NCBI GenBank assembly: GCA_013001145.1 | Contig: JABDND010000041.1 | Location: 1-62,902, forward strand | DNA: 62,902 bases | Direction: 5' to 3' | Origin: Croceitalea sp. | Lineage (GTDB): Bacteria > Bacteroidota > Bacteroidia > Flavobacteriales > Flavobacteriaceae | Shown: positions 1-62,902 of the stretch, in pieces | Layout: every line of letters begins with the position of its first letter | Position numbering within the stretch: the stretch's first letter is position 1 | Notes under the pieces: generated by a model | Databases searched by the model: none | What the model saw: the letters and a program-made list of their open reading frames with translations, nothing else | Told to the model about the DNA's origin: nothing | Made by a program: the position numbers and the translations under genes

Positions 1-1320
1 GGTTTGGTGACCGGCACTTGTTTTGCAGAGACAGGTATAAATGTCGTCTGTGTAGACATTGATAAAAAGAAGGTTGAAATGCTCAGAAATGGCGAAGTTC
101 CCATTTATGAACCAGGCCTTGATGCTCTTTTGGAAAGAAATATTGATAAACAAAGAATTTCTTTCACCACAAGTTTGGCCAAAGCCATTAAAGATTGTGA
201 TGCAGTATTCATAGCAGTCGGTACGCCACCAGATGAAGATGGTAGTGCCGACTTAAAATACGTATTGGGTGTTGCCCGTGAAATTGGGCAACATATGGAA
301 GATTATAAAGTGGTCATTACAAAAAGTACGGTACCTGTAGGTACTTCATATAAGGTGAAGGCTGCCCTTGAAGAAGAACTGGAAAAACGCGGTGTTCGCA
401 TACCTTTTGATGTGGCCTCAAACCCAGAATTTTTAAAAGAAGGTAGTGCCGTTGACGATTTTTTAAAGCCAGATCGTATTGTAGTGGGCATTGAAAGTAA
501 GCGTGCGGAAAAAGTGATGCGCAGACTTTATAAGCCATTTTTGATGAATGGTCACCCTTTATTGTTCATGGATATCTTCTCTTCTGAGATGACAAAATAT
601 GCCGCCAACTCCATGTTGGCAACAAAAATCAGTTTCATGAACGATATCGCAAACTTATGCGAATTGGTAGGTGCCAATGTTGATTTGGTACGAAAAGGTA
701 TTGGTTCTGATGCCCGTATTGGTAACAAGTTCATATATCCAGGTACTGGTTATGGTGGTAGCTGTTTCCCAAAAGATGTTCAGGCACTCGTGCGTACCGC
801 AGATGAATACGGACATTCATTGGAAGTACTGAAGGCAGTTGAAGCCGTTAACTACAGACAAAAATCGGTACTCGTAGAAAAAATTAAAAAGCACTTCGGC
901 AATAACCTTAAAGACAAACAATTTGGATTGTGGGGCCTTGCCTTCAAACCTAAAACCGATGATATGCGCGAAGCTCCCTCATTGGTAATTATTGAGCAGC
1001 TAAAGGCATTAGGCGCTACCATACGTGTTTATGATCCTGTTGCAATGGAAGAAGCCAAACATAGTTTGGGTGACTCTGTGGAGTATGCCAAGGATGAATA
1101 TGATGCCTGTATTGATGCTGATGCGATGATTTTGGTAACGGAATGGTCAGAGTTTAGAATGCCCAACTTCAGAATCTTGGAGAAATTGATGAAAGAGCGC
1201 ACCATTTTTGACGGTCGTAATGTGTACGATCCTGAAGAAATGGAAGAGATAGGCTTCAACTATTACAGTATAGGTCGTGAGGTAATCAAAAACACTGTGC
1301 AACAGTCTGTTGGAGCATAA
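1..1320 (+). CDS. ugd: UDP-glucose 6-dehydrogenase (5' truncated by window edge)
   Basis: Reading frame open to the window edge ([12 protein letters not shown]); motifs [27 protein letters not shown] and [17 protein letters not shown] typical of UDP-glucose/GDP-mannose dehydrogenases. Confidence 0.93.
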
Positions 1321-1340
1321 TCATTCATAAAAACAGCATA

Positions 1341-2309
1341 ATGAAAAGAATATTAGTAACAGGTGGCGCAGGTTTTGTTGGATCACATTTATGTGAACGA
1401 CTTCTAAAAGAAGGCAATGAAGTAGTCTGTATGGACAATTATTTCACCGGTAGAAAAAGCAAGATAGTTCACTTGATGAACAATCCATATTTTGAATTGA
1501 TCAGACATGATGTTACACTACCTTATTTTATTGAGGTGGATGAAATATACAATCTAGCATGTCCTGCATCACCGGTGCACTATCAGCACAATCCGATCAA
1601 GACAATAAAAACGTCGGTTTTGGGAGCCATCAATATGTTGGGTTTGGCCAAGCGAATCAATGCCAAAATCTTACAGGCTTCGACCAGCGAAGTATATGGT
1701 GATCCAGAGGTGCACCCGCAGCCCGAAGATTATTGGGGCCATGTAAACCCAATAGGTATTCGTTCGTGTTATGACGAAGGTAAGCGTTGTGCAGAATCAT
1801 TGTTTGTGAACTATCACCATTCCAATAATGTTTTGGTGAAGATCATACGAATTTTCAACACCTATGGACCAAGAATGGAGCCAGATGATGGCCGTGTAGT
1901 TTCCAACTTTATCATGCAGGCCCTTCAGGGTCAAGACATCACCATTTTTGGAGATGGCCTTCAAACCAGAAGTTTTCAATATGTAAGCGATTTGGTAGAT
2001 GGAATGATCAAAATGATGGATACCGAAGATTCTTTTATCGGCCCCATCAATATTGGCAATCCTGGTGAATTTACGATGCTGGAATTGGCGCAAAATGTGA
2101 TTGAATTGACGGGTTCAAAATCAAAGATCATTCACTTGCCATTGCCCTCTGATGACCCTATGCAACGTAAGCCGGACATTACTTTGGCCAATGAAAAGTT
2201 GAAAGACTGGGCGCCCAATGTTGATTTACAAACCGGTTTAACAAAGACCATTGCCTATTTTGACGGTATGCTTCAAGACAAGAGCATCAAAGAATTGGTC
2301 AGTTCATAA
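1341..2309 (+). CDS. UDP-glucuronate decarboxylase (UDP-xylose synthase), extended SDR
   Basis: [15 protein letters not shown] Rossmann motif, [42 protein letters not shown]; follows ugd. Confidence 0.9.
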
Positions 2310-2330
2310 TAATTTCCAATCAAGTTATAA

Positions 2331-3539
2331 ATGGATGCATTCAAAATTATATCCCATGTTTTAGAAATTGCATTGTTGGGCTATTTTGGTTTTGCATCCA
2401 TTTATATTTTACTTTTTTCTTTATTCGGCTTGTTCAAAGCCAAGAAAAAAGCAGTCATAATGGACAAGCAACGCAAGTTCGCCGTCCTTATTCCCGGTTA
2501 TAAAGAAGATAATGTCATTGTTGAGGTTGCCCGCAGGGCCTTGGAGCAAAGTTATGACGAAGAACTTTTTGATGTTGTCATCATTGCCGATTCTTTTCAA
2601 GAGATAACTCTATGTAAGTTGCGCAAATTGCCAATAAGACTCGTGGAGGTTTCTTTTGAAAAAAGTACGAAATCAAAAGCACTTAATAAAGCTATGGAGG
2701 TCATTGGTGACCAATATCATGTTGCCTTGGTGCTTGATGCAGATAATATCATGGAGTTTGATTTTATTGAGAAAATCAACGAGGCTTTCAATAAAGGATA
2801 CAAAGTGGTTCAAGGCCATCGCGTGGCCAAAAATACAAACACTGCCTTTGCCATTTTAGATGCTATTAGCGAAGAGGTGAATAACCATATTTTTAGAAAG
2901 GGCCATAGGGTTTTGGGGCTGTCTTCAGCCTTGATAGGCTCTGGTATGGCCTTTGATTACCACTTTTTTAAGAGCACAATGGCCAAAGTAAATGCCGTTG
3001 GTGGTTTTGATAAAGAGTTGGAACTTAAATTGTTACGAAGGGGAAGTAAAATTGAATATGTGCATGACGCATTGGTTTATGATGAAAAAGTGCAAAAGTC
3101 AGAGGTGTTCTCCAATCAGCGAAAGCGATGGTTGTCGGCCCAATTTATTTACTTCAAAAGATTTGCCTTTTCCGGTTTAAAGGAGCTGGTTTTGCGGGGC
3201 AATGTTGATTTTGCCGACAAAGTATACCAAATGATTTCGCCACCACGTATTTTATTGTTGGGGTTGGTGTTTATATGTACATTTTGCTATCAGTTAAATG
3301 CAGTGTTCTTTGATTCTTCGATAATGACGATTCCAGCTATGTATTGGAATATTGTATTTATCTGCACCATTCTGGCATTTTTATTTGCCATACCAAGATC
3401 ATTCTACAGCTGGACAACAGCCAAGGCCGTTTTGACCTTGCCCAAAGCCTTTATTCTAATGTTTTTATCACTTTTTAAACTTAAGGGTGCGAACAAAAAA
3501 TTCATCCATACACAACACGGCGCTATTAGCGGACAATAA
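2331..3539 (+). CDS. Membrane glycosyltransferase, family 2
   Basis: ORF with N- and C-terminal TM segments, LVLDADN and QRKRWLSAQF motifs of processive GT2 enzymes. Confidence 0.82.
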   Translation: MDAFKIISHVLEIALLGYFGFASIYILLFSLFGLFKAKKKAVIMDKQRKFAVLIPGYKEDNVIVEVARRALEQSYDEELFDVVIIADSFQEITLCKLRKLPIRLVEVSFEKSTKSKALNKAMEVIGDQYHVALVLDADNIMEFDFIEKINEAFNKGYKVVQGHRVAKNTNTAFAILDAISEEVNNHIFRKGHRVLGLSSALIGSGMAFDYHFFKSTMAKVNAVGGFDKELELKLLRRGSKIEYVHDALVYDEKVQKSEVFSNQRKRWLSAQFIYFKRFAFSGLKELVLRGNVDFADKVYQMISPPRILLLGLVFICTFCYQLNAVFFDSSIMTIPAMYWNIVFICTILAFLFAIPRSFYSWTTAKAVLTLPKAFILMFLSLFKLKGANKKFIHTQHGAISGQ

Positions 3540-3550
3540 TTGAACAACCA

Positions 3551-4714
3551 ATGAGAATAGGTATTGAAGGACAGCGACTTTTTAGAAAGAAGAAGCATGG
3601 CATGGATATGGTCGCCTTAGAACTGATCAAGAATCTTCAATTGATTGACAAGGTGAATGAATATGTCATTTTTGTAAAACCAGATGAAGACGATACTTGT
3701 ATCCCCAAAGCGCCCAATTTCAAGGTAGTTGAATTGACATCTAAATTCGGTTATCCCGGTTGGGAACAATGGGCATTGCCCAAAGCCGCCTTTCAAGAAA
3801 AGTGCGATGTGCTGCATTGTACCAGCAATACGGGCCCCTTATTTTCAAAAGTACCTCTGGTTACCACCCTTCATGACATTATTTACCTAGAGAGCATCAG
3901 TATCTTTAAAAAAGAAGGTACTTGGTATCAAAAACTAGGCAATATGTACCGTAGGTACTTTGTGCCGCCAGTGATCAAAAAAAGCAAAAAGGTTATTACG
4001 GTTTCCAATTATGAGAAGAAAAGAATCAATAAATATTTTGGTTTTAAGGATAATCGCTTGCAAGCTATTTACAATGGTGTGGGTGAGCATTTTAAAAAGG
4101 TGACCAACACACAGACCTTGCAAGATATCAAAGAGGAGTTCAAGTTACCCAATAAGTTTTTCTTTTTTTTGGGTAATACGGACCCCAAAAAGAACACCAT
4201 TGGTGTTCTAAAGGCCTTTGCCGAATTCAATGAGTTTTATCCCAGCCAATACTATTTGGTGATGTTGGATTATGATGAAAATGAATTACAGCGCATTTTG
4301 AACAGTATCGGCAAACCCGAACTGCGAGCATTGATTCATTTGACAGGTTATGTGCCCAATCTCAAGTTACCAGCAATAATTAGCCAATGTACTGTTTTTC
4401 TTTATCCTTCATTGCGCGAAAGTTTTGGGATTCCCATTTTAGAAGGTATGGCCTGTGGTGTTCCGGTAATTACCTCCAATACATCTGCTATGCCCGAGGT
4501 GGCCGGAGAAGATGCAGCCATAATCATAGATCCTTTTGATTCAAAAGCGATTTCAAATGCTATGAAAACTTTGGTAGAAGATAAAGTACTTGTCAAGGTT
4601 TTGGCCGAGAAGGGTATTCATAGGGCGAAAGACTTTTCATGGAAAATTATGGCCGAGAAAGTAAGGACACTATACGAAGAGGTGTATGACGAACTAAACT
4701 TGGTTGAAAAATGA
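3551..4714 (+). CDS. Glycosyltransferase family 4 (GT-B)
   Basis: PSLRESFGIPILEGMACGVPVITSNTSAMPEVAGEDA GT4 motif. Confidence 0.9.
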   Translation: MRIGIEGQRLFRKKKHGMDMVALELIKNLQLIDKVNEYVIFVKPDEDDTCIPKAPNFKVVELTSKFGYPGWEQWALPKAAFQEKCDVLHCTSNTGPLFSKVPLVTTLHDIIYLESISIFKKEGTWYQKLGNMYRRYFVPPVIKKSKKVITVSNYEKKRINKYFGFKDNRLQAIYNGVGEHFKKVTNTQTLQDIKEEFKLPNKFFFFLGNTDPKKNTIGVLKAFAEFNEFYPSQYYLVMLDYDENELQRILNSIGKPELRALIHLTGYVPNLKLPAIISQCTVFLYPSLRESFGIPILEGMACGVPVITSNTSAMPEVAGEDAAIIIDPFDSKAISNAMKTLVEDKVLVKVLAEKGIHRAKDFSWKIMAEKVRTLYEEVYDELNLVEK

Positions 4715-5946
4715 TAGAGAATCAAGATATAATAGTCATGGGCATTCAAGCCTGGGACATTGAAATAGGAAGCAATTGCAAAAATATTGCCCTTGAGTTT
4801 GCCAAAAACAACCGAGTGCTTTATGTAAACCCTCCATTGGATCGGGTTTCAAAGTACCGAGAACGACATACAGAGAAAATTAAGAAGAGAATACGGGTTT
4901 TAAAAGGTGAAGATGATGACCTGGTTCAGATAGGGGGTACGATGTGGAATCTGTACCCAAAAACCCTCACAGAGTCCATCAATTTTCTAAAAGGCAAAGC
5001 TTTTGATTTTTTCAACAAAAGAAACTCGAAGGGTTTTGCCAACGATATCCTTGAAGCTGCCGAACGTTTAGGCTTCAAAGACTACATCGTCTTCAATGAC
5101 AGTTCCATGTTTTTGGGGCAGTATATCAAAGAATATTTGAACCCTTCATTCTATGTTTACTATATGCGTGATTATTTGACCAAGAATCCGTATTGGAAAA
5201 AGAATGGCGTGCGTTTAGAACCCAAATTGATTGAAAATGCCGATTGCGTGGTCAACAACTCTACCCTATATGCAGAGTATGGCAAACAATATACAGAACA
5301 CTCCTTTATGGTTGGGCAAGGTTGTGATACTTCTTTGTTCAATGATCAAATTCGTGAAATTGAGATACCCACAGACCTATTGTCCATTCCAAAGCCAATT
5401 ATTGGGTATGTGGGCTTTCTGAGCAGTCGTCGATTGAGTATTAACATATTGGAACATTTGGCTAAAGCACGCCCAGATTGGAGCATTGTACTCGTTGGTC
5501 CTGAAGATGATTTGTTCAGTGTTTCACGTTTGCACGAAATTGATAACGTCTATTTTTTGGGAAGCCGTGATTCATCACAATTGCCAAACTATATCAAGGG
5601 TTTTGATGTGGCCATAAATCCACAGCATATCAATGAAGCCACCATGGGCAATTATCCAAGAAAAATTGATGAGTACTTGGCCATGGGCAAACCTACTGTC
5701 GCTTCTGCCACCAAGGCCATGGAGTATTTTAAAGAACATACTTATTTGGGTGAAACCCCAGAGGACTATGTTGTTTTAATAGAAAAAGCATTGAAGGAAA
5801 ACAGTACAAATTTAGAAGCGTCACGACGTGAATTTGGCCTCTCCCATAGTTGGGAGAACAACGTCAACGAAATCTACAAATGCATTTTGAGAGTTAAAGA
5901 AAACCAACCTAAAAGCAAGCAACAATGGGCTTTGTCGCTACCATAA
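4711..5946 (+). CDS. Glycosyltransferase, GT-B fold
   Basis: ATGA overlap with upstream gene; [13 protein letters not shown] and [22 protein letters not shown] resemble GT4/GT1-like polysaccharide transferases. Confidence 0.75.
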
Positions 5947-6551
5947 AATCAAATCCGAGAACCAAGAATTTTGCATTGCGATTGATAGCACCAAAACGCA
6001 ATCCACGACCTCGATTATGGGTGCGTTGGTTTGTTAATCCCTTAAAGCATAAAAAAGGAAAGGGAGCTACTATTCGTCGCAATAGTCGCATAGATGTTTT
6101 TCCTTGGAACAAGTTTGAAGTTGGTGAATTGACCACTATTGAATCTTTTTGCACCGTAAATAATGGCTCCGGAGATGTCATTTTGGGCGACCGGGTAAGG
6201 GTTGGAATTGGCAGTGTGGTCATTGGTCCAGTTAGGATGGGCAATGGATCAGGCTTGGGGCAACATGTTTTTGTTTCGGGCTTCAACCATGGTTATACTG
6301 ATGCCTCAAAAAATTCAAGTCAGCAGGCCCTGGACATTCGGCCAACAATCATTGAAGAAGAGGCCCATATTGGTGCCAATTCAGTGGTATTGGCGGGGGT
6401 GACCATCGGCAAACGTTGTCAAATAGGTGCAGGTAGTGTAGTGACCAAAGACATTCCACCATTTTCGGTGGCCGTGGGCAATCCGGCACGGGTAATAAAA
6501 CAGTTTAATCATGATACACAACAATGGGTAAGTGTATCAACTAAAAAATAA
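5925..6551 (+). CDS. Acyltransferase, left-handed beta-helix (hexapeptide repeat) family
   Basis: Repeats such as [44 protein letters not shown]. Confidence 0.85.
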
Positions 6552-6553
6552 GC

Positions 6554-7765
6554 ATGGAATTTTTGCAAATAATTTTCTGGGTAGCGCTGTTCATCATTTT
6601 TTATTCCTACTTGGGATATGGAATCGTATTGTTTGTTATAATCAAAATACGAAGAGCTTTGGGGCTTGCCATAAAGTTTGAAGGTAATAAAGACTACCAA
6701 CCCGAGGTGACTTTATTTGTGGCCGCCTATAATGAAAAGGATTATCTGAAGGAGAAGGTGGCCAATTCAAAAAGTTTGAATTACCCACAAGACAAGGTGA
6801 CCCAACTATGGGTGACCGACGGTTCTGATGACGGTACTCCAGAATTATTACAAAAATTTAGTGATGTCAAAGTATTGCATCAACCTAAAAGGGCTGGCAA
6901 AATTGCTGCCATGAACAGGGGCATGAAGCATGTTAAAACCCCCATCGTTATTTTTTCTGATGGCAACACCAATCTTGGGCAAGAATCCATCAATGAAATT
7001 GTAAAGCTCTTTCGAAACCCCAAAGTAGGCTGTGTGTCCGGCGAAAAAAGGATCTATAGCAATGAATCCGATTCGGCTGCTGGAGCGGGAGAGGGGTTAT
7101 ACTGGAAGTATGAATCACAATTGAAAAAATGGGATGCGGAACTTTACTCTGTGGTAGGTGCCGCTGGTGAACTATTCGCTATTAGAACCGAATTGTGGCA
7201 AGAGGTTGAGAAAGATACTTTGCTTGATGATTTTATGATTTCTTTGCGGGTTGCAATGGCAGGTTATACCATTCAATACAACCCTGATGCCTACGCCATT
7301 GAAAGTGCCTCGGCCAATGTAAAGGAAGAATTAAAGCGCAAAGTTAGAATATCGGCCGGGGGCATACAATCGGTTGTCCGCTTGGCCTCTTTATTGAATA
7401 TTTTCAAGTATGGGACCTTATCTTTTCAATATATTTCGCATAGGGTTCTCCGTTGGACATTGACACCCTTGTTATTGTTATTGCTCATACCCATAAATTT
7501 AAAATTGGCCATTGACGAAGGTATTTTTACACTAGGAATTTATAGCCTTTTGTTTTGGGCACAAGTACTTTTTTATGCTGCTGCCCTTTTAGGTTGGTTT
7601 TTGGAAAATAGAAAGATCAGGCTCAAACTACTTTTTGTGCCCTATTACTTTTTTATCATGAACTTATCGGTTTTCTTGGGCTTTAACCGTTACTTGAGGG
7701 GCAATCAATCTGTAAATTGGGAACGTGCAAAACGCGGAGGTACAGCGACCGAAGCGGTGGCCTAA
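6554..7765 (+). CDS. Membrane glycosyltransferase family 2
   Basis: VTLFVAAYNEKDYLKEKV, LWVTDGSDDGT, DDFMISLRV; C-terminal TM helices. Confidence 0.85.
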   Translation: MEFLQIIFWVALFIIFYSYLGYGIVLFVIIKIRRALGLAIKFEGNKDYQPEVTLFVAAYNEKDYLKEKVANSKSLNYPQDKVTQLWVTDGSDDGTPELLQKFSDVKVLHQPKRAGKIAAMNRGMKHVKTPIVIFSDGNTNLGQESINEIVKLFRNPKVGCVSGEKRIYSNESDSAAGAGEGLYWKYESQLKKWDAELYSVVGAAGELFAIRTELWQEVEKDTLLDDFMISLRVAMAGYTIQYNPDAYAIESASANVKEELKRKVRISAGGIQSVVRLASLLNIFKYGTLSFQYISHRVLRWTLTPLLLLLLIPINLKLAIDEGIFTLGIYSLLFWAQVLFYAAALLGWFLENRKIRLKLLFVPYYFFIMNLSVFLGFNRYLRGNQSVNWERAKRGGTATEAVA

Positions 7766-8898
7766 ACCAATTGATTTTCAAAAATGGGCAAATCAAAATA
7801 AAATACACTGCCTTTGCCTACCTCACTTTTTATTCTAAGTTGACCACCATTCTTATTTACAAAATTTTGGCATAGTACCAATCCTAGTCCAGTGCCCGGC
7901 TCTTTTTCGGTACCTAATTTGCTAAAGTGTTCATTGGGGTTGAGTATTTTTTTGATATCTTCTTTGGGAATTCCTTCACCATTGTCTTCAATTTCAATAA
8001 TGGCCTTCTGTTTGTCTTTCTTCAGGTTTACTTGTATTTGACCGTCTACCGGAGTAAATTTAATCGCGTTTGAAACGATATTTCTAAGTACTGTTTTTGT
8101 GGTATTCATATCTGCATAAACAAAAGTACCTTCGGGCACATTGTTAACTAAGACAATTTTTTTATGCTCACTGCCCAATTTGAGCAATCTAAAAGTCTGT
8201 TCTACCAGATCATTGATATCAAGTTTTTCTGGAATTATTTGAATTTGATCACTTTCCGATTTTGCCCAGCCCAATAAATTTTGCAGCAGATTTAGTGCCT
8301 CATCCATGGTCTTTAATAGCTCATAGACAGTACCATCAAGAAAATTATCGGCCTTGGGGTCAATGATGCCCCGCATGATAAAATCCATTTTTAGTTTAGC
8401 TGCGCTCAATGGTGACCGTAAATCATGGCCAATAATGGAAAACATACGATCTTTTAAGATGTTTGATTGTCGTAAGTTTTCCGCTTGTTTTTCAATTTGG
8501 TTTTTGGCCCTGATCAATTCAACATGGGTCTGAATCCTTGCAATAAGCTCTTGTTCATTGAACGGTTTGGTGACATAATCAACACCTCCTACCTCAAAAC
8601 CTTTGACCTTGTCCTTTACGTTTACCTTGCCAGTTAAAAATATGACAGGTATATTTTTATATTTTGGAATTGATTTGATTTTTTCACATAGCTCAAAGCC
8701 TTCTATTCTTGGCATGATGACATCGAGCAAAATAAGGTCGGGAAGCCTTTCTTCAAGTATTTCAAAAAAGTACTCATCGTCACTGGTTCCTTGAAATTCG
8801 TAATCATTGCGTTCCAATATGAATTTTAGCAATTCAATGTTGAGTTGTTCGTCGTCAACTGCTAAAATATAGGGCTGCTGCTCAGTAGTTTGGGTCAT
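7762..8898 (-). CDS. Hybrid protein: N-terminal receiver domain plus HisKA/HATPase histidine kinase
   Basis: ILAVDDEQLNIELL / LILLDVIMPRIEGFELC / VIFLTGK receiver; SIIGHDLRSPLSAAK H-box; NAIKFTP N-box; GTGLGLVLCQNFV G-box. Confidence 0.92.
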   Translation of the reverse strand: MTQTTEQQPYILAVDDEQLNIELLKFILERNDYEFQGTSDDEYFFEILEERLPDLILLDVIMPRIEGFELCEKIKSIPKYKNIPVIFLTGKVNVKDKVKGFEVGGVDYVTKPFNEQELIARIQTHVELIRAKNQIEKQAENLRQSNILKDRMFSIIGHDLRSPLSAAKLKMDFIMRGIIDPKADNFLDGTVYELLKTMDEALNLLQNLLGWAKSESDQIQIIPEKLDINDLVEQTFRLLKLGSEHKKIVLVNNVPEGTFVYADMNTTKTVLRNIVSNAIKFTPVDGQIQVNLKKDKQKAIIEIEDNGEGIPKEDIKKILNPNEHFSKLGTEKEPGTGLGLVLCQNFVNKNGGQLRIKSEVGKGSVFYFDLPIFENQLV

Positions 8899-8967
8899 GG
8901 AAAATATAGTATACCTTTACTAAAGTAAGAAAAACATTTCAGGTATATAGGGTATTATCTGAGCGGT

Positions 8968-8986
8968 ATTAACAGTTAATGTTAAT
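8968..8986. promoter_or_regulatory. Inverted repeat ATTAAC-N7-GTTAAT in the divergent intergenic region
   Basis: Direct reading: ATTAACAGTTAATGTTAAT. Confidence 0.4.
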
Positions 8987-8994
8987 TGATTGAT

Positions 8995-9016
8995 TATATG
9001 GCAATAAATCCATATA
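8995..9016. promoter_or_regulatory. Inverted repeat TATATGG-N8-CCATATA upstream of rfbB
   Basis: Direct reading, 7-bp perfect arms. Confidence 0.4.
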
Positions 9017-9123
9017 TTTTGTGGTTCTACAACCAAAAATTAAGCTTACACAACATAAATTGAGTCATGGATAAAAGTAGGATTATATTTACAAAGTAAG
9101 TAATATAAAACCCAATTTCACTT

Positions 9124-10161
9124 ATGGTACATGTTTTGGTAACGGGCGGGGCCGGATTTATTGGATCCAATTTTGTTCCTTATTTTTTAGAGAACAACAC
9201 AAACGTTCATTTGGTAAATATTGATGCGTTGACCTATGCCGGTAATCTAGATAATTTAAAAGAAGTAGACGGGCATGATCGTTACACCTTTATTAAAGGT
9301 GATATTTGTGACAGACCTTTGATAGAGAAACTTTTCAATCAATATGATATTCAGGGAGTCATACACTTTGCTGCCGAATCTCATGTGGATAATTCCATTA
9401 CCAATCCAGATGCTTTTATGCAAACGAACATCATAGGCACATTTAATTTGATTGATGTTGCCAAAAAACATTGGATGGTTGGCCCGGGCATTTACAAAGA
9501 AGCCTATAAAAATTCGCGATTTCACCACGTATCTACCGATGAGGTTTATGGTACCCTTGGTGAGGAAGGTCTTTTTATGGAAACAACACCCTACGCACCC
9601 AATAGCCCTTATAGTGCCTCAAAGGCATCTTCTGACTTTATTGTTCGTAGCTACCATCACACCTTTGGCATGAATGTGGTAACCACCAATTGTTCAAATA
9701 ATTATGGACCCAAACAACACGATGAGAAGTTGATACCGACCATTATAAGAAAAGCGCTTTCTGAAGAGCCAATTCCAATCTATGGAGATGGATCAAACAT
9801 TAGAGATTGGCTGTATGTTCTTGATCATTGTAAAGGCATTGCCCTTGCATACGCTAAGGGTAAATCTGGTGAAACTTATAATATAGGCGGTCATAATGAG
9901 CGCAATAATCTCTACATAGCCAAAAAAGTTTGTGATATTCTTGATAAAAAACACCCACTGCCCAACGGTAAGTCTTACCAAAAATTAATCACCTATGTAA
10001 AAGATAGGGCAGGGCATGATTTTAGGTACGCTATAGACGCGAGTAAAATAGAAGGTGAATTAGGTTGGAAAGCCGATGAGAATTTTGAAACCGGAATCGA
10101 GAAAACCATTGATTGGTATCTTAAAAGATATGTAGGAAAAAAGAATTCTAGTTTGGCCTAA
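9124..10161 (+). CDS. rfbB: dTDP-glucose 4,6-dehydratase
   Basis: GGAGFIGSNFVPYFL, FAAESHVDNSI, HVSTDEVYGTLG, YSASKASSDFIVRSY; adjacent rfbACD. Confidence 0.96.
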   Translation: MVHVLVTGGAGFIGSNFVPYFLENNTNVHLVNIDALTYAGNLDNLKEVDGHDRYTFIKGDICDRPLIEKLFNQYDIQGVIHFAAESHVDNSITNPDAFMQTNIIGTFNLIDVAKKHWMVGPGIYKEAYKNSRFHHVSTDEVYGTLGEEGLFMETTPYAPNSPYSASKASSDFIVRSYHHTFGMNVVTTNCSNNYGPKQHDEKLIPTIIRKALSEEPIPIYGDGSNIRDWLYVLDHCKGIALAYAKGKSGETYNIGGHNERNNLYIAKKVCDILDKKHPLPNGKSYQKLITYVKDRAGHDFRYAIDASKIEGELGWKADENFETGIEKTIDWYLKRYVGKKNSSLA

Positions 10162-10191
10162 AACACTTGCACCAATTTTAATACAACAAAG

Positions 10192-11052
10192 ATGAAAGGA
10201 ATAATATTAGCGGGTGGCTCAGGAACAAGATTGCACCCCATAACATTGGCTGTAAGCAAACAACTTATGCCTGTTTATGATAAACCCATGATTTACTATC
10301 CGCTTTCCACCTTATTGGAATCGGGTATTTGGGAAATCTTGATCATATCTACCCCACACGATCTGCCCTTGTTCAAAAAGTTATTGGGGGATGGCCGCAA
10401 ATACGGTTGTCGTTTCGAATATGCCGTTCAAGAAGAACCCAATGGTCTGGCAGAAGCCTTTATTATTGGCGAAAAGTTCATAGGTGAAGATAAGGTGGCC
10501 CTAATATTGGGCGATAATATTTTTTATGGTACCGGCCTTGATTCATTATTACAATCCAACAACGATCCCGATGGGGGCATTATCTATGCATATCATGTTA
10601 CAGATCCCGAACGTTATGGAGTTGTAGATTTTGATGAAGAAGGCAAAGTACTATCGATTGAAGAAAAACCCAAACACCCAAAATCAAATTACGCGGTACC
10701 TGGCATCTATTTTTATGATAATGAAGTAGTCGAGATTGCCAAGAACATAAAGCCAAGTTCTCGGGGTGAACTTGAAATTACTGATATTAATAAAGAATAT
10801 CTTAAAATGGGAAAATTGAAGGTAAGCATTATGGACAGGGGAACGGCGTGGTTGGATACCGGTACGTTTACTTCTTTGATGCAGGCAGCACAATTTGTAC
10901 AGGTCATTGAAGAACGACAAGGTCTTAAAATAGGTGCAATCGAATCTTCAGCTTATAAGATGGGCTATATCACCAAAAATCAATTTAAAAAATTGACTGA
11001 ACCTTTCTTAAAAAGCGGGTACAGCAAACGAATGTTAGAAGTTTTATTATAG
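10192..11052 (+). CDS. rfbA: Glucose-1-phosphate thymidylyltransferase
   Basis: [41 protein letters not shown]. Confidence 0.97.
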
Positions 11053-11055
11053 TAT

Positions 11056-11604
11056 ATGAATATCATTGAAACAGCAATAAGCGGTTGCTTTATAATGGAG
11101 CCCAAAGTCTTTGAAGATGAGCGCGGTTACTTTTTTGAGAGCTACAATCAAGAAAAGTTTGAATTGGCCACTGGGGCAAAACCATATTTTGTCCAAGACA
11201 ATCAATCCTATTCAACAAAAGGCGTGCTAAGAGGTCTGCATTTTCAAAAAGGAGAATATGCCCAGGCTAAATTGGTCCGCGTTTTAGATGGTGAAGTATT
11301 GGATGTTGCCGTTGATATAAGACCAGGCTCGAAGACTTTTGGCAAGGTAGTTTCAACCTTACTTTCTTCCGACAACAAGAAACAAATGTTTATCCCAAGG
11401 GGATGCGCCCATGGATTTGTTACCTTGAGCGAACATGCCTCATTTTTTTATAAGTGCGACAATTTTTACAATGCCGCATCAGAAGGTGGTATCTTATATA
11501 ATGACCCTGAATTTAAAATCGACTGGATTCTTGATGAATCTGAGTTGATTATTAGTGATAAAGACAAGCTATTGCCAACCTATAGTGAGACCGTTCCCAA
11601 CTAA
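11056..11604 (+). CDS. rfbC: dTDP-4-dehydrorhamnose 3,5-epimerase
   Basis: QDNQSYSTKGVLRGLHFQ, IPRGCAHGFVTLSE. Confidence 0.96.
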   Translation: MNIIETAISGCFIMEPKVFEDERGYFFESYNQEKFELATGAKPYFVQDNQSYSTKGVLRGLHFQKGEYAQAKLVRVLDGEVLDVAVDIRPGSKTFGKVVSTLLSSDNKKQMFIPRGCAHGFVTLSEHASFFYKCDNFYNAASEGGILYNDPEFKIDWILDESELIISDKDKLLPTYSETVPN

Positions 11605-11625
11605 ACCCCTAAACCGAAGTAAAAA

Positions 11626-12492
11626 ATGAACATTCTAGTAATAGGCGCATCAGGTCAATTGGGCAGCACCATAAAATCTTTGGTTTCAAAGAAAAACGAT
11701 GGGTTGAAATTTGTTTTTAAATCGTCTGCTGAACTTGATGTCACCGATTATAAAGCTGTTCATGAAGAATTGACTTCCAAACAATACGCCTATTGCATCA
11801 ATTGTGCTGCGTTTACCAATGTTGATGGGGCAGAAAAAGACACCGATTTGGCCCGATTAATCAACATAACAGGGCCTAGAAATTTGGCTCTCAATTGCAA
11901 TGAGACCAAAACGGTATTGATACATATCTCTACAGATTTTGTTTTTGATGGCTTTTTAAATGAGCCTTATAAAGAAGGTGATATTGCCAGGCCAATTGGT
12001 TTTTATGGGGATACCAAGTACAAGGGTGAGCGGGCCATTATCAACAATTTGGAAGAATACTTTATAATAAGAACCTCATGGTTATATTCTGAGTTTGGAA
12101 ATAATTTTATGAAGACCATGATACGTTTGGGCACTGAACGCGATTCATTGTCCGTGGTATATGATCAAGTGGGTACGCCAACCTATGCCGTCGATCTGGC
12201 CAAGGTAATTCTTCATATAATCAATGCCCACAGTATTGAGTATGGTATTTATAATTATAGCAATGAAGGGGTGGCCAGCTGGTATGATTTTGCCAAGGCT
12301 ATTTTTGATGGTTACGGTCTATCCGTTAATCTAAAGCCGATTAGATCATCAGAGTATCCCACGCCTGCCGAAAGGCCAAAATACAGTGTATTGGATAAGG
12401 CCAAGATTAAGAAAACCTTTGGTATTCAAATTCCCCATTGGAAGGAGAGTTTGGCAGTTGCCCTCAAGGCCCATTCTAAAATAAATATCTAA
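11626..12492 (+). CDS. rfbD: dTDP-4-dehydrorhamnose reductase
   Basis: ILVIGASGQLG, NCAAFTNVDGAE, HISTDFVFDG, RTSWLYSEFG. Confidence 0.95.
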   Translation: MNILVIGASGQLGSTIKSLVSKKNDGLKFVFKSSAELDVTDYKAVHEELTSKQYAYCINCAAFTNVDGAEKDTDLARLINITGPRNLALNCNETKTVLIHISTDFVFDGFLNEPYKEGDIARPIGFYGDTKYKGERAIINNLEEYFIIRTSWLYSEFGNNFMKTMIRLGTERDSLSVVYDQVGTPTYAVDLAKVILHIINAHSIEYGIYNYSNEGVASWYDFAKAIFDGYGLSVNLKPIRSSEYPTPAERPKYSVLDKAKIKKTFGIQIPHWKESLAVALKAHSKINI

Positions 12493-13589
12493 AGATTTTT
12501 GGTCTGTATTTTATGAAAGGCATCTGCTTGGAGCTTTAGCAATTCTTGGGCTTTAGCGCGCTTATAACGATACAACTCCTCTTCTGATTTAATATCTTCA
12601 TAAATCTGCTGATTCATATGGGAATCTGTAGTTAAGAGCAACTTTCGTTGTTCCAATTTCTGGGTCACCCAAGTGGCCACAACGCTTTCGCCTTCTTCAA
12701 ATTTTAAATCATATTCGCTTTTTGGAGCCAATAGTTTGGCGATAATAGGTGCTGTTTCAATCGCCAAGAAAAGTAAAAAGATAAAAAATGAAGGTAACCA
12801 AGGTAACTTATTCAGGGCATTGATACGGGCCATGAGCCCATCAAAACCATCAATTATGGGTTGTGAGTTTACGACAGCCTGATCATATTGGTCATTTAAA
12901 GAGGTAATTTTAGCTTCTACGGCCGCAATTTTAGATGTATTGACTTCTTTTAACTGTTGCAGTTCCAATAAATTGGCATCATGTTTTTCCCGCTTTTCTT
13001 TGTAAACAGGTCCTTTGCCCAAAAGGCCTGTACCTGCTGTGCCTTCGGCTTCTGTTATATAAGTATCGTACAAGGCATTGGTCTCGGCTTCTTTTGCTGT
13101 TAATTCTGCTTTTAGATTGGCGATGTCCGTATTCAAAGCCTCAATCGTAGGCGTGTATTGGAATGCCAACTGCTCTTTATTGGCCAAGGTCATGCTATTT
13201 TTTTCCTCCAAAAGCACTTGATTGATTTCTTTTTCAAAAATCTTCATTTCCAATGGTTTTGAAATTACGATGGCTATAATAATGGCCAATATAATTCTTG
13301 GGGCAGCTTGTAATAATTCACTTTTGATACTATCCCGCTTTTTAATTGTGGAAACTATATAACGATCTAAATTAAATATTAAAAGGCCCCAAATTAATCC
13401 GAAAAAAATGGAGACCAGTATATTGTCAAACACGGTAAATAACGCATAACCACTGGCTATAAAAGCCATTACAGCCGTAAAAAAAACGGTGGCACCAATA
13501 CCTGCGTATTTGTTGCGCTCACCTTTTGAACAAGTTTGTAGAATATCTGTGTCAGCTCCTGAACAGAAGATAAAGAATCGTTGAATCAT
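12489..13589 (-). CDS. DUF4407 domain-containing membrane protein with coiled coil
   Basis: N-terminal CSGADTDILQTCSKGERNKYAGIGATVFFTAVMAFIASGYALFTVF, several TM segments, central coiled coil. Confidence 0.75.
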   Translation of the reverse strand: MIQRFFIFCSGADTDILQTCSKGERNKYAGIGATVFFTAVMAFIASGYALFTVFDNILVSIFFGLIWGLLIFNLDRYIVSTIKKRDSIKSELLQAAPRIILAIIIAIVISKPLEMKIFEKEINQVLLEEKNSMTLANKEQLAFQYTPTIEALNTDIANLKAELTAKEAETNALYDTYITEAEGTAGTGLLGKGPVYKEKREKHDANLLELQQLKEVNTSKIAAVEAKITSLNDQYDQAVVNSQPIIDGFDGLMARINALNKLPWLPSFFIFLLFLAIETAPIIAKLLAPKSEYDLKFEEGESVVATWVTQKLEQRKLLLTTDSHMNQQIYEDIKSEEELYRYKRAKAQELLKLQADAFHKIQTKNL

Positions 13590-13650
13590 AATAGTGCTCG
13601 TTTAGTTTGATCTTCTATTAGAACGCAACTTTATCCCTTTTGTTACAAAA

Positions 13651-13673
13651 AAAAGCCCTATGAATAGGGCTTT
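13651..13673. terminator. Bidirectional intrinsic terminator
   Basis: AAAAGCCCTATGAATAGGGCTTT hairpin flanked by A and T runs. Confidence 0.75.
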
Positions 13674-13704
13674 AACGTTTATTGGCAATATTTGTTGGCC
13701 ATAA

Positions 13705-15093
13705 TTAAGAATACAGTTCCGTGTAATATTTATAAAAATAGGGTATGGTTTCAATGCCTTTCAGGTAATTCCAAACGCCAAAATGTTCATTGGGTGAATG
13801 AATGGCATCGCTGTCCAGACCAAAGCCCATCAAAATAGTTTTACTGCCCAATACTTGTTCAAAAAGGGCTACAATAGGAATACTACCACCCGTTCGTTCC
13901 GGAATGGGCGTTCTGCCGAAAGTGGTCTCATAGGCTTTGGCAGCAGCCTTGTACCCAATACTGTCCATATTGGTCACATAAGGCAACCCACCATGATGTG
14001 GCGTCACTTTGACTTTAACCCCTTTCGGAGCGATTGACTCAAAATGTTTTGAAAATAAGTCGGTGATTTCATCTGGGTCTTGGTGCGGTACCAATCGCAT
14101 TGAAATTTTGGCATAGGCCTTACTGGCGATAACTGTTTTGGCTCCTTCGCCCGTGTACCCGCCCCATATACCATTTACATCCAATGTAGGGCGAATGGAA
14201 TATCGTTCTGATGTAGTAAATCCTTTTTCACCCATAACATCACCAATGTCCAAGGCTTTTTTGTATTCTTCCAAATTAAACGGTGCTTTGGCCATTTCTT
14301 CTCGTTCGGCCTTAGAAACTACTACAACCTTGTCATAAAAATGTGGGACGGTGATATGGTGATCATTATCATGTAACGAAGCTATCATTTTGGCTAGCAC
14401 ATTAATCGGATTGGGCACCGCGCCACCATAAATACCCGAGTGTAAATCGCGATTGGGCCCAGTAACCTCTACTTCAACATAGCTCAAGCCTCTTAGGCCT
14501 GTCGTAATTGATGGTACATCATTGGCAATCATGCCCGTATCTGAAATCAAGATGATATCATTGCTGAGTTTTTCTTTGTTGTCGTGCAGAAAATCGGCCA
14601 AACTATCGCTGCCTACTTCTTCTTCGCCCTCAATCATAAATTTGACATTGCAGGGCAATTGATTGTTCTTGATCATAAATTCAACGGCCTTGACGTGCAT
14701 ATACATTTGGCCTTTATCATCGCAGGCGCCGCGGGCAAAAATGGCACCATCTGGGTGTAATTCGGTTTTTTTGATTACTGGTTCAAAAGGGGGGGAATCC
14801 CATAGATTTATAGGGTCGGGTGGCTGAACATCATAATGCCCATAGACTAAAATAGTAGGCAAATTGGGGTCTACCATTTTTTCTGCATAAACCACCGGAT
14901 AACCCTTGGTCTCGCAAATTTCAGTTTGGTCACAGCCTGCATTGATCAAAGATTGTTGAACCATTTTTGCCGTTTCGAGCACATCGTGTGAAAAGGCACT
15001 GTCGGCACTTATTGAGGGTAATTTTAAAAGCTCAATAAGTTCACTGATAAATCTGTCTTTATGTTGCGAAATATAATTGTTGATTTGTTCCAT
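13705..15093 (-). CDS. M20 family dipeptidase/metallopeptidase
   Basis: ILVYGHYDVQPPDP, GACDDKGQMYMHVKA, EGEEEVGS, GGSIPIVALFE. Confidence 0.93.
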   Translation of the reverse strand: MEQINNYISQHKDRFISELIELLKLPSISADSAFSHDVLETAKMVQQSLINAGCDQTEICETKGYPVVYAEKMVDPNLPTILVYGHYDVQPPDPINLWDSPPFEPVIKKTELHPDGAIFARGACDDKGQMYMHVKAVEFMIKNNQLPCNVKFMIEGEEEVGSDSLADFLHDNKEKLSNDIILISDTGMIANDVPSITTGLRGLSYVEVEVTGPNRDLHSGIYGGAVPNPINVLAKMIASLHDNDHHITVPHFYDKVVVVSKAEREEMAKAPFNLEEYKKALDIGDVMGEKGFTTSERYSIRPTLDVNGIWGGYTGEGAKTVIASKAYAKISMRLVPHQDPDEITDLFSKHFESIAPKGVKVKVTPHHGGLPYVTNMDSIGYKAAAKAYETTFGRTPIPERTGGSIPIVALFEQVLGSKTILMGFGLDSDAIHSPNEHFGVWNYLKGIETIPYFYKYYTELYS

Positions 15094-15170
15094 GTAAGGT
15101 TTTAAAAGAGGACTAAAATTACGAAAAGAAGTTTTTAAAAAGTAGGTATTTCACTATTGAAAAATTGAAT

Positions 15171-15178
15171 TATATTTG
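15171..15178 (+). promoter_or_regulatory. Bacteroidetes-type -7 element (TAnnTTTG) upstream of tRNA-Leu
   Basis: TATATTTG about 27 bp upstream of the tRNA 5' end. Confidence 0.55.
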
Positions 15179-15204
15179 CAACCCAATTATTATTGGAGTA
15201 TTAA

Positions 15205-15286
15205 GCGGGCGTGGTGGAATTGGTAGACACGCTAGACTTAGGATCTAGTGCCGTGAGGTGTGAGAGTTCGAGTCTCTCCGCCCGTA
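15205..15286 (+). tRNA. tRNA-Leu (anticodon UAG)
   Basis: GCGGGCG...CGCCCGT acceptor stem, CTAGA-CTTAGGA-TCTAG anticodon arm, class II variable arm, GAGAG-TTCGAGT-CTCTC T arm; CCA not encoded. Confidence 0.95.
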
Positions 15287-15290
15287 CATA

Positions 15291-15322
15291 AAAAAAGCCG
15301 ACTTTATTTAGTTGGCTTTTTT
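15291..15322 (+). terminator. Intrinsic terminator after tRNA-Leu
   Basis: AAAAAAGCCGACTTTATTTAGTTGGCTTTTTT. Confidence 0.8.
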
Positions 15323-15407
15323 GTTTTACTCAATAGTCTTTTTGTTAAAGTAATTTTAATTGCTTTTGACCCAGCCAGATAGTTTGTAAATTTCTGAAAA
15401 ACAAGCT

Positions 15408-15632
15408 ATGAAAACGTCTGCTATGGGTTTGGTGGCCCTAACTACCTTTATTTTAATCATTATTACCATAATGGCAAGTATGAATTTTCCTTTTAGTTGG
15501 GTATTTTACTTAACTGTTATAGGACAGGCCCTTGTTGTATATATGGTATATAAAGTATTGACAGATTCTTACACCACAACAAAAACCTTCGATGATTTTT
15601 ATGAAGATCACCCGATTGGTCGCCAAGACTAA
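15408..15632 (+). CDS. Small two-TM membrane protein (74 aa), unknown function
   Basis: Hydrophobic ORF LVALTTFILIIITIMASM...VFYLTVIGQALVVYMVY with acidic C-terminus. Confidence 0.6.
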   Translation: MKTSAMGLVALTTFILIIITIMASMNFPFSWVFYLTVIGQALVVYMVYKVLTDSYTTTKTFDDFYEDHPIGRQD

Positions 15633-16531
15633 TGGGGAATAACCTGATGCTTTTTACGCGTTTTTTTTGAAGAAAATTCCATGCCCAATTCGGGGATGAC
15701 CAACAATGGAATTTGCGTATGAAAAGCAGTGTTTTTAATGATGGGTTCCCTAGTCATTTTCTCCATATAACTATGCTGATAATTGAGCATGGCGAGTAGG
15801 TGTATTTCCAACTCTTGAGAAAACAACTCAAGCGTATGTGATATGGAATTTAGTTCGGAAACGGTATGAATATAGTGTTCTACTCCATTTAAGTATTTGC
15901 GTAACATACTAAGGTTGAACTGTTGCAACTCTGTTAGTGCCTTGATTTCATATTGTACATGTACTACGCGAATGGCGGCGTTGAATGTTTGCGCCATTTC
16001 AATGAGCGGCATTAATTCTGAAATGGTATAAAACCGATTAAAATCTGTTGCAAAAGCGATTTCTGTAGGCGTGGTAAAGTCAAAACGTTTTGGAATTGCC
16101 AATACAGGACATTTTTTCACATGTTTAATAATGCGCACTGTATTGCTTCCCATAAATACCTCTTCCAAACCAGAGGCACCCTTGGTACCCGTTACCACAA
16201 GATCAATAGTATAGCTGTTGACCAAATCTTTAATTTCGTCAACCAATAAATTGAAAGATGAGATGGTTTCAAAGCTATGCTGAGGATGGTCAAATTCTTT
16301 TTTAATTCGTTCAACAGTCTTTAAAAGGCCGTTCTCTGAAGCACTTCGGACAGTATCTTCAATTCGCACTCCGTCAATCATAGGTGCCATAAACCTGCTA
16401 CTGGGAATGACCGGCGTGTAGGTGTTGAGCAAATAAAATTCACATGTATCATTCTGAAAAAGTTGAATGGCATACTTGATGGCATTCCATGCGTTATCTG
16501 AAAAATCTGTAGGTATTAAAATCCGCTTCAT
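15629..16531 (-). CDS. Universal stress protein, two UspA-like domains
   Basis: MKRILIPTDFSDNAWNAIKYAIQLF, VTGTKGASGLEEVFMGSNTVRIIKHVKKCPVLAIP. Confidence 0.9.
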   Translation of the reverse strand: MKRILIPTDFSDNAWNAIKYAIQLFQNDTCEFYLLNTYTPVIPSSRFMAPMIDGVRIEDTVRSASENGLLKTVERIKKEFDHPQHSFETISSFNLLVDEIKDLVNSYTIDLVVTGTKGASGLEEVFMGSNTVRIIKHVKKCPVLAIPKRFDFTTPTEIAFATDFNRFYTISELMPLIEMAQTFNAAIRVVHVQYEIKALTELQQFNLSMLRKYLNGVEHYIHTVSELNSISHTLELFSQELEIHLLAMLNYQHSYMEKMTREPIIKNTAFHTQIPLLVIPELGMEFSSKKTRKKHQVIPH

Positions 16532-16584
16532 CCCAATTTCTTTAAGAATAAGGTAAAATTATTGCCTTCTAGGCGCGGATTCTA

Positions 16585-16596
16585 TGACAAATATCA
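16585..16596 (-). promoter_or_regulatory. FNR-like box TGACAAATATCA upstream of USP
   Basis: 12-bp dyad, 53 bp before the USP start codon; recurrent motif in window. Confidence 0.75.
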
Positions 16597-16618
16597 GCTT
16601 TTAAAAAACGCTTTTAAC

Positions 16619-17308
16619 TTAAAATCCTTCAACAAGGTCTTTAAGTTTTCGCTCGTTTTTAATGCCAATTTTTTTGCCCGAAGTATGAATAAGTTCTTGC
16701 TTTTTAAATTCTGAGATGATTCGAATGGCAGATTCCGTTGCCGTGCCTACCACATTGGCAATATCTTCGCGTGAAAGGGTAAGAGCCAAATAACCATCTG
16801 CATCTTCACCAAAATTGTTTCTTAAATAAAGAAAAGCCTCAGCGATACGCTGTTTTACTGTCTTTTGAGACATATTGACAATTACATCGTCGGCCTCTTT
16901 TAAGTCATGTGCCATATGGCGCAATACTTCCAAGGTAAAATTAGGATTGCTGTTCAATGTTGTGGTAATGCTGTCTTTTGGAATAAAGCAAACTTCCATA
17001 TCATTGACCGCCACAGCAGATAGGTTAGCGGCTTCTTCAGCAATCACGGAACGTTGCCCCATGACCTCACCTTTGGTGGCCAATTTTACTATTTGATCTT
17101 TGCCATTGGGGCTTAATTTAGAAAGTTTTGAAACTCCTCCCCGCACACAATAAACACCATTGAGCTTATCGCCTTCCTCAAATAAAGATTCTCCTTTTTT
17201 GATAGATTTGGTAGTTTTGGAATCAGAGACTTTCTTTAATTCTTCCTTGCTCATGGCCCGGAGCGAATTAAACTGTCGTACTATGCAATTCTCACATCTG
17301 TTTTCCAT
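16619..17308 (-). CDS. Crp/Fnr family transcriptional regulator
   Basis: cNMP-binding-like N domain (GESLFEEGDKLNGVYCVRGG) and HTH LSREDIANVVGTATESAIRIISEFKKQELI; N-terminal CxxC. Confidence 0.93.
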   Translation of the reverse strand: MENRCENCIVRQFNSLRAMSKEELKKVSDSKTTKSIKKGESLFEEGDKLNGVYCVRGGVSKLSKLSPNGKDQIVKLATKGEVMGQRSVIAEEAANLSAVAVNDMEVCFIPKDSITTTLNSNPNFTLEVLRHMAHDLKEADDVIVNMSQKTVKQRIAEAFLYLRNNFGEDADGYLALTLSREDIANVVGTATESAIRIISEFKKQELIHTSGKKIGIKNERKLKDLVEGF

Positions 17309-17497
17309 TTTATTGTGTTTGATTAATGGATTTCTAAAAGTACAATTTCAATTTATCAATTTAAAGCCTCTTTAACGCTATGATTCAAAAAATACAATAT
17401 TCTTAGCGATGGTCTTATATTTAATACTCCTACTCTAATTGCTAACTTTTATACAAATAGGTCATTAAATCAGTCTGTGTAAGAGTCAAATACCTCT

Positions 17498-17515
17498 CCT
17501 TTATTATAACAAAGG
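17498..17515. promoter_or_regulatory. Near-perfect 18-bp palindrome CCTTTATTATAACAAAGG
   Basis: 16 of 18 positions self-complementary, 25 bp before the FNR-like box. Confidence 0.4.
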
Positions 17516-17540
17516 TACATTTTAGGGCATTTTCAGAACC

Positions 17541-17552
17541 TGACAAATGTCA
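17541..17552 (+). promoter_or_regulatory. FNR-like box TGACAAATGTCA upstream of ccoI
   Basis: 55 bp before the ccoI start; identical to the box at 19991. Confidence 0.82.
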
Positions 17553-17607
17553 TGTTTTTAGAACAGTGGTTATCGCATTTTTGTTTCAGGTATAAAAGCA
17601 AATGTGA

Positions 17608-19986
17608 ATGATGGCAACAAAATGCTTTCATTGTGGTGATAATTGTGACGCGGCAAAAGTTGATTTTGATGATAAATCATTTTGCTGCCAAGGCTGTAAA
17701 ACCGTTTACGAAATTTTTAGCTCCAATGACCTAGGCCATTATTACGATATAGAGGCCGCAGCAGGGACCACGCCTATTGAAATTTTGGGCAAATATGATT
17801 ATTTGGACAATGTTGCTATAGTCGAGCGGCTATTGGAGTTTAATGAAGATGACCACCAAGTGGTCAATTTTCAAATTCCCTCCATGCACTGTAGCTCATG
17901 TATTTGGGTGCTAGAAAATCTGAATAAGCTGCACCCAGCTGTTCAAAATGCCCAAGTTGATTTCCCCAAGAAAACGGTACGAATAAGTTTTAGTGCCACT
18001 GAATTCAATTTGAAGGAATTGGTGATACTACTTGCCAAAATAGGTTATGAACCCTCAATTTCACTTAATGATTATTCAAAAAAATCTACAGTTGTAGATC
18101 GTAGTTTATTGTATAAGTTGGGAGTGGCCGGCTTTGCCTTTGGCAATGTGATGCTGCTTTCTTTCCCCGAGTATTTTGAAGTGCAGGAATATTGGCTAGA
18201 TCAGTACAAGTTTGTGTTTAGGTGGTTGATGTTCACATTTTCGTTACCCGTTGTCTTCTATGCCGGCCGCGACTATTTCATCTCGGCGTATAAGGGCTTG
18301 AACTCTAAAATATTGAATATTGATGTACCCATAGCACTTGGTATATTGACACTTTTTGTACGAAGTACCTATGATATTGTCTTCAACCTGGGCTCTGGTT
18401 TTTTTGATAGTCTTACCGGATTGGTATTTTTCTTGTTGGTAGGTCGTTTTTTTCAACAGAAAACATATAGTTACCTTTCTTTTGAACGCGATTATAAGTC
18501 TTATTTTCCAATTGGGGTGACCAAATTAGAGGCGGATACTAAGGAAACAAGCATACCCATTTATGAAGTCAAGCCTGGTGATAGATTACTTATACGAAAC
18601 CAAGAAATATTGCCAGTTGACAGTATTTTGATTTCTGGTAGTGCACAAATGGATTATAGCTTTGTCACTGGTGAAGCGGCATTGGTACAAAAGTTTTCGG
18701 GTGACAAACTGTTTGCGGGGGGCAAACAACAAGGAGGCCTTCTTGAGGTTGAGGTCTTAAAAACTGTACCGCAGAGTTACCTTACCCAATTATGGAGCAA
18801 TGCGGCATTTAACAATAGCAAGGCTTCAACATTTCAAACCATAACGGACGGTGTAAGTAAGCGTTTTACAATTGCTGTGCTCACCATAGCCATAATTGCA
18901 ACCGCTTTTTGGTTGGTCGTGGATCCCAGTAAATCATTGAATGTGTTCACCGCAGTTTTGATCATTGCATGTCCGTGTGCCATTGCCCTGGCAGCACCTT
19001 TTACTTTGGGCAATATGCTGCGCATTTTTGGCAAGCATAAGTTCTATGTGAAGGACACCAATACCATAGAACGAATGGCACAGATTGATACCGCCATTTT
19101 TGACAAAACGGGTACGTTGACCTCTACCTTTGAAAATACTATTTACTACGAAGGAATGGAGCTTACCGATGAAGAGGCTTCATTGTTGAAAAATACCCTA
19201 AGAGCATCAAGCCATCCTTTAAGCCGATCTTTGTACCAGATATTGGAAAGCCATCAAATAAGCACCTTAGATTCTTTTGAAGAACAAACGGGTATGGGTA
19301 TTGAAGGCGTGATCGATAAGCGGTCCATAAAAGTGGGCTCTGCCAACTTTGTTGGAGAACAAAATCCTCACCGGGCGGAAGAGACTTCGGTGTATATAAG
19401 TGCCAATGAAAATGTAAAAGGTCGTTTTGTTTTTAAAAACAAATACCGTCAGGGCATAGGCCAATTGTTCAATAGGCTTGCCAAAAGGGTATCCCTCATC
19501 ATTTTATCGGGCGATAATTCTGGAGAGCAGCGTGCCTTGGAACAATTGTTTTCATTTAAAATGCCCATGTGTTTCAATCAGCGACCAGAAGACAAATTGG
19601 CCTTTGTGAAGGCCTTGCAAGAAAAGAATAAAAAGGTAATGATGATTGGCGATGGATTGAATGATGCAGGGGCTCTCGCTCAGAGTGATGTAGGTATAGC
19701 GGTTTCAGAAAACATTAATGTGTTTTCACCAGCCTGTGATGCCATAATGGATGCCGCCAAATTGCAAAATCTAGATGGGTTTTTAAAGCTTTCTGCGCAC
19801 TCCATCACTATCATTAAGGTGAGTTTTTTACTATCGTTATGTTACAATTTCATCGGACTCTATTTTGCAGTTACTGGGCAGTTACAACCTGTGATAGCGG
19901 CTATTTTAATGCCACTAAGTTCAATTAGTGTGGTCGTTTTTACGACGGTCGCCACAAATTTTTTAGAAAAAAGATTAAAGAAATAA
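17608..19986 (+). CDS. ccoI: Heavy-metal translocating P-type ATPase (cbb3 oxidase-associated, CcoI/FixI type)
   Basis: CFHCGDNC/CCQGCKTVY N-terminus, MHCSSC, ACPCAIALA, DKTGTLT, MIGDGLNDAGAL; followed by ccoS. Confidence 0.95.
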   Translation: MMATKCFHCGDNCDAAKVDFDDKSFCCQGCKTVYEIFSSNDLGHYYDIEAAAGTTPIEILGKYDYLDNVAIVERLLEFNEDDHQVVNFQIPSMHCSSCIWVLENLNKLHPAVQNAQVDFPKKTVRISFSATEFNLKELVILLAKIGYEPSISLNDYSKKSTVVDRSLLYKLGVAGFAFGNVMLLSFPEYFEVQEYWLDQYKFVFRWLMFTFSLPVVFYAGRDYFISAYKGLNSKILNIDVPIALGILTLFVRSTYDIVFNLGSGFFDSLTGLVFFLLVGRFFQQKTYSYLSFERDYKSYFPIGVTKLEADTKETSIPIYEVKPGDRLLIRNQEILPVDSILISGSAQMDYSFVTGEAALVQKFSGDKLFAGGKQQGGLLEVEVLKTVPQSYLTQLWSNAAFNNSKASTFQTITDGVSKRFTIAVLTIAIIATAFWLVVDPSKSLNVFTAVLIIACPCAIALAAPFTLGNMLRIFGKHKFYVKDTNTIERMAQIDTAIFDKTGTLTSTFENTIYYEGMELTDEEASLLKNTLRASSHPLSRSLYQILESHQISTLDSFEEQTGMGIEGVIDKRSIKVGSANFVGEQNPHRAEETSVYISANENVKGRFVFKNKYRQGIGQLFNRLAKRVSLIILSGDNSGEQRALEQLFSFKMPMCFNQRPEDKLAFVKALQEKNKKVMMIGDGLNDAGALAQSDVGIAVSENINVFSPACDAIMDAAKLQNLDGFLKLSAHSITIIKVSFLLSLCYNFIGLYFAVTGQLQPVIAAILMPLSSISVVVFTTVATNFLEKRLKK

Positions 19987-19990
19987 AAGC

Positions 19991-20002
19991 TGACAAATGT
20001 CA
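19991..20002 (+). promoter_or_regulatory. FNR-like box TGACAAATGTCA upstream of ccoS
   Basis: 50 bp before the ccoS start. Confidence 0.82.
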
Positions 20003-20052
20003 TTTTTTAGCCATGTGCAAGCATGTAGTTTTACGATCAAATTCAGGTAGGT

Positions 20053-20244
20053 ATGAGTGTTATTTATGTGTTATTGGCAATTAGTATTACGGTCGCCATA
20101 ATATTTTTTGCAGCTTTTGTTTTGTCTGTAAAAAAGGGGCAATACGATGATGCCTATACCCCTTCCGTAAGAATGCTCTTCGAAGATGAATTGGTAAAAG
20201 AATCAAGTTCAGATAATAATCAAAATAAAAGTCAAACGGATTAA
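20053..20244 (+). CDS. ccoS: cbb3-type cytochrome oxidase assembly protein CcoS
   Basis: 63 aa, single TM, KKGQYDDAYTPSVRMLFED. Confidence 0.92.
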   Translation: MSVIYVLLAISITVAIIFFAAFVLSVKKGQYDDAYTPSVRMLFEDELVKESSSDNNQNKSQTD

Positions 20245-20246
20245 TT

Positions 20247-22448
20247 ATGGAAGTTCAGCAATTTCATTACGATAATAAAATCGTACAAAAATTTTTGTAT
20301 GCCACCATGCTTTGGGGCATCGTAGGAATGTTAGTAGGTCTTTTATTGGCTTTTATGTTCCTATTTCCAAACCTCACCGATGGCATTTCTTGGCTAAGTT
20401 TTGGGCGATTGAGACCATTACATACCAATGCGGTAATTTTTGCCTTTGTGGGCAATGCCATTTTCGCTGGGGTTTACTATTCGCTCCAAAGACTTTTGAA
20501 GGCCAGAATGTTTAGTGATGCCCTCAGTAGTTTTAATTTTTGGGGTTGGCAGGCGATTATTGTGGCCGCTGCCATTACGCTTCCTCTAGGTTACAGCACT
20601 TCAAAAGAGTACGCCGAGCTGGAGTGGCCCATAGATATTGCCATAGCCTTGGTATGGGTCGCCTTTGGATGGAATATGATAGGTACCATTCTTAAAAGAA
20701 GACAGCGCCATTTGTATGTGGCCATATGGTTTTACCTGGCAACATTTGTTACTGTGGCGGTATTGCACATATTTAATAGTTTAGAACTGCCCGTTACAGC
20801 CATGAAGAGTTATTCCGTTTATGCCGGGGTACAAGATGCCCTGGTGCAATGGTGGTATGGCCACAATGCTGTTGCCTTCTTTTTGACGACCCCATTTTTA
20901 GGCCTCATGTATTACTTTGTGCCGAAAGCGGCAAATAGGCCGGTATATTCCTATAGACTTTCCATAGTCCATTTTTGGTCATTGATATTTATCTATATCT
21001 GGGCGGGACCCCATCATCTATTGTATTCTTCCCTTCCAGACTGGGCTCAAAATTTAGGAGTTGTGTTTTCGATTATGCTGATAGCACCTTCTTGGGGTGG
21101 TATGATTAATGGATTATTGACTCTCCGGGGGGTATGGGACAAGGTCCGTAGTGATGCCACCCTTAAATTTATGGTGGTGGCCATAACCGGCTACGGTATG
21201 GCCACCTTTGAAGGGCCTATGCTTTCACTTAAAAATGTGAATGCCATCGCACATTTTAGCGATTGGATTATTGCCCATGTGCATGTGGGTGCCCTCGCTT
21301 GGAATGGCTTCTTGACCTTTGGTATGATCTACTGGTTGGTGCCCAAAATGTTTAAAACCACATTATACTCAAAGGGCCTTGCCAACTTCCACTTCTGGAT
21401 CGGTACCTTGGGCATTGTGCTTTATGCCTTGCCCATGTATGTTGCTGGATTTACACAGGCCTTAATGTGGAAAGATTTTAATCCAGATGGAACTTTGGTC
21501 TATGGTAATTTCTTGGAGACTGTGAGTCAAATCATTCCTATGTATTGGATGAGGGCCATAGGGGGTACCCTTTATATAGTAGGTGCCTTAATCATGATTT
21601 ATAATGTAGTTGTGACCATTAGAAAGGGAAGCTCTGTTGAAGATGAATTGGCCGAAGCACCTGCATTGACCCGTGTGTCAAAAAGGCGTGTGGCCGGCGA
21701 AACATTTCATACTTGGTTGGAAAGAAAGCCAATTCAATTGACCATTTTGGCCACTGTCGCCATTTTGATAGGGGGTATTGTACAGATAGTACCAACCATT
21801 TTGGTCAAGTCCAATATACCCACAATTACCAGTGTCAAGCCTTATACACCTTTAGAGTTGGAAGGTAGGGACCTTTACATTCGCGAGGGGTGCGTTGGTT
21901 GTCATTCGCAAATGGTGCGTCCGTTTAGGAGCGAAGTGGAACGATATGGCGAATATGCCAAAGCGGGTGAATTTGTATACGACCATCCATTTTTATGGGG
22001 CAGCAAACGTACCGGTCCAGACCTGCTTCGGGTTGGCGGCAAATATTCTGACAACTGGCATTTAAATCATATGTACGATCCCCAGAGTACCTCTTCGGGC
22101 TCTATCATGCCTGCTTACCAATGGCTTGTGCTCAATGAACATGATCGCAGCGATGTACAAGATAAAATGAAGGCCATGGTAAGCTTGGGTGTACCGTATA
22201 CAGATGAAGATATTGCCAATGCCCCAGAACAAATGTTGGAACAGGCCATTAAAATTGAAAAAAGCCTTTATGTAGATCCCGAGTTCGCAAAAACGTATGA
22301 GGCCGATATGCAATATGCCAAAGAAAATAATGAAGCCTTTGTTCAAATGCGCGATCGAGAAATTGTGGCGTTGATAGCCTACCTACAAAGATTGGGCACC
22401 GATATTAAAGTGAAAGAAACAGACGAACTAATATCTCAAAATAAATAG
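20247..22448 (+). CDS. ccoNO: cbb3-type cytochrome c oxidase, fused subunits I and II (CcoN-CcoO)
   Basis: CcoN: GRLRPLHTNAVIFAF, WWYGHNAVAFFLTTPFLG, HVHVGALAWNGF; CcoO: REGCVGCHSQMVRPFRSEVERYG in the same frame. Confidence 0.96.
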   Translation: MEVQQFHYDNKIVQKFLYATMLWGIVGMLVGLLLAFMFLFPNLTDGISWLSFGRLRPLHTNAVIFAFVGNAIFAGVYYSLQRLLKARMFSDALSSFNFWGWQAIIVAAAITLPLGYSTSKEYAELEWPIDIAIALVWVAFGWNMIGTILKRRQRHLYVAIWFYLATFVTVAVLHIFNSLELPVTAMKSYSVYAGVQDALVQWWYGHNAVAFFLTTPFLGLMYYFVPKAANRPVYSYRLSIVHFWSLIFIYIWAGPHHLLYSSLPDWAQNLGVVFSIMLIAPSWGGMINGLLTLRGVWDKVRSDATLKFMVVAITGYGMATFEGPMLSLKNVNAIAHFSDWIIAHVHVGALAWNGFLTFGMIYWLVPKMFKTTLYSKGLANFHFWIGTLGIVLYALPMYVAGFTQALMWKDFNPDGTLVYGNFLETVSQIIPMYWMRAIGGTLYIVGALIMIYNVVVTIRKGSSVEDELAEAPALTRVSKRRVAGETFHTWLERKPIQLTILATVAILIGGIVQIVPTILVKSNIPTITSVKPYTPLELEGRDLYIREGCVGCHSQMVRPFRSEVERYGEYAKAGEFVYDHPFLWGSKRTGPDLLRVGGKYSDNWHLNHMYDPQSTSSGSIMPAYQWLVLNEHDRSDVQDKMKAMVSLGVPYTDEDIANAPEQMLEQAIKIEKSLYVDPEFAKTYEADMQYAKENNEAFVQMRDREIVALIAYLQRLGTDIKVKETDELISQNK

Positions 22449-22451
22449 GCC

Positions 22452-22637
22452 ATGCTAAAATTTGTAAAAAACCATATGGAAACAATTGATGGGGTGGCAA
22501 CTTATCCCATGATATCATTACTTATTTTCTTCGTGTTCTTCACCATATTGTTCTGGTGGGTGTTTACAGCAAGTAAGGCACATATAAAAGAAATGGGCGA
22601 ACTGCCTTTGGATAACGATAACCAACAAAATATTTAA
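22452..22637 (+). CDS. ccoQ: cbb3-type oxidase small subunit (CcoQ-like)
   Basis: 61 aa, single TM, between ccoNO and ccoP. Confidence 0.8.
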   Translation: MLKFVKNHMETIDGVATYPMISLLIFFVFFTILFWWVFTASKAHIKEMGELPLDNDNQQNI

Positions 22638-22641
22638 CATT

Positions 22642-23592
22642 ATGATTTCAAGAACTCCTTGGTGGATTCGCATCCCGGTACTTTTTTTCATCATCTTCGG
22701 GCTGATGGAGTATTTTATAGATTCTGGGGCCAAACCCGCTTTTATAGAATATCCTATCACACAGGTTTTTATGTTGATGGTCTTATTGATTTTAGTGGCC
22801 ATTGAATTGATATTAAAATCTATAGAAAATGTCATGTTCCGAACGTTGTCCCCTGAGGCGCAGGAGCGCTATTTGGCAGCCAAAAACAAAAAAGTGGAAT
22901 GGACTTGGGGTAAAGAACTCTATGCCAGGTTGACCAAAACAAAGGCCATTGAAAAAGAAGGTGAAATTATTCTTGACCACAATTATGATGGAATACGCGA
23001 ACTTGACAATGTATTGCCACCCTGGTGGGTTTATATGTTCTATGCCACAATCATATTCGGGGTCGTTTATCTAGTTCGTTTTCATATTGCCAATGATTAT
23101 GATCAACAATTGGAATATGAACAAGAAGTTGCTGCGGCACAAATAGCCATTGAAGAATATAAGAAAACTGCAAAAAATCTTGTTGATGTCAACACGGTTG
23201 AACTGTTGACAGATGCTTCTGATTTAAATGCAGGTAAAGCGATATTCACAACCAATTGTGTAGTTTGCCATATGGCCGATGGTGGCGGAGGTATTGGTCC
23301 AAATCTGACCGATAAATATTGGATTTTGGGCGGGGGCATCAAAAATGTCTTTAACACCATATCTGAAGGAGGCCGAGACGGTAAGGGTATGGTAGCTTGG
23401 AAAAATAGTTTAAGACCTGTTGAAATGGCTCAAGTTGCCAGCTATTTACTTCAATTTCAAGGTACCACACCTGCAAACCCCAAAGATCCTGAAGGTGATT
23501 TATATGAAGATGAAGAATCTATTGAACCGGAAGAGGTGGAGCCCGCAACACAAAAGGCTACTGAAACAGACGAAGTGGTTATGAATAATTGA
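22642..23592 (+). CDS. ccoP: cbb3-type cytochrome c oxidase subunit III
   Basis: YDGIRELDNVLPPWWVYMFYATIIFGVVY and CVVCHMADGGGGIGPNLTD heme-binding motif. Confidence 0.95.
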   Translation: MISRTPWWIRIPVLFFIIFGLMEYFIDSGAKPAFIEYPITQVFMLMVLLILVAIELILKSIENVMFRTLSPEAQERYLAAKNKKVEWTWGKELYARLTKTKAIEKEGEIILDHNYDGIRELDNVLPPWWVYMFYATIIFGVVYLVRFHIANDYDQQLEYEQEVAAAQIAIEEYKKTAKNLVDVNTVELLTDASDLNAGKAIFTTNCVVCHMADGGGGIGPNLTDKYWILGGGIKNVFNTISEGGRDGKGMVAWKNSLRPVEMAQVASYLLQFQGTTPANPKDPEGDLYEDEESIEPEEVEPATQKATETDEVVMNN

Positions 23593-23601
23593 TCAAAATC
23601 A
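23590..23601 (+). promoter_or_regulatory. Candidate FNR-like box TGATCAAAATCA upstream of ccoG (overlaps ccoP stop)
   Basis: Half-sites TGAT/ATCA conserved, but 87 bp from the ccoG start, further than the others. Confidence 0.45.
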
Positions 23602-23688
23602 ACTTAAAGTCAGCATTAAAGACCAGCCAAGCCGATCATGTTAATGCCATGGTCATGTGTAATATTCACAGTCGGTAATTGATTTAGA

Positions 23689-25098
23689 ATGGACGAAAAT
23701 TTTAGAGATTCAATAGGTACTATAAATGCTGAAGGTAAAAGGGCCTGGGTCTTCCCAAAAAAGCCCAGCGGACGATTCTACGAATACCGTAAGTATGTAA
23801 GCTATGCCCTCTTATTATTTTTGGTGATATCACCCTTCATTAAAATCAATGGAAACCAATTTTTGATGTTCAATGTATTGGAAAGGCGTTTTAACATCTT
23901 CGGATTTCCATTTTGGCCCCAAGACTTTCATTTAGTGGTCATTTCCATGATTACAGGGGTCATTTTTGTAGCCTTGTTCACGGTCGCATATGGCCGAATA
24001 TTTTGTGGATGGATGTGCCCCCAGACCATTTTCATGGAGATGGTGTTTCGTCGCATAGAATTTTGGATAGATGGCGATCGTGGTGCCCAGATCCGGTTGG
24101 ATAAATCGCCTTGGAATGCAAAGAAAATTCGCAAACGACTTATAAAGTGGTTCATTTTCTTTCTTATCTCTTTTTTAATTGCCAATGTATTTCTGGCCTA
24201 TTTAATAGGCAGTGATAAATTGATAAGATACATCACAGAAGGACCTTTAGCTCATTTGGGCACCATGGTGCCACTGCTTATTTTCACAGCGGTCTTCTAT
24301 TTTGTATTCGCTTGGTTTCGCGAACAGGTATGCATCATCGCCTGTCCTTATGGGCGTATGCAAGGGGTGCTGTTAGATAATAAATCCATCGTGGTTTCTT
24401 ACGATCACAAAAGAGGTGAAGGTGACAATGGGCGCAAAAAATTTAGAAAAAATGAAAACCGTGACGCCTTGGGTCACGGTGATTGTATTGATTGTTTTCA
24501 ATGCGTTCATGTTTGTCCCACAGGAATAGATATTAGAAACGGGACTCAACTTGAATGTGTCAATTGTACAGCTTGCATTGATGAGTGTGACGAAATCATG
24601 GACAAAATCAATAAGCCCAAAGGTTTGATACGCTACGCCAGTGAAGATGAAATCAATAAAAAGGAAAAATTCAAATTTACGGCCCGCATGAAAGGCTATA
24701 CCGCCGTATTGGTCATTTTAACGGGTATTTTGGTTGGTATGCTCTTTTTGAGAACAGAACTTGAAGCCAGTATTTTACGGTTGCCCGGTCAGCTTTACGA
24801 AAGAAAAGAAAACAATATGATTAGTAATGTGTATACCTATAAACTCATAAACAAAACTGTTAAAGATATCAATGATGTAAGTTTTAAACTCCTCTCACAT
24901 AATGGTACAATTAAGATGGTTTCGCAAGATAGTTTTGAAGTTCCTGCCGAAGAGCTGGCCGAAGGAACACTTTTTATTGAAATCAACAGTTCGGCCCTGA
25001 ATGGAGATAAAGACAAATTGAAGATAGGTGTTTATAGTGGTGATAAATTGATAGAGACAACGGTGACACAATTTTTGGCACCCCGTAGTTATAATTAA
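23689..25098 (+). CDS. ccoG: Cytochrome c oxidase accessory protein CcoG (ferredoxin-like)
   Basis: GRIFCGWMCPQTIFMEMVFRRIE, GHGDCIDCFQCVHVCPTGIDIRNGTQLECVNCTACIDECD. Confidence 0.95.
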   Translation: MDENFRDSIGTINAEGKRAWVFPKKPSGRFYEYRKYVSYALLLFLVISPFIKINGNQFLMFNVLERRFNIFGFPFWPQDFHLVVISMITGVIFVALFTVAYGRIFCGWMCPQTIFMEMVFRRIEFWIDGDRGAQIRLDKSPWNAKKIRKRLIKWFIFFLISFLIANVFLAYLIGSDKLIRYITEGPLAHLGTMVPLLIFTAVFYFVFAWFREQVCIIACPYGRMQGVLLDNKSIVVSYDHKRGEGDNGRKKFRKNENRDALGHGDCIDCFQCVHVCPTGIDIRNGTQLECVNCTACIDECDEIMDKINKPKGLIRYASEDEINKKEKFKFTARMKGYTAVLVILTGILVGMLFLRTELEASILRLPGQLYERKENNMISNVYTYKLINKTVKDINDVSFKLLSHNGTIKMVSQDSFEVPAEELAEGTLFIEINSSALNGDKDKLKIGVYSGDKLIETTVTQFLAPRSYN

Positions 25099-25141
25099 AC
25101 AAGATTAAATTAAGTGCACATAACGCAATAAAATATACATC

Positions 25142-25588
25142 ATGAAAATTAATTGGGGAACAGGAATTGTTTTAGCGTTTATTGGCTTTATAGCCTTTAT
25201 ACTCTATTTCGTAATTAGAATGAGTACAGATGATCGCGTAAATCATGATTTGGTCACCGACGCCTATTATAAAAAAGAATTGGCCTATCAAGAAGAAATT
25301 GATGCCGAGAAATTAGCTGCAGAATACAATGCCAAGCTAATGATCACAAAAATAACGGATGGTTTGGCAATTGAATTTCCCGATCAATTCGAATTTAAAG
25401 ATATTACGGGCGAAGTGTCCCTATACAGACCGTCGAACAGGCAATTGGATTTTAACTTTCCTATAAGTTTGTCCAATACACATTTGCTCATACCTGACAA
25501 TAGCCTGCTAGACGGTCGATGGGACATTACCGTAAAATGGAATTACAAAGGAAAAACATTTTTGCACAAACAAAAACTGGTTTATTGA
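25142..25588 (+). CDS. ccoH: FixH/CcoH family protein
   Basis: Single N-terminal TM, LVTDAYYKKELAYQEEIDAEKLA; position after ccoG. Confidence 0.88.
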   Translation: MKINWGTGIVLAFIGFIAFILYFVIRMSTDDRVNHDLVTDAYYKKELAYQEEIDAEKLAAEYNAKLMITKITDGLAIEFPDQFEFKDITGEVSLYRPSNRQLDFNFPISLSNTHLLIPDNSLLDGRWDITVKWNYKGKTFLHKQKLVY

Positions 25589-25590
25589 CT

Positions 25591-26301
25591 ATGTTGTTAG
25601 CAGCTCTGGCTTTGGGTTTTTTGGGTAGTTTACATTGCATAGGTATGTGTGGCCCCATCGCATTTATGCTCCCATTGGACAGGACGAACAAAACAAAACA
25701 AATACTGCAGCTATTCATTTATCATTTTGGTCGTTTGATGGCTTATGCGATAATGGGCCTTGTTTTAGGGTTGATAGGCAAGGGACTTTTGCTATTTAGT
25801 TTGCAACAAAAATTGTCCATTTTAATAGGCGGTATCATGATACTATTGGTATTGCTACCTAAAAAACAACTACAAAAATATAACTTTGCCAAACCTGTTT
25901 ATGCAATTCTCGGCAAGCTTAAATCAAGCCTTGGTGGGCAATTAAAAAAACGCACACCCGATGCTTTTTTGACTATAGGCTTCTTAAACGGATTTTTGCC
26001 GTGTGGTCTGGTCTATATGGCCCTTTTAGGGGCTATTGCCTTAGGGGGTCCATTTAAGGGTGGCCTATATATGTTGTTTTTTGGTTTGGGAACCATACCT
26101 TTAATGACATCGGCAGTATATTTGGGCGGCTTTTTAAAAAGCCCCATCAAACAAAAAATAAGAAAGCTGGTGCCCGTATTCGTAGTGGTCATTGGGTTGC
26201 TGTTTATATTGCGGGGCATGGGTCTTGGCATTCCCTATGTTTCACCCAAACCAGTACAGAACAACATCGCAACCGCACAAATAGAATGCCATCAACCTTA
26301 A
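25591..26301 (+). CDS. Sulfite exporter TauE/SafE family protein (cco-associated); ORF-track start at 25519 is probably too far upstream
   Basis: ATG at 25591 gives MLLAALALGFLGSLHCIGMCGPIAFMLPL; HCIGMCGP and NGFLPCGLVYMAL motifs. Confidence 0.88.
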   Translation: MLLAALALGFLGSLHCIGMCGPIAFMLPLDRTNKTKQILQLFIYHFGRLMAYAIMGLVLGLIGKGLLLFSLQQKLSILIGGIMILLVLLPKKQLQKYNFAKPVYAILGKLKSSLGGQLKKRTPDAFLTIGFLNGFLPCGLVYMALLGAIALGGPFKGGLYMLFFGLGTIPLMTSAVYLGGFLKSPIKQKIRKLVPVFVVVIGLLFILRGMGLGIPYVSPKPVQNNIATAQIECHQP

Positions 26302-26343
26302 AGTGCATCCTGCATAGTATTTTTTGATATAATTGTTGTTCAC

Positions 26344-26363
26344 ACTTCATGTGGACATCAAGT
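26344..26363 (+). promoter_or_regulatory. Palindrome ACTT-n-ATGT-nn-ACAT-n-AAGT upstream of the CoA-transferase
   Basis: ACTTCATGTGGACATCAAGT, 16/20 self-complementary, 28 bp before the start codon. Confidence 0.45.
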
Positions 26364-26391
26364 AAATTATGACACTAACAAAATAAAGATA

Positions 26392-27663
26392 ATGCGCATA
26401 ACAACAGCAGAAGAAGCAGTCAAGACCGTTCAATCAAATGAACGTGTATTTTTTCAAGGAGCGGCAATGACCCCCAATGAACTTATTGATGCCCTTTGTG
26501 AGCGTCATCAAGAATTGGACAATATTGAAATCATTTCAATACATACCGAAGGTGATGCCAAATACACCAAGCTACCGTACAGTGATACTTTTAATTTGAA
26601 TTCTTGTTTTGTTGGGGGCAATGTTCGTAAATATGTAAATACCCAGTATGGTGATTACATACCCATCTTTTTAAGTGAAATCCATTTGCTCTTTAGGCCA
26701 GAAAATTTGCCTTTGGATGTGGCTTTTGTTCAAGTATCACCACCAGACAAACACGGCTATTGCTCTTTGGGTGTTTCTGTAGATGTAGCTTTGCCTGCGG
26801 TTCGCACAGCCAAAAAAATTGTAGCTCAAATCAACCCACATGTGCCACGAACCCATGGCACCGGTATTGTGCATGTTGATGATATTGAATGTGCGATTGA
26901 GGTCGATAGACCTATTCACGAGCATACCCCCGTGCCAATTTCAGAAATGGAACATCGTATTGGGGCCCATGTCGCCTCATTGATTGAAGATGGAGCCACC
27001 TTGCAAATGGGAATAGGGAACATTCCAAATGCAACATTGGCCAATTTGAACAACCATAAACGCTTGGGCATACACACCGAAATGTTTTCTGATGGGGTTC
27101 TCCCCTTATTAGAAAGTGGTGTGATTTCAGGTGTAGAGAAAAAAATAAAACGGGGCAAGATAGTAAGTTGTTTCGCCGTGGGTTCTCGTAAATTATACGA
27201 TTTTATTGATGATAACCCTATTTGTGATTTTAGGGATGCCGCTTACACCAATGATACCGCCCGCATACGCTTGAACCCAAAAGTGACTGCAATTAACAGT
27301 GCCATTGAAATAGATTTGACCGGTCAAGTTTGTGCAGATAGCATAGGCAGCTACCAATTTTCGGGGGTTGGCGGTCAAATGGATTTTATTCGTGGCGCGT
27401 CCCTATCAGAAAGGGGTAAGCCCATATTTGCAATGTCATCTGTAACCAAAAAGGGAATTTCGAAGATCACCCCCTTTTTGCAACCAGGTGCCGGGGTTAC
27501 CACCACAAGGGCACATATGCATTATGTGGCAACAGAACATGGGGTGGTAAATTTATTTGGAAAGAACCTACAGCAACGTGCGAAAGCTTTAATTTCGATT
27601 GCCGACCCAGCTCATCAGGAAACGTTGGAAAGGGCGGCATTTGAAAGATTCAATGGAAAATAA
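26392..27663 (+). CDS. Acetyl-CoA hydrolase/CoA-transferase family protein
   Basis: LQMGIGNIPNATLANLNNHKRLGIHTEMFSDGVLPL, GVGGQMDFIRGA, GVVTTTRAH-like region. Confidence 0.9.
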   Translation: MRITTAEEAVKTVQSNERVFFQGAAMTPNELIDALCERHQELDNIEIISIHTEGDAKYTKLPYSDTFNLNSCFVGGNVRKYVNTQYGDYIPIFLSEIHLLFRPENLPLDVAFVQVSPPDKHGYCSLGVSVDVALPAVRTAKKIVAQINPHVPRTHGTGIVHVDDIECAIEVDRPIHEHTPVPISEMEHRIGAHVASLIEDGATLQMGIGNIPNATLANLNNHKRLGIHTEMFSDGVLPLLESGVISGVEKKIKRGKIVSCFAVGSRKLYDFIDDNPICDFRDAAYTNDTARIRLNPKVTAINSAIEIDLTGQVCADSIGSYQFSGVGGQMDFIRGASLSERGKPIFAMSSVTKKGISKITPFLQPGAGVTTTRAHMHYVATEHGVVNLFGKNLQQRAKALISIADPAHQETLERAAFERFNGK

Positions 27664-27697
27664 AAGGGGAAAGAACTAATAAAACTTTCCCCTTTTA
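27663..27697. terminator. Bidirectional terminator hairpin
   Basis: AAAAGGGGAAAG...CTTTCCCCTTTT. Confidence 0.75.
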
Positions 27698-27746
27698 CCG
27701 AAACTCAAAATCACTGGTAATGCGACGATTAATGTCCGTCTAGATT

Positions 27747-28166
27747 TTAATATTGATCAATAAGATAATTGATCAGGTCTGTTGTGGTGACAATCCCCAC
27801 CAATTTTTCGTTTTCAATTACTGGTACCGCATGAAATTCTTTGCTGGCCAAGAATTTGGCCACCTCTTGAATAGTCGATGTGGGCAATACACTGATAACA
27901 TTTTTTACCATCACTTGTTCAAGGGTGAACATGTTGTACACCATGGTGTCCACTTCTTGTTCATCCTCGTCTACGGCATCTGCGAAGCTGATGCGCATTA
28001 AATCTGTATAACTGAGCATACCTACTACTTTGTCTCCTGAAGTGACTGGAATATGCCTTATATGGTTTTTCTTAAATAGCGATTCAGCTTTGACCAAATC
28101 ATCTTTAATGCTCAAGGTGACCACATTTTTGGTCATTATTTGTGAGACGGGTACGCGCTTTTTCAT
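27747..28166 (-). CDS. CBS-domain pair protein
   Basis: VSQIMTKNVVTLSIKDDL...HIRHIPVTSGDKVVGMLSYTDLMR...FHAVPVIENEKLVGIVTTTDLINYLI. Confidence 0.92.
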   Translation of the reverse strand: MKKRVPVSQIMTKNVVTLSIKDDLVKAESLFKKNHIRHIPVTSGDKVVGMLSYTDLMRISFADAVDEDEQEVDTMVYNMFTLEQVMVKNVISVLPTSTIQEVAKFLASKEFHAVPVIENEKLVGIVTTTDLINYLIDQY

Positions 28167-28222
28167 GATTTATCGATTTTGAATTATACCTTCAAGGTAC
28201 ACTCGAATGGTGGCGACAACTA

Positions 28223-28234
28223 TGATAAATATCA
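28223..28234 (-). promoter_or_regulatory. FNR-like box TGATAAATATCA upstream of the CBS protein
   Basis: 56 bp before the start codon. Confidence 0.77.
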
Positions 28235-28253
28235 GTTTAAAGCCTCTTCGGCC

Positions 28254-29036
28254 CTAAAAATCTTTTCGCTTGGCCTTCCAAGCCAAACGAAATATGGGTG
28301 CCAATGTCCATAAGCAGAGCATAGATATTGAAATGAATAAACCTAATTGTGTGCCAAAAAACTTTTTGAATACGGCCCCCGTGTAGCCCAACAATGCTGA
28401 GATATCGAGTTTTAATAAGATAAGTGTACGTGATAAATCGATGGGGTTGAACATTGTTGCCAATAATGAAAAGTTATCCAAAGGATATTCTTCAAATAGA
28501 ATCAACGACATCAAAAAAAGCCCATCATAGATCACGGCCATAAATAGCCATAATAAAACCGAGTACCCAAAGCCCATGATTTTATTCTCATTGGATATCG
28601 CAATATTAAAAGCCATTGCTGTAAATATCAATGTTAAAAACGTGCCTGTGACCAATAGTAAGGAGAAGTCAAAAATGGCATTGCTTTCAAAAAGGCCATA
28701 TAGAGCAAACGGAATTCCCAATCCTAGAATAAGACTTAGGGATAATGAACAGGCCACGCCAAAATATTGCCCCAAGAAAATAGACGTTCTCTTTATGGGT
28801 TGCGCCAGTAACAGCTCTGTAAATTCTCGCGAATTGTAAAAGTACATAACGCCAAAGATGGTCCCTATCAATGGCACAAGAATTATAATAATGTTCATCA
28901 AGGTGATAACTGCTTTTGAAAGATCATTGTTCAAGAACAAGAGCACAAAACCTAGCAGTAGGTAAAACAGAAAATAGACGTAGCTCCATCTACTTCGTAT
29001 CAAATCATAAAAACTGTACTTTAATATCTTAAACAT
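28254..29036 (-). CDS. nosY: ABC transporter permease (NosY-like)
   Basis: Multiple TM segments, FNSREFTELLLAQPIKRTSIFLGQY; downstream of nosF. Confidence 0.87.
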   Translation of the reverse strand: MFKILKYSFYDLIRSRWSYVYFLFYLLLGFVLLFLNNDLSKAVITLMNIIIILVPLIGTIFGVMYFYNSREFTELLLAQPIKRTSIFLGQYFGVACSLSLSLILGLGIPFALYGLFESNAIFDFSLLLVTGTFLTLIFTAMAFNIAISNENKIMGFGYSVLLWLFMAVIYDGLFLMSLILFEEYPLDNFSLLATMFNPIDLSRTLILLKLDISALLGYTGAVFKKFFGTQLGLFISISMLCLWTLAPIFRLAWKAKRKDF

Positions 29037-29736
29037 TTTGTGCGGTTAAAGCTGCGATGGCATGTTCAAAATTGGTTTTATGGGTCAAGTTTTGTAATTC
29101 TTCAATAGTACCTTTAAAGTAGATTTGGCCCTCTAAAAGATAAACTATTTCATCGGCCACTTCTTCTACAAATTGCATGATATGTGAGGTTATTAAAAAG
29201 GTCTTGCCTTTTTTCTTTTCTTGAGCAATCAATTCTTTAAGGGTTAATAGGGCGATGGGGTCTAGGCCAGTCGTGGGTTCGTCTAAAATAATCAAAGGGC
29301 TATCAAACATAAATGTCAAAACCAGGTTAACTTTTTGTTTGGTCCCTCCCGAGAGGGTATTAAGTTTTTTGTCTAAAAAAGGTTCGAGGCCAAAGCGCTG
29401 AATAAGTTCATCTGATGAACTTGGTTTTGATCTAAGGTCTATGATCATTTTTATCAGTTCACTAACTTTTAGATTGCCCGGAAAATTTGCAATTTGTGGC
29501 AAATATTCAATGTTCTCGCGGTATTTCCATTGGTTTTTTATGTCTTTTTGATTAAGATGTATTTTACCTTTATTGGGCAATACCATACCTAAAATGGCTT
29601 TTATCAGTGTAGTCTTACCAGAACCATTGGGCCCCAATATGGCATAAATACCTCCGTTTTGTATTTCCAAGTCAACACCTATCAACACTTTGTTCTTGCT
29701 AAACCTTTTATGTAGTTCTTGTATTTGAATCATCAT
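29029..29736 (-). CDS. nosF: ABC transporter ATP-binding protein (NosF-like)
   Basis: LGPNGSGKTTLIKA Walker A, LSGGTKQKVNLVL signature, LIILDEPTTGLDP Walker B. Confidence 0.92.
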   Translation of the reverse strand: MMIQIQELHKRFSKNKVLIGVDLEIQNGGIYAILGPNGSGKTTLIKAILGMVLPNKGKIHLNQKDIKNQWKYRENIEYLPQIANFPGNLKVSELIKMIIDLRSKPSSSDELIQRFGLEPFLDKKLNTLSGGTKQKVNLVLTFMFDSPLIILDEPTTGLDPIALLTLKELIAQEKKKGKTFLITSHIMQFVEEVADEIVYLLEGQIYFKGTIEELQNLTHKTNFEHAIAALTAQNV

Positions 29737-30968
29737 ATTTTTTTCATTAGCGGCCTAGCATCCATAAGATTATCAGGTGTGAAAACGGGAGAGACTTTTT
29801 CAGAAAAATCAATAATGTCCATAAAAAGGCTTCGCAATAGGATTATGGTTTCTGGTGTCCTGTTGACGATATATGAAAACAACTTTACCGGGCGATAGGG
29901 AACATCACCTATACCATTATCATCAAGGTCATACCCAGTGTAATCGCTCCAATAATTCTCATTAAATACATTGTCATTGAGTTTACTATTGTATGAAATA
30001 TCAAATGAATTGTATAAGAAATTGTTATGCTCAAAGGTATTGGAATAACAAGCGCCCAAAACCTTAATGGCCCAGCCGTTGTTTACAAAATGGTTGTTGG
30101 TGTAGCGAATACGATTTGAACCTTCTATATTGATGCCAATCGTGTTTTCTTTAAAGGTATTTCCGCTAATTTCTGCATCATTTATTTCTTTTAAGAGCAT
30201 GCCGTAGGCAGCTGTGCCCCAATTCTCCAGAAATTGGTTTTGATACATTTTGATGCGCTTTGAGAACATTACGGCTACACCTGCTCCATTATTTTTAAAG
30301 GTATTGTTGGTGTAGATGTCGTCGTTGGAGAACATAAAATGGAGGCCGTACCTAAGATTGTTTGAGCTAATGTTGTTATTTATTGTAATGTTATCTGAAA
30401 ATTCTAGATAAATACCATCGCGTACACCCTGCACTATATTGCGATCAATCTCAATATTCTTTGAGTACCAAAGTTGAATACCGTTGCCAGAGTTATATTC
30501 ATCAATTGCATCGCCAATTATTTTATTGTGATATACCTTTCCATGGTCCGATTTTTCTAAGTAAATGCCAAAAAACAGCTTTTCAAGAACAACATTCTGT
30601 ATCAAAAAAAAGCTGCTTTTAACTACTCGAATGGCCGCATGATCACTAGTGTAGCTAGTACCTACATTAATTAAAAAAAGCCCATCTATGGTCACATGGT
30701 CAGAAATAATTCTAATGATTTCACCTTGGTCTTCACCATCAACAATAGGGTAATTTTGACCCAATAACGTCAAGGGCTTATCAATAACTATATTAAATTC
30801 TTTGTAAGTACCTTTTTTGATAAGAAGGGTATCAAAATCAACTGCCATTGAAATTCCCTTTTGAATGGATTTTACATCACAATCATGACATATGGATATA
30901 GTCTTAGAATAGGCCAAATGCATTTGCAGGACAATCAACACCAAAATTAAATTGCCCAATTTGATCAT
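29733..30968 (-). CDS. nosD: Nitrous oxide reductase maturation protein NosD
   Basis: Signal peptide, right-handed beta-helix repeats, NYWSDYTGYDLDDNGIGDVPYRP. Confidence 0.93.
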   Translation of the reverse strand: MIKLGNLILVLIVLQMHLAYSKTISICHDCDVKSIQKGISMAVDFDTLLIKKGTYKEFNIVIDKPLTLLGQNYPIVDGEDQGEIIRIISDHVTIDGLFLINVGTSYTSDHAAIRVVKSSFFLIQNVVLEKLFFGIYLEKSDHGKVYHNKIIGDAIDEYNSGNGIQLWYSKNIEIDRNIVQGVRDGIYLEFSDNITINNNISSNNLRYGLHFMFSNDDIYTNNTFKNNGAGVAVMFSKRIKMYQNQFLENWGTAAYGMLLKEINDAEISGNTFKENTIGINIEGSNRIRYTNNHFVNNGWAIKVLGACYSNTFEHNNFLYNSFDISYNSKLNDNVFNENYWSDYTGYDLDDNGIGDVPYRPVKLFSYIVNRTPETIILLRSLFMDIIDFSEKVSPVFTPDNLMDARPLMKKI

Positions 30969-31261
30969 TAACGGATGATTAAGAATTTAGAGTTTTGATG
31001 AGCTTTTACCCAGTGTATGGTTTCTTTAGGAAATCGCATATGCTGCTGGGTATCCAATTTATGGTTCTCATTGTTGATATGAAATTCAATTTGACCTTCA
31101 AGAAGTAACAAAACTGCATCTTTTGGTGAGGTGTGCTCTGGAAATATGGCATCTTTCTCCAAAGTAATGGTCAATATTTCAAATGAATTTTGTGACGCTA
31201 TTTTTTCAAGTGTCAAACCTTTAAAGGGCTGTTTTTTAATAAGAGATTCAACCGAAATCAT
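30968..31261 (-). CDS. Small cupin-domain protein
   Basis: FPEHTSPKDAVLLLLEGQIEFHINNENHKLDTQQHMRFPKETIHWVKA. Confidence 0.82.
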   Translation of the reverse strand: MISVESLIKKQPFKGLTLEKIASQNSFEILTITLEKDAIFPEHTSPKDAVLLLLEGQIEFHINNENHKLDTQQHMRFPKETIHWVKAHQNSKFLIIR

Positions 31262-31290
31262 GCTGGGTCTTTTTAATAGTGTTAAACAGG

Positions 31291-31719
31291 TTATTTTTTG
31301 AATCTTGTTTGCAATTCATTCCATGTTAAAATAGTGCCTCCGTATGAATTTAGCGACTTCTCTGCCGATTCCGGTAATTTAAAAGCGGATAAATATTCGC
31401 CCATGGGACTTGGAATACCCTTGCTGATCAGATAGGTTGCCTTTGTAGCATCAATTAAACTGCCTGGTTGGTCAAAATCATTGACAAAAAACATGGCAAA
31501 TTTTGACTGGTCTTCATTTTGTAAATGGTTCAACATACATTCGGCGGCATCAAAAACAATTACTTTCGCTTTTTTGGTCACCAATTGTGCCGCATGTTGT
31601 TGGTCAACTATGGTCATACTACAGTAATGACATGCCGTTTCGCCATATGCAATGGGCTTGGCTTTAGGTGTGCAGCCCACAAATATCATCAAGACAATTA
31701 TCAAGGTAGTTCTTCTCAT
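31291..31719 (-). CDS. nosL: NosL-family lipoprotein
   Basis: Lipobox IFVGC; ACHYCSMTIVDQQHAAQLVTKKAKVIVFDAAECML. Confidence 0.92.
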   Translation of the reverse strand: MRRTTLIIVLMIFVGCTPKAKPIAYGETACHYCSMTIVDQQHAAQLVTKKAKVIVFDAAECMLNHLQNEDQSKFAMFFVNDFDQPGSLIDATKATYLISKGIPSPMGEYLSAFKLPESAEKSLNSYGGTILTWNELQTRFKK

Positions 31720-32354
31720 GCCATTTTCATTTTATTTATTCGTTTTGCACTGCTCACATGGCGCCACCCTATATACGAAGCTATCAAGGTTGAGCTCATA
31801 CCCACAAACATAAGATAGGCACCTAGCCTTGGATAGGAGTACGCATCAAAATTAAGCATTCGTTTATGCCCAAAAAGCGGCGGTTTGTAACTCATTGGTG
31901 TACCATCTGGGTTTTGCAGTTTCATGATGGCATTTGGGTCTAGGTTTGTGCCATAGTCAATCATCCAAGCATTGAAATCATACATTCCTAGAATACCAAG
32001 AATTGACATTAAGACAAACCAACCTAAAAACCATTGAAAACCTAGTTGCTTGAAATAGCCCAATAGACCTATCAAGAAGCCCAATGATACCATACTTATA
32101 ATAACGATCGGAAATACGGAGAACTCCCACATATCTTGCGCTTTTGGCAGGGTTTTCATACCAATATAATGGTTTAGGCCGTCAATATTTTGTATGTCAA
32201 ATTCATTTTGACCTTTTAAACCATTAATGTAAATATCCAACCCCAAAGGTTCAGGATATTGTGGCGCTCCAAGCTCAATGTTCCACAAGGGAAAAACAAA
32301 AAGACCAAGTAAAAATATGGGTCCTATGATCATGAATAAACTAGCTCTTTTCAT
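31716..32354 (-). CDS. Multi-TM membrane protein in the nos cluster, function unassigned
   Basis: Several hydrophobic segments; ATGA-type overlap with nosL; between nosZ and nosL. Confidence 0.7.
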   Translation of the reverse strand: MKRASLFMIIGPIFLLGLFVFPLWNIELGAPQYPEPLGLDIYINGLKGQNEFDIQNIDGLNHYIGMKTLPKAQDMWEFSVFPIVIISMVSLGFLIGLLGYFKQLGFQWFLGWFVLMSILGILGMYDFNAWMIDYGTNLDPNAIMKLQNPDGTPMSYKPPLFGHKRMLNFDAYSYPRLGAYLMFVGMSSTLIASYIGWRHVSSAKRINKMKMA

Positions 32355-32457
32355 GTGGCAGGTGATATTTTATGAATAATAGAATTCTAATTTAAAGGCA
32401 TAAAGCGGATTGCCAAGATGCACTATCCGCTTCATGTTTTTAAAACTTTTCAAGCTT

Positions 32458-34410
32458 TTATTCGCCAAGGGACCATGACAAAGGCAAGCTTGAACTGGCC
32501 GGTGAGACCCTTACATAACCTTGCATTTCTTGGTGAAGTGCAGAACAGAAATCAGTGCAATAAAAAGGCCATACACCAACTTGTTTAGGTTCCCATATCG
32601 AAGTTTTGGTCTGACCAGGCATAATCAACAATTCTGATGTGTTTTGCCCTATGATTGAAAATCCATGTGGCACATCAAAATCTTGTTCATGATTTGTGAT
32701 GTGAAAGTACACCTTGTCACCAACTTTGATACCTTCAATATTATCAGGAGTGAAATGGCTACGAATTGTAGACATGTAAATATGCACTTCTTTGCCGCTT
32801 CTTTCCACCCTAGCTTGATCCGGAGAGGTTACGGCATATGGATGCTTGTTCTCATCTAAGCGATAGATTTTCTTAGAATTATCGCGAAGCAATTCTGCGG
32901 GGCATCCTGCGGCATAATGCGGCTCACCGTGTGTTGGAAAGTCATAGATTAATTCCATTTTTTCTCCAGAAATGTCATATATCTGCGCGGAGTGTTCCAT
33001 TTCAGGGCCAGTTGGCAGATAACGGTCTTTTGTGATTTTGTTCATGGCCACAACATATTTACCAAATGGTTTTCTTGAATTGCCGCCGGGTATCATTAAA
33101 TGCCCTACCGAATAATAAGTCGGTTTTCTATCTATCACCTCCCATGATCCGAGCTGCCATTTGACAACTTCTGAAGATATAAAGAAGGTGGTGTAGGCAT
33201 TTCCCTTGCCATCGAATTCGGTATGTAGTGGGCCTAGTCCTCCGCTCCTAACAACACCTGCCATAACATCTTCAAATTTAAGGATTGGGATACCATAAGC
33301 TTCACCATCAAATTTTTCTCCTTCAATGGCAGACAACATTTTAGTAAAAGAATGCACTGTAAGGTCTGCAGAAAGTTTACCGGCCCCTATAATATATTCT
33401 CCTGAGGGATCAACATCACAACCGTGTGGAGATTTAGGAGTAGGAAGAAAGAATACTGCGCCCGGTACTTCTGTAGGGTCTACAGTCAACACTTCTTTTT
33501 TCATGGTAGTGGTACCCATATGGGTTTCATCATTATACACATTATGGGCATAGTTTGCGGCCATTTTTGTGCCTCCACCGTTATTCACATATTCTTCTAT
33601 CTTTTTCCAATTAACAGCAGCGATAAAATCCTTGTCATTTTGTGAGGCATTGACTTCCATAAGCGAGTTGGACTCTTCTGTATTATACGTACTGAAAAAA
33701 TGCCATCCGTGTGATGCTCCTCTTCCGGGGTGGGAGAGATCATAGTTGAACCCAGGCATCAAAACTTGGAATTTTATATCCAATCGGCCAGTTTCGGGTG
33801 CAACACTTATGAAGCTGAGTGCCCCTTTAAAGTTTCCTTTGTATTCGTTAATGGGCATATCCCTTTGTGGAACAGGCACTGAAAACCGGGTACCGGCTAT
33901 TACATACTCCGTATTTTCGGTAATGAAGGAAGAACTATGGTTACCCGCACTGTTGGGAATTTCAATAATTTCCTCCGTCTCAAAAGTGCTTAAGCTGACG
34001 CGCGCTATTCTAGGGGTGTTGTTCCCATTCACAAAAATCCATCGACCATCCAATTCACCATTGGTTTGGGAAATATCTGGATGGTGAAGATCATCCCATG
34101 GCACAAAACCAAATGAGGTGTTCAACATGGGTTTAGTCTCTTCTGAATACCCATAACCCGATGTAGGAAATTGTGAGAAAACAGGTATTTCTTTAAACAT
34201 TCGGCCAGAAGGAAGTCCGTAAACAGTAAGGTTACCGCTATAACCTCCCGAAAGGAATGCATAATACTCATCTTGCTCCCCAGGGGCAACATATACTTTT
34301 TCAGCGGCACTCGAAGATAAAGCTCCGTTTGCGCTGCCCTGCTGGTTGCAGCCTGTAAACAAGGTGGCAGCGGCAAAGAGGGCCATCACAGAATAACTTA
34401 TTTTTTTCAT
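32458..34410 (-). CDS. nosZ: Nitrous oxide reductase, clade II/Sec-lipoprotein type; ORF-track start 34446 probably too early
   Basis: MKKISYSVMALFAAATLFTGC Sec lipoprotein signal, DDLHHPDISQTNG CuZ ligands, WPFYCTDFCSALHQEMQGYVRV CuA site. Confidence 0.97.
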   Translation of the reverse strand: MKKISYSVMALFAAATLFTGCNQQGSANGALSSSAAEKVYVAPGEQDEYYAFLSGGYSGNLTVYGLPSGRMFKEIPVFSQFPTSGYGYSEETKPMLNTSFGFVPWDDLHHPDISQTNGELDGRWIFVNGNNTPRIARVSLSTFETEEIIEIPNSAGNHSSSFITENTEYVIAGTRFSVPVPQRDMPINEYKGNFKGALSFISVAPETGRLDIKFQVLMPGFNYDLSHPGRGASHGWHFFSTYNTEESNSLMEVNASQNDKDFIAAVNWKKIEEYVNNGGGTKMAANYAHNVYNDETHMGTTTMKKEVLTVDPTEVPGAVFFLPTPKSPHGCDVDPSGEYIIGAGKLSADLTVHSFTKMLSAIEGEKFDGEAYGIPILKFEDVMAGVVRSGGLGPLHTEFDGKGNAYTTFFISSEVVKWQLGSWEVIDRKPTYYSVGHLMIPGGNSRKPFGKYVVAMNKITKDRYLPTGPEMEHSAQIYDISGEKMELIYDFPTHGEPHYAAGCPAELLRDNSKKIYRLDENKHPYAVTSPDQARVERSGKEVHIYMSTIRSHFTPDNIEGIKVGDKVYFHITNHEQDFDVPHGFSIIGQNTSELLIMPGQTKTSIWEPKQVGVWPFYCTDFCSALHQEMQGYVRVSPASSSLPLSWSLGE

Positions 34411-34438
34411 TTGTTTTAATTTAAAGTTGGATTTAATA

Positions 34439-35017
34439 TTATTCATTGGGTGGCAGAATTACCTTGTCCACAACATGGACGATGCCATTGCCTGCAGGAA
34501 TGCTCGCCAATATCTTTGCGCCACCTACATAAACATCATCACCTTTTACTTCGACCGTGGTGTTTTGGTCGTTGGCCTGTCCCAATTTTTTGAATTTTTT
34601 GAGGAATTCTTTATCATAGTTGCCCGGGGTTACATGATGTTTTAGAATATTGGACAAGGCCTCTTTGTTTTCTGGTTTTAATAAGTCCTCTACCGTACCT
34701 GCGGGCAAAGCATCAAAAGCTTCATTGGTAGGTGCAAATACCATTAATGGTCCTGCATTGACCAGCACATTTTCTAAATCGGCTGCCTGAACTGCAGCAA
34801 CCAAAGTTGTATGGTCTGGTGATCCAATGGCTATGTTCAATACATTGGGCGTGGCCTCATCGTCTTGAATGAAAGCCTGACCTTGTTCTTTGTTGAGTTC
34901 TACATCGTTGGTAGAATTAGATGTGCTATTGGTTCTGTTCTCCGTCTTACAGGCCAAAATCAATAGGGCCAAAAATAAAAGACTGAACCAGTTTTTAGGT
35001 TGGAAAATTGTTTTCAT
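34439..35017 (-). CDS. Fasciclin-domain lipoprotein
   Basis: Lipobox LLILACK; GPLMVFAPTNEAFDALPAGTVEDLL...NGIVHVVDKVILPP. Confidence 0.92.
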   Translation of the reverse strand: MKTIFQPKNWFSLLFLALLILACKTENRTNSTSNSTNDVELNKEQGQAFIQDDEATPNVLNIAIGSPDHTTLVAAVQAADLENVLVNAGPLMVFAPTNEAFDALPAGTVEDLLKPENKEALSNILKHHVTPGNYDKEFLKKFKKLGQANDQNTTVEVKGDDVYVGGAKILASIPAGNGIVHVVDKVILPPNE

Positions 35018-35026
35018 ATAGTGTAT

Positions 35027-35533
35027 TTAAAGAGTTCTGAAATATTCTAGAATGGAACGTGACTGTTCTACGGTCAAATTTTGATTGGCCATGGCCGCCC
35101 CGTTGAATTCAACCAAGAGATCCTTGGCACAACGATCTTGCTCAACCATCAATTGGGGATCTAAAATCATATTCATTATCCATTCTGGACTTCTACGTTC
35201 CAAAATGCCGTCAAATGAAGGGCCGATAAACCTTTTATATGGTTTATGACAAGCAGTACAATTGGTCTTGAATATGGCGGCTCCTGCCTCGGCCATTGCT
35301 GTATCAATGGTTGGGTCAAGGGTGAGCGATTTAATCTGGCCTACGCCTTTTTCGTCCAAAATGACCCTTTTAGATGCAGGAACTTCGTCTGTTACCGGAG
35401 CTGTAGACTCTGATTTTTGTTCGGTCTTGGTTCTAGTAACGCTAAAACCATCTTCTTTTTTTTCTTCTTTGCCACCGCAGGCTATCAATAGCAGGGAAAA
35501 TAGACAAGCACAAATAGGAATACAAGATTTCAT
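35027..35533 (-). CDS. c-type cytochrome lipoprotein, nos-associated
   Basis: CLFSLLLIACGG lipobox; NCTACHKPYKRFIGPSFDGIL heme-binding motif. Confidence 0.9.
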   Translation of the reverse strand: MKSCIPICACLFSLLLIACGGKEEKKEDGFSVTRTKTEQKSESTAPVTDEVPASKRVILDEKGVGQIKSLTLDPTIDTAMAEAGAAIFKTNCTACHKPYKRFIGPSFDGILERRSPEWIMNMILDPQLMVEQDRCAKDLLVEFNGAAMANQNLTVEQSRSILEYFRTL

Positions 35534-35587
35534 AGAGGTTAATTTTATTAATTGACCAAATGTATACCCTTTGAATTGTGAAAAACA

Positions 35588-35599
35588 TGATCTTTATCA
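35588..35599 (-). promoter_or_regulatory. FNR-like box TGATCTTTATCA upstream of the nos operon
   Basis: 54 bp before the cytochrome c start codon. Confidence 0.75.
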
Positions 35600-35653
35600 T
35601 ATTTAAGACAAAAACATCTTTTAATATTTAATTTTGAATTCTAAAGCATTTCT

Positions 35654-36085
35654 ATGTTATCCAATTCGTCTAAGTATGCCATTAAGGGTGTTTTGTATTT
35701 GGCCATGAAATCCAGCACGGAAAAAAAGATTTTGGCGAAAGAATTGAGTGTGCCTATTAATGTGCCGCCATCCTATATTGCAAAGTTATTACAAGAGTTG
35801 GGAAAGCACGGAATTGTCTCATCTACCAAAGGACCAAAAGGTGGGTTTTACCTTAATGAGGCCAATCGAATTATCCCGTTGATTAAAATTGTTGATGTTA
35901 TTGATGGCGGTTACCGATTAAAATCTTGTATGCTCAGTTTAAGTGATTGCAATGAGGATCATCCTTGTCCCTTGCATAAAATGGTCGGCAATACCAAAAG
36001 TAACTTTGTAAAGCAATTGCAGGAAACAACGGTCAATGACCTTGTGGCCGATATCAAAGCAGGTAATTCATTTTTACCATTATGA
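35654..36085 (+). CDS. Rrf2-family transcriptional regulator with Fe-S cysteine motif
   Basis: SSKYAIKGVLYLAMKSS, PPSYIAKLLQELGKHGIVSSTKGPKGGFYL, C-x6-C-x5-C (SCMLSLSDCNEDHPCPLHK). Confidence 0.93.
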   Translation: MLSNSSKYAIKGVLYLAMKSSTEKKILAKELSVPINVPPSYIAKLLQELGKHGIVSSTKGPKGGFYLNEANRIIPLIKIVDVIDGGYRLKSCMLSLSDCNEDHPCPLHKMVGNTKSNFVKQLQETTVNDLVADIKAGNSFLPL

Positions 36086-36090
36086 GAAGC

Positions 36091-36120
36091 AAAAAGCCAA
36101 CCGATTATAGCTGGCTTTTT
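36091..36120. terminator. Intrinsic terminator between Rrf2 and the TonB receptor remnant
   Basis: AAAAAGCCAACCGATTATAGCTGGCTTTTT. Confidence 0.75.
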
Positions 36121-36149
36121 ATTGTATATTGATCATTGTTTAAATACAC

Positions 36150-36690
36150 CTAGAAAACAAAATTGACAGAAGCAAAGGCATTTTGCCCGGGAGCAAATAG
36201 CGGTAGGTTATTGCCCCTGACCGATCTCGACAAATGTTCATAATAGTTGGCGTCAAGTACATTGTTAATCCCGGCCGAAATGTTGGCGTATTTGGTAAAT
36301 TGATACTGTAAATTGATATCAAACAAAGAAAATGAAGGTGTTTGGGTTTCTCCAAATTCATTTGAGATTCGGTTTTGTTTCAGTACGTGCCTAAATACAA
36401 GCTCAGGCCGTAATTTGCCCTCTAAATAATTACCAATAAGGGTATATCTTATATCCATAGGGGCGATTTCTGGCAAAGGTTCATCACGTTGTCAATCTTG
36501 GGCGTAGGTGTAAGCCAATCCAATTTGTTGTTGCAATCCCAATAACAGTTGTTGGGTCCAATTAATTTCAAAACCTGTTTTTACGGCATTGTCAATATTG
36601 GTGAATTGTCTAACGCCTGGGCTATTGGGGCTTGAGCAACATAATCAGCGAAATAAATATGACCATCGAAGATTTCACACTTCAAAAATA
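36150..36690 (-). pseudogene. C-terminal remnant of a TonB-dependent receptor (in-frame stop, frameshift, 5' part missing)
   Basis: Minus strand: EIFDGHIYFADYVAQAPIA (one frame) then GVRQFTNIDNAVKTGFEINWTQQLLLGLQQQIGLAYTYAQD*QRDEPLPEIAPMDIRYTL...NVLDANYYEHLSR...ASVNFVF; TGA at 36492-36494, frameshift near 36620-36635. Confidence 0.88.
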
Positions 36691-36832
36691 TAATCAAGTA
36701 TTACGCTTAGATATAATATTTGTCAATTTAGAATTGTGGACAAATAAAAAGAGAGCCCTACCACGAGCTCCCTCTATTTATAAAAACAGTTAAATTTCAA
36801 AAAATTCTGACCAAAGAATCTGTTGTGGTAGT

Positions 36833-37654
36833 TTATATTTTAAAGGTGACTACCGGCAATTTGCTATGGTTGGCAATATCTTCACCAATGCTGCCCATAA
36901 AGAAATGTGCAAGACCTCTACGACCATGAGTTGGGATGCCAATAATATCTGCAGCAATTTTTTCGCTATAGTTTAAAATACCTTTTTCAATGGTGTAATC
37001 ATTGTAAATTTCAACTTCAAGCCCCAATCCGGCTTTGTTCAAAAACTTGGAGATTCGTTCATAAATATCATCAGTGCTCAAAAACTCATCTGCTGGTGTA
37101 TTTATGTAGACCATGTGTAGAGTTGCACCCAATAACTTAGCAAAATTATCTGCCTTTTTCGCAACCGCGATACTTTCTTCTTTGAAGTCACAGGCAAATA
37201 CAAACCGCTCGGCCTTAAAGTCTTTCACATCACCCTTTACAACTAAAACAGGAATGTTGGCACTGCGTACGACACGCTCCGTGTTTGAGCCGACAAAAAT
37301 TTCTTGAAGGCCGTCAACTCCATGGGAGCCCATTACGATTAAATCTACCTTGTGTTTTTCGGCAACTTCATTTACTTCACTGAAAACTTTGTAATGTTTT
37401 ATGATCGGTACTACCTTGACTTTTTTTAAATATGGCTTGTCCAAAAAGTTTTTGAACCGTTCTTCGGTCATTTTCATTAAATGGACAATATGTTCTTGTG
37501 GCATATACTCAGAATTGGCCATTATTGCGGGAGAAAGTTCCAACATATGCAAAACATAGAGCTCCGCATTGTTTTTTGTGGCCAAGGTTGATGCAACTTT
37601 TAGCGCTATTTCTGATTGTTCTGAGAAATCGATGGGTACAATAATACTTTTCAT
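36833..37654 (-). CDS. Universal stress protein, two UspA-like domains
   Basis: MKSIIVPIDFSEQSEIALKVAS, IVMGSHGVDGLQEIFVGSNTERVVRSANIPVLVVK, IGIPTHGRRGLAHFFMGSIGEDI. Confidence 0.92.
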   Translation of the reverse strand: MKSIIVPIDFSEQSEIALKVASTLATKNNAELYVLHMLELSPAIMANSEYMPQEHIVHLMKMTEERFKNFLDKPYLKKVKVVPIIKHYKVFSEVNEVAEKHKVDLIVMGSHGVDGLQEIFVGSNTERVVRSANIPVLVVKGDVKDFKAERFVFACDFKEESIAVAKKADNFAKLLGATLHMVYINTPADEFLSTDDIYERISKFLNKAGLGLEVEIYNDYTIEKGILNYSEKIAADIIGIPTHGRRGLAHFFMGSIGEDIANHSKLPVVTFKI

Positions 37655-37672
37655 CTTTCTAGTTTTTGTGGG

Positions 37673-39031
37673 TTAAACGGTCATCGAAAATAACCTGGTG
37701 TCAGGTTTTTTACGTTGTAGCTTCAAGTCGAACGCCATACTTATGTTTCTAATAAATGGTCGTCCTTTCTGTGTTACTGTTATACGATTGGCATCAATTT
37801 CAACCAAACCATCACGTTCCAGTTCACTTAAATTGTCAATTATATGTTGAACATCAAGAGCATGTTCATTACCTAGTTCCCATGATGTTTCAAAATGGCA
37901 CATTAAATTTAAAATGTGCTTGCGTATCATCTGATCTTCTTTGTTCAAAAGATGCCCCCTGTAAACCGGTAAGACATTATTTTCCACTAAGTATTGGTAT
38001 TCTTCCAGGTTCTTTACATTTTGTGCAAAACCATACCAACTATCACTTATGCTTGATACGCCCAATCCAATCATCAGTTGTGTTTTTGATGGGGTGTATC
38101 CCATAAAGTTACGATGAAGATTGCCATTTTCAACGGCTTGGTACAATGAATCGGATTTGAGGGCAAAATGATCCATCCCTATATCTTTGTATCCTATGGC
38201 AGTCAATCTTTTTTTGCCAATTTCATATTGCAAGCGTTTATCCTCGGGGGTGGGCAGATCCTCATCTTTAAATCCTCGCTGGCCATTGCCTTTAAGCCAT
38301 GGTACATGGGCATAACTATAAAAAGCCAATCTATCGGGCATTAATTCGGCTGTTTTGGCTATGGTCTCTTTAACATGGTCAAGAGTTTGAAAAGGCAGTC
38401 CATAGATGATGTCGTGGCCAATAGAGGTGTATCCAATCTCACGGGCCCATTGTGTAACTTTTTTTACATTTTCAAAAGGCTGTATGCGATGAATTGCTCG
38501 CTGAACAGTCTCGTTATAATCTTGCACACCAAAACAGACCCTTTCAAAACCCACCTCAAAAAGGGCCTGCAGGTGTGCTTTTGAAGTATTGTTCGGATGC
38601 CCTTCAAAACTAAGCACCGCATTTGGCGCTTTATGGGCTATCCGAAAAATACCCTTTATTAAGCTTTTTAAATTTTCAGGAGAAAAGAACGTAGGGGTGC
38701 CCCCACCTAAATGCAATTCGGCGATGGTGGGTTTTGTGCCTAAAAGTTCGCGGTACATGCCCCATTCTTTTAAAACCGATTTTATATAAGGCAATTCAAC
38801 GTCATGCCTTTTGGTAATTCTTTTATGGCAACCACAAAATGTGCACATGCTCTCACAAAATGGCAAATGAATGTATACACTTATGCCTTCATCCTTACTT
38901 TCACTAAAGCTGTGTTTAACACTGTTTTTCCACTGTTTGCCAGAAAAACTTTCTATATCCCAATAGGGTACTGTGGGATAACTCGTATATCTGGGCCCGG
39001 GAACATTATACTTATTGGTAAGGTCGCACAT
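37673..39031 (-). CDS. hemN: Oxygen-independent coproporphyrinogen III dehydrogenase (radical SAM); start likely ATG at 39031
   Basis: YNVPGPRYTSYPTVPYW, YIHLPFCESMCTFCGCHKRIT, LHLGGGTPTFFSPENL. Confidence 0.95.
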   Translation of the reverse strand: MCDLTNKYNVPGPRYTSYPTVPYWDIESFSGKQWKNSVKHSFSESKDEGISVYIHLPFCESMCTFCGCHKRITKRHDVELPYIKSVLKEWGMYRELLGTKPTIAELHLGGGTPTFFSPENLKSLIKGIFRIAHKAPNAVLSFEGHPNNTSKAHLQALFEVGFERVCFGVQDYNETVQRAIHRIQPFENVKKVTQWAREIGYTSIGHDIIYGLPFQTLDHVKETIAKTAELMPDRLAFYSYAHVPWLKGNGQRGFKDEDLPTPEDKRLQYEIGKKRLTAIGYKDIGMDHFALKSDSLYQAVENGNLHRNFMGYTPSKTQLMIGLGVSSISDSWYGFAQNVKNLEEYQYLVENNVLPVYRGHLLNKEDQMIRKHILNLMCHFETSWELGNEHALDVQHIIDNLSELERDGLVEIDANRITVTQKGRPFIRNISMAFDLKLQRKKPDTRLFSMTV

Positions 39032-39080
39032 ATATTTCAAATTATAAACCAAATTTAGCCCATGGACATTTTAAATAACA

Positions 39081-39092
39081 TGATAAATGTCA
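39081..39092 (-). promoter_or_regulatory. FNR-like box TGATAAATGTCA upstream of hemN
   Basis: 49 bp before the hemN start at 39031. Confidence 0.8.
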
Positions 39093-39117
39093 GTTGCTTT
39101 GCTAACGTTTTTAATAC

Positions 39118-39129
39118 TGACAATTGTCA
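39118..39129 (+). promoter_or_regulatory. FNR-like box TGACAATTGTCA upstream of the GCS2-CBS gene
   Basis: Perfect 12-bp palindrome, 58 bp before the start codon. Confidence 0.82.
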
Positions 39130-39187
39130 TGTTTTATCTATGAACACTAGGTTAGATTTGTATTAAGTTCAAATTAGCATATTCACA

Positions 39188-41038
39188 ATGGGAGAACAGC
39201 TTCAAAAAGTGACCTTGGGAGGATTAAAAGAGAAACAGGATTTCATCAAAAACCTCCTAAATGATTTGAATGCACTTGAATTGCTTATCGAAAGAGGTCT
39301 TATTGAGAATGACATTGTCCGCATTGGAGCGGAACAAGAAGTTTGTTTGATCAACAAGAATTATGATCCTTGGAAAAAATCGCTTCAACTCTTAGAGGCC
39401 ATTAACGAGGGGCACTTTACCACCGAACTTGCCAAGTACAACATTGAAATTAATTTAGATCCATTTGAACTTAAGGACGATTGTTTTGATCTGGTAAAGA
39501 AACAACTGCTTGACTTGTTGGGTCATGGGAGCACCATTGCCGATAGGATGGGAGCAAAATTTTGCCTAACGGGTATTTTGCCAACAATATCAAAGCGCGA
39601 GGTCACTCTTGATAACATGACGCCAATGCCCAGATATTTTCAGCTCAATGAATTGCTAAAAAACAAAAAGGGAGATGATTTTATACTTAAAATAAAAGGG
39701 GTTGATGAAATTAAACTAAAGCACAATTCTGTTCTTTTCGAGGCTTGTAACACCAGCTTTCAATTACACTTACAAATACCCAGCCATGACTTCGTTAGCA
39801 GTTATAATTGGGCCCAGGCCATAGCTGCACCTGTTTTGGGCATAGCTTGTAATTCTCCTTTTTTAATGGGGCGTGAATTGTGGCATGAAACAAGAATTGC
39901 CTTGTTCCAACAGAGTTTAGACACCAGAAAGCTGTCTTACACACTAAAGGACCAAGCACCAAGAGTAGGTTTTGGCAATCAATGGGAAACAAATTCCATT
40001 GTAGATATTTATAAACGCGATATATCGCAACACAGTGTTTTATTGACAAAACCGATAACCCAAGATGCATTGGCGATGGCCAAAAAAGGGCAGGCGCCAA
40101 AATTGCAGGCATTGAGTCTTTTTAATGGTACTGTTTACCGTTGGAACAGGCCGTGTTATGGCGTAGGAAATGGCAAGGCACATTTGCGTATTGAAAATCG
40201 ATATTTGCCTGCTGGTCCATCGGTCGTTGATGAAATGGCCAATTTTGTTTTTTGGGTCGGGGTCATGGTAGGGAGACCCAAACAGTATGATGATATGCCG
40301 TCTCAAATGGATTTCAAAGATGTAAAATCAAACTTCATTAAAGCAGCCAGAAGCGGCAAGAATACTATACTTTTATGGAATAACAAACCTATGAAAGTGC
40401 AAGATCTGGTTATCAAAGAGCTTATTCCCATTGCCGAAGTTGGACTTAAAAAACATGGAATTGATAAGAGCGACATTGATTTTTATTTAAACATCATCAA
40501 AAGCAGGGCCAAGGGCCATTCTGGTTCAAGCTGGCAAATAAATAATTATCGTGCCCTCAAAAATTATTTAAAACCAGAAATTGCGCTCAGAAAATTGACC
40601 AGGGCTATTTGTGATAATCAAGAAAAAGGCCTGCCCGTTCACAAATGGCCAAATATTAAAATCAACGGCAACGAAAAACAGCTACCCAAAAAAATTGGTC
40701 ATATGATGACCACAAGACTTATGGTGCTTAAAGAGAATGACTTTGTGAATATGGCCAAAGCTATTATGGATTGGAACCATATACACCATGTGCCTGTTGA
40801 AAATTCAAAAGGTAAGCTCGTTGGCTTACTTACTTACAGCCAACTTGAAAAACATAAAGGCATTCAATCATTTGATGACACTATAGTTTCGGATATTATG
40901 ATTCGAGACCTGATTACTGTTACACCACAAACCTATACCGCAACAGCCAAAAAATTGATGGCCCAGCATCAAATAGGATGTTTGCCCGTAACTAAAAATG
41001 GCACCTTGATCGGTATTGTCAGTAAAAATGATTTTTAG
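39188..41038 (+). CDS. Glutamate-cysteine ligase-like (GCS2 superfamily) protein fused to C-terminal CBS-domain pair
   Basis: N-region IGAEQEVCLIN...YNIEINLDPFELKDD and NRYLPAGPSVVDEMANFVFWVGVM; C-region FVNMAKAIMDWNHIHHVPVENSKGKLVGLLTYSQLE...IGCLPVTKNGTLIGIVSKNDF. Confidence 0.85.
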   Translation: MGEQLQKVTLGGLKEKQDFIKNLLNDLNALELLIERGLIENDIVRIGAEQEVCLINKNYDPWKKSLQLLEAINEGHFTTELAKYNIEINLDPFELKDDCFDLVKKQLLDLLGHGSTIADRMGAKFCLTGILPTISKREVTLDNMTPMPRYFQLNELLKNKKGDDFILKIKGVDEIKLKHNSVLFEACNTSFQLHLQIPSHDFVSSYNWAQAIAAPVLGIACNSPFLMGRELWHETRIALFQQSLDTRKLSYTLKDQAPRVGFGNQWETNSIVDIYKRDISQHSVLLTKPITQDALAMAKKGQAPKLQALSLFNGTVYRWNRPCYGVGNGKAHLRIENRYLPAGPSVVDEMANFVFWVGVMVGRPKQYDDMPSQMDFKDVKSNFIKAARSGKNTILLWNNKPMKVQDLVIKELIPIAEVGLKKHGIDKSDIDFYLNIIKSRAKGHSGSSWQINNYRALKNYLKPEIALRKLTRAICDNQEKGLPVHKWPNIKINGNEKQLPKKIGHMMTTRLMVLKENDFVNMAKAIMDWNHIHHVPVENSKGKLVGLLTYSQLEKHKGIQSFDDTIVSDIMIRDLITVTPQTYTATAKKLMAQHQIGCLPVTKNGTLIGIVSKNDF

Positions 41039-41039
41039 C

Positions 41040-42239
41040 ATGTCCCAAACAATGCCCCCACTTGAAAAAACGCTTAAGTCATCTCGCGTGATTGGGCATC
41101 TTAAAGGTAATAGTGATGGTCCAACTGTCATTTTTTTTGCCGGTATTCATGGCAACGAACCTGCAGGTGTTTTAGCATTGCAAAAAGTATTTGAAGAACT
41201 TAATGAACATCATTCTGAAATTGAAGGCGAAGTCATTGGGCTTGTTGGCAATCTCAAGGCCCTCGAGCAGGGCGTACGTTTTCAAGTCGATGATTTAAAT
41301 CGTATTTGGAACCAAGATAGATTAAATAGCTTATTGAATTCTGAAGGAGCTGATGCGAAAAATGATGATGTAGAAATGTTGCAATTATATCATAAACTGC
41401 AGCATATTCTGGCCCACAACAAACCGCCCTTTTATTTTATAGACTTGCACACCACCTCAAGTGAAACGGATCCTTTTATAGTAATGAATGATAGTCTCTT
41501 GATTCGTAAGTTCGTTTCAAATTACCCTTTGCCTAAAATTCTGGGGATCGAAGAATATCTTACAGGAGCTTTATTGAGCTATATCAATGAGTATGGTTAC
41601 GTGGCTTTTGGTTTTGAAAGTGGACAGCACAAGGCTCCAGAGGCAGTCACCATAAACATTGATTTTATAAATTACACTTTATTATTGACAGGATCTATTG
41701 ACTCAACGCCAAAAACCAAAAAAGTCTTTTTTGAAAAATTGGGTAACGCAACAAAAGTTCCCTCTCAGTTTTATGAGATAAAATATGAGCATAAATTAAG
41801 GAGTGTTGATTCGTTTAAAATGGTTCCAGGTTTTGTGAATTTTCAAAAAGTAAAAGGGGGAACAACCCTGGCCGAGTTCAACGGCGAAATGATAAAGACC
41901 AAAAGAATGCGGCAGCTCTTTATGCCATTGTATCAAAATCAAGGAGGTGAGGGATTCTATTATATCAAAAAAGTACCTTTCATATTTTTGATGCTTTCAA
42001 AATTTTTAAGGCATGTAAAAATGGATCATGTATTGACCTTGTTGCCAGGGGTGCAATGGCGAGATGGTAAAAAGGATACCTTGTTGATTGATTTGCATGT
42101 AGCCAAGTTTTTTGCCAAACCCTTACTTCATTTATTGGGTTATCGTGCGAGACAGAAGGACAAAGACCATCTCATTGCCAAAAACCGAGAGGCGGTTTCA
42201 CAAAAAAAAGATTATATCAATACTTCGTGGTATAAATAA
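41040..42239 (+). CDS. Succinylglutamate desuccinylase/aspartoacylase (M14-like zinc carboxypeptidase fold) family; start likely ATG 41040, possibly 41028 or 41016
   Basis: FAGIHGNEPAGVLALQ (HxxE zinc ligands), DLNRIW, FIDLHTTSSETDPFIV. Confidence 0.88.
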   Translation: MSQTMPPLEKTLKSSRVIGHLKGNSDGPTVIFFAGIHGNEPAGVLALQKVFEELNEHHSEIEGEVIGLVGNLKALEQGVRFQVDDLNRIWNQDRLNSLLNSEGADAKNDDVEMLQLYHKLQHILAHNKPPFYFIDLHTTSSETDPFIVMNDSLLIRKFVSNYPLPKILGIEEYLTGALLSYINEYGYVAFGFESGQHKAPEAVTINIDFINYTLLLTGSIDSTPKTKKVFFEKLGNATKVPSQFYEIKYEHKLRSVDSFKMVPGFVNFQKVKGGTTLAEFNGEMIKTKRMRQLFMPLYQNQGGEGFYYIKKVPFIFLMLSKFLRHVKMDHVLTLLPGVQWRDGKKDTLLIDLHVAKFFAKPLLHLLGYRARQKDKDHLIAKNREAVSQKKDYINTSWYK

Positions 42240-42240
42240 A

Positions 42241-42274
42241 ATGGGTTTTGAAAAATTTTTCAAAACCCATTTAT
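42241..42274. terminator. Bidirectional terminator, perfect 30-nt palindrome
   Basis: ATGGGTTTTGAAAAA|TTTTTCAAAACCCAT followed by TTATT. Confidence 0.7.
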
Positions 42275-42290
42275 TATTTGATATATGAAT

Positions 42291-43016
42291 TTATTGTATT
42301 GTAAAATTGATGGGTACACTATAACCAACTTTTGCAGGCGCTCCGCGTTGCATACCGGGTTTCATTAATGGCAAGGAAGCAATTATACGTGAGGCTTCTT
42401 TTTCCAATAATTGGTCTGGGCCTCTTTTTTGAATATTGGCTATCCTTCCTTTCGAATCTACTTCGAATTTAACAAAGACCCTTCCTTTGATGCCCATCTC
42501 CAATGCTGTAGGGGGGTATCTAAAATTCTTTTTGATATGTTCTTGAATTTTCTCATTAAAACAAGCTTTGCGTTCCGCCTCGGTGGCCAAGTTTTCGCAT
42601 CCTGGAAAAATTGGCGCTTTTTCAATTACCGCAAATGGTACTGAAATATCTTCAATTTCTTCTCCTACATCAACGTCATTGACATCGACAATAGCATCTT
42701 CGATGAAAGTATCTTGGCTACTCTCCGTACTTTCAATGATGGTTTCTTCAATTTCTACAACATCATCTACTATTTCAATTACATCAGGTGCAGCAGGCGG
42801 AGGTGGGGGCGGAGGAGTGTTCAAAGCCTCCGTAACCGGTGCATCTTCTTTCATATCATCAACTACCTCCAGCATTTGAACAATTTCTTGATTGGATTCA
42901 TAACTTTTATGTTCCAACAATCGCCAGGTAGTAAAAAGCACTATAGTCAGCCCTATTACAAAATAGAGACTACTATTTCTATTTAAATCGGCACTAGGGT
43001 TTTTTTTGAGTTCCAT
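42291..43016 (-). CDS. TonB-family energy transducer; start likely ATG 43016, not 43082
   Basis: MELKKNPSADLNRNSSLYFVIGLTIVLFTTWRLLEHKSYE, PPPPPPP segment, C-terminal YPPTALEMGIKGRVFVKFEVDSKGRIANI. Confidence 0.92.
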   Translation of the reverse strand: MELKKNPSADLNRNSSLYFVIGLTIVLFTTWRLLEHKSYESNQEIVQMLEVVDDMKEDAPVTEALNTPPPPPPPAAPDVIEIVDDVVEIEETIIESTESSQDTFIEDAIVDVNDVDVGEEIEDISVPFAVIEKAPIFPGCENLATEAERKACFNEKIQEHIKKNFRYPPTALEMGIKGRVFVKFEVDSKGRIANIQKRGPDQLLEKEASRIIASLPLMKPGMQRGAPAKVGYSVPINFTIQ

Positions 43017-43070
43017 GACAAATAGCATTAATATGGAATAAAAATATAATTTACCCCCTCTAAAAAACAT

Positions 43071-43082
43071 GATATTTATCAA
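43071..43082 (-). promoter_or_regulatory. FNR-like box TGATATTTATCA upstream of tonB
   Basis: 54 bp before ATG 43016. Confidence 0.77.
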
Positions 43083-43099
43083 GTTTGTAATTTTAACAC

Positions 43100-43852
43100 C
43101 TAATTACTGTTGATATGATAATTGGCATCCTTTAGGGTGTCATTGATAACGTTCTTAAAAAGGTGGGTTTGAAAATAAAGTGCCATGTTCACTCTGTCGT
43201 AATTGTTATGGGCAATATGGTTTTTCATGTACCCTATTTCCACCTTAATACCTTTGGCGATTTTTTGACCAAAACCTACATAGAAACGATTTTGATTAAT
43301 ATGAGTCTGGGAAAAGTCAAAAAAGAGCTCATCAAAAGCCTTGAGATATTGGTTTGGACCAATTGGGTGCGCTACTTGTAAGCGATAGCGAAATCTGTTA
43401 TTGTAGGTTCGGTCTTGATTTTCAATCCATCTGTGCTCCATTCGCAGTCTTTGGGTAAAGGCAAATCTATTGACATTTGTTTTGTGCTGATATTGCTCAT
43501 AGATCCAAAATTGTGTGGTCAGCGCATCGGGGTCACTGTGGTCAAAAGGCTGCGAATCTAAATGAACCAAACCAAGGCTAATATCATTGAATGTATTGAA
43601 GTGAAAGGTAATACCCGATCTCAATAATCCAAATTCTGTGCTTTCATACATGTTATAGGAACGTAGTATGCCCTCGGTCGTAACTGACCACTGACGGTTT
43701 AGGGCATTTTCACCAGAGATGACAACCCAAGTGCCAGTGGCATCCTCTAAAGATTGTTGCGCAAAAGAGAATAAAATAGAACTAAAGAATAAAACAAATA
43801 AATAGCTTCTTACTAACTTGTTTGGTGCCGATTTTAATGATTTTTCACTCAT
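43100..43852 (-). CDS. DUF2490-like outer-membrane/periplasmic protein; start likely ATG 43852
   Basis: Signal peptide; GTWVVISGENALNRQWSVTTEGILRSYN...FAFTQRLRMEHRWIE...NRFRYRLQVAHPI...VEIGYMKN. Confidence 0.78.
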   Translation of the reverse strand: MSEKSLKSAPNKLVRSYLFVLFFSSILFSFAQQSLEDATGTWVVISGENALNRQWSVTTEGILRSYNMYESTEFGLLRSGITFHFNTFNDISLGLVHLDSQPFDHSDPDALTTQFWIYEQYQHKTNVNRFAFTQRLRMEHRWIENQDRTYNNRFRYRLQVAHPIGPNQYLKAFDELFFDFSQTHINQNRFYVGFGQKIAKGIKVEIGYMKNHIAHNNYDRVNMALYFQTHLFKNVINDTLKDANYHINSN

Positions 43853-43900
43853 TTCTTTCAATGAAAGGCGCAAGTTCAGCAGTATACCCTTTGAAAAGAA

Positions 43901-43912
43901 TGATAATTGTCA
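43901..43912 (-). promoter_or_regulatory. FNR-like box TGATAATTGTCA upstream of the DUF2490 gene
   Basis: 48 bp before ATG 43852. Confidence 0.77.
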
Positions 43913-43956
43913 TTTTAACGGAACAAGCATCAATTTCTTAAAGTATTCCATAAAAC

Positions 43957-43968
43957 TGACTTCTGTCA
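43957..43968 (+). promoter_or_regulatory. FNR-like box TGACTTCTGTCA upstream of the USP-SLC13-pckA-pfk operon
   Basis: Half-sites TGAC/GTCA; 69 bp before USP start 44038. Confidence 0.65.
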
Positions 43969-44037
43969 TGTTTTACCTGATGGTCTCAGGTTACTTTTGA
44001 ACTGAATTAATATTCCAATCAAAATAATTCACTAGGT

Positions 44038-44829
44038 ATGAGCAACATTAAAAAGATTTTAGTCCCTTTTGACTATTCAGAACCCGCAATCAACGCCCTG
44101 GATTATGCCCTAAATTTTGCAGGGTATCAGCGCCCCATCGAAGTCGTCGCATTACAGGTAACTCAAAAAGAAATGAAAGATTCTGAAAAAGTTGAGGCGA
44201 ATGAAGAATTTAAAAAAATTGTAAAATCATTAAACAAACGCACCCATAAACCACCCCGATTAGTCTTGCTTTCGGGTGATTTGATTGATACCATACTTAA
44301 GGCTCAAAATGATCAAAAGATTGAATTGACCATAATGGGTACGATGGGCGATAGTCAAGCCAACGAAGCTTTGACGAATGCCTCTAGACTGGTATTGGAG
44401 GCAAAAGGGCCAGTAATCACAGTACCTTACGGTTGTGAAATTACTTTGCCCAAACAGATTTCCCTTGTATTAGGCAAAGAAGAAATAGAACGCCCTAAAG
44501 TGTTGTCCACCTTGTTGGATATTGCCCGTATGTTCAATGCAAAGGTACATGTGCTTACTATCTACAAAGAATCCATTTATAAAGAAGAGGCCGTAGTCGA
44601 AAGTAATGAAGACACCCTCGAATATTACTTAGAACATTTTTACGCTGAACACAACTTCTCAAAAAATGAGGATATAGAAAAAGGTATTCTTGATTACATC
44701 AATGATAAGGGCATTGAACTGCTTGCCATTCTGCCCCGTAATCATGCTCAAAAAACAAAGGCGTCTGAGGGTAGGCTAACAAAGTTATTGACCTTGCATT
44801 CAACGGTTCCGGTTTTGACATTGGATTAA
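44038..44829 (+). CDS. Universal stress protein, two UspA-like domains
   Basis: MSNIKKILVPFDYSEPAINALDYALNFA, TIMGTMGDSQANEALTNASRLVLEAKGPVITVP. Confidence 0.85.
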   Translation: MSNIKKILVPFDYSEPAINALDYALNFAGYQRPIEVVALQVTQKEMKDSEKVEANEEFKKIVKSLNKRTHKPPRLVLLSGDLIDTILKAQNDQKIELTIMGTMGDSQANEALTNASRLVLEAKGPVITVPYGCEITLPKQISLVLGKEEIERPKVLSTLLDIARMFNAKVHVLTIYKESIYKEEAVVESNEDTLEYYLEHFYAEHNFSKNEDIEKGILDYINDKGIELLAILPRNHAQKTKASEGRLTKLLTLHSTVPVLTLD

Positions 44830-44846
44830 TTTTCTATAGAACAACA

Positions 44847-46685
44847 ATGACAATACTGCTCGTTATTCTTACAGTCACCATTTTACTTTTTGTATGGGGA
44901 AAATTTCCACCAGATGTCGTGGCCCTCATCTCTATGTTGACTTTGTATTTGTTCGGTATTCTTAATATCGAAGAGGCATTGAGTGGCTTTAGCAATCCTA
45001 CGGTAATTATGATTGCGGCACTATTCATTATTGGTGAAGGTCTTTCTCGCACTGGATGGACCGCTATTGCTGGGCAACGATTTGTAAGCTGGGCCGGCAA
45101 GAGTGTTCCAAAACTATTGGTCATAGTAACCTTGGGCGCAAGTATTTTGTCTGGCTTTGTAAGCAACACCGGTACTGTGGCTGCCTTGCTCCCAGTAACG
45201 GTATCGGCCGCTTGGAGCGCAGGTACGCTCCCATCTAAATTGTTGATGCCCGTGGCTTTTGGTTCTAATACAGGCGGTCTCTTGACCTTAACCGGTACAC
45301 CGCCCAATATTATTGCCAGCAATACTTTGATCGAAAACAATTTTGAGGGATTTTCATTCTTTGAATTCGCCTTGATCGGCTTGCCGTTGTTGGTCATCAC
45401 CATCATCTACTTTAGGTATTTGGGTTATCGATTATTGCCCAAGCGTAAGACAGAAAATCGACCGGCCAATATTGAAGCCGAAATGCACAAATGGATAGAG
45501 AATTATAGTATTGGAGATAATCTTTATCGCCTAAGAATACGATCCATGTCACCTTTGATCAACACAAAAATTGGCGATTGGAATTTTGAAGATGACCATC
45601 AAATATCGGTTATGCGATTAAGAAGAAGGCATCCGAGCCCCTTGCAACAACGTGTACCACAATTTGTTGAGTTGCCAGACCCTGAAACTGAAATGCGATA
45701 TCATGACATTATCACCGTTAAGGGCACGCCCGAAGATGTGGATAGTTTGGTATTGAAATTTCAATTGGGGGTCATACCCACAGAACCTCAAACCGACACC
45801 CTCAAGAATGAATTTATAAATCTTGAAGTGGGTATGGCAGAGATGCTCATAACGCCACAGTCAGTTTTTGTGGGCAAAACCATCAATTTGGGCAATTATT
45901 TAAAACAAACCGGGGTACAATTGTTGGCAGCATCAAGAAATAACAAGCCCCTCAAAGGAAAGATTAAAATCGAAGCCGGAGATGCCTTCGTAATTCGTGG
46001 CCCATGGGAAAATATAGAAAACTTAAAATCATTGTATGAGAACGTGGTTATTTCAGGTAGCCCTGAAGCCATGTCAAAAAATGTCGCTTCCCTTAATTTT
46101 AGAAGTTATATTGCTCTAGGTACATTGGTATTGATGATTTTTCTTTTAGTATTCAATATTCTGCCCGGTGCCATAGCCGCATTGGTCTGCGCAGGTATCA
46201 TGATGTTAACACGTTGTGTTCCCATTTCAAAGGCCTATAAAGGAATAAGCTGGACCAGTGTGGTCATGATAGCGGCCATGATACCCATGGGAGTTGCCCT
46301 TCAAAAAACAGGTTTGGCTCAAATTGCCGCCAATGCTTTGGTCGAAAACCTTGGTCGAATACACCCTACAGCTTTATTGGCAGGAATCTTTTTGTTGACG
46401 ACAGGCTTGAGCCAGACCATCAATAATTCGGCAACAGCAGTATTAATGGCGCCTATAGCATTGATAGCAGCAACTTCATTGGGAGCTTCTCCCAAACCTT
46501 TTTTGATAACAGTGGCCATTAGTGCTTCAACGGCATTTTTGACACCTGTTGGAACGACAACTAACGCCATGGTATTATCCGCTGGCGGTTATACTTTTTT
46601 AGATTATGTGAGAGTAGGGGGTCCTTTACTTTTTATATTTTTTATAACTACAGTAGTACTGGTACCACTTATTTGGAATTTTTAA
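44847..46685 (+). CDS. SLC13/DASS-type anion transporter with two TrkA-C (RCK_C) domains
   Basis: KFPPDVVALISMLTLYLFGILNIEEALSGFSNPTVIMIAALFIIGEGL; SNTGTVAALLPV; TGTPPNIIASN; two central soluble RCK_C-like segments. Confidence 0.9.
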   Translation: MTILLVILTVTILLFVWGKFPPDVVALISMLTLYLFGILNIEEALSGFSNPTVIMIAALFIIGEGLSRTGWTAIAGQRFVSWAGKSVPKLLVIVTLGASILSGFVSNTGTVAALLPVTVSAAWSAGTLPSKLLMPVAFGSNTGGLLTLTGTPPNIIASNTLIENNFEGFSFFEFALIGLPLLVITIIYFRYLGYRLLPKRKTENRPANIEAEMHKWIENYSIGDNLYRLRIRSMSPLINTKIGDWNFEDDHQISVMRLRRRHPSPLQQRVPQFVELPDPETEMRYHDIITVKGTPEDVDSLVLKFQLGVIPTEPQTDTLKNEFINLEVGMAEMLITPQSVFVGKTINLGNYLKQTGVQLLAASRNNKPLKGKIKIEAGDAFVIRGPWENIENLKSLYENVVISGSPEAMSKNVASLNFRSYIALGTLVLMIFLLVFNILPGAIAALVCAGIMMLTRCVPISKAYKGISWTSVVMIAAMIPMGVALQKTGLAQIAANALVENLGRIHPTALLAGIFLLTTGLSQTINNSATAVLMAPIALIAATSLGASPKPFLITVAISASTAFLTPVGTTTNAMVLSAGGYTFLDYVRVGGPLLFIFFITTVVLVPLIWNF

Positions 46686-46706
46686 TAAATTATAAACAGC
46701 AATATT

Positions 46707-48335
46707 ATGAGCAACCTTATGGAAAAATCAAAAACATTAAAAAAATACGGTCTTCAAAGTACCAAGGTACATTGGAACTTAAGTGCTGAAACATTGCAAA
46801 AAATGACCGTTGAAAAAGGAATGGGCGTCGAATCTGAAAATGGCACTTTGGCAATCAATACTGGAAAATTTACAGGGCGTTCACCTAAAGATCGCTTTTT
46901 GGTCAAAGATGAATATACCAAAGACAAAATTTGGTGGGGACGTATCAACAAACCCATTTCACCTGAAAATTTTGATAAACTTCAAGATGAAGTGGTGAAG
47001 TATCTTTCAGGTAAAGAGATTTATGTGCGGGATGCTGCCGTTTGTGCCGACCCCAGGTACACCATGAACGTTCGAACGGTTACTGAATTTCCCTGGTCGA
47101 ACTATTTCATCAAAAACATGTTCTTAAGGCTCTCTGAAGATGAGTTGAAAGATTTTGAGGAAGAATGGTTGGTGTTGTGTGCGCCTGGTTATCAATGCCC
47201 CAATCCTAAAGAATTTGGAATCATAGCAGGAAATTTCTCCATATTGAACTGGACGAAAAAAGTGGCTCTTGTAGGAGGATCTGAATACCCTGGTGAAATG
47301 AAAAAAGGAATTTTTACCGCATTGAACTTTGTTTTGCCTGTTGAAAAGAATGTGTTGCCCATGCACTGTTCAGCAAACGTTGGTGAAGATGGGGATACAG
47401 CCATATACTTTGGACTTTCAGGTACGGGCAAAACTACCTTGTCTGCTGATCCAGAACGTAAATTGATTGGTGATGATGAACATGGCTGGACCGCTGAAAA
47501 TACCATATTTAACTTTGAAGGTGGTTGTTATGCCAAGGTCATTGATCTAACCGAAGAAAAAGAACCGGATATTTATAGAGCAATCAGACCAGGAGCCCTT
47601 TTGGAAAATGTTGTGTTTAAAGAAGGTACCAAAGAAGTAGATTATTTTGATAGCAGCATTACCCAAAACACAAGGGTAAGTTATCCATTGGAACATATTG
47701 ATAACATTCAGATTCCTTCGTATGCCGAAAATCCCAAAAACATCTTCTTTCTAACCTGTGATGCGTTTGGGGTATTGCCACCAGTAGCAAAATTGACTCC
47801 TGGTCAAGCGGCTTATCACTTTATATCGGGTTATACGGCAAAAGTAGCAGGTACAGAAGCTGGTATTACAGAGCCTGTACCCTCGTTTTCTGCATGTTTT
47901 GGAGAACCATTTATGCCTTTGCACCCTACTGTTTATGCTGAAATGTTAAGCAAAAAAATGACTGAGGCAGGTGTCAATGTATGGTTGATAAACACAGGAT
48001 GGAGCGGTGGTCCCTATGGAGTTGGTTCTCGAATTAAATTAAAGTATACAAGAGCCATGATTTCTGCAATTTTAAAGGGAGAATTGGAAACTGTAGATTA
48101 CGATGTTCACCCTATTTTTGGATTGCATATGCCCAAATATTGTCCTGGCGTACCCACTGAAATATTGGACCCCATGAATACCTGGTTGCAAAAAGGTGGA
48201 TATGTTAGTAAAGCAATACAATTGGCACATTCATTCCATTTAAATTTTGATAAGTTTGCCAGTGAGGCTTCAGAGGAAATCCTTAATGGAGGTCCACTAA
48301 TTGACTCGCATCATAGTTTAACTGAGCATATATAA
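46707..48335 (+). CDS. pckA: Phosphoenolpyruvate carboxykinase (ATP)
   Basis: TGKFTGRSPKDRFLVKDE, HCSANVGEDGDTAIYFGLSGTGKTTLSADPERKLIGDDEHGW, LINTGWSGGPYGVGSRI. Confidence 0.98.
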   Translation: MSNLMEKSKTLKKYGLQSTKVHWNLSAETLQKMTVEKGMGVESENGTLAINTGKFTGRSPKDRFLVKDEYTKDKIWWGRINKPISPENFDKLQDEVVKYLSGKEIYVRDAAVCADPRYTMNVRTVTEFPWSNYFIKNMFLRLSEDELKDFEEEWLVLCAPGYQCPNPKEFGIIAGNFSILNWTKKVALVGGSEYPGEMKKGIFTALNFVLPVEKNVLPMHCSANVGEDGDTAIYFGLSGTGKTTLSADPERKLIGDDEHGWTAENTIFNFEGGCYAKVIDLTEEKEPDIYRAIRPGALLENVVFKEGTKEVDYFDSSITQNTRVSYPLEHIDNIQIPSYAENPKNIFFLTCDAFGVLPPVAKLTPGQAAYHFISGYTAKVAGTEAGITEPVPSFSACFGEPFMPLHPTVYAEMLSKKMTEAGVNVWLINTGWSGGPYGVGSRIKLKYTRAMISAILKGELETVDYDVHPIFGLHMPKYCPGVPTEILDPMNTWLQKGGYVSKAIQLAHSFHLNFDKFASEASEEILNGGPLIDSHHSLTEHI

Positions 48336-48349
48336 CCAATTGGAGTACT

Positions 48350-49663
48350 GTGAGTAAATTGACACCATTTCAAATTGAAAAATTGGGATTATCTAAGATA
48401 AAATCTCCCCTGCAATTAAGTACGGTCAGGGGAGATAACATCTTTAATTTTATTGATGATAATGATAAATTGGTTTATGACCTATCAATGGAAAATTATA
48501 ACCAATGTCTTTCGAAAAACGAAGAGCCTCCCTGTATGGAGAAAGCAGGGCCACGGCAGCACATCTATTTTGCTCCCGAGAAAACAACGGCTGCTATTGT
48601 TACATGTGGAGGCTTATGTCCTGGGGTAAACAATGTAATACGAGGGGTGGTCATGGCCCTTTATTATTTTTATGGTGTTAAAAGAATTTTGGGTGTGCCC
48701 TATGGTTATGAAGGATTAAACCCTGATATGGGCCACGGTTTTATAGAGCTCACCCCTGATAAAGTCAAAGACATTCATCAATTTGGTGGAACCATTTTAG
48801 GATCTTCAAGAGGAGCACAAAGTGTCTCAACTATGGTAGATACCCTTGTGGCCAATAACATTAATATGCTCTTTACCATAGGAGGTGACGGCACATTAAA
48901 GGGAGCCAATGCCATAGGTGATGAAATCAAAAAACGAGGTTTGGATATCGCTATAGTCGGTATTCCAAAGACCATAGACAATGATATTGACATTATTGAT
49001 AAATCTTTCGGATTTGAAACTTCCTTTGATGTGGCCAGTCCAATATTGAGGGATGCACATAATGAAGCTACAGGCGCTTATAATGGTATTGCCATAATTA
49101 AATTGATGGGTCGGGATAGCGGCTTTATAGCAGCATCGGCCTCATTGGCCATGCCCGTGGTCAATTTTGTGCTGGTACCTGAGTCGGCCTTTGAATTATA
49201 TGGCGAAAATGGTTTTTTGGAACAACTTAAAAAGCGTTTAAAACAAAAACACCATGCGGTCATTGTGGTTGCTGAGGGGGCGGGACAGCACTTACTTGAA
49301 GATGGAAACAAGGAGAAAGATGCCTCAGGTAATATTAAGCATAAGGATATTGGCCTGTTTTTAAAAGAAACCATTAAGACCTATTTGGCCGATACCCAGA
49401 ACACCATTAAATATATAGACCCAAGTTATATTATTCGAAGCGCCGCTGCCAATTCAAGTGACAGTGTCTTTTGTAGTGGCTTGGCCTATCATGCCGTACA
49501 TGGTGCCTTAGCTGGAAAAACCAATTTTGTGATAGGCAAGGTAAATGACAAATTTGTTTATTTGCCCATTGCAGCGGTGACTACAAAACGGAAGAAAATA
49601 GATTTGGAAAGCGAGTTTTGGTTTGCCGTTCTACAAAGTACCGGACAACCTTTTAAAATGTAA
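48350..49663 (+). CDS. 6-phosphofructokinase, plant-like group, GGDGT active site; GTG start
   Basis: ATVTCGGLCPGVNNVIRGV-like region, FTIGGDGTLKGANAI, IPKTIDNDIDIIDKSFGFETSFD, KLMGRDSGFIAA. Confidence 0.93.
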   Translation: MSKLTPFQIEKLGLSKIKSPLQLSTVRGDNIFNFIDDNDKLVYDLSMENYNQCLSKNEEPPCMEKAGPRQHIYFAPEKTTAAIVTCGGLCPGVNNVIRGVVMALYYFYGVKRILGVPYGYEGLNPDMGHGFIELTPDKVKDIHQFGGTILGSSRGAQSVSTMVDTLVANNINMLFTIGGDGTLKGANAIGDEIKKRGLDIAIVGIPKTIDNDIDIIDKSFGFETSFDVASPILRDAHNEATGAYNGIAIIKLMGRDSGFIAASASLAMPVVNFVLVPESAFELYGENGFLEQLKKRLKQKHHAVIVVAEGAGQHLLEDGNKEKDASGNIKHKDIGLFLKETIKTYLADTQNTIKYIDPSYIIRSAAANSSDSVFCSGLAYHAVHGALAGKTNFVIGKVNDKFVYLPIAAVTTKRKKIDLESEFWFAVLQSTGQPFKM

Positions 49664-49677
49664 ATCCAAGTATTAAA

Positions 49678-49705
49678 AAACCCCTTTCTTAAAGGGGTTT
49701 GGTTT
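49678..49705. terminator. Bidirectional intrinsic terminator
   Basis: AAACCCCTTTCTTAAAGGGGTTT followed by ggttttt. Confidence 0.85.
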
Positions 49706-49730
49706 TTCATGATAGTGTTGGTTGAATATT

Positions 49731-49862
49731 TTATTCGATTATACCGATTAAATCAAGTAGTATAAAAACAGGTATGGCTATCAAAATGCCCACAAGGGCA
49801 AAAACCATGATTCTTAAAAAACCGACCAACATTCTATCAAATAGTGTAATGTGTTGTGCCAT
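49731..49862 (-). CDS. Unannotated 43-aa single-TM microprotein
   Basis: Minus-strand ORF MAQHITLFDRMLVGFLRIMVFALVGILIAIPVFILLDLIGIIE*, below the ORF-track length cutoff; terminator immediately downstream. Confidence 0.55.
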   Translation of the reverse strand: MAQHITLFDRMLVGFLRIMVFALVGILIAIPVFILLDLIGIIE

Positions 49863-49985
49863 AATCATTTATTTTCATTCAATGTACGTAATTCGCCTGA
49901 AATTTCCATGAGAAGTAGGGGGTATATTCGACTAAAAGGGGTATTTCGGCTTTGTTTTACAACAATTATCACAATACGACTTAGC

Positions 49986-51362
49986 CTATCTTTTACTCAT
50001 CCGTTTCGCTAAATCTTCCAATGACACACCTTTTGTCTCTGGCATAATAAAAATCACGAATAATAATTGAAGCACCATCATCACTGAAAAGAATATAAAT
50101 ATGGGCCATGGATTATCATTAAAAATACCTATTTCACTATCCAAAAAAGTAGGTGTAAGCAAGGTGATCAAAGCAGCAAAGACCCAATGTGTGCCGGTGC
50201 CCCAAGATTGCCCGTAAGCGCGCACCTTATTAGGAAATATCTCTGAGATAAACACCCAAATTACTGCGCCTTGCCCTATGGCATGCGAGGCTATGAAAAT
50301 TAATATGAAGGTTAATAGTAAAATAGAACTGGCGCCAGTGTAAAAACACCAGCCTACCATCGCCAAGCTCAAGATGTATCCTATGGAACCCAAATACATC
50401 AACTGTTTACGACCCAAACGGTCAATCAAGGCAATGCCCACAAAAGTGAAAATCAAATTAATGACACCAATAGAAATAGAACTGAACAACGACTCACCAG
50501 AGGCCAAACCCGCACGCTCCAAAATTTCTGGAGCGTAATAAAGCACAAAATTGATGCCTGAAAGTTGGTTGAAAAAAGCAAGTAAAAAGGCTAAAAAAAG
50601 AGGTTTACTATAGTTGCCAGAAAACAGTTTTTCGGTTTTAATGGTTACTGAACGCTCCAATGATTGTTTAATGTCTTTCAGTCGTTCGATGGCATTTTCT
50701 TTGCTCAAACCAAGTGATAGCAGAGCCCGCTCAGCAGTGAGGTCATCCTTGCCTTTCATCAAAAGCCATCTGGGACTGTTTGGTATCTTGAGTACAAGAA
50801 CTATGTAAATCAAAGCAGGTAGGCCTTCAATGCCCAGCATCCATCGCCATGCCACTTCGTATGAAAATACTATACCTATTAAATAATTGGAGATGAAAGC
50901 AATCAATATTCCAAAAACGATGTTGAATTGGTACATTGCAGTTAATCTACCGCGATTATCCGGACTGGAAATCTCTGAAATATAAATTGGTGCGGCGACC
51001 GAAGATGCACCTACACCAACACCGCCAATAAATCTAAAAAAGGAAAAGCTAAACGGTTCTGGTGCAATTGCTGAACCTACGGCAGATGCCAAATACAGAA
51101 CGCCGATCCAAAATAGCGTTTTTTTACGGCCATATTTGTCACATGGCACACCACCAATAAGAGAACCGAGCACTGTACCCCATAATGCCATGGACATAAT
51201 AAAAATACCATGAAAGGTAAAAATGGAATCGCCTAAGAACCAATTTGTACCCCAAAGTTCTTTGATTGGCTGGTTCGCCCCACTTATTACCACGGTGTCA
51301 AATCCGAATAAAAAACCCGCCAAGGCAGCGGTCAGTGAAATCCTCAAAATTCGTTTATCCAT
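49986..51362 (-). CDS. MFS sugar porter family transporter
   Basis: GFLFGFDTVVISGA, DKYGRKKTLFW, RFIGGVGVGASSVAAPIYISEISSPDNRGRL, PETKGVSLEDL. Confidence 0.94.
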   Translation of the reverse strand: MDKRILRISLTAALAGFLFGFDTVVISGANQPIKELWGTNWFLGDSIFTFHGIFIMSMALWGTVLGSLIGGVPCDKYGRKKTLFWIGVLYLASAVGSAIAPEPFSFSFFRFIGGVGVGASSVAAPIYISEISSPDNRGRLTAMYQFNIVFGILIAFISNYLIGIVFSYEVAWRWMLGIEGLPALIYIVLVLKIPNSPRWLLMKGKDDLTAERALLSLGLSKENAIERLKDIKQSLERSVTIKTEKLFSGNYSKPLFLAFLLAFFNQLSGINFVLYYAPEILERAGLASGESLFSSISIGVINLIFTFVGIALIDRLGRKQLMYLGSIGYILSLAMVGWCFYTGASSILLLTFILIFIASHAIGQGAVIWVFISEIFPNKVRAYGQSWGTGTHWVFAALITLLTPTFLDSEIGIFNDNPWPIFIFFSVMMVLQLLFVIFIMPETKGVSLEDLAKRMSKR

Positions 51363-51394
51363 GGTTGGTCAATTTTGCTAAAGCTATAGAAAAA

Positions 51395-52630
51395 TTAAAT
51401 AATGGTTTTAATAAAATCAAAAACACGGTCTGTAGCACCTCGTTGTTCGGCAACGTATTCGGAATTTATCATTCCTGTTCTTTTTCTAAAATTTTCATCG
51501 GAGCTTATCTTAATGATCGCCTCATCAAAATCATCTTGCCCGGTAATAACCAATATTCCTTTTTTTTCGACCAATGATTCGGCTTCCTTGAAATTTTTAA
51601 AATTTGGCCCGATCAGAACCGGTACCCCAAAGACGGCGGCTTCCAATGTATTATGCAGGCCAGTTGCAAAACCTCCTCCTACATAAGCCATATCGGCATA
51701 GCTGTAAATTTTGGTCAAAACCCCGATTGTATCAATTATGAGTACTCTGCAATTCGCCAAATTTTGGTCTGATATTTCGGAAAGCAGTAAAGTACCTTCT
51801 GGCAAAGATGATTTCAAATTTATGATATGCGACTTTTTTATGATATGGGGAGCTATTACCCATTTCAAAGAAGCCTCTTTTTCATTGATAAAAGTTGTGA
51901 GCAAGCGTTCATCTTCTGGCCAAGTACTTCCGGCAACAAGACACTTTTGGTCCTTTGTAAATTGATCCATGAACTTTAAGCTGTTATCGCGTTCCGTTAT
52001 CTGTATCACTCGATCAAAGCGAGTGTCACCACTGACGGAAACGTTTTCCATTCCTATGTTTTTCAACAATTTTTTTGAATTGTCATCTTGTACAAATATG
52101 TAGTCAAAGCAATGTAGGCTTTTACGCATAAAACCTCCCCAAGGCTTAAAATAAATCTGTCTGAGTGAAAATAAGGCTGAAACCAATAGGGTAGGAATTT
52201 GATTTTTCTTTAGTTGATGTAGATAATTGGGCCAAATTTCATACTTGATAAAAATAGCGAGTTCCGGATGTGACAACGCCAAGAATTTTTTTGAATTCGA
52301 AAGGGTATCCATGGGTAAATAGACGACAATATCCGCCGGGGAAGCATCTTTTTTAACCTCATAACCAGATGGCGAAAAAAAAGTGAGCAATAGTTTATGG
52401 TCTGAAAATTCCTTTTTTATCCGCTCCAATACAGGAAGGCCTTGTTCATACTCGCCCAGTGAGGCCACATGCATCCATATTACCTTGTCGGCAGCTTTGA
52501 TTTCGTCTTGTAAACTTTCAAAAACATTCTTTCTGCCAGCTACAAATAATCTGAGCTTGGGCTTCAAAAAAGCAATCAACTTTAAATGAAACCATGTGAT
52601 GTGCACCAAAACGGTATATACCAACCTCAC
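51395..52630 (-). CDS. kdtA: 3-deoxy-D-manno-octulosonic acid transferase
   Basis: WMHVASLGEYEQGLPVLERIK, CLVAGSTWPEDERLL, YVGGGFATGLHNTLEAAVFGVPVLIGPNFKNFKEA. Confidence 0.94.
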   Translation of the reverse strand: MRLVYTVLVHITWFHLKLIAFLKPKLRLFVAGRKNVFESLQDEIKAADKVIWMHVASLGEYEQGLPVLERIKKEFSDHKLLLTFFSPSGYEVKKDASPADIVVYLPMDTLSNSKKFLALSHPELAIFIKYEIWPNYLHQLKKNQIPTLLVSALFSLRQIYFKPWGGFMRKSLHCFDYIFVQDDNSKKLLKNIGMENVSVSGDTRFDRVIQITERDNSLKFMDQFTKDQKCLVAGSTWPEDERLLTTFINEKEASLKWVIAPHIIKKSHIINLKSSLPEGTLLLSEISDQNLANCRVLIIDTIGVLTKIYSYADMAYVGGGFATGLHNTLEAAVFGVPVLIGPNFKNFKEAESLVEKKGILVITGQDDFDEAIIKISSDENFRKRTGMINSEYVAEQRGATDRVFDFIKTII

Positions 52631-52695
52631 TAAATAGTCTTTTGACGAAAATACATTTCTTTAGTTCAAATGTAAATGTAGGCACCATATTTTGT

Positions 52696-52703
52696 TAATT
52701 TTG
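52696..52703 (+). promoter_or_regulatory. Bacteroidetes-type -7 element TAATTTTG upstream of the DegT gene
   Basis: Matches TAnnTTTG, about 17 bp upstream of the ATG. Confidence 0.45.
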
Positions 52704-52720
52704 CTCCATAAAATCGGTAT

Positions 52721-53875
52721 ATGAAAAAAATTCAAATGGTTGACCTAAACGGTCAGTATGAAGGAATCAAAGATCAAGTAGATGCATCAATTAGTGAGGT
52801 TATCGAGTCCACAGCTTTTATCAATGGGCCAGAAGTGAAGGCATTTCAGAAAGAACTGGAAGCATATCTTGGGGTTAAACACGTGATACCGTGCGGTAAT
52901 GGTACCGATGCTTTACAAATTTGTATGATGGGCCTTGGGCTAAAACCGGGTGATGAAGTCATAACTGCCGATTTTACATTTGCCGCAACTGTTGAGGTTA
53001 TAGCCCTTTTACAATTGACACCTGTTTTGGTCGATGTGGACCCCGAAACCTTTAATATTGATCCAGTGGCCATTGAAAAGGCCATTACACCCAAAACCAA
53101 GGCCATTGTCCCCGTTCACTTATTTGGTCAATGTGCCAATATGGATGCAATAATGGATTTGGCCAATAAACACAATTTATATGTAATTGAAGATAATGCA
53201 CAGGGAATTGGTGCAACGTACACATTTAAAGATGGCCGCAAAAGTAAATCGGGCACCATTGGGCACGTGGCCTCTACTTCATTTTTTCCTTCAAAAAATT
53301 TGGGCTGTTACGGAGACGGCGGGGCAATTTTCACCAATGACGATAACTTGGCACATACACTTAGGGGCATAGTCAACCATGGAATGTATGTAAGATACCA
53401 TCACGATGTCGTAGGTGTAAATTCAAGGCTCGACTCGATTCAAGCTGCAGTATTGCGAGCGAAATTACCAAATTTGGATACTTACAACCATAAAAGACGA
53501 GAAGCGGCAAGAAAGTATTCAAAAGCCTTTGCGGGTCAAGAGCACATTGTGGTTCCTGTAACAGTCAATGGCTGTGACGGAATTTGCCAAAGCTGTGATT
53601 GTCATGTGTTTCATCAATATACCTTGCGAATTTTGAACGAAAAAAGAGACAAATTGGTACAACATTTAAATGAAAATGGCGTTCCATGTGGAGTGTATTA
53701 TCCAATACCGCTACATCGACAAAAGGCTTATTTGGATGATCGCTACAATGAAGCCGACTTTAAAGTCACCAACCAATTGATCAAAGAAGTGATTTCACTA
53801 CCCATGCATACGGAGTTGGATGATGAACAAATCGATTTCATTACCAAACTGGTCATTGATTTTGTAAATAAATAA
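52721..53875 (+). CDS. DegT/DnrJ/EryC1 family PLP aminotransferase
   Basis: PCGNGTDALQICMMGLGLKPGDEVI, VPVHLFGQCANMDAIMDLA, FFPSKNLGCYGDGGAIFTND. Confidence 0.95.
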   Translation: MKKIQMVDLNGQYEGIKDQVDASISEVIESTAFINGPEVKAFQKELEAYLGVKHVIPCGNGTDALQICMMGLGLKPGDEVITADFTFAATVEVIALLQLTPVLVDVDPETFNIDPVAIEKAITPKTKAIVPVHLFGQCANMDAIMDLANKHNLYVIEDNAQGIGATYTFKDGRKSKSGTIGHVASTSFFPSKNLGCYGDGGAIFTNDDNLAHTLRGIVNHGMYVRYHHDVVGVNSRLDSIQAAVLRAKLPNLDTYNHKRREAARKYSKAFAGQEHIVVPVTVNGCDGICQSCDCHVFHQYTLRILNEKRDKLVQHLNENGVPCGVYYPIPLHRQKAYLDDRYNEADFKVTNQLIKEVISLPMHTELDDEQIDFITKLVIDFVNK

Positions 53876-53877
53876 GC

Positions 53878-54942
53878 ATGAGTAAAATTCTTGTTACTGG
53901 AGGCCTTGGTTTTATTGGGTCCCATACTGTTGTCGAATTGCAGAACGAAGGTTTTGATGTAGTCATAGTTGATAATCTTTCTAATTCTACGGAAAAAGTA
54001 TTGGATGGTATCATCGCGATAACAGGCAAAAAGCCGCATTTTGAAAAATTTGATTTAAGAGATAAGCCCAAAGTAGAGGCCTTCTTTTCTAAGCACAGCG
54101 ATATTGCGGGGGTCATTCATTTTGCCGCTTCAAAAGCTGTTGGAGAAAGTGTGGAAAACCCATTGTTGTACTATGAAAATAATTTGGGTGTTTTGGTATA
54201 CATTTTACAAGAATTGACCAAAAAAGGTGAAGCAAATTTGATTTTCAGTTCTTCTTGCACGGTATATGGCCAGGCCGATACCATGCCCATCACAGAAGAT
54301 GCGCCAGTAAAGCCAGCTGAATCGCCTTATGGCAATACGAAACAGGTGGGCGAAGAAATTATAAGGGATACCTGCAATGTTAACCCTCAATTGGCGGCCA
54401 TAGCACTACGATATTTTAACCCCATAGGGGCGCACCCAACTGTTGAGATTGGCGAATTGCCCATTGGCGTTCCCCAAAATTTGTTGCCGTATATCACCCA
54501 AACGGGCATAGGTCTAAGAAATGAACTTTCTGTATTTGGAGATGATTATCCTACGCCCGATGGTACTTGCGTAAGAGATTATATTCACGTGGTTGATCTG
54601 GCCAAGGCTCATGTTGCAGCCTTAAAAAGACTGGTTCAAGACAACAATGATTCTAATTTTGAAGTCTTCAATTTAGGTACTGGCACGGGCAGCTCTGTAT
54701 TAGATGTCATCAATAGTTTTGAACGCGTATCTGGTGAAAAATTAAATTATAGAATTGCACCAAGACGGGCAGGTGATGTAGTACAGGCTTACGCCGACAC
54801 CAAAAAAGCCAATGATGTGTTGGGCTGGAAAGCACAATCAACGCTTGACGATGCAATGAAATCTGCATGGGATTGGGAGAAAAAAATTAGAAAAGCTAAA
54901 ACAAAGCTACTGCATAATAGCAGTCAAAGTACTTTTAAATAA
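53878..54942 (+). CDS. galE: UDP-glucose 4-epimerase
   Basis: ILVTGGLGFIGSHTVVELQ, HFAASKAVGESVENPLLYYENN, FSSSCTVYGQ, YGNTK, RYFNPIGAHP. Confidence 0.96.
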   Translation: MSKILVTGGLGFIGSHTVVELQNEGFDVVIVDNLSNSTEKVLDGIIAITGKKPHFEKFDLRDKPKVEAFFSKHSDIAGVIHFAASKAVGESVENPLLYYENNLGVLVYILQELTKKGEANLIFSSSCTVYGQADTMPITEDAPVKPAESPYGNTKQVGEEIIRDTCNVNPQLAAIALRYFNPIGAHPTVEIGELPIGVPQNLLPYITQTGIGLRNELSVFGDDYPTPDGTCVRDYIHVVDLAKAHVAALKRLVQDNNDSNFEVFNLGTGTGSSVLDVINSFERVSGEKLNYRIAPRRAGDVVQAYADTKKANDVLGWKAQSTLDDAMKSAWDWEKKIRKAKTKLLHNSSQSTFK

Positions 54943-54947
54943 TTTTG

Positions 54948-54971
54948 GAGGGCCTTTTGGCCCTCTTTTTT
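54948..54971 (+). terminator. Intrinsic terminator after galE
   Basis: GAGGGCCTTTTGGCCCTCTTTTTTT. Confidence 0.88.
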
Positions 54972-55029
54972 TATATCTTATGAGGCGTTTTTTGCTCTAA
55001 TAAAATTTACTCTTTAAATTTCTCGCGCC

Positions 55030-56307
55030 ATGAAAAGTCTTGTAACAATGCTGTTCTTTTTTTTCACAACATTCATCATCTCTCAAAATATTTATCTGCA
55101 ATGCGGCAATATATTTGATGTGGACAGCGGTAAAATGCTGGCCATTAAAACAATCATTGTAAACAAGAACAAAATAATTGCCATTAACGATGGCTTTACC
55201 GGCGGTAATGACGAAGAGGAGGTTATAGATTTGAAGAATAAGGTCGTACTCCCAGGGTTTATTGACATGCATGTACATATTGAAGGTCAATTTGGACCTA
55301 GATCTTATATGAAGCGGTTTTTGGATAATGAAGCCGATGTTGCCTTTGAATCTTCCGTTTATGCCAAGAGAACGCTAATGGCGGGCTTTACCACAGTAAG
55401 GGACCTTGGAGGTTCTGGTGTGAATATTGCTTTGCGAAATGCCATAAACAATGGGCTTGTAGATGGTCCTAGAATATTTACAGCTGGCAAGTCATTGGCA
55501 ACTACCGGGGGTCATGCTGATCCCACCAATGGTGTAAAAAGTGAATTAAGAGGCGATCCCGGCCCTAAGGAAGGCGTGGTCAACTCTACTGAAGATGCTA
55601 AAAAGGCGGTTAGGCAACGATATAAAAATGGAGCGGATCTCATAAAGATCACAGCCACAGGTGGTGTTTTGAGCGTAGCAAAAAGTGGTGAGAATCCACA
55701 ATTTACAATTGAAGAAATAAAGGCAATCACTCAAACAGCAAAAGACTACGGGTTTACAGTTGCTGCTCATGCACACGGCGATGAAGGTATGCAGCGTGCC
55801 GTAATAGGTGGTGTAAATACTATAGAACATGGTACAATGATGAGCGACAAAACCATGGAATTGATGAAAAGTAATAATTGTTATTTGATACCCACTATTA
55901 GCGCTGGTAAACAAGTGGCCGAAAAAGCAAAAATTCCAGGTTTTTTTCCTGAAATAGTAGCCAAGAAAGCTCTAGAGATTGGACCTTTGCACCAAGCCAC
56001 CATAAGTAAGGCATACAAAAATAATGTGCCTATGGGTTTTGGTACCGATGCAGGTGTTTTTCCTCACGGCATGAATGCCATTGAATTTGGTTATCTTTTA
56101 GAAGCTGGTATTCCAGTAAAGGAATCAATCAAAGCCGCCACAATGGTCAACGCCTCTTTATTGGGCATGGAATATCAATTGGGTCAGCTTAAAACATCTT
56201 TTTTGGCCGATATTATTGCCGTAGATACAAACCCTATGGACGATGTCAAGACTTTGGAAAAAGTTGTATTTGTGATGAAGGATGGTGTGGTTTACAAAAA
56301 GGAGTAA
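55030..56307 (+). CDS. Secreted amidohydrolase-family (imidazolonepropionase/prolidase-like) protein
   Basis: Signal peptide; VVLPGFIDMHVHIEGQ, TTVRDLGGSG, LIKITATGGVLS, VAAHAHGDEG, GFGTDAG. Confidence 0.92.
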   Translation: MKSLVTMLFFFFTTFIISQNIYLQCGNIFDVDSGKMLAIKTIIVNKNKIIAINDGFTGGNDEEEVIDLKNKVVLPGFIDMHVHIEGQFGPRSYMKRFLDNEADVAFESSVYAKRTLMAGFTTVRDLGGSGVNIALRNAINNGLVDGPRIFTAGKSLATTGGHADPTNGVKSELRGDPGPKEGVVNSTEDAKKAVRQRYKNGADLIKITATGGVLSVAKSGENPQFTIEEIKAITQTAKDYGFTVAAHAHGDEGMQRAVIGGVNTIEHGTMMSDKTMELMKSNNCYLIPTISAGKQVAEKAKIPGFFPEIVAKKALEIGPLHQATISKAYKNNVPMGFGTDAGVFPHGMNAIEFGYLLEAGIPVKESIKAATMVNASLLGMEYQLGQLKTSFLADIIAVDTNPMDDVKTLEKVVFVMKDGVVYKKE

Positions 56308-56335
56308 AACTTTTAATAGCGCCCCTCTAATTGTA

Positions 56336-56692
56336 ATGGATATGTCACATAATTTTCCCAAGAGTTCGGAGATTTTAGGGAAGGCAAGTGAACATGGCTT
56401 GTATGTGAAACTCTTGCAACAACTTGAAAAGGATTTTGAATTGGCCAATATTGAATTTGAGGTTCATTTGAAAATTTCACCCTTTGAACTTCAACAACAA
56501 TTACAAGAAAAAGTATATCACCTGCTCATGGAAAAATTCAATGACTACCTAAATCTATTATATGTCATTGATGTGCCAGAAAAAGAATTCAAACAAATTG
56601 CTAGTACCGATTTGGTTGAAATAAGCCTATTTGTGAGTTACCTAATTCTGAAACGGGAATGGCAAAAAGTATGGTTCAAGAGTAAACATTAA
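56336..56692 (+). CDS. Hypothetical protein (about 119 aa), likely ATG at 56336
   Basis: ORF MDMSHNFPKSSEILGKASEHGLYVKLLQQLEKDFELANIEFEV; no family recognised. Confidence 0.65.
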   Translation: MDMSHNFPKSSEILGKASEHGLYVKLLQQLEKDFELANIEFEVHLKISPFELQQQLQEKVYHLLMEKFNDYLNLLYVIDVPEKEFKQIASTDLVEISLFVSYLILKREWQKVWFKSKH

Positions 56693-56728
56693 GCTTAAAA
56701 ATACACTCTAAAAAACGGCATTAATGGA

Positions 56729-57217
56729 TCAATATATGCTTTTGTTGTCGTCATAGAGCACATCATATCTAAGGCCCACGGTTACATTTCTTGTGGAGTA
56801 ACCTATTCCTAAAAATAAGGCCGAGGTCCAATAATTATTGCCCGCGGTACCGCCACCTAAACCAGACTGTCTTCTGGAAACGCGCCATTGTTCCATTTCG
56901 GCGGATAGCTGTATGGCTGGTATGGGATTATAAAAATTCATAAAGCTGGCACCATAAGCTATAAATTTATCGTCATTGAATTTGGCATAATTAAAATTAA
57001 GTCCAACCCCAGTGGCAAAATTTTCATTGGCTTGATAAATGCCGCTGGGTGATACAGATGCATTAAAGATGTTGTTGGCAAAACCCAGGCCAATTCCACC
57101 ACCAAAACGAACCCTGTTCCAAAAATCGCTTGCAGCGCCATTGCCCTGTGCTAAGCATAAGCCCAAAATTGAGATTGAAAATAGTAGAGTCAGGTATATT
57201 TTTGGGGATGAAGACAT
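56729..57217 (-). CDS. Secreted/outer-membrane hypothetical protein; likely ATG at 57217
   Basis: Signal peptide MSSSPKIYLTLLFSISILGLCLAQG; GGGIGLGFANNIFNASVSPSGIYQANENFATGVGLNFNYAKF, alternating beta-barrel-like strands. Confidence 0.75.
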   Translation of the reverse strand: MSSSPKIYLTLLFSISILGLCLAQGNGAASDFWNRVRFGGGIGLGFANNIFNASVSPSGIYQANENFATGVGLNFNYAKFNDDKFIAYGASFMNFYNPIPAIQLSAEMEQWRVSRRQSGLGGGTAGNNYWTSALFLGIGYSTRNVTVGLRYDVLYDDNKSIY

Positions 57218-57333
57218 TCTAAGGTTCATAGCAGACAAAAGTTTTGTTTGATTTGACATTTAAGATACAATCATATGTGCTATTTATTGTATTTTTGGTT
57301 AAATTTTGTTGCAACTTTTGGCAAAGCACCTCA

Positions 57334-60132
57334 ATGGATAAATATTCCTTTTTAAACGCAGCCCACACGTCATATTTTGCCGAATTATATGACCGTTACA
57401 CCAAAAGCCCGGATAGTCTGGAACCCAGCTGGCGAGCTTTTTTTCAAGGTTTTGATTTCGGACTTGAAAGTTCTTTGGACGAACTTGATATTCAGGCTTC
57501 AAAAAATGGAACTGTGGCATCTGTCAATGGTCAAGCCGTTGAGCTGCCGCAATCTTTACAAAAAGAATTTCAGGTTGTTAAACTTATTGATGGTTACCGT
57601 TCAAGGGGCCATCTTTTTACGAAGACGAATCCGGTACGTCAAAGACGAAAATATTCGCCAACTCTTGAAATTGACAATTTTGGTCTTTCGGAGGCCGATT
57701 TAGATACTGTTTTTGATGCAGGAAATACACTCGGAATAGGTCAAAGTACATTGCGAAGTATCATTCAACATCTAGAAAGTATATATTGTGATGCCATTGG
57801 AGTGGAGTACATGTACATTAGAACTCCTGAAAGAATACAATGGATCCAAGATTGGTTAAATGTAAATGATAACCACCCTCAATTTACCCCTGAACAAAAA
57901 AAGGGAATATTGGGTAAACTAAACGAGGCAGTTTCTTTTGAAAGTTTTTTGCACACCAAGTACGTAGGTCAAAAGCGCTTTTCGTTGGAAGGTGGCGAAT
58001 CTTTAATACCCGCTTTGGATGTAATCATAGAAAAGGCGGCAGATTCTGGGGTCAAACAATTTGTGATGGGAATGGCCCATAGAGGTCGTCTAAGTGTTTT
58101 GACCAATATTTTTGGTAAATCGCCCAAAGACATTTTCAGTGAATTTGATGGTAAAGATTATGAAGAGGCCATATTTGATGGTGATGTAAAGTATCACTTG
58201 GGATGGACCTCTAAAAGAGAGACAGATTCAGGTAAAATGGTCAATATGAACATTGCGCCCAATCCTTCGCATTTAGAGACGGTAAATGGTATAGTTGAAG
58301 GTATTGCTCGGGCCAAACAAGACCATTCACATCAAGAAAATAATTCAGAAGTACTTCCCATTTTGGTGCATGGTGATGCAGCATTTGCGGGCCAGGGTGT
58401 GGTTTACGAGGTTGTGCAAATGGCCAAATTGGATGGTTATGAAACTGGTGGCACCATACATATTGTTGTGAATAACCAAATAGGCTTCACAACCAATTAT
58501 TTAGATGCACGTTCATCAACTTATTGCACAGATGTTGGTAAGGTAACCCTATCTCCAGTTTTGCATATCAATGCAGACGATGTAGAAGCTGTTGTACATG
58601 CGGCTACTTTTGCACTGGAATACCGTATGAGGTTTAAACGCGATGTGTTCTTAGACCTGCTAGGTTATAGGAAATATGGTCATAATGAGGGTGATGAACC
58701 CAAATTTACACAACCGCTTTTATATAAGTCAATTTCAAAACACCCTAATCCACGCGATATATATGCCGAAAGATTGATAAACGAGGGAGTGATTGATTCA
58801 GACTATGTCAATAAGTTGGAAGAAGACTACAAAAAAAACTTGGAGGAAGATTTGATGGATTCCCGTAAAATAGAGAAGACACGAATCACCCCTTTTATGC
58901 GCGATGAATGGCAAGGTTTTGAGCCTGTTACAGAAGTTGCCATGCTACAAAAAATAGACACCAGTTATAATTTAAAAAAGCTGGATGAAATTGCAAAAGG
59001 AATTACAGAACTGCCCAAGGATAAAAAATTCTTGCGCAAACTTGAGCGTTTGGTTGATGGCCGACGCCAAATGTATTTTGATGATAACCGATTGGATTGG
59101 GCCATGGGTGAATTACTTGCCTATGGGTCACTGATAGAAGAAGGATTTGATGTACGCATGTCAGGTCAAGATGTTGAACGGGGTACATTTTCACATCGCC
59201 ATGCCGTGATAAAGACCGAAATGCATGAAGAAGAGGTGATTTTGCTCAATGAATTGGGCAAAAACCAAAAAGGTAAATTTCATATATACAACTCCTTACT
59301 CTCAGAATACGCTGTTATGGCATTTGATTACGGTTACGCCATGGCCAGCCCCAACACATTAACCATTTGGGAGGCCCAGTTTGGGGATTTTAGCAATGGT
59401 GCACAAATTGTAATCGACCAATACTTATCTTCCGCTGAAGATAAATGGAAGCTGCAGAATGGGTTGGTGCTTTTGCTGCCCCATGGTTATGAAGGGCAAG
59501 GTGCAGAGCATTCATCCGCACGAATGGAACGTTATTTACAATTGTGTGCCAAAGACAATATGTACGTTGCCGATGTGACCACTCCGGCAAATATGTTTCA
59601 TTTGTTGAGAAGACAGATGAAAGCGAGTTTCAGAAAACCATTGGTGGTCTTCACACCCAAGAGTTTATTGCGGCACCCAAAGGTGGTTTCTACCAAAGAA
59701 GAGATGGCCAACGGCAGTTTTCAAGAATTGATTGATGATGATTCGGCCAATGCCAAGAAAATTAAATCTTTGGTCTTTTGCACAGGCAAGTTTTATTATG
59801 ATTTACTTGCCAAAAAAGAAGAATTGGAAAGAGATGATGTTGCTTTGGTCCGATTGGAACAATTATTTCCATTGCCAAGTGAGGGCATTAGAGATATCAT
59901 TAAAAAATACAATAAAGCAGATGATATCGTTTGGGCGCAAGAAGAACCCAGAAATATGGGTGCTTGGGGCCATTTATTAATGCATATGGAAGAGGCCAAG
60001 CAATTTAGAGTGGCTTCAAGAAGGTTTTATGGGGCACCGGCCGCCGGTAGTGCCGTAAGGTCACAACGTCGTCATGCTGAGGTCATTGCTTATGTTTTTG
60101 ATAAGACAAAAGACAATTTTAAAAATAAATAA
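57334..60132 (+). CDS. sucA: 2-oxoglutarate dehydrogenase E1 component; start at ATG 57334 (track start 57244 too early)
   Basis: MDKYSFLNAAHTSYFAELYDRYTKSPDSLEPSWRAFFQGF, RFSLEGGESLIPALDVII, MAHRGRLSVLTNI, VWAQEEPRNMGAW. Confidence 0.97.
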   Translation: MDKYSFLNAAHTSYFAELYDRYTKSPDSLEPSWRAFFQGFDFGLESSLDELDIQASKNGTVASVNGQAVELPQSLQKEFQVVKLIDGYRSRGHLFTKTNPVRQRRKYSPTLEIDNFGLSEADLDTVFDAGNTLGIGQSTLRSIIQHLESIYCDAIGVEYMYIRTPERIQWIQDWLNVNDNHPQFTPEQKKGILGKLNEAVSFESFLHTKYVGQKRFSLEGGESLIPALDVIIEKAADSGVKQFVMGMAHRGRLSVLTNIFGKSPKDIFSEFDGKDYEEAIFDGDVKYHLGWTSKRETDSGKMVNMNIAPNPSHLETVNGIVEGIARAKQDHSHQENNSEVLPILVHGDAAFAGQGVVYEVVQMAKLDGYETGGTIHIVVNNQIGFTTNYLDARSSTYCTDVGKVTLSPVLHINADDVEAVVHAATFALEYRMRFKRDVFLDLLGYRKYGHNEGDEPKFTQPLLYKSISKHPNPRDIYAERLINEGVIDSDYVNKLEEDYKKNLEEDLMDSRKIEKTRITPFMRDEWQGFEPVTEVAMLQKIDTSYNLKKLDEIAKGITELPKDKKFLRKLERLVDGRRQMYFDDNRLDWAMGELLAYGSLIEEGFDVRMSGQDVERGTFSHRHAVIKTEMHEEEVILLNELGKNQKGKFHIYNSLLSEYAVMAFDYGYAMASPNTLTIWEAQFGDFSNGAQIVIDQYLSSAEDKWKLQNGLVLLLPHGYEGQGAEHSSARMERYLQLCAKDNMYVADVTTPANMFHLLRRQMKASFRKPLVVFTPKSLLRHPKVVSTKEEMANGSFQELIDDDSANAKKIKSLVFCTGKFYYDLLAKKEELERDDVALVRLEQLFPLPSEGIRDIIKKYNKADDIVWAQEEPRNMGAWGHLLMHMEEAKQFRVASRRFYGAPAAGSAVRSQRRHAEVIAYVFDKTKDNFKNK

Positions 60133-60159
60133 CAGGTAATACCAATAAAGAATAATAAG

Positions 60160-61380
60160 ATGATTCTAGAAATGAAAGTCCCCTCTCCGGGAGAATCGAT
60201 TACCGAAGTTGAAATTGCGGAATGGTTGGTAAAAGATGGTGATTATGTTGAAAAAGACCAAGCCATTGCTGAGGTAGATTCTGATAAAGCAACTTTAGAG
60301 CTGCCCGCTGAAGAAAGTGGTACCATTACGTTAAAAGCTGAAGAAGGAGATGCTGTGGCTGTAGGGGAAGTTGTTTGCCTGATAGATACCAGTGCCAAGA
60401 AACCGGAAGGAAGTTCAGGGAAAGAAGAAAATAAAGAAAAGTCAATAGAGCCTACTGCAAAACAAGATGCTCCAAAAACAGCTGAAACTAAAAAGGAGAA
60501 TTATGCTACGGGAACACCCTCACCGGCTGCAAAAAAGATTCTGGACGAAAAAGGTGTGGCAGCTTCTAGCGTAAGTGGAACAGGCCGTGATGGTCGAATC
60601 ACGAAAGAAGATGCTGTTAAGGCCGTACCATCAATGGGCACACCAACAGGCGGCAGCAGGAGCGAAAGCCGTTCAAAGCTATCCATGCTAAGGAGAAAAG
60701 TGGCTGAACGACTGGTGGCTGCAAAGAATGAAACGGCGATGTTGACAACTTTCAATGAAGCAGACATGTCGGCCATATTTGATTTACGTTCAAAGTATAA
60801 AGAGACCTTTAAAGAGAAACATGGCGTGGGTCTTGGGTTTATGTCATTCTTTACAAAAGCCGTGATTAGGGCCTTGGGTCTATATCCGGCGGTCAATTCA
60901 ATGATTGATGGCAAAGAAATGATTACCTATGATTTTTGTGATATCAGTATTGCAGTTTCTGGACCGAAAGGTTTAATGGTTCCCGTGATTAGAAATGCTG
61001 AAAACCTAACTTTCAGAGGAGTCGAAGAAGAAGTCAAACGTTTAGCTTTACGAGCTCGGGATGGCGAGATTACGGTCGATGAAATGACAGGAGGAACTTT
61101 CACCATTTCCAACGGTGGCGTTTTTGGGTCTATGTTGTCCACACCAATCATCAACCCACCACAAAGTGGTATTTTAGGAATGCACAACATCATCGAAAGG
61201 CCTATTTTTAAAGCTGGTCAAATTGTTGCCGCGCCAATGATGTACTTGGCATTGTCTTATGATCACCGAATTATTGATGGTAAAGAATCTGTTGGGTTTT
61301 TGGTAGCCATTAAAGAAGCTCTTGAAAATCCAGTAGAACATTTAATGGACGGCAACGTAGAAAAGGCTTTGGAGCTTTAA
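60160..61380 (+). CDS. sucB: Dihydrolipoyllysine-residue succinyltransferase (2-OGDH E2)
   Basis: [16 protein letters not shown] lipoyl site, [19 protein letters not shown]3-binding domain, [19 protein letters not shown]. Confidence 0.97.
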
Positions 61381-61430
61381 TTTATAACGAATTCAAGAAC
61401 CTAGCGTTTTGTGCAATAGGCTAAATTCTT

Positions 61431-62777
61431 TTAATCACAACCCATATCTTTTTTTGATTGTGAATCGGCGTTTGGAAAACAGCTCTGCATGGGAGTGCTT
61501 ATTGGAACATATCTCTCCAGTTGATCGTCATACAGCGCATTTTCGATGAAGGTAGAAAGCATATTTATTTCGTCAAGAGATAGCCCCAATGGCCTAAAAC
61601 TTGGGGAAATATTACTTACAGGAACCTCCGAATTTTGTGGGATAGCTTGATTTTTATATTCAATAACTTCTTTTACATTATTAAAGTTCCCACCATGCCC
61701 CAGATGATTAACATCATTTAAGTTATAGAGTGATGGCGTTTTAAATTTGTAATCGTCTTGGGGATTGCCGGTAAAGCCTCCTCTGCCCTTTTTCGTTGTT
61801 TCATCTAAGGTTCCATGTACATCATCTCCTTGAAGGTCGTTCATGCCTAATGCATGGAATTCCATTCCATTTAAACCAGGTCCTGAATGGCATGTATAAC
61901 ACTTGCCTTTACCAAAAAAAACAATTGCCCCTTGCATTTCATTTTCACTTAATTTCTCCTCTCCGCGAAGCCATTTTTGAAAGGGTGATTCATTGGCCAA
62001 AATTGTTCGTTCATAAGCGGCTATTGCCAATCCTACATTTATTATAGAATACCTTTCTTCGTCTTGGTCATTAGGAAAAGCTTGGTCAAAAAGTGATTTA
62101 TATGATTCGTTTTCAAGTAATGATGAATCCAACGACATTCTATGTACACCAAGTCCAGCAATGGCTTGGGTTTCTACTCCTTGAAAACCAAGAAGATTAT
62201 TTTCCTTTGGAGTACCAGGGGTCCAACTACCTTCTGTTCCAAGATTTTTGCCGGTGGCACCAAATTGGCCGTTCCATAACATCACCTCTTGATAAGCAGT
62301 GTTAATGACTGTAGGAGACCTTATAGGCTGTACATCGAGTTCAGATTCATTGTATTCCAAAGACATAATTCTAGTCTCGCCACGGAGGCCAAAACCTAAT
62401 CCACCTTCGCCTATGCCTTGTTTGATTCCACTTTGAAAACCTGCTTTTGCGTGATGGCAACTGGCGCAGGAATAAGTTTTTAAACCAATTTGAGAAGTAG
62501 GATTATTGCCTAATGCCGTTTCGTGGAATAGAAACTTCCCCAGGACAACTTTTTCATGGGTAATAGGATTATTGGGGTCATTGGGAATATTTAGATAATC
62601 AGAGCTGTTTGGTAATTGCCAAGCCTCTAGAGAGCCCAATAATTGAATTAATTCAGTTTCTAATTCTGATTCATTGGATTTTTCATTGTACAAATCGTCA
62701 TCAGTACATCCTGAAATTAAAAATAGAAAAGTAATTAATTGACAGGCTCTTGATAATATAGATTTCAACTTTGGCAT
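61431..62777 (-). CDS. Diheme cytochrome c peroxidase (MauG/CcpA-like) lipoprotein
   Basis: Lipobox FLISGC; YSCASCHHAKAG and GKCYTCHSGPG heme motifs, TPSLYNL. Confidence 0.92.
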   Translation of the reverse strand: MPKLKSILSRACQLITFLFLISGCTDDDLYNEKSNESELETELIQLLGSLEAWQLPNSSDYLNIPNDPNNPITHEKVVLGKFLFHETALGNNPTSQIGLKTYSCASCHHAKAGFQSGIKQGIGEGGLGFGLRGETRIMSLEYNESELDVQPIRSPTVINTAYQEVMLWNGQFGATGKNLGTEGSWTPGTPKENNLLGFQGVETQAIAGLGVHRMSLDSSLLENESYKSLFDQAFPNDQDEERYSIINVGLAIAAYERTILANESPFQKWLRGEEKLSENEMQGAIVFFGKGKCYTCHSGPGLNGMEFHALGMNDLQGDDVHGTLDETTKKGRGGFTGNPQDDYKFKTPSLYNLNDVNHLGHGGNFNNVKEVIEYKNQAIPQNSEVPVSNISPSFRPLGLSLDEINMLSTFIENALYDDQLERYVPISTPMQSCFPNADSQSKKDMGCD

Positions 62778-62902
62778 CTTAAAAAATGTTTTACCATTCA
62801 AAAACGCAAAACTGATATAAATATGTTTTTCATAAATGCATTTTCGACGAGGAACATGAATATTAGTTCTATACCTTTAGTGATGCATCTAGAGTTTAAG
62901 AA

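Follow-up and report, generated by a model that had tools for sequence, protein, structure and literature searches.

Glutathionylspermidine synthetase/amidase (Gss; PMC6272389) and trypanothione synthetase-amidase (PMC2784880) each carry a ligase and an amidase on one chain and serve one conjugate. Here, a two-gene locus of comparable design was analysed in a stretch of 62,902 nucleotides from the flavobacterium Croceitalea sp. (contig JABDND010000041.1), hereafter designated as the window. With these enzymes it shares the combination of a ligase and a hydrolase, encoded by two genes in the window and by one chain in a related family (f6, see below). Unlike the locus, Gss and trypanothione synthetase-amidase are assembled from unrelated domains (a CHAP amidase and a GspS-type synthetase), have no CBS domains and belong to other organisms.

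Taken separately, both proteins resemble described enzymes. The ligase has the GCS-type fold of plant and yeast glutamate-cysteine ligases (GCLs; 2gwc, 3ig5; TM-score 0.73 by the 2gwc target) and their conserved acidic, His and Arg residues, but is only 11-14% identical to them and differs by a C-terminal CBS pair, a coupled hydrolase and the lack of GshB in several carrier lineages. The same fold occurs in the YbdK/COG2170 carboxylate-amine ligases (1r8g, 1tt4; TM-score 0.76-0.80 by target). However, the window ligase has no full-length match to PF04107, scoring 22.4 bits (partial) where the genome's own YbdK-type paralogue reaches 222, and a profile comparison of the two gave no usable alignment. 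That paralogue (L001; L200 6089-10951) lies in a row comprising an alpha/beta hydrolase, an ATP-grasp-like gene, the YbdK-type GCS2, a class-I amidotransferase and a weakly GSP_synth-like gene. The hydrolase shares with the M14 enzymes AstE, aspartoacylase, DoeB and CphZ their fold, the HxxE...H zinc ligands, the catalytic Glu, the carboxylate-binding R...NR substrate motif and a PF24827 match. It differs from them by scores far below the equivalog cut-offs of aspartoacylase (49.8 vs 180 bits) and succinylglutamate desuccinylase (44.2 vs 305.65 bits), by a C-terminal extension in many members and by its bond to a ligase. No NCBIfam family names the ligase, and the GCS2-CBS architecture was not mentioned in the literature searched, a search that did not extend to the amidoligase survey of Iyer et al. 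2009.

The Croceitalea locus and its two enzymes

The features of the locus are collected in Table 1. The ligase gene encodes 616 aa and the hydrolase gene 399 or 403 aa, depending on whether the start is ATG 41028, which overlaps the ligase TAG stop (41036-41038), or ATG 41040, just past this stop. Both reading frames bear out the preliminary description of this DNA, which had proposed a GCS2-like protein with a CBS pair followed by an M14-like gene whose start lies at or overlaps the stop codon of the first. The 135 nt upstream of the ligase are common to a divergent hemN and contain two Crp/Fnr-type boxes (39081 and 39118). The perfect FNR-like palindrome that had been assigned to the pair was read at its predicted place and does belong to it; the box nearer hemN had gone unmentioned. 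The palindromic terminator proposed for the unit was likewise recovered (-18.2 kcal/mol, z = -5.2 vs shuffled sequences), although it is common to the pair and a convergent gene.

Table 1. Features of the ligase/hydrolase locus in the window.
Feature	Position	Strand	Basis
GCS2-fold ligase (~residues 1-490) with C-terminal CBS pair (~500-616)	39188..41038	+	ORF, Pfam, AlphaFold model, alignment
AspA/AstE-type M14 zinc hydrolase	41028..42239 (start ATG 41028 or 41040)	+	ORF, Pfam, AlphaFold model, alignment
Crp/Fnr-type palindrome TGACAATTGTCA of the pair's promoter	39118..39129	+	Sequence read; kept ahead of orthologues irrespective of the adjacent gene
-7 promoter element TAGATTTG, TAnnTTTG type (Bacteroidota-type)	39153..39160	+	29.5 nt from box centre
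Second Crp/Fnr-type box TGATAAATGTCA, probably for divergent hemN	39081..39092	+	Nearer hemN; two boxes in 14/15 hemN-divergent loci
Terminator-like hairpin, 15-bp stem, common to the pair and a convergent tonB-like gene	42239..42272	+	Folding

Pfam searches assigned the ligase a partial GCS2 match of 22.4 bits (cut-off 21) and two CBS matches (73.3 bits). Because sequence similarity to GCS2 is marginal, and a sequence search found no related solved structure, the fold was checked with an AlphaFold model built from 54 orthologues (pLDDT 90.9). Foldseek matched this model to yeast and plant GCL and to YbdK, and its C-terminus to AcuB-type CBS pairs solved with AMP or ADP. Residues E49, E51, E80, E87, H194, R236, E336 and R338 are invariant wherever aligned, Chlorobia included, and their roles were assigned by analogy with GCS enzymes in general. 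Models and alignment together show a GCS fold with the catalytic Glu/His/Arg set of GshA; the preliminary description had made its reading depend on these residues, and they are intact. In CBS2, Asp615 is 100% conserved at the position of the ribose-binding Asp and position 612 is T in 87% of orthologues and S in the window protein, so that the ribose-binding T/S-x-x-D motif is kept, while CBS1 is without the Asp. On these motifs, the CBS pair of the Bacteroidota ligase probably senses adenine nucleotides.

The hydrolase has an AstE_AspA_cat match of 59.9 bits (cut-off 25), and its model (pLDDT 91.6) was matched by Foldseek to AstE, DoeB, aspartoacylase and the cyanophycin dipeptide hydrolase CphZ. 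Residues H37, E40, R80, N87, R88, H137 and E193 are invariant wherever aligned, the Chlorobia alignment stopping before H137. Structure prediction, which had been suggested as a check, thus yielded confident models of a GCL-like ligase, an AcuB-like CBS pair and an AstE/DoeB/CphZ-like hydrolase.

A conserved gene pair, fused in one family

The neighbourhood survey of GCS2-CBS genes that the preliminary description had called for comprised 80 named loci from a genome collection, two of which end at a contig edge. In 73 of the 78 testable loci, the hydrolase lies directly downstream of the ligase on the same strand. Its start is within 15 nt of the ligase stop or overlaps it in most linked loci, start codons having been chosen mechanically, which inflates some overlaps. 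In family f6, a group of 12 bacteria with small genomes from the same order, both enzymes form one chain in 12/12 loci, with a length of 914-936 aa when complete and both catalytic centres kept. No third gene was found stably linked to the pair among the surveyed loci.

Co-occurrence was examined in 396 Bacteroidota and Chlorobia genomes, drawn evenly. The ligase was present in 116 of them (~29%), the hydrolase subfamily in 61 and both in 57. The hydrolase thus occurred in 57/116 ligase-bearing vs 4/280 other genomes (Fisher p = 4e-31, phylogeny ignored), and the two genes were co-conserved as had been anticipated. In family f19, ligase and hydrolase were unlinked in 5/5 genomes with both matches, yet both were kept. 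In about half of the genomes that bear the ligase, no hydrolase of this subfamily was recognised; outside Chlorobia, most of these genomes are of the f28, f44, f50 and f66 type, so the ligase can act alone. Conversely, in the four genomes with a hydrolase but without GCS2-CBS (L167-L170), the hydrolase lies beside a GshB-like ATP-grasp (PRK12458) and a QEGLA (DUF1704/MATCAP-type) peptidase, in one case (L170) as a convergent gene within the cluster. In this sample, the hydrolase subfamily is therefore always accompanied by a peptide-type ligase. In a phylogenetic tree, hydrolases fused to the ligase, unlinked to it or linked to it form a single clade that excludes the GshB-linked copies, with some supports modest and a midpoint root only. 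At R156, E171 and E172, hydrolases of the fused and unlinked kinds depart from the Flavobacteriia type, so their substrates may differ.

A further version of the pair occurs in family f32, which was identified as Chlorobiaceae by the presence of FmoA in 8/8 tested. Its ligase is without the CBS region and keeps all key residues, so CBS gating lies outside the core of the pair. An AspA-type gene overlaps and follows the ligase in 5/5 loci read; it aligns with the Bacteroidota hydrolase over the N-terminal part only, so that it is at most a putative orthologue.

Several variant arrangements were observed. Ligase doublets ahead of a single hydrolase gene occur in f38; at L176, L178 and L180-L185, the two GCS2-CBS genes of such a tandem are non-identical, which suggests a heteromer or two ligation steps. 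Directly 3' of the fused gene, six loci (L013, L014, L016, L017, L019, L022) have a class-I glutamine-amidotransferase-like gene, a fold group that includes gamma-glutamyl hydrolases. One contig labelled Calditrichales (L101) and one labelled Verrucomicrobia (L044) also carry the family and may be misbinned.

Promoter architecture and a probable low-oxygen setting

Of 158 distinct ligase genes, 70 have a TGAY-N4-RTCA box within the preceding 300 nt (15/15 with a divergent hemN, 55/143 others), against a background of ~2% in shuffled sequence. The possibility that this box belongs only to hemN was rejected, since in loci without hemN it lies at most 120 nt upstream of 47/65 ligase genes vs 10/184 other genes there (p = 5e-26). 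Its centre is 29.5 nt from a TAnnTT element in 52/69 cases and within one base of this distance in 55 (3.5 expected), a fixed spacing that we take to be the layout of a class II Crp/Fnr promoter. At the sequence level, the pair therefore has a Crp/Fnr-type box at a fixed distance from its -7 element, consistent with the earlier assignment of the box to the pair itself. The box is absent upstream in the f6, f38 and Chlorobia loci, so only some members of the family would be under Crp/Fnr-type control.

The window contains 16 Crp/Fnr-type boxes vs 4.8 expected, several of which lie ahead of an Fnr-family regulator or its neighbour, FixI, the cbb3 operon, a CBS protein, nos genes and Usp genes. 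Positions 15629-44829 form a microoxic respiration island in which several genes are preceded by such a box. This island includes the Fnr-family regulator, FixI/CcoI, a cbb3 oxidase, CcoG, a stand-alone CBS protein, a nos operon with Sec-type NosZ, an Rrf2 regulator, hemN and Usp genes. The Fnr-family regulator (16619-17308) has Cys at 5, 8, 54 and 107, of which presumably only three fall on the cluster-ligand positions of E. coli FNR, so that oxygen sensing by the regulator is plausible at most.

Possible functions of the pair

Based on the pairing, the fusion and the nucleotide-type CBS gate, the best reading, to which we give a probability of about 0.5, is that the two enzymes form a switch that makes and breaks a gamma-glutamyl-type conjugate. 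The conserved GCS active site suggests that ATP activates a carboxylate, which an amine then attacks; by homology, the carboxylate would be the gamma-carboxylate of glutamate. The AspA/AstE-type enzyme would work in the opposing direction, hydrolysing the same or a closely related amide to yield an amino acid whose alpha-carboxylate is free. In Bacteroidota, the CBS pair would probably let adenine nucleotides set the balance between ligase and hydrolase, sparing ATP. In Flavobacteriia and Cytophagia, a Crp/Fnr-family activator, presumably responding to oxygen, would switch the operon on from its class II-like promoter, and in the window the pair would be co-activated with the cbb3 oxidase, hemN and nos genes. 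The pair thus probably makes and breaks a small compound when oxygen is scarce. A more detailed proposal is tentative and, taken as a whole, rather doubtful: a system of Bacteroidota and Chlorobia in which a CBS-gated GCS2 ligase and an AspA-like zinc hydrolase, joined in one protein in some of the bacteria, would turn over a gamma-glutamyl-type conjugate of some amine, bacillithiol being one candidate, and so do at low oxygen what glutathionylspermidine synthetase/amidase does elsewhere.

A single chain with two activities would be just as compatible with consecutive steps, and sequential chemistry is the main rival to a make/break cycle. The hydrolase might deacylate an N-acyl precursor to an amino acid or amine that the ligase then glutamylates, or it might remove a temporary glutamyl group after another enzyme has acted, as in EgtA/EgtC. 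The fusion and the exchange of partners with the GshB-like/QEGLA cluster are as compatible with a pathway as with a switch, but the pair has no stably linked third enzyme, and we consider this explanation possible, with the odds against it. In one genome (G293), egtB-egtD lie directly beside a tandem ligase doublet and hydrolase, which would suit such a pathway; as this adjacency was seen at one place only, a link to ergothioneine was treated as chance. Modification of a protein or of the cell wall, in which an amino acid such as glutamate would be attached to a protein or muropeptide by the ligase and taken off again by the M14 enzyme, finds some backing in MpaA and Csd4, M14 relatives among the weaker fold matches of the hydrolase. 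In Aureispira (L051 10367-12219), a RimK ligase adjoins a DoeB-like AspA-family gene, an analogous ligase/hydrolase pairing. The closest folds of both proteins are nevertheless small-molecule enzymes and no conserved substrate gene is linked to the pair, which makes this explanation improbable.

Very improbable, in our opinion, is that the ligase is simply the gamma-glutamylcysteine ligase (GshA) of glutathione synthesis and that the neighbouring hydrolase has no functional connection with it. The nearest solved folds are eukaryotic GCLs, and pair-carrying Flavobacteriaceae have a GshB-like gene at another site. The hydrolase link is, however, far from chance, and a GshB companion is not found across the carriers. 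A strong GshB-like gene was restricted to Flavobacteriaceae carriers, with no match or only a weak one to GSH-S_ATP in the Chlorobia, f28, f40 and f50 genomes tested. Chlorobiaceae, which carry the CBS-less pair, have no detectable glutathione (PMC6282198). Together with the presence of bshC, for bacillithiol synthesis, in 52/52 genomes tested, with or without the pair, these observations make classical glutathione synthesis an unlikely role, in agreement with the preliminary description. Its statement that no gshB-like gene is adjacent holds within the window and has to be qualified for relatives, since 6/6 well-assembled Flavobacteriaceae genomes with the pair have such a gene elsewhere, in a QEGLA/FGase cluster where read. 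This cluster (L201-L206) comprises a GshB-like ATP-grasp, an N-formylglutamate amidohydrolase-like gene and a QEGLA peptidase, and is uncharacterised as a system. A QEGLA/GshB partnership of the ligase was rejected, as the association seen in these six genomes did not extend phylum-wide (9/116 vs 10/280, p = 0.12); the absence of QEGLA/GshB from the window genome means little, its assembly being 88% complete. A link between BshC and the pair was dropped as uninformative, bshC being universal in the 52 genomes.

As a two-gene system with a natural fusion, the pair has a product that may be sought by simple deletion and metabolomics. It predicts a new small molecule under low-oxygen-type control in bacteria that are important in the sea and in denitrification.
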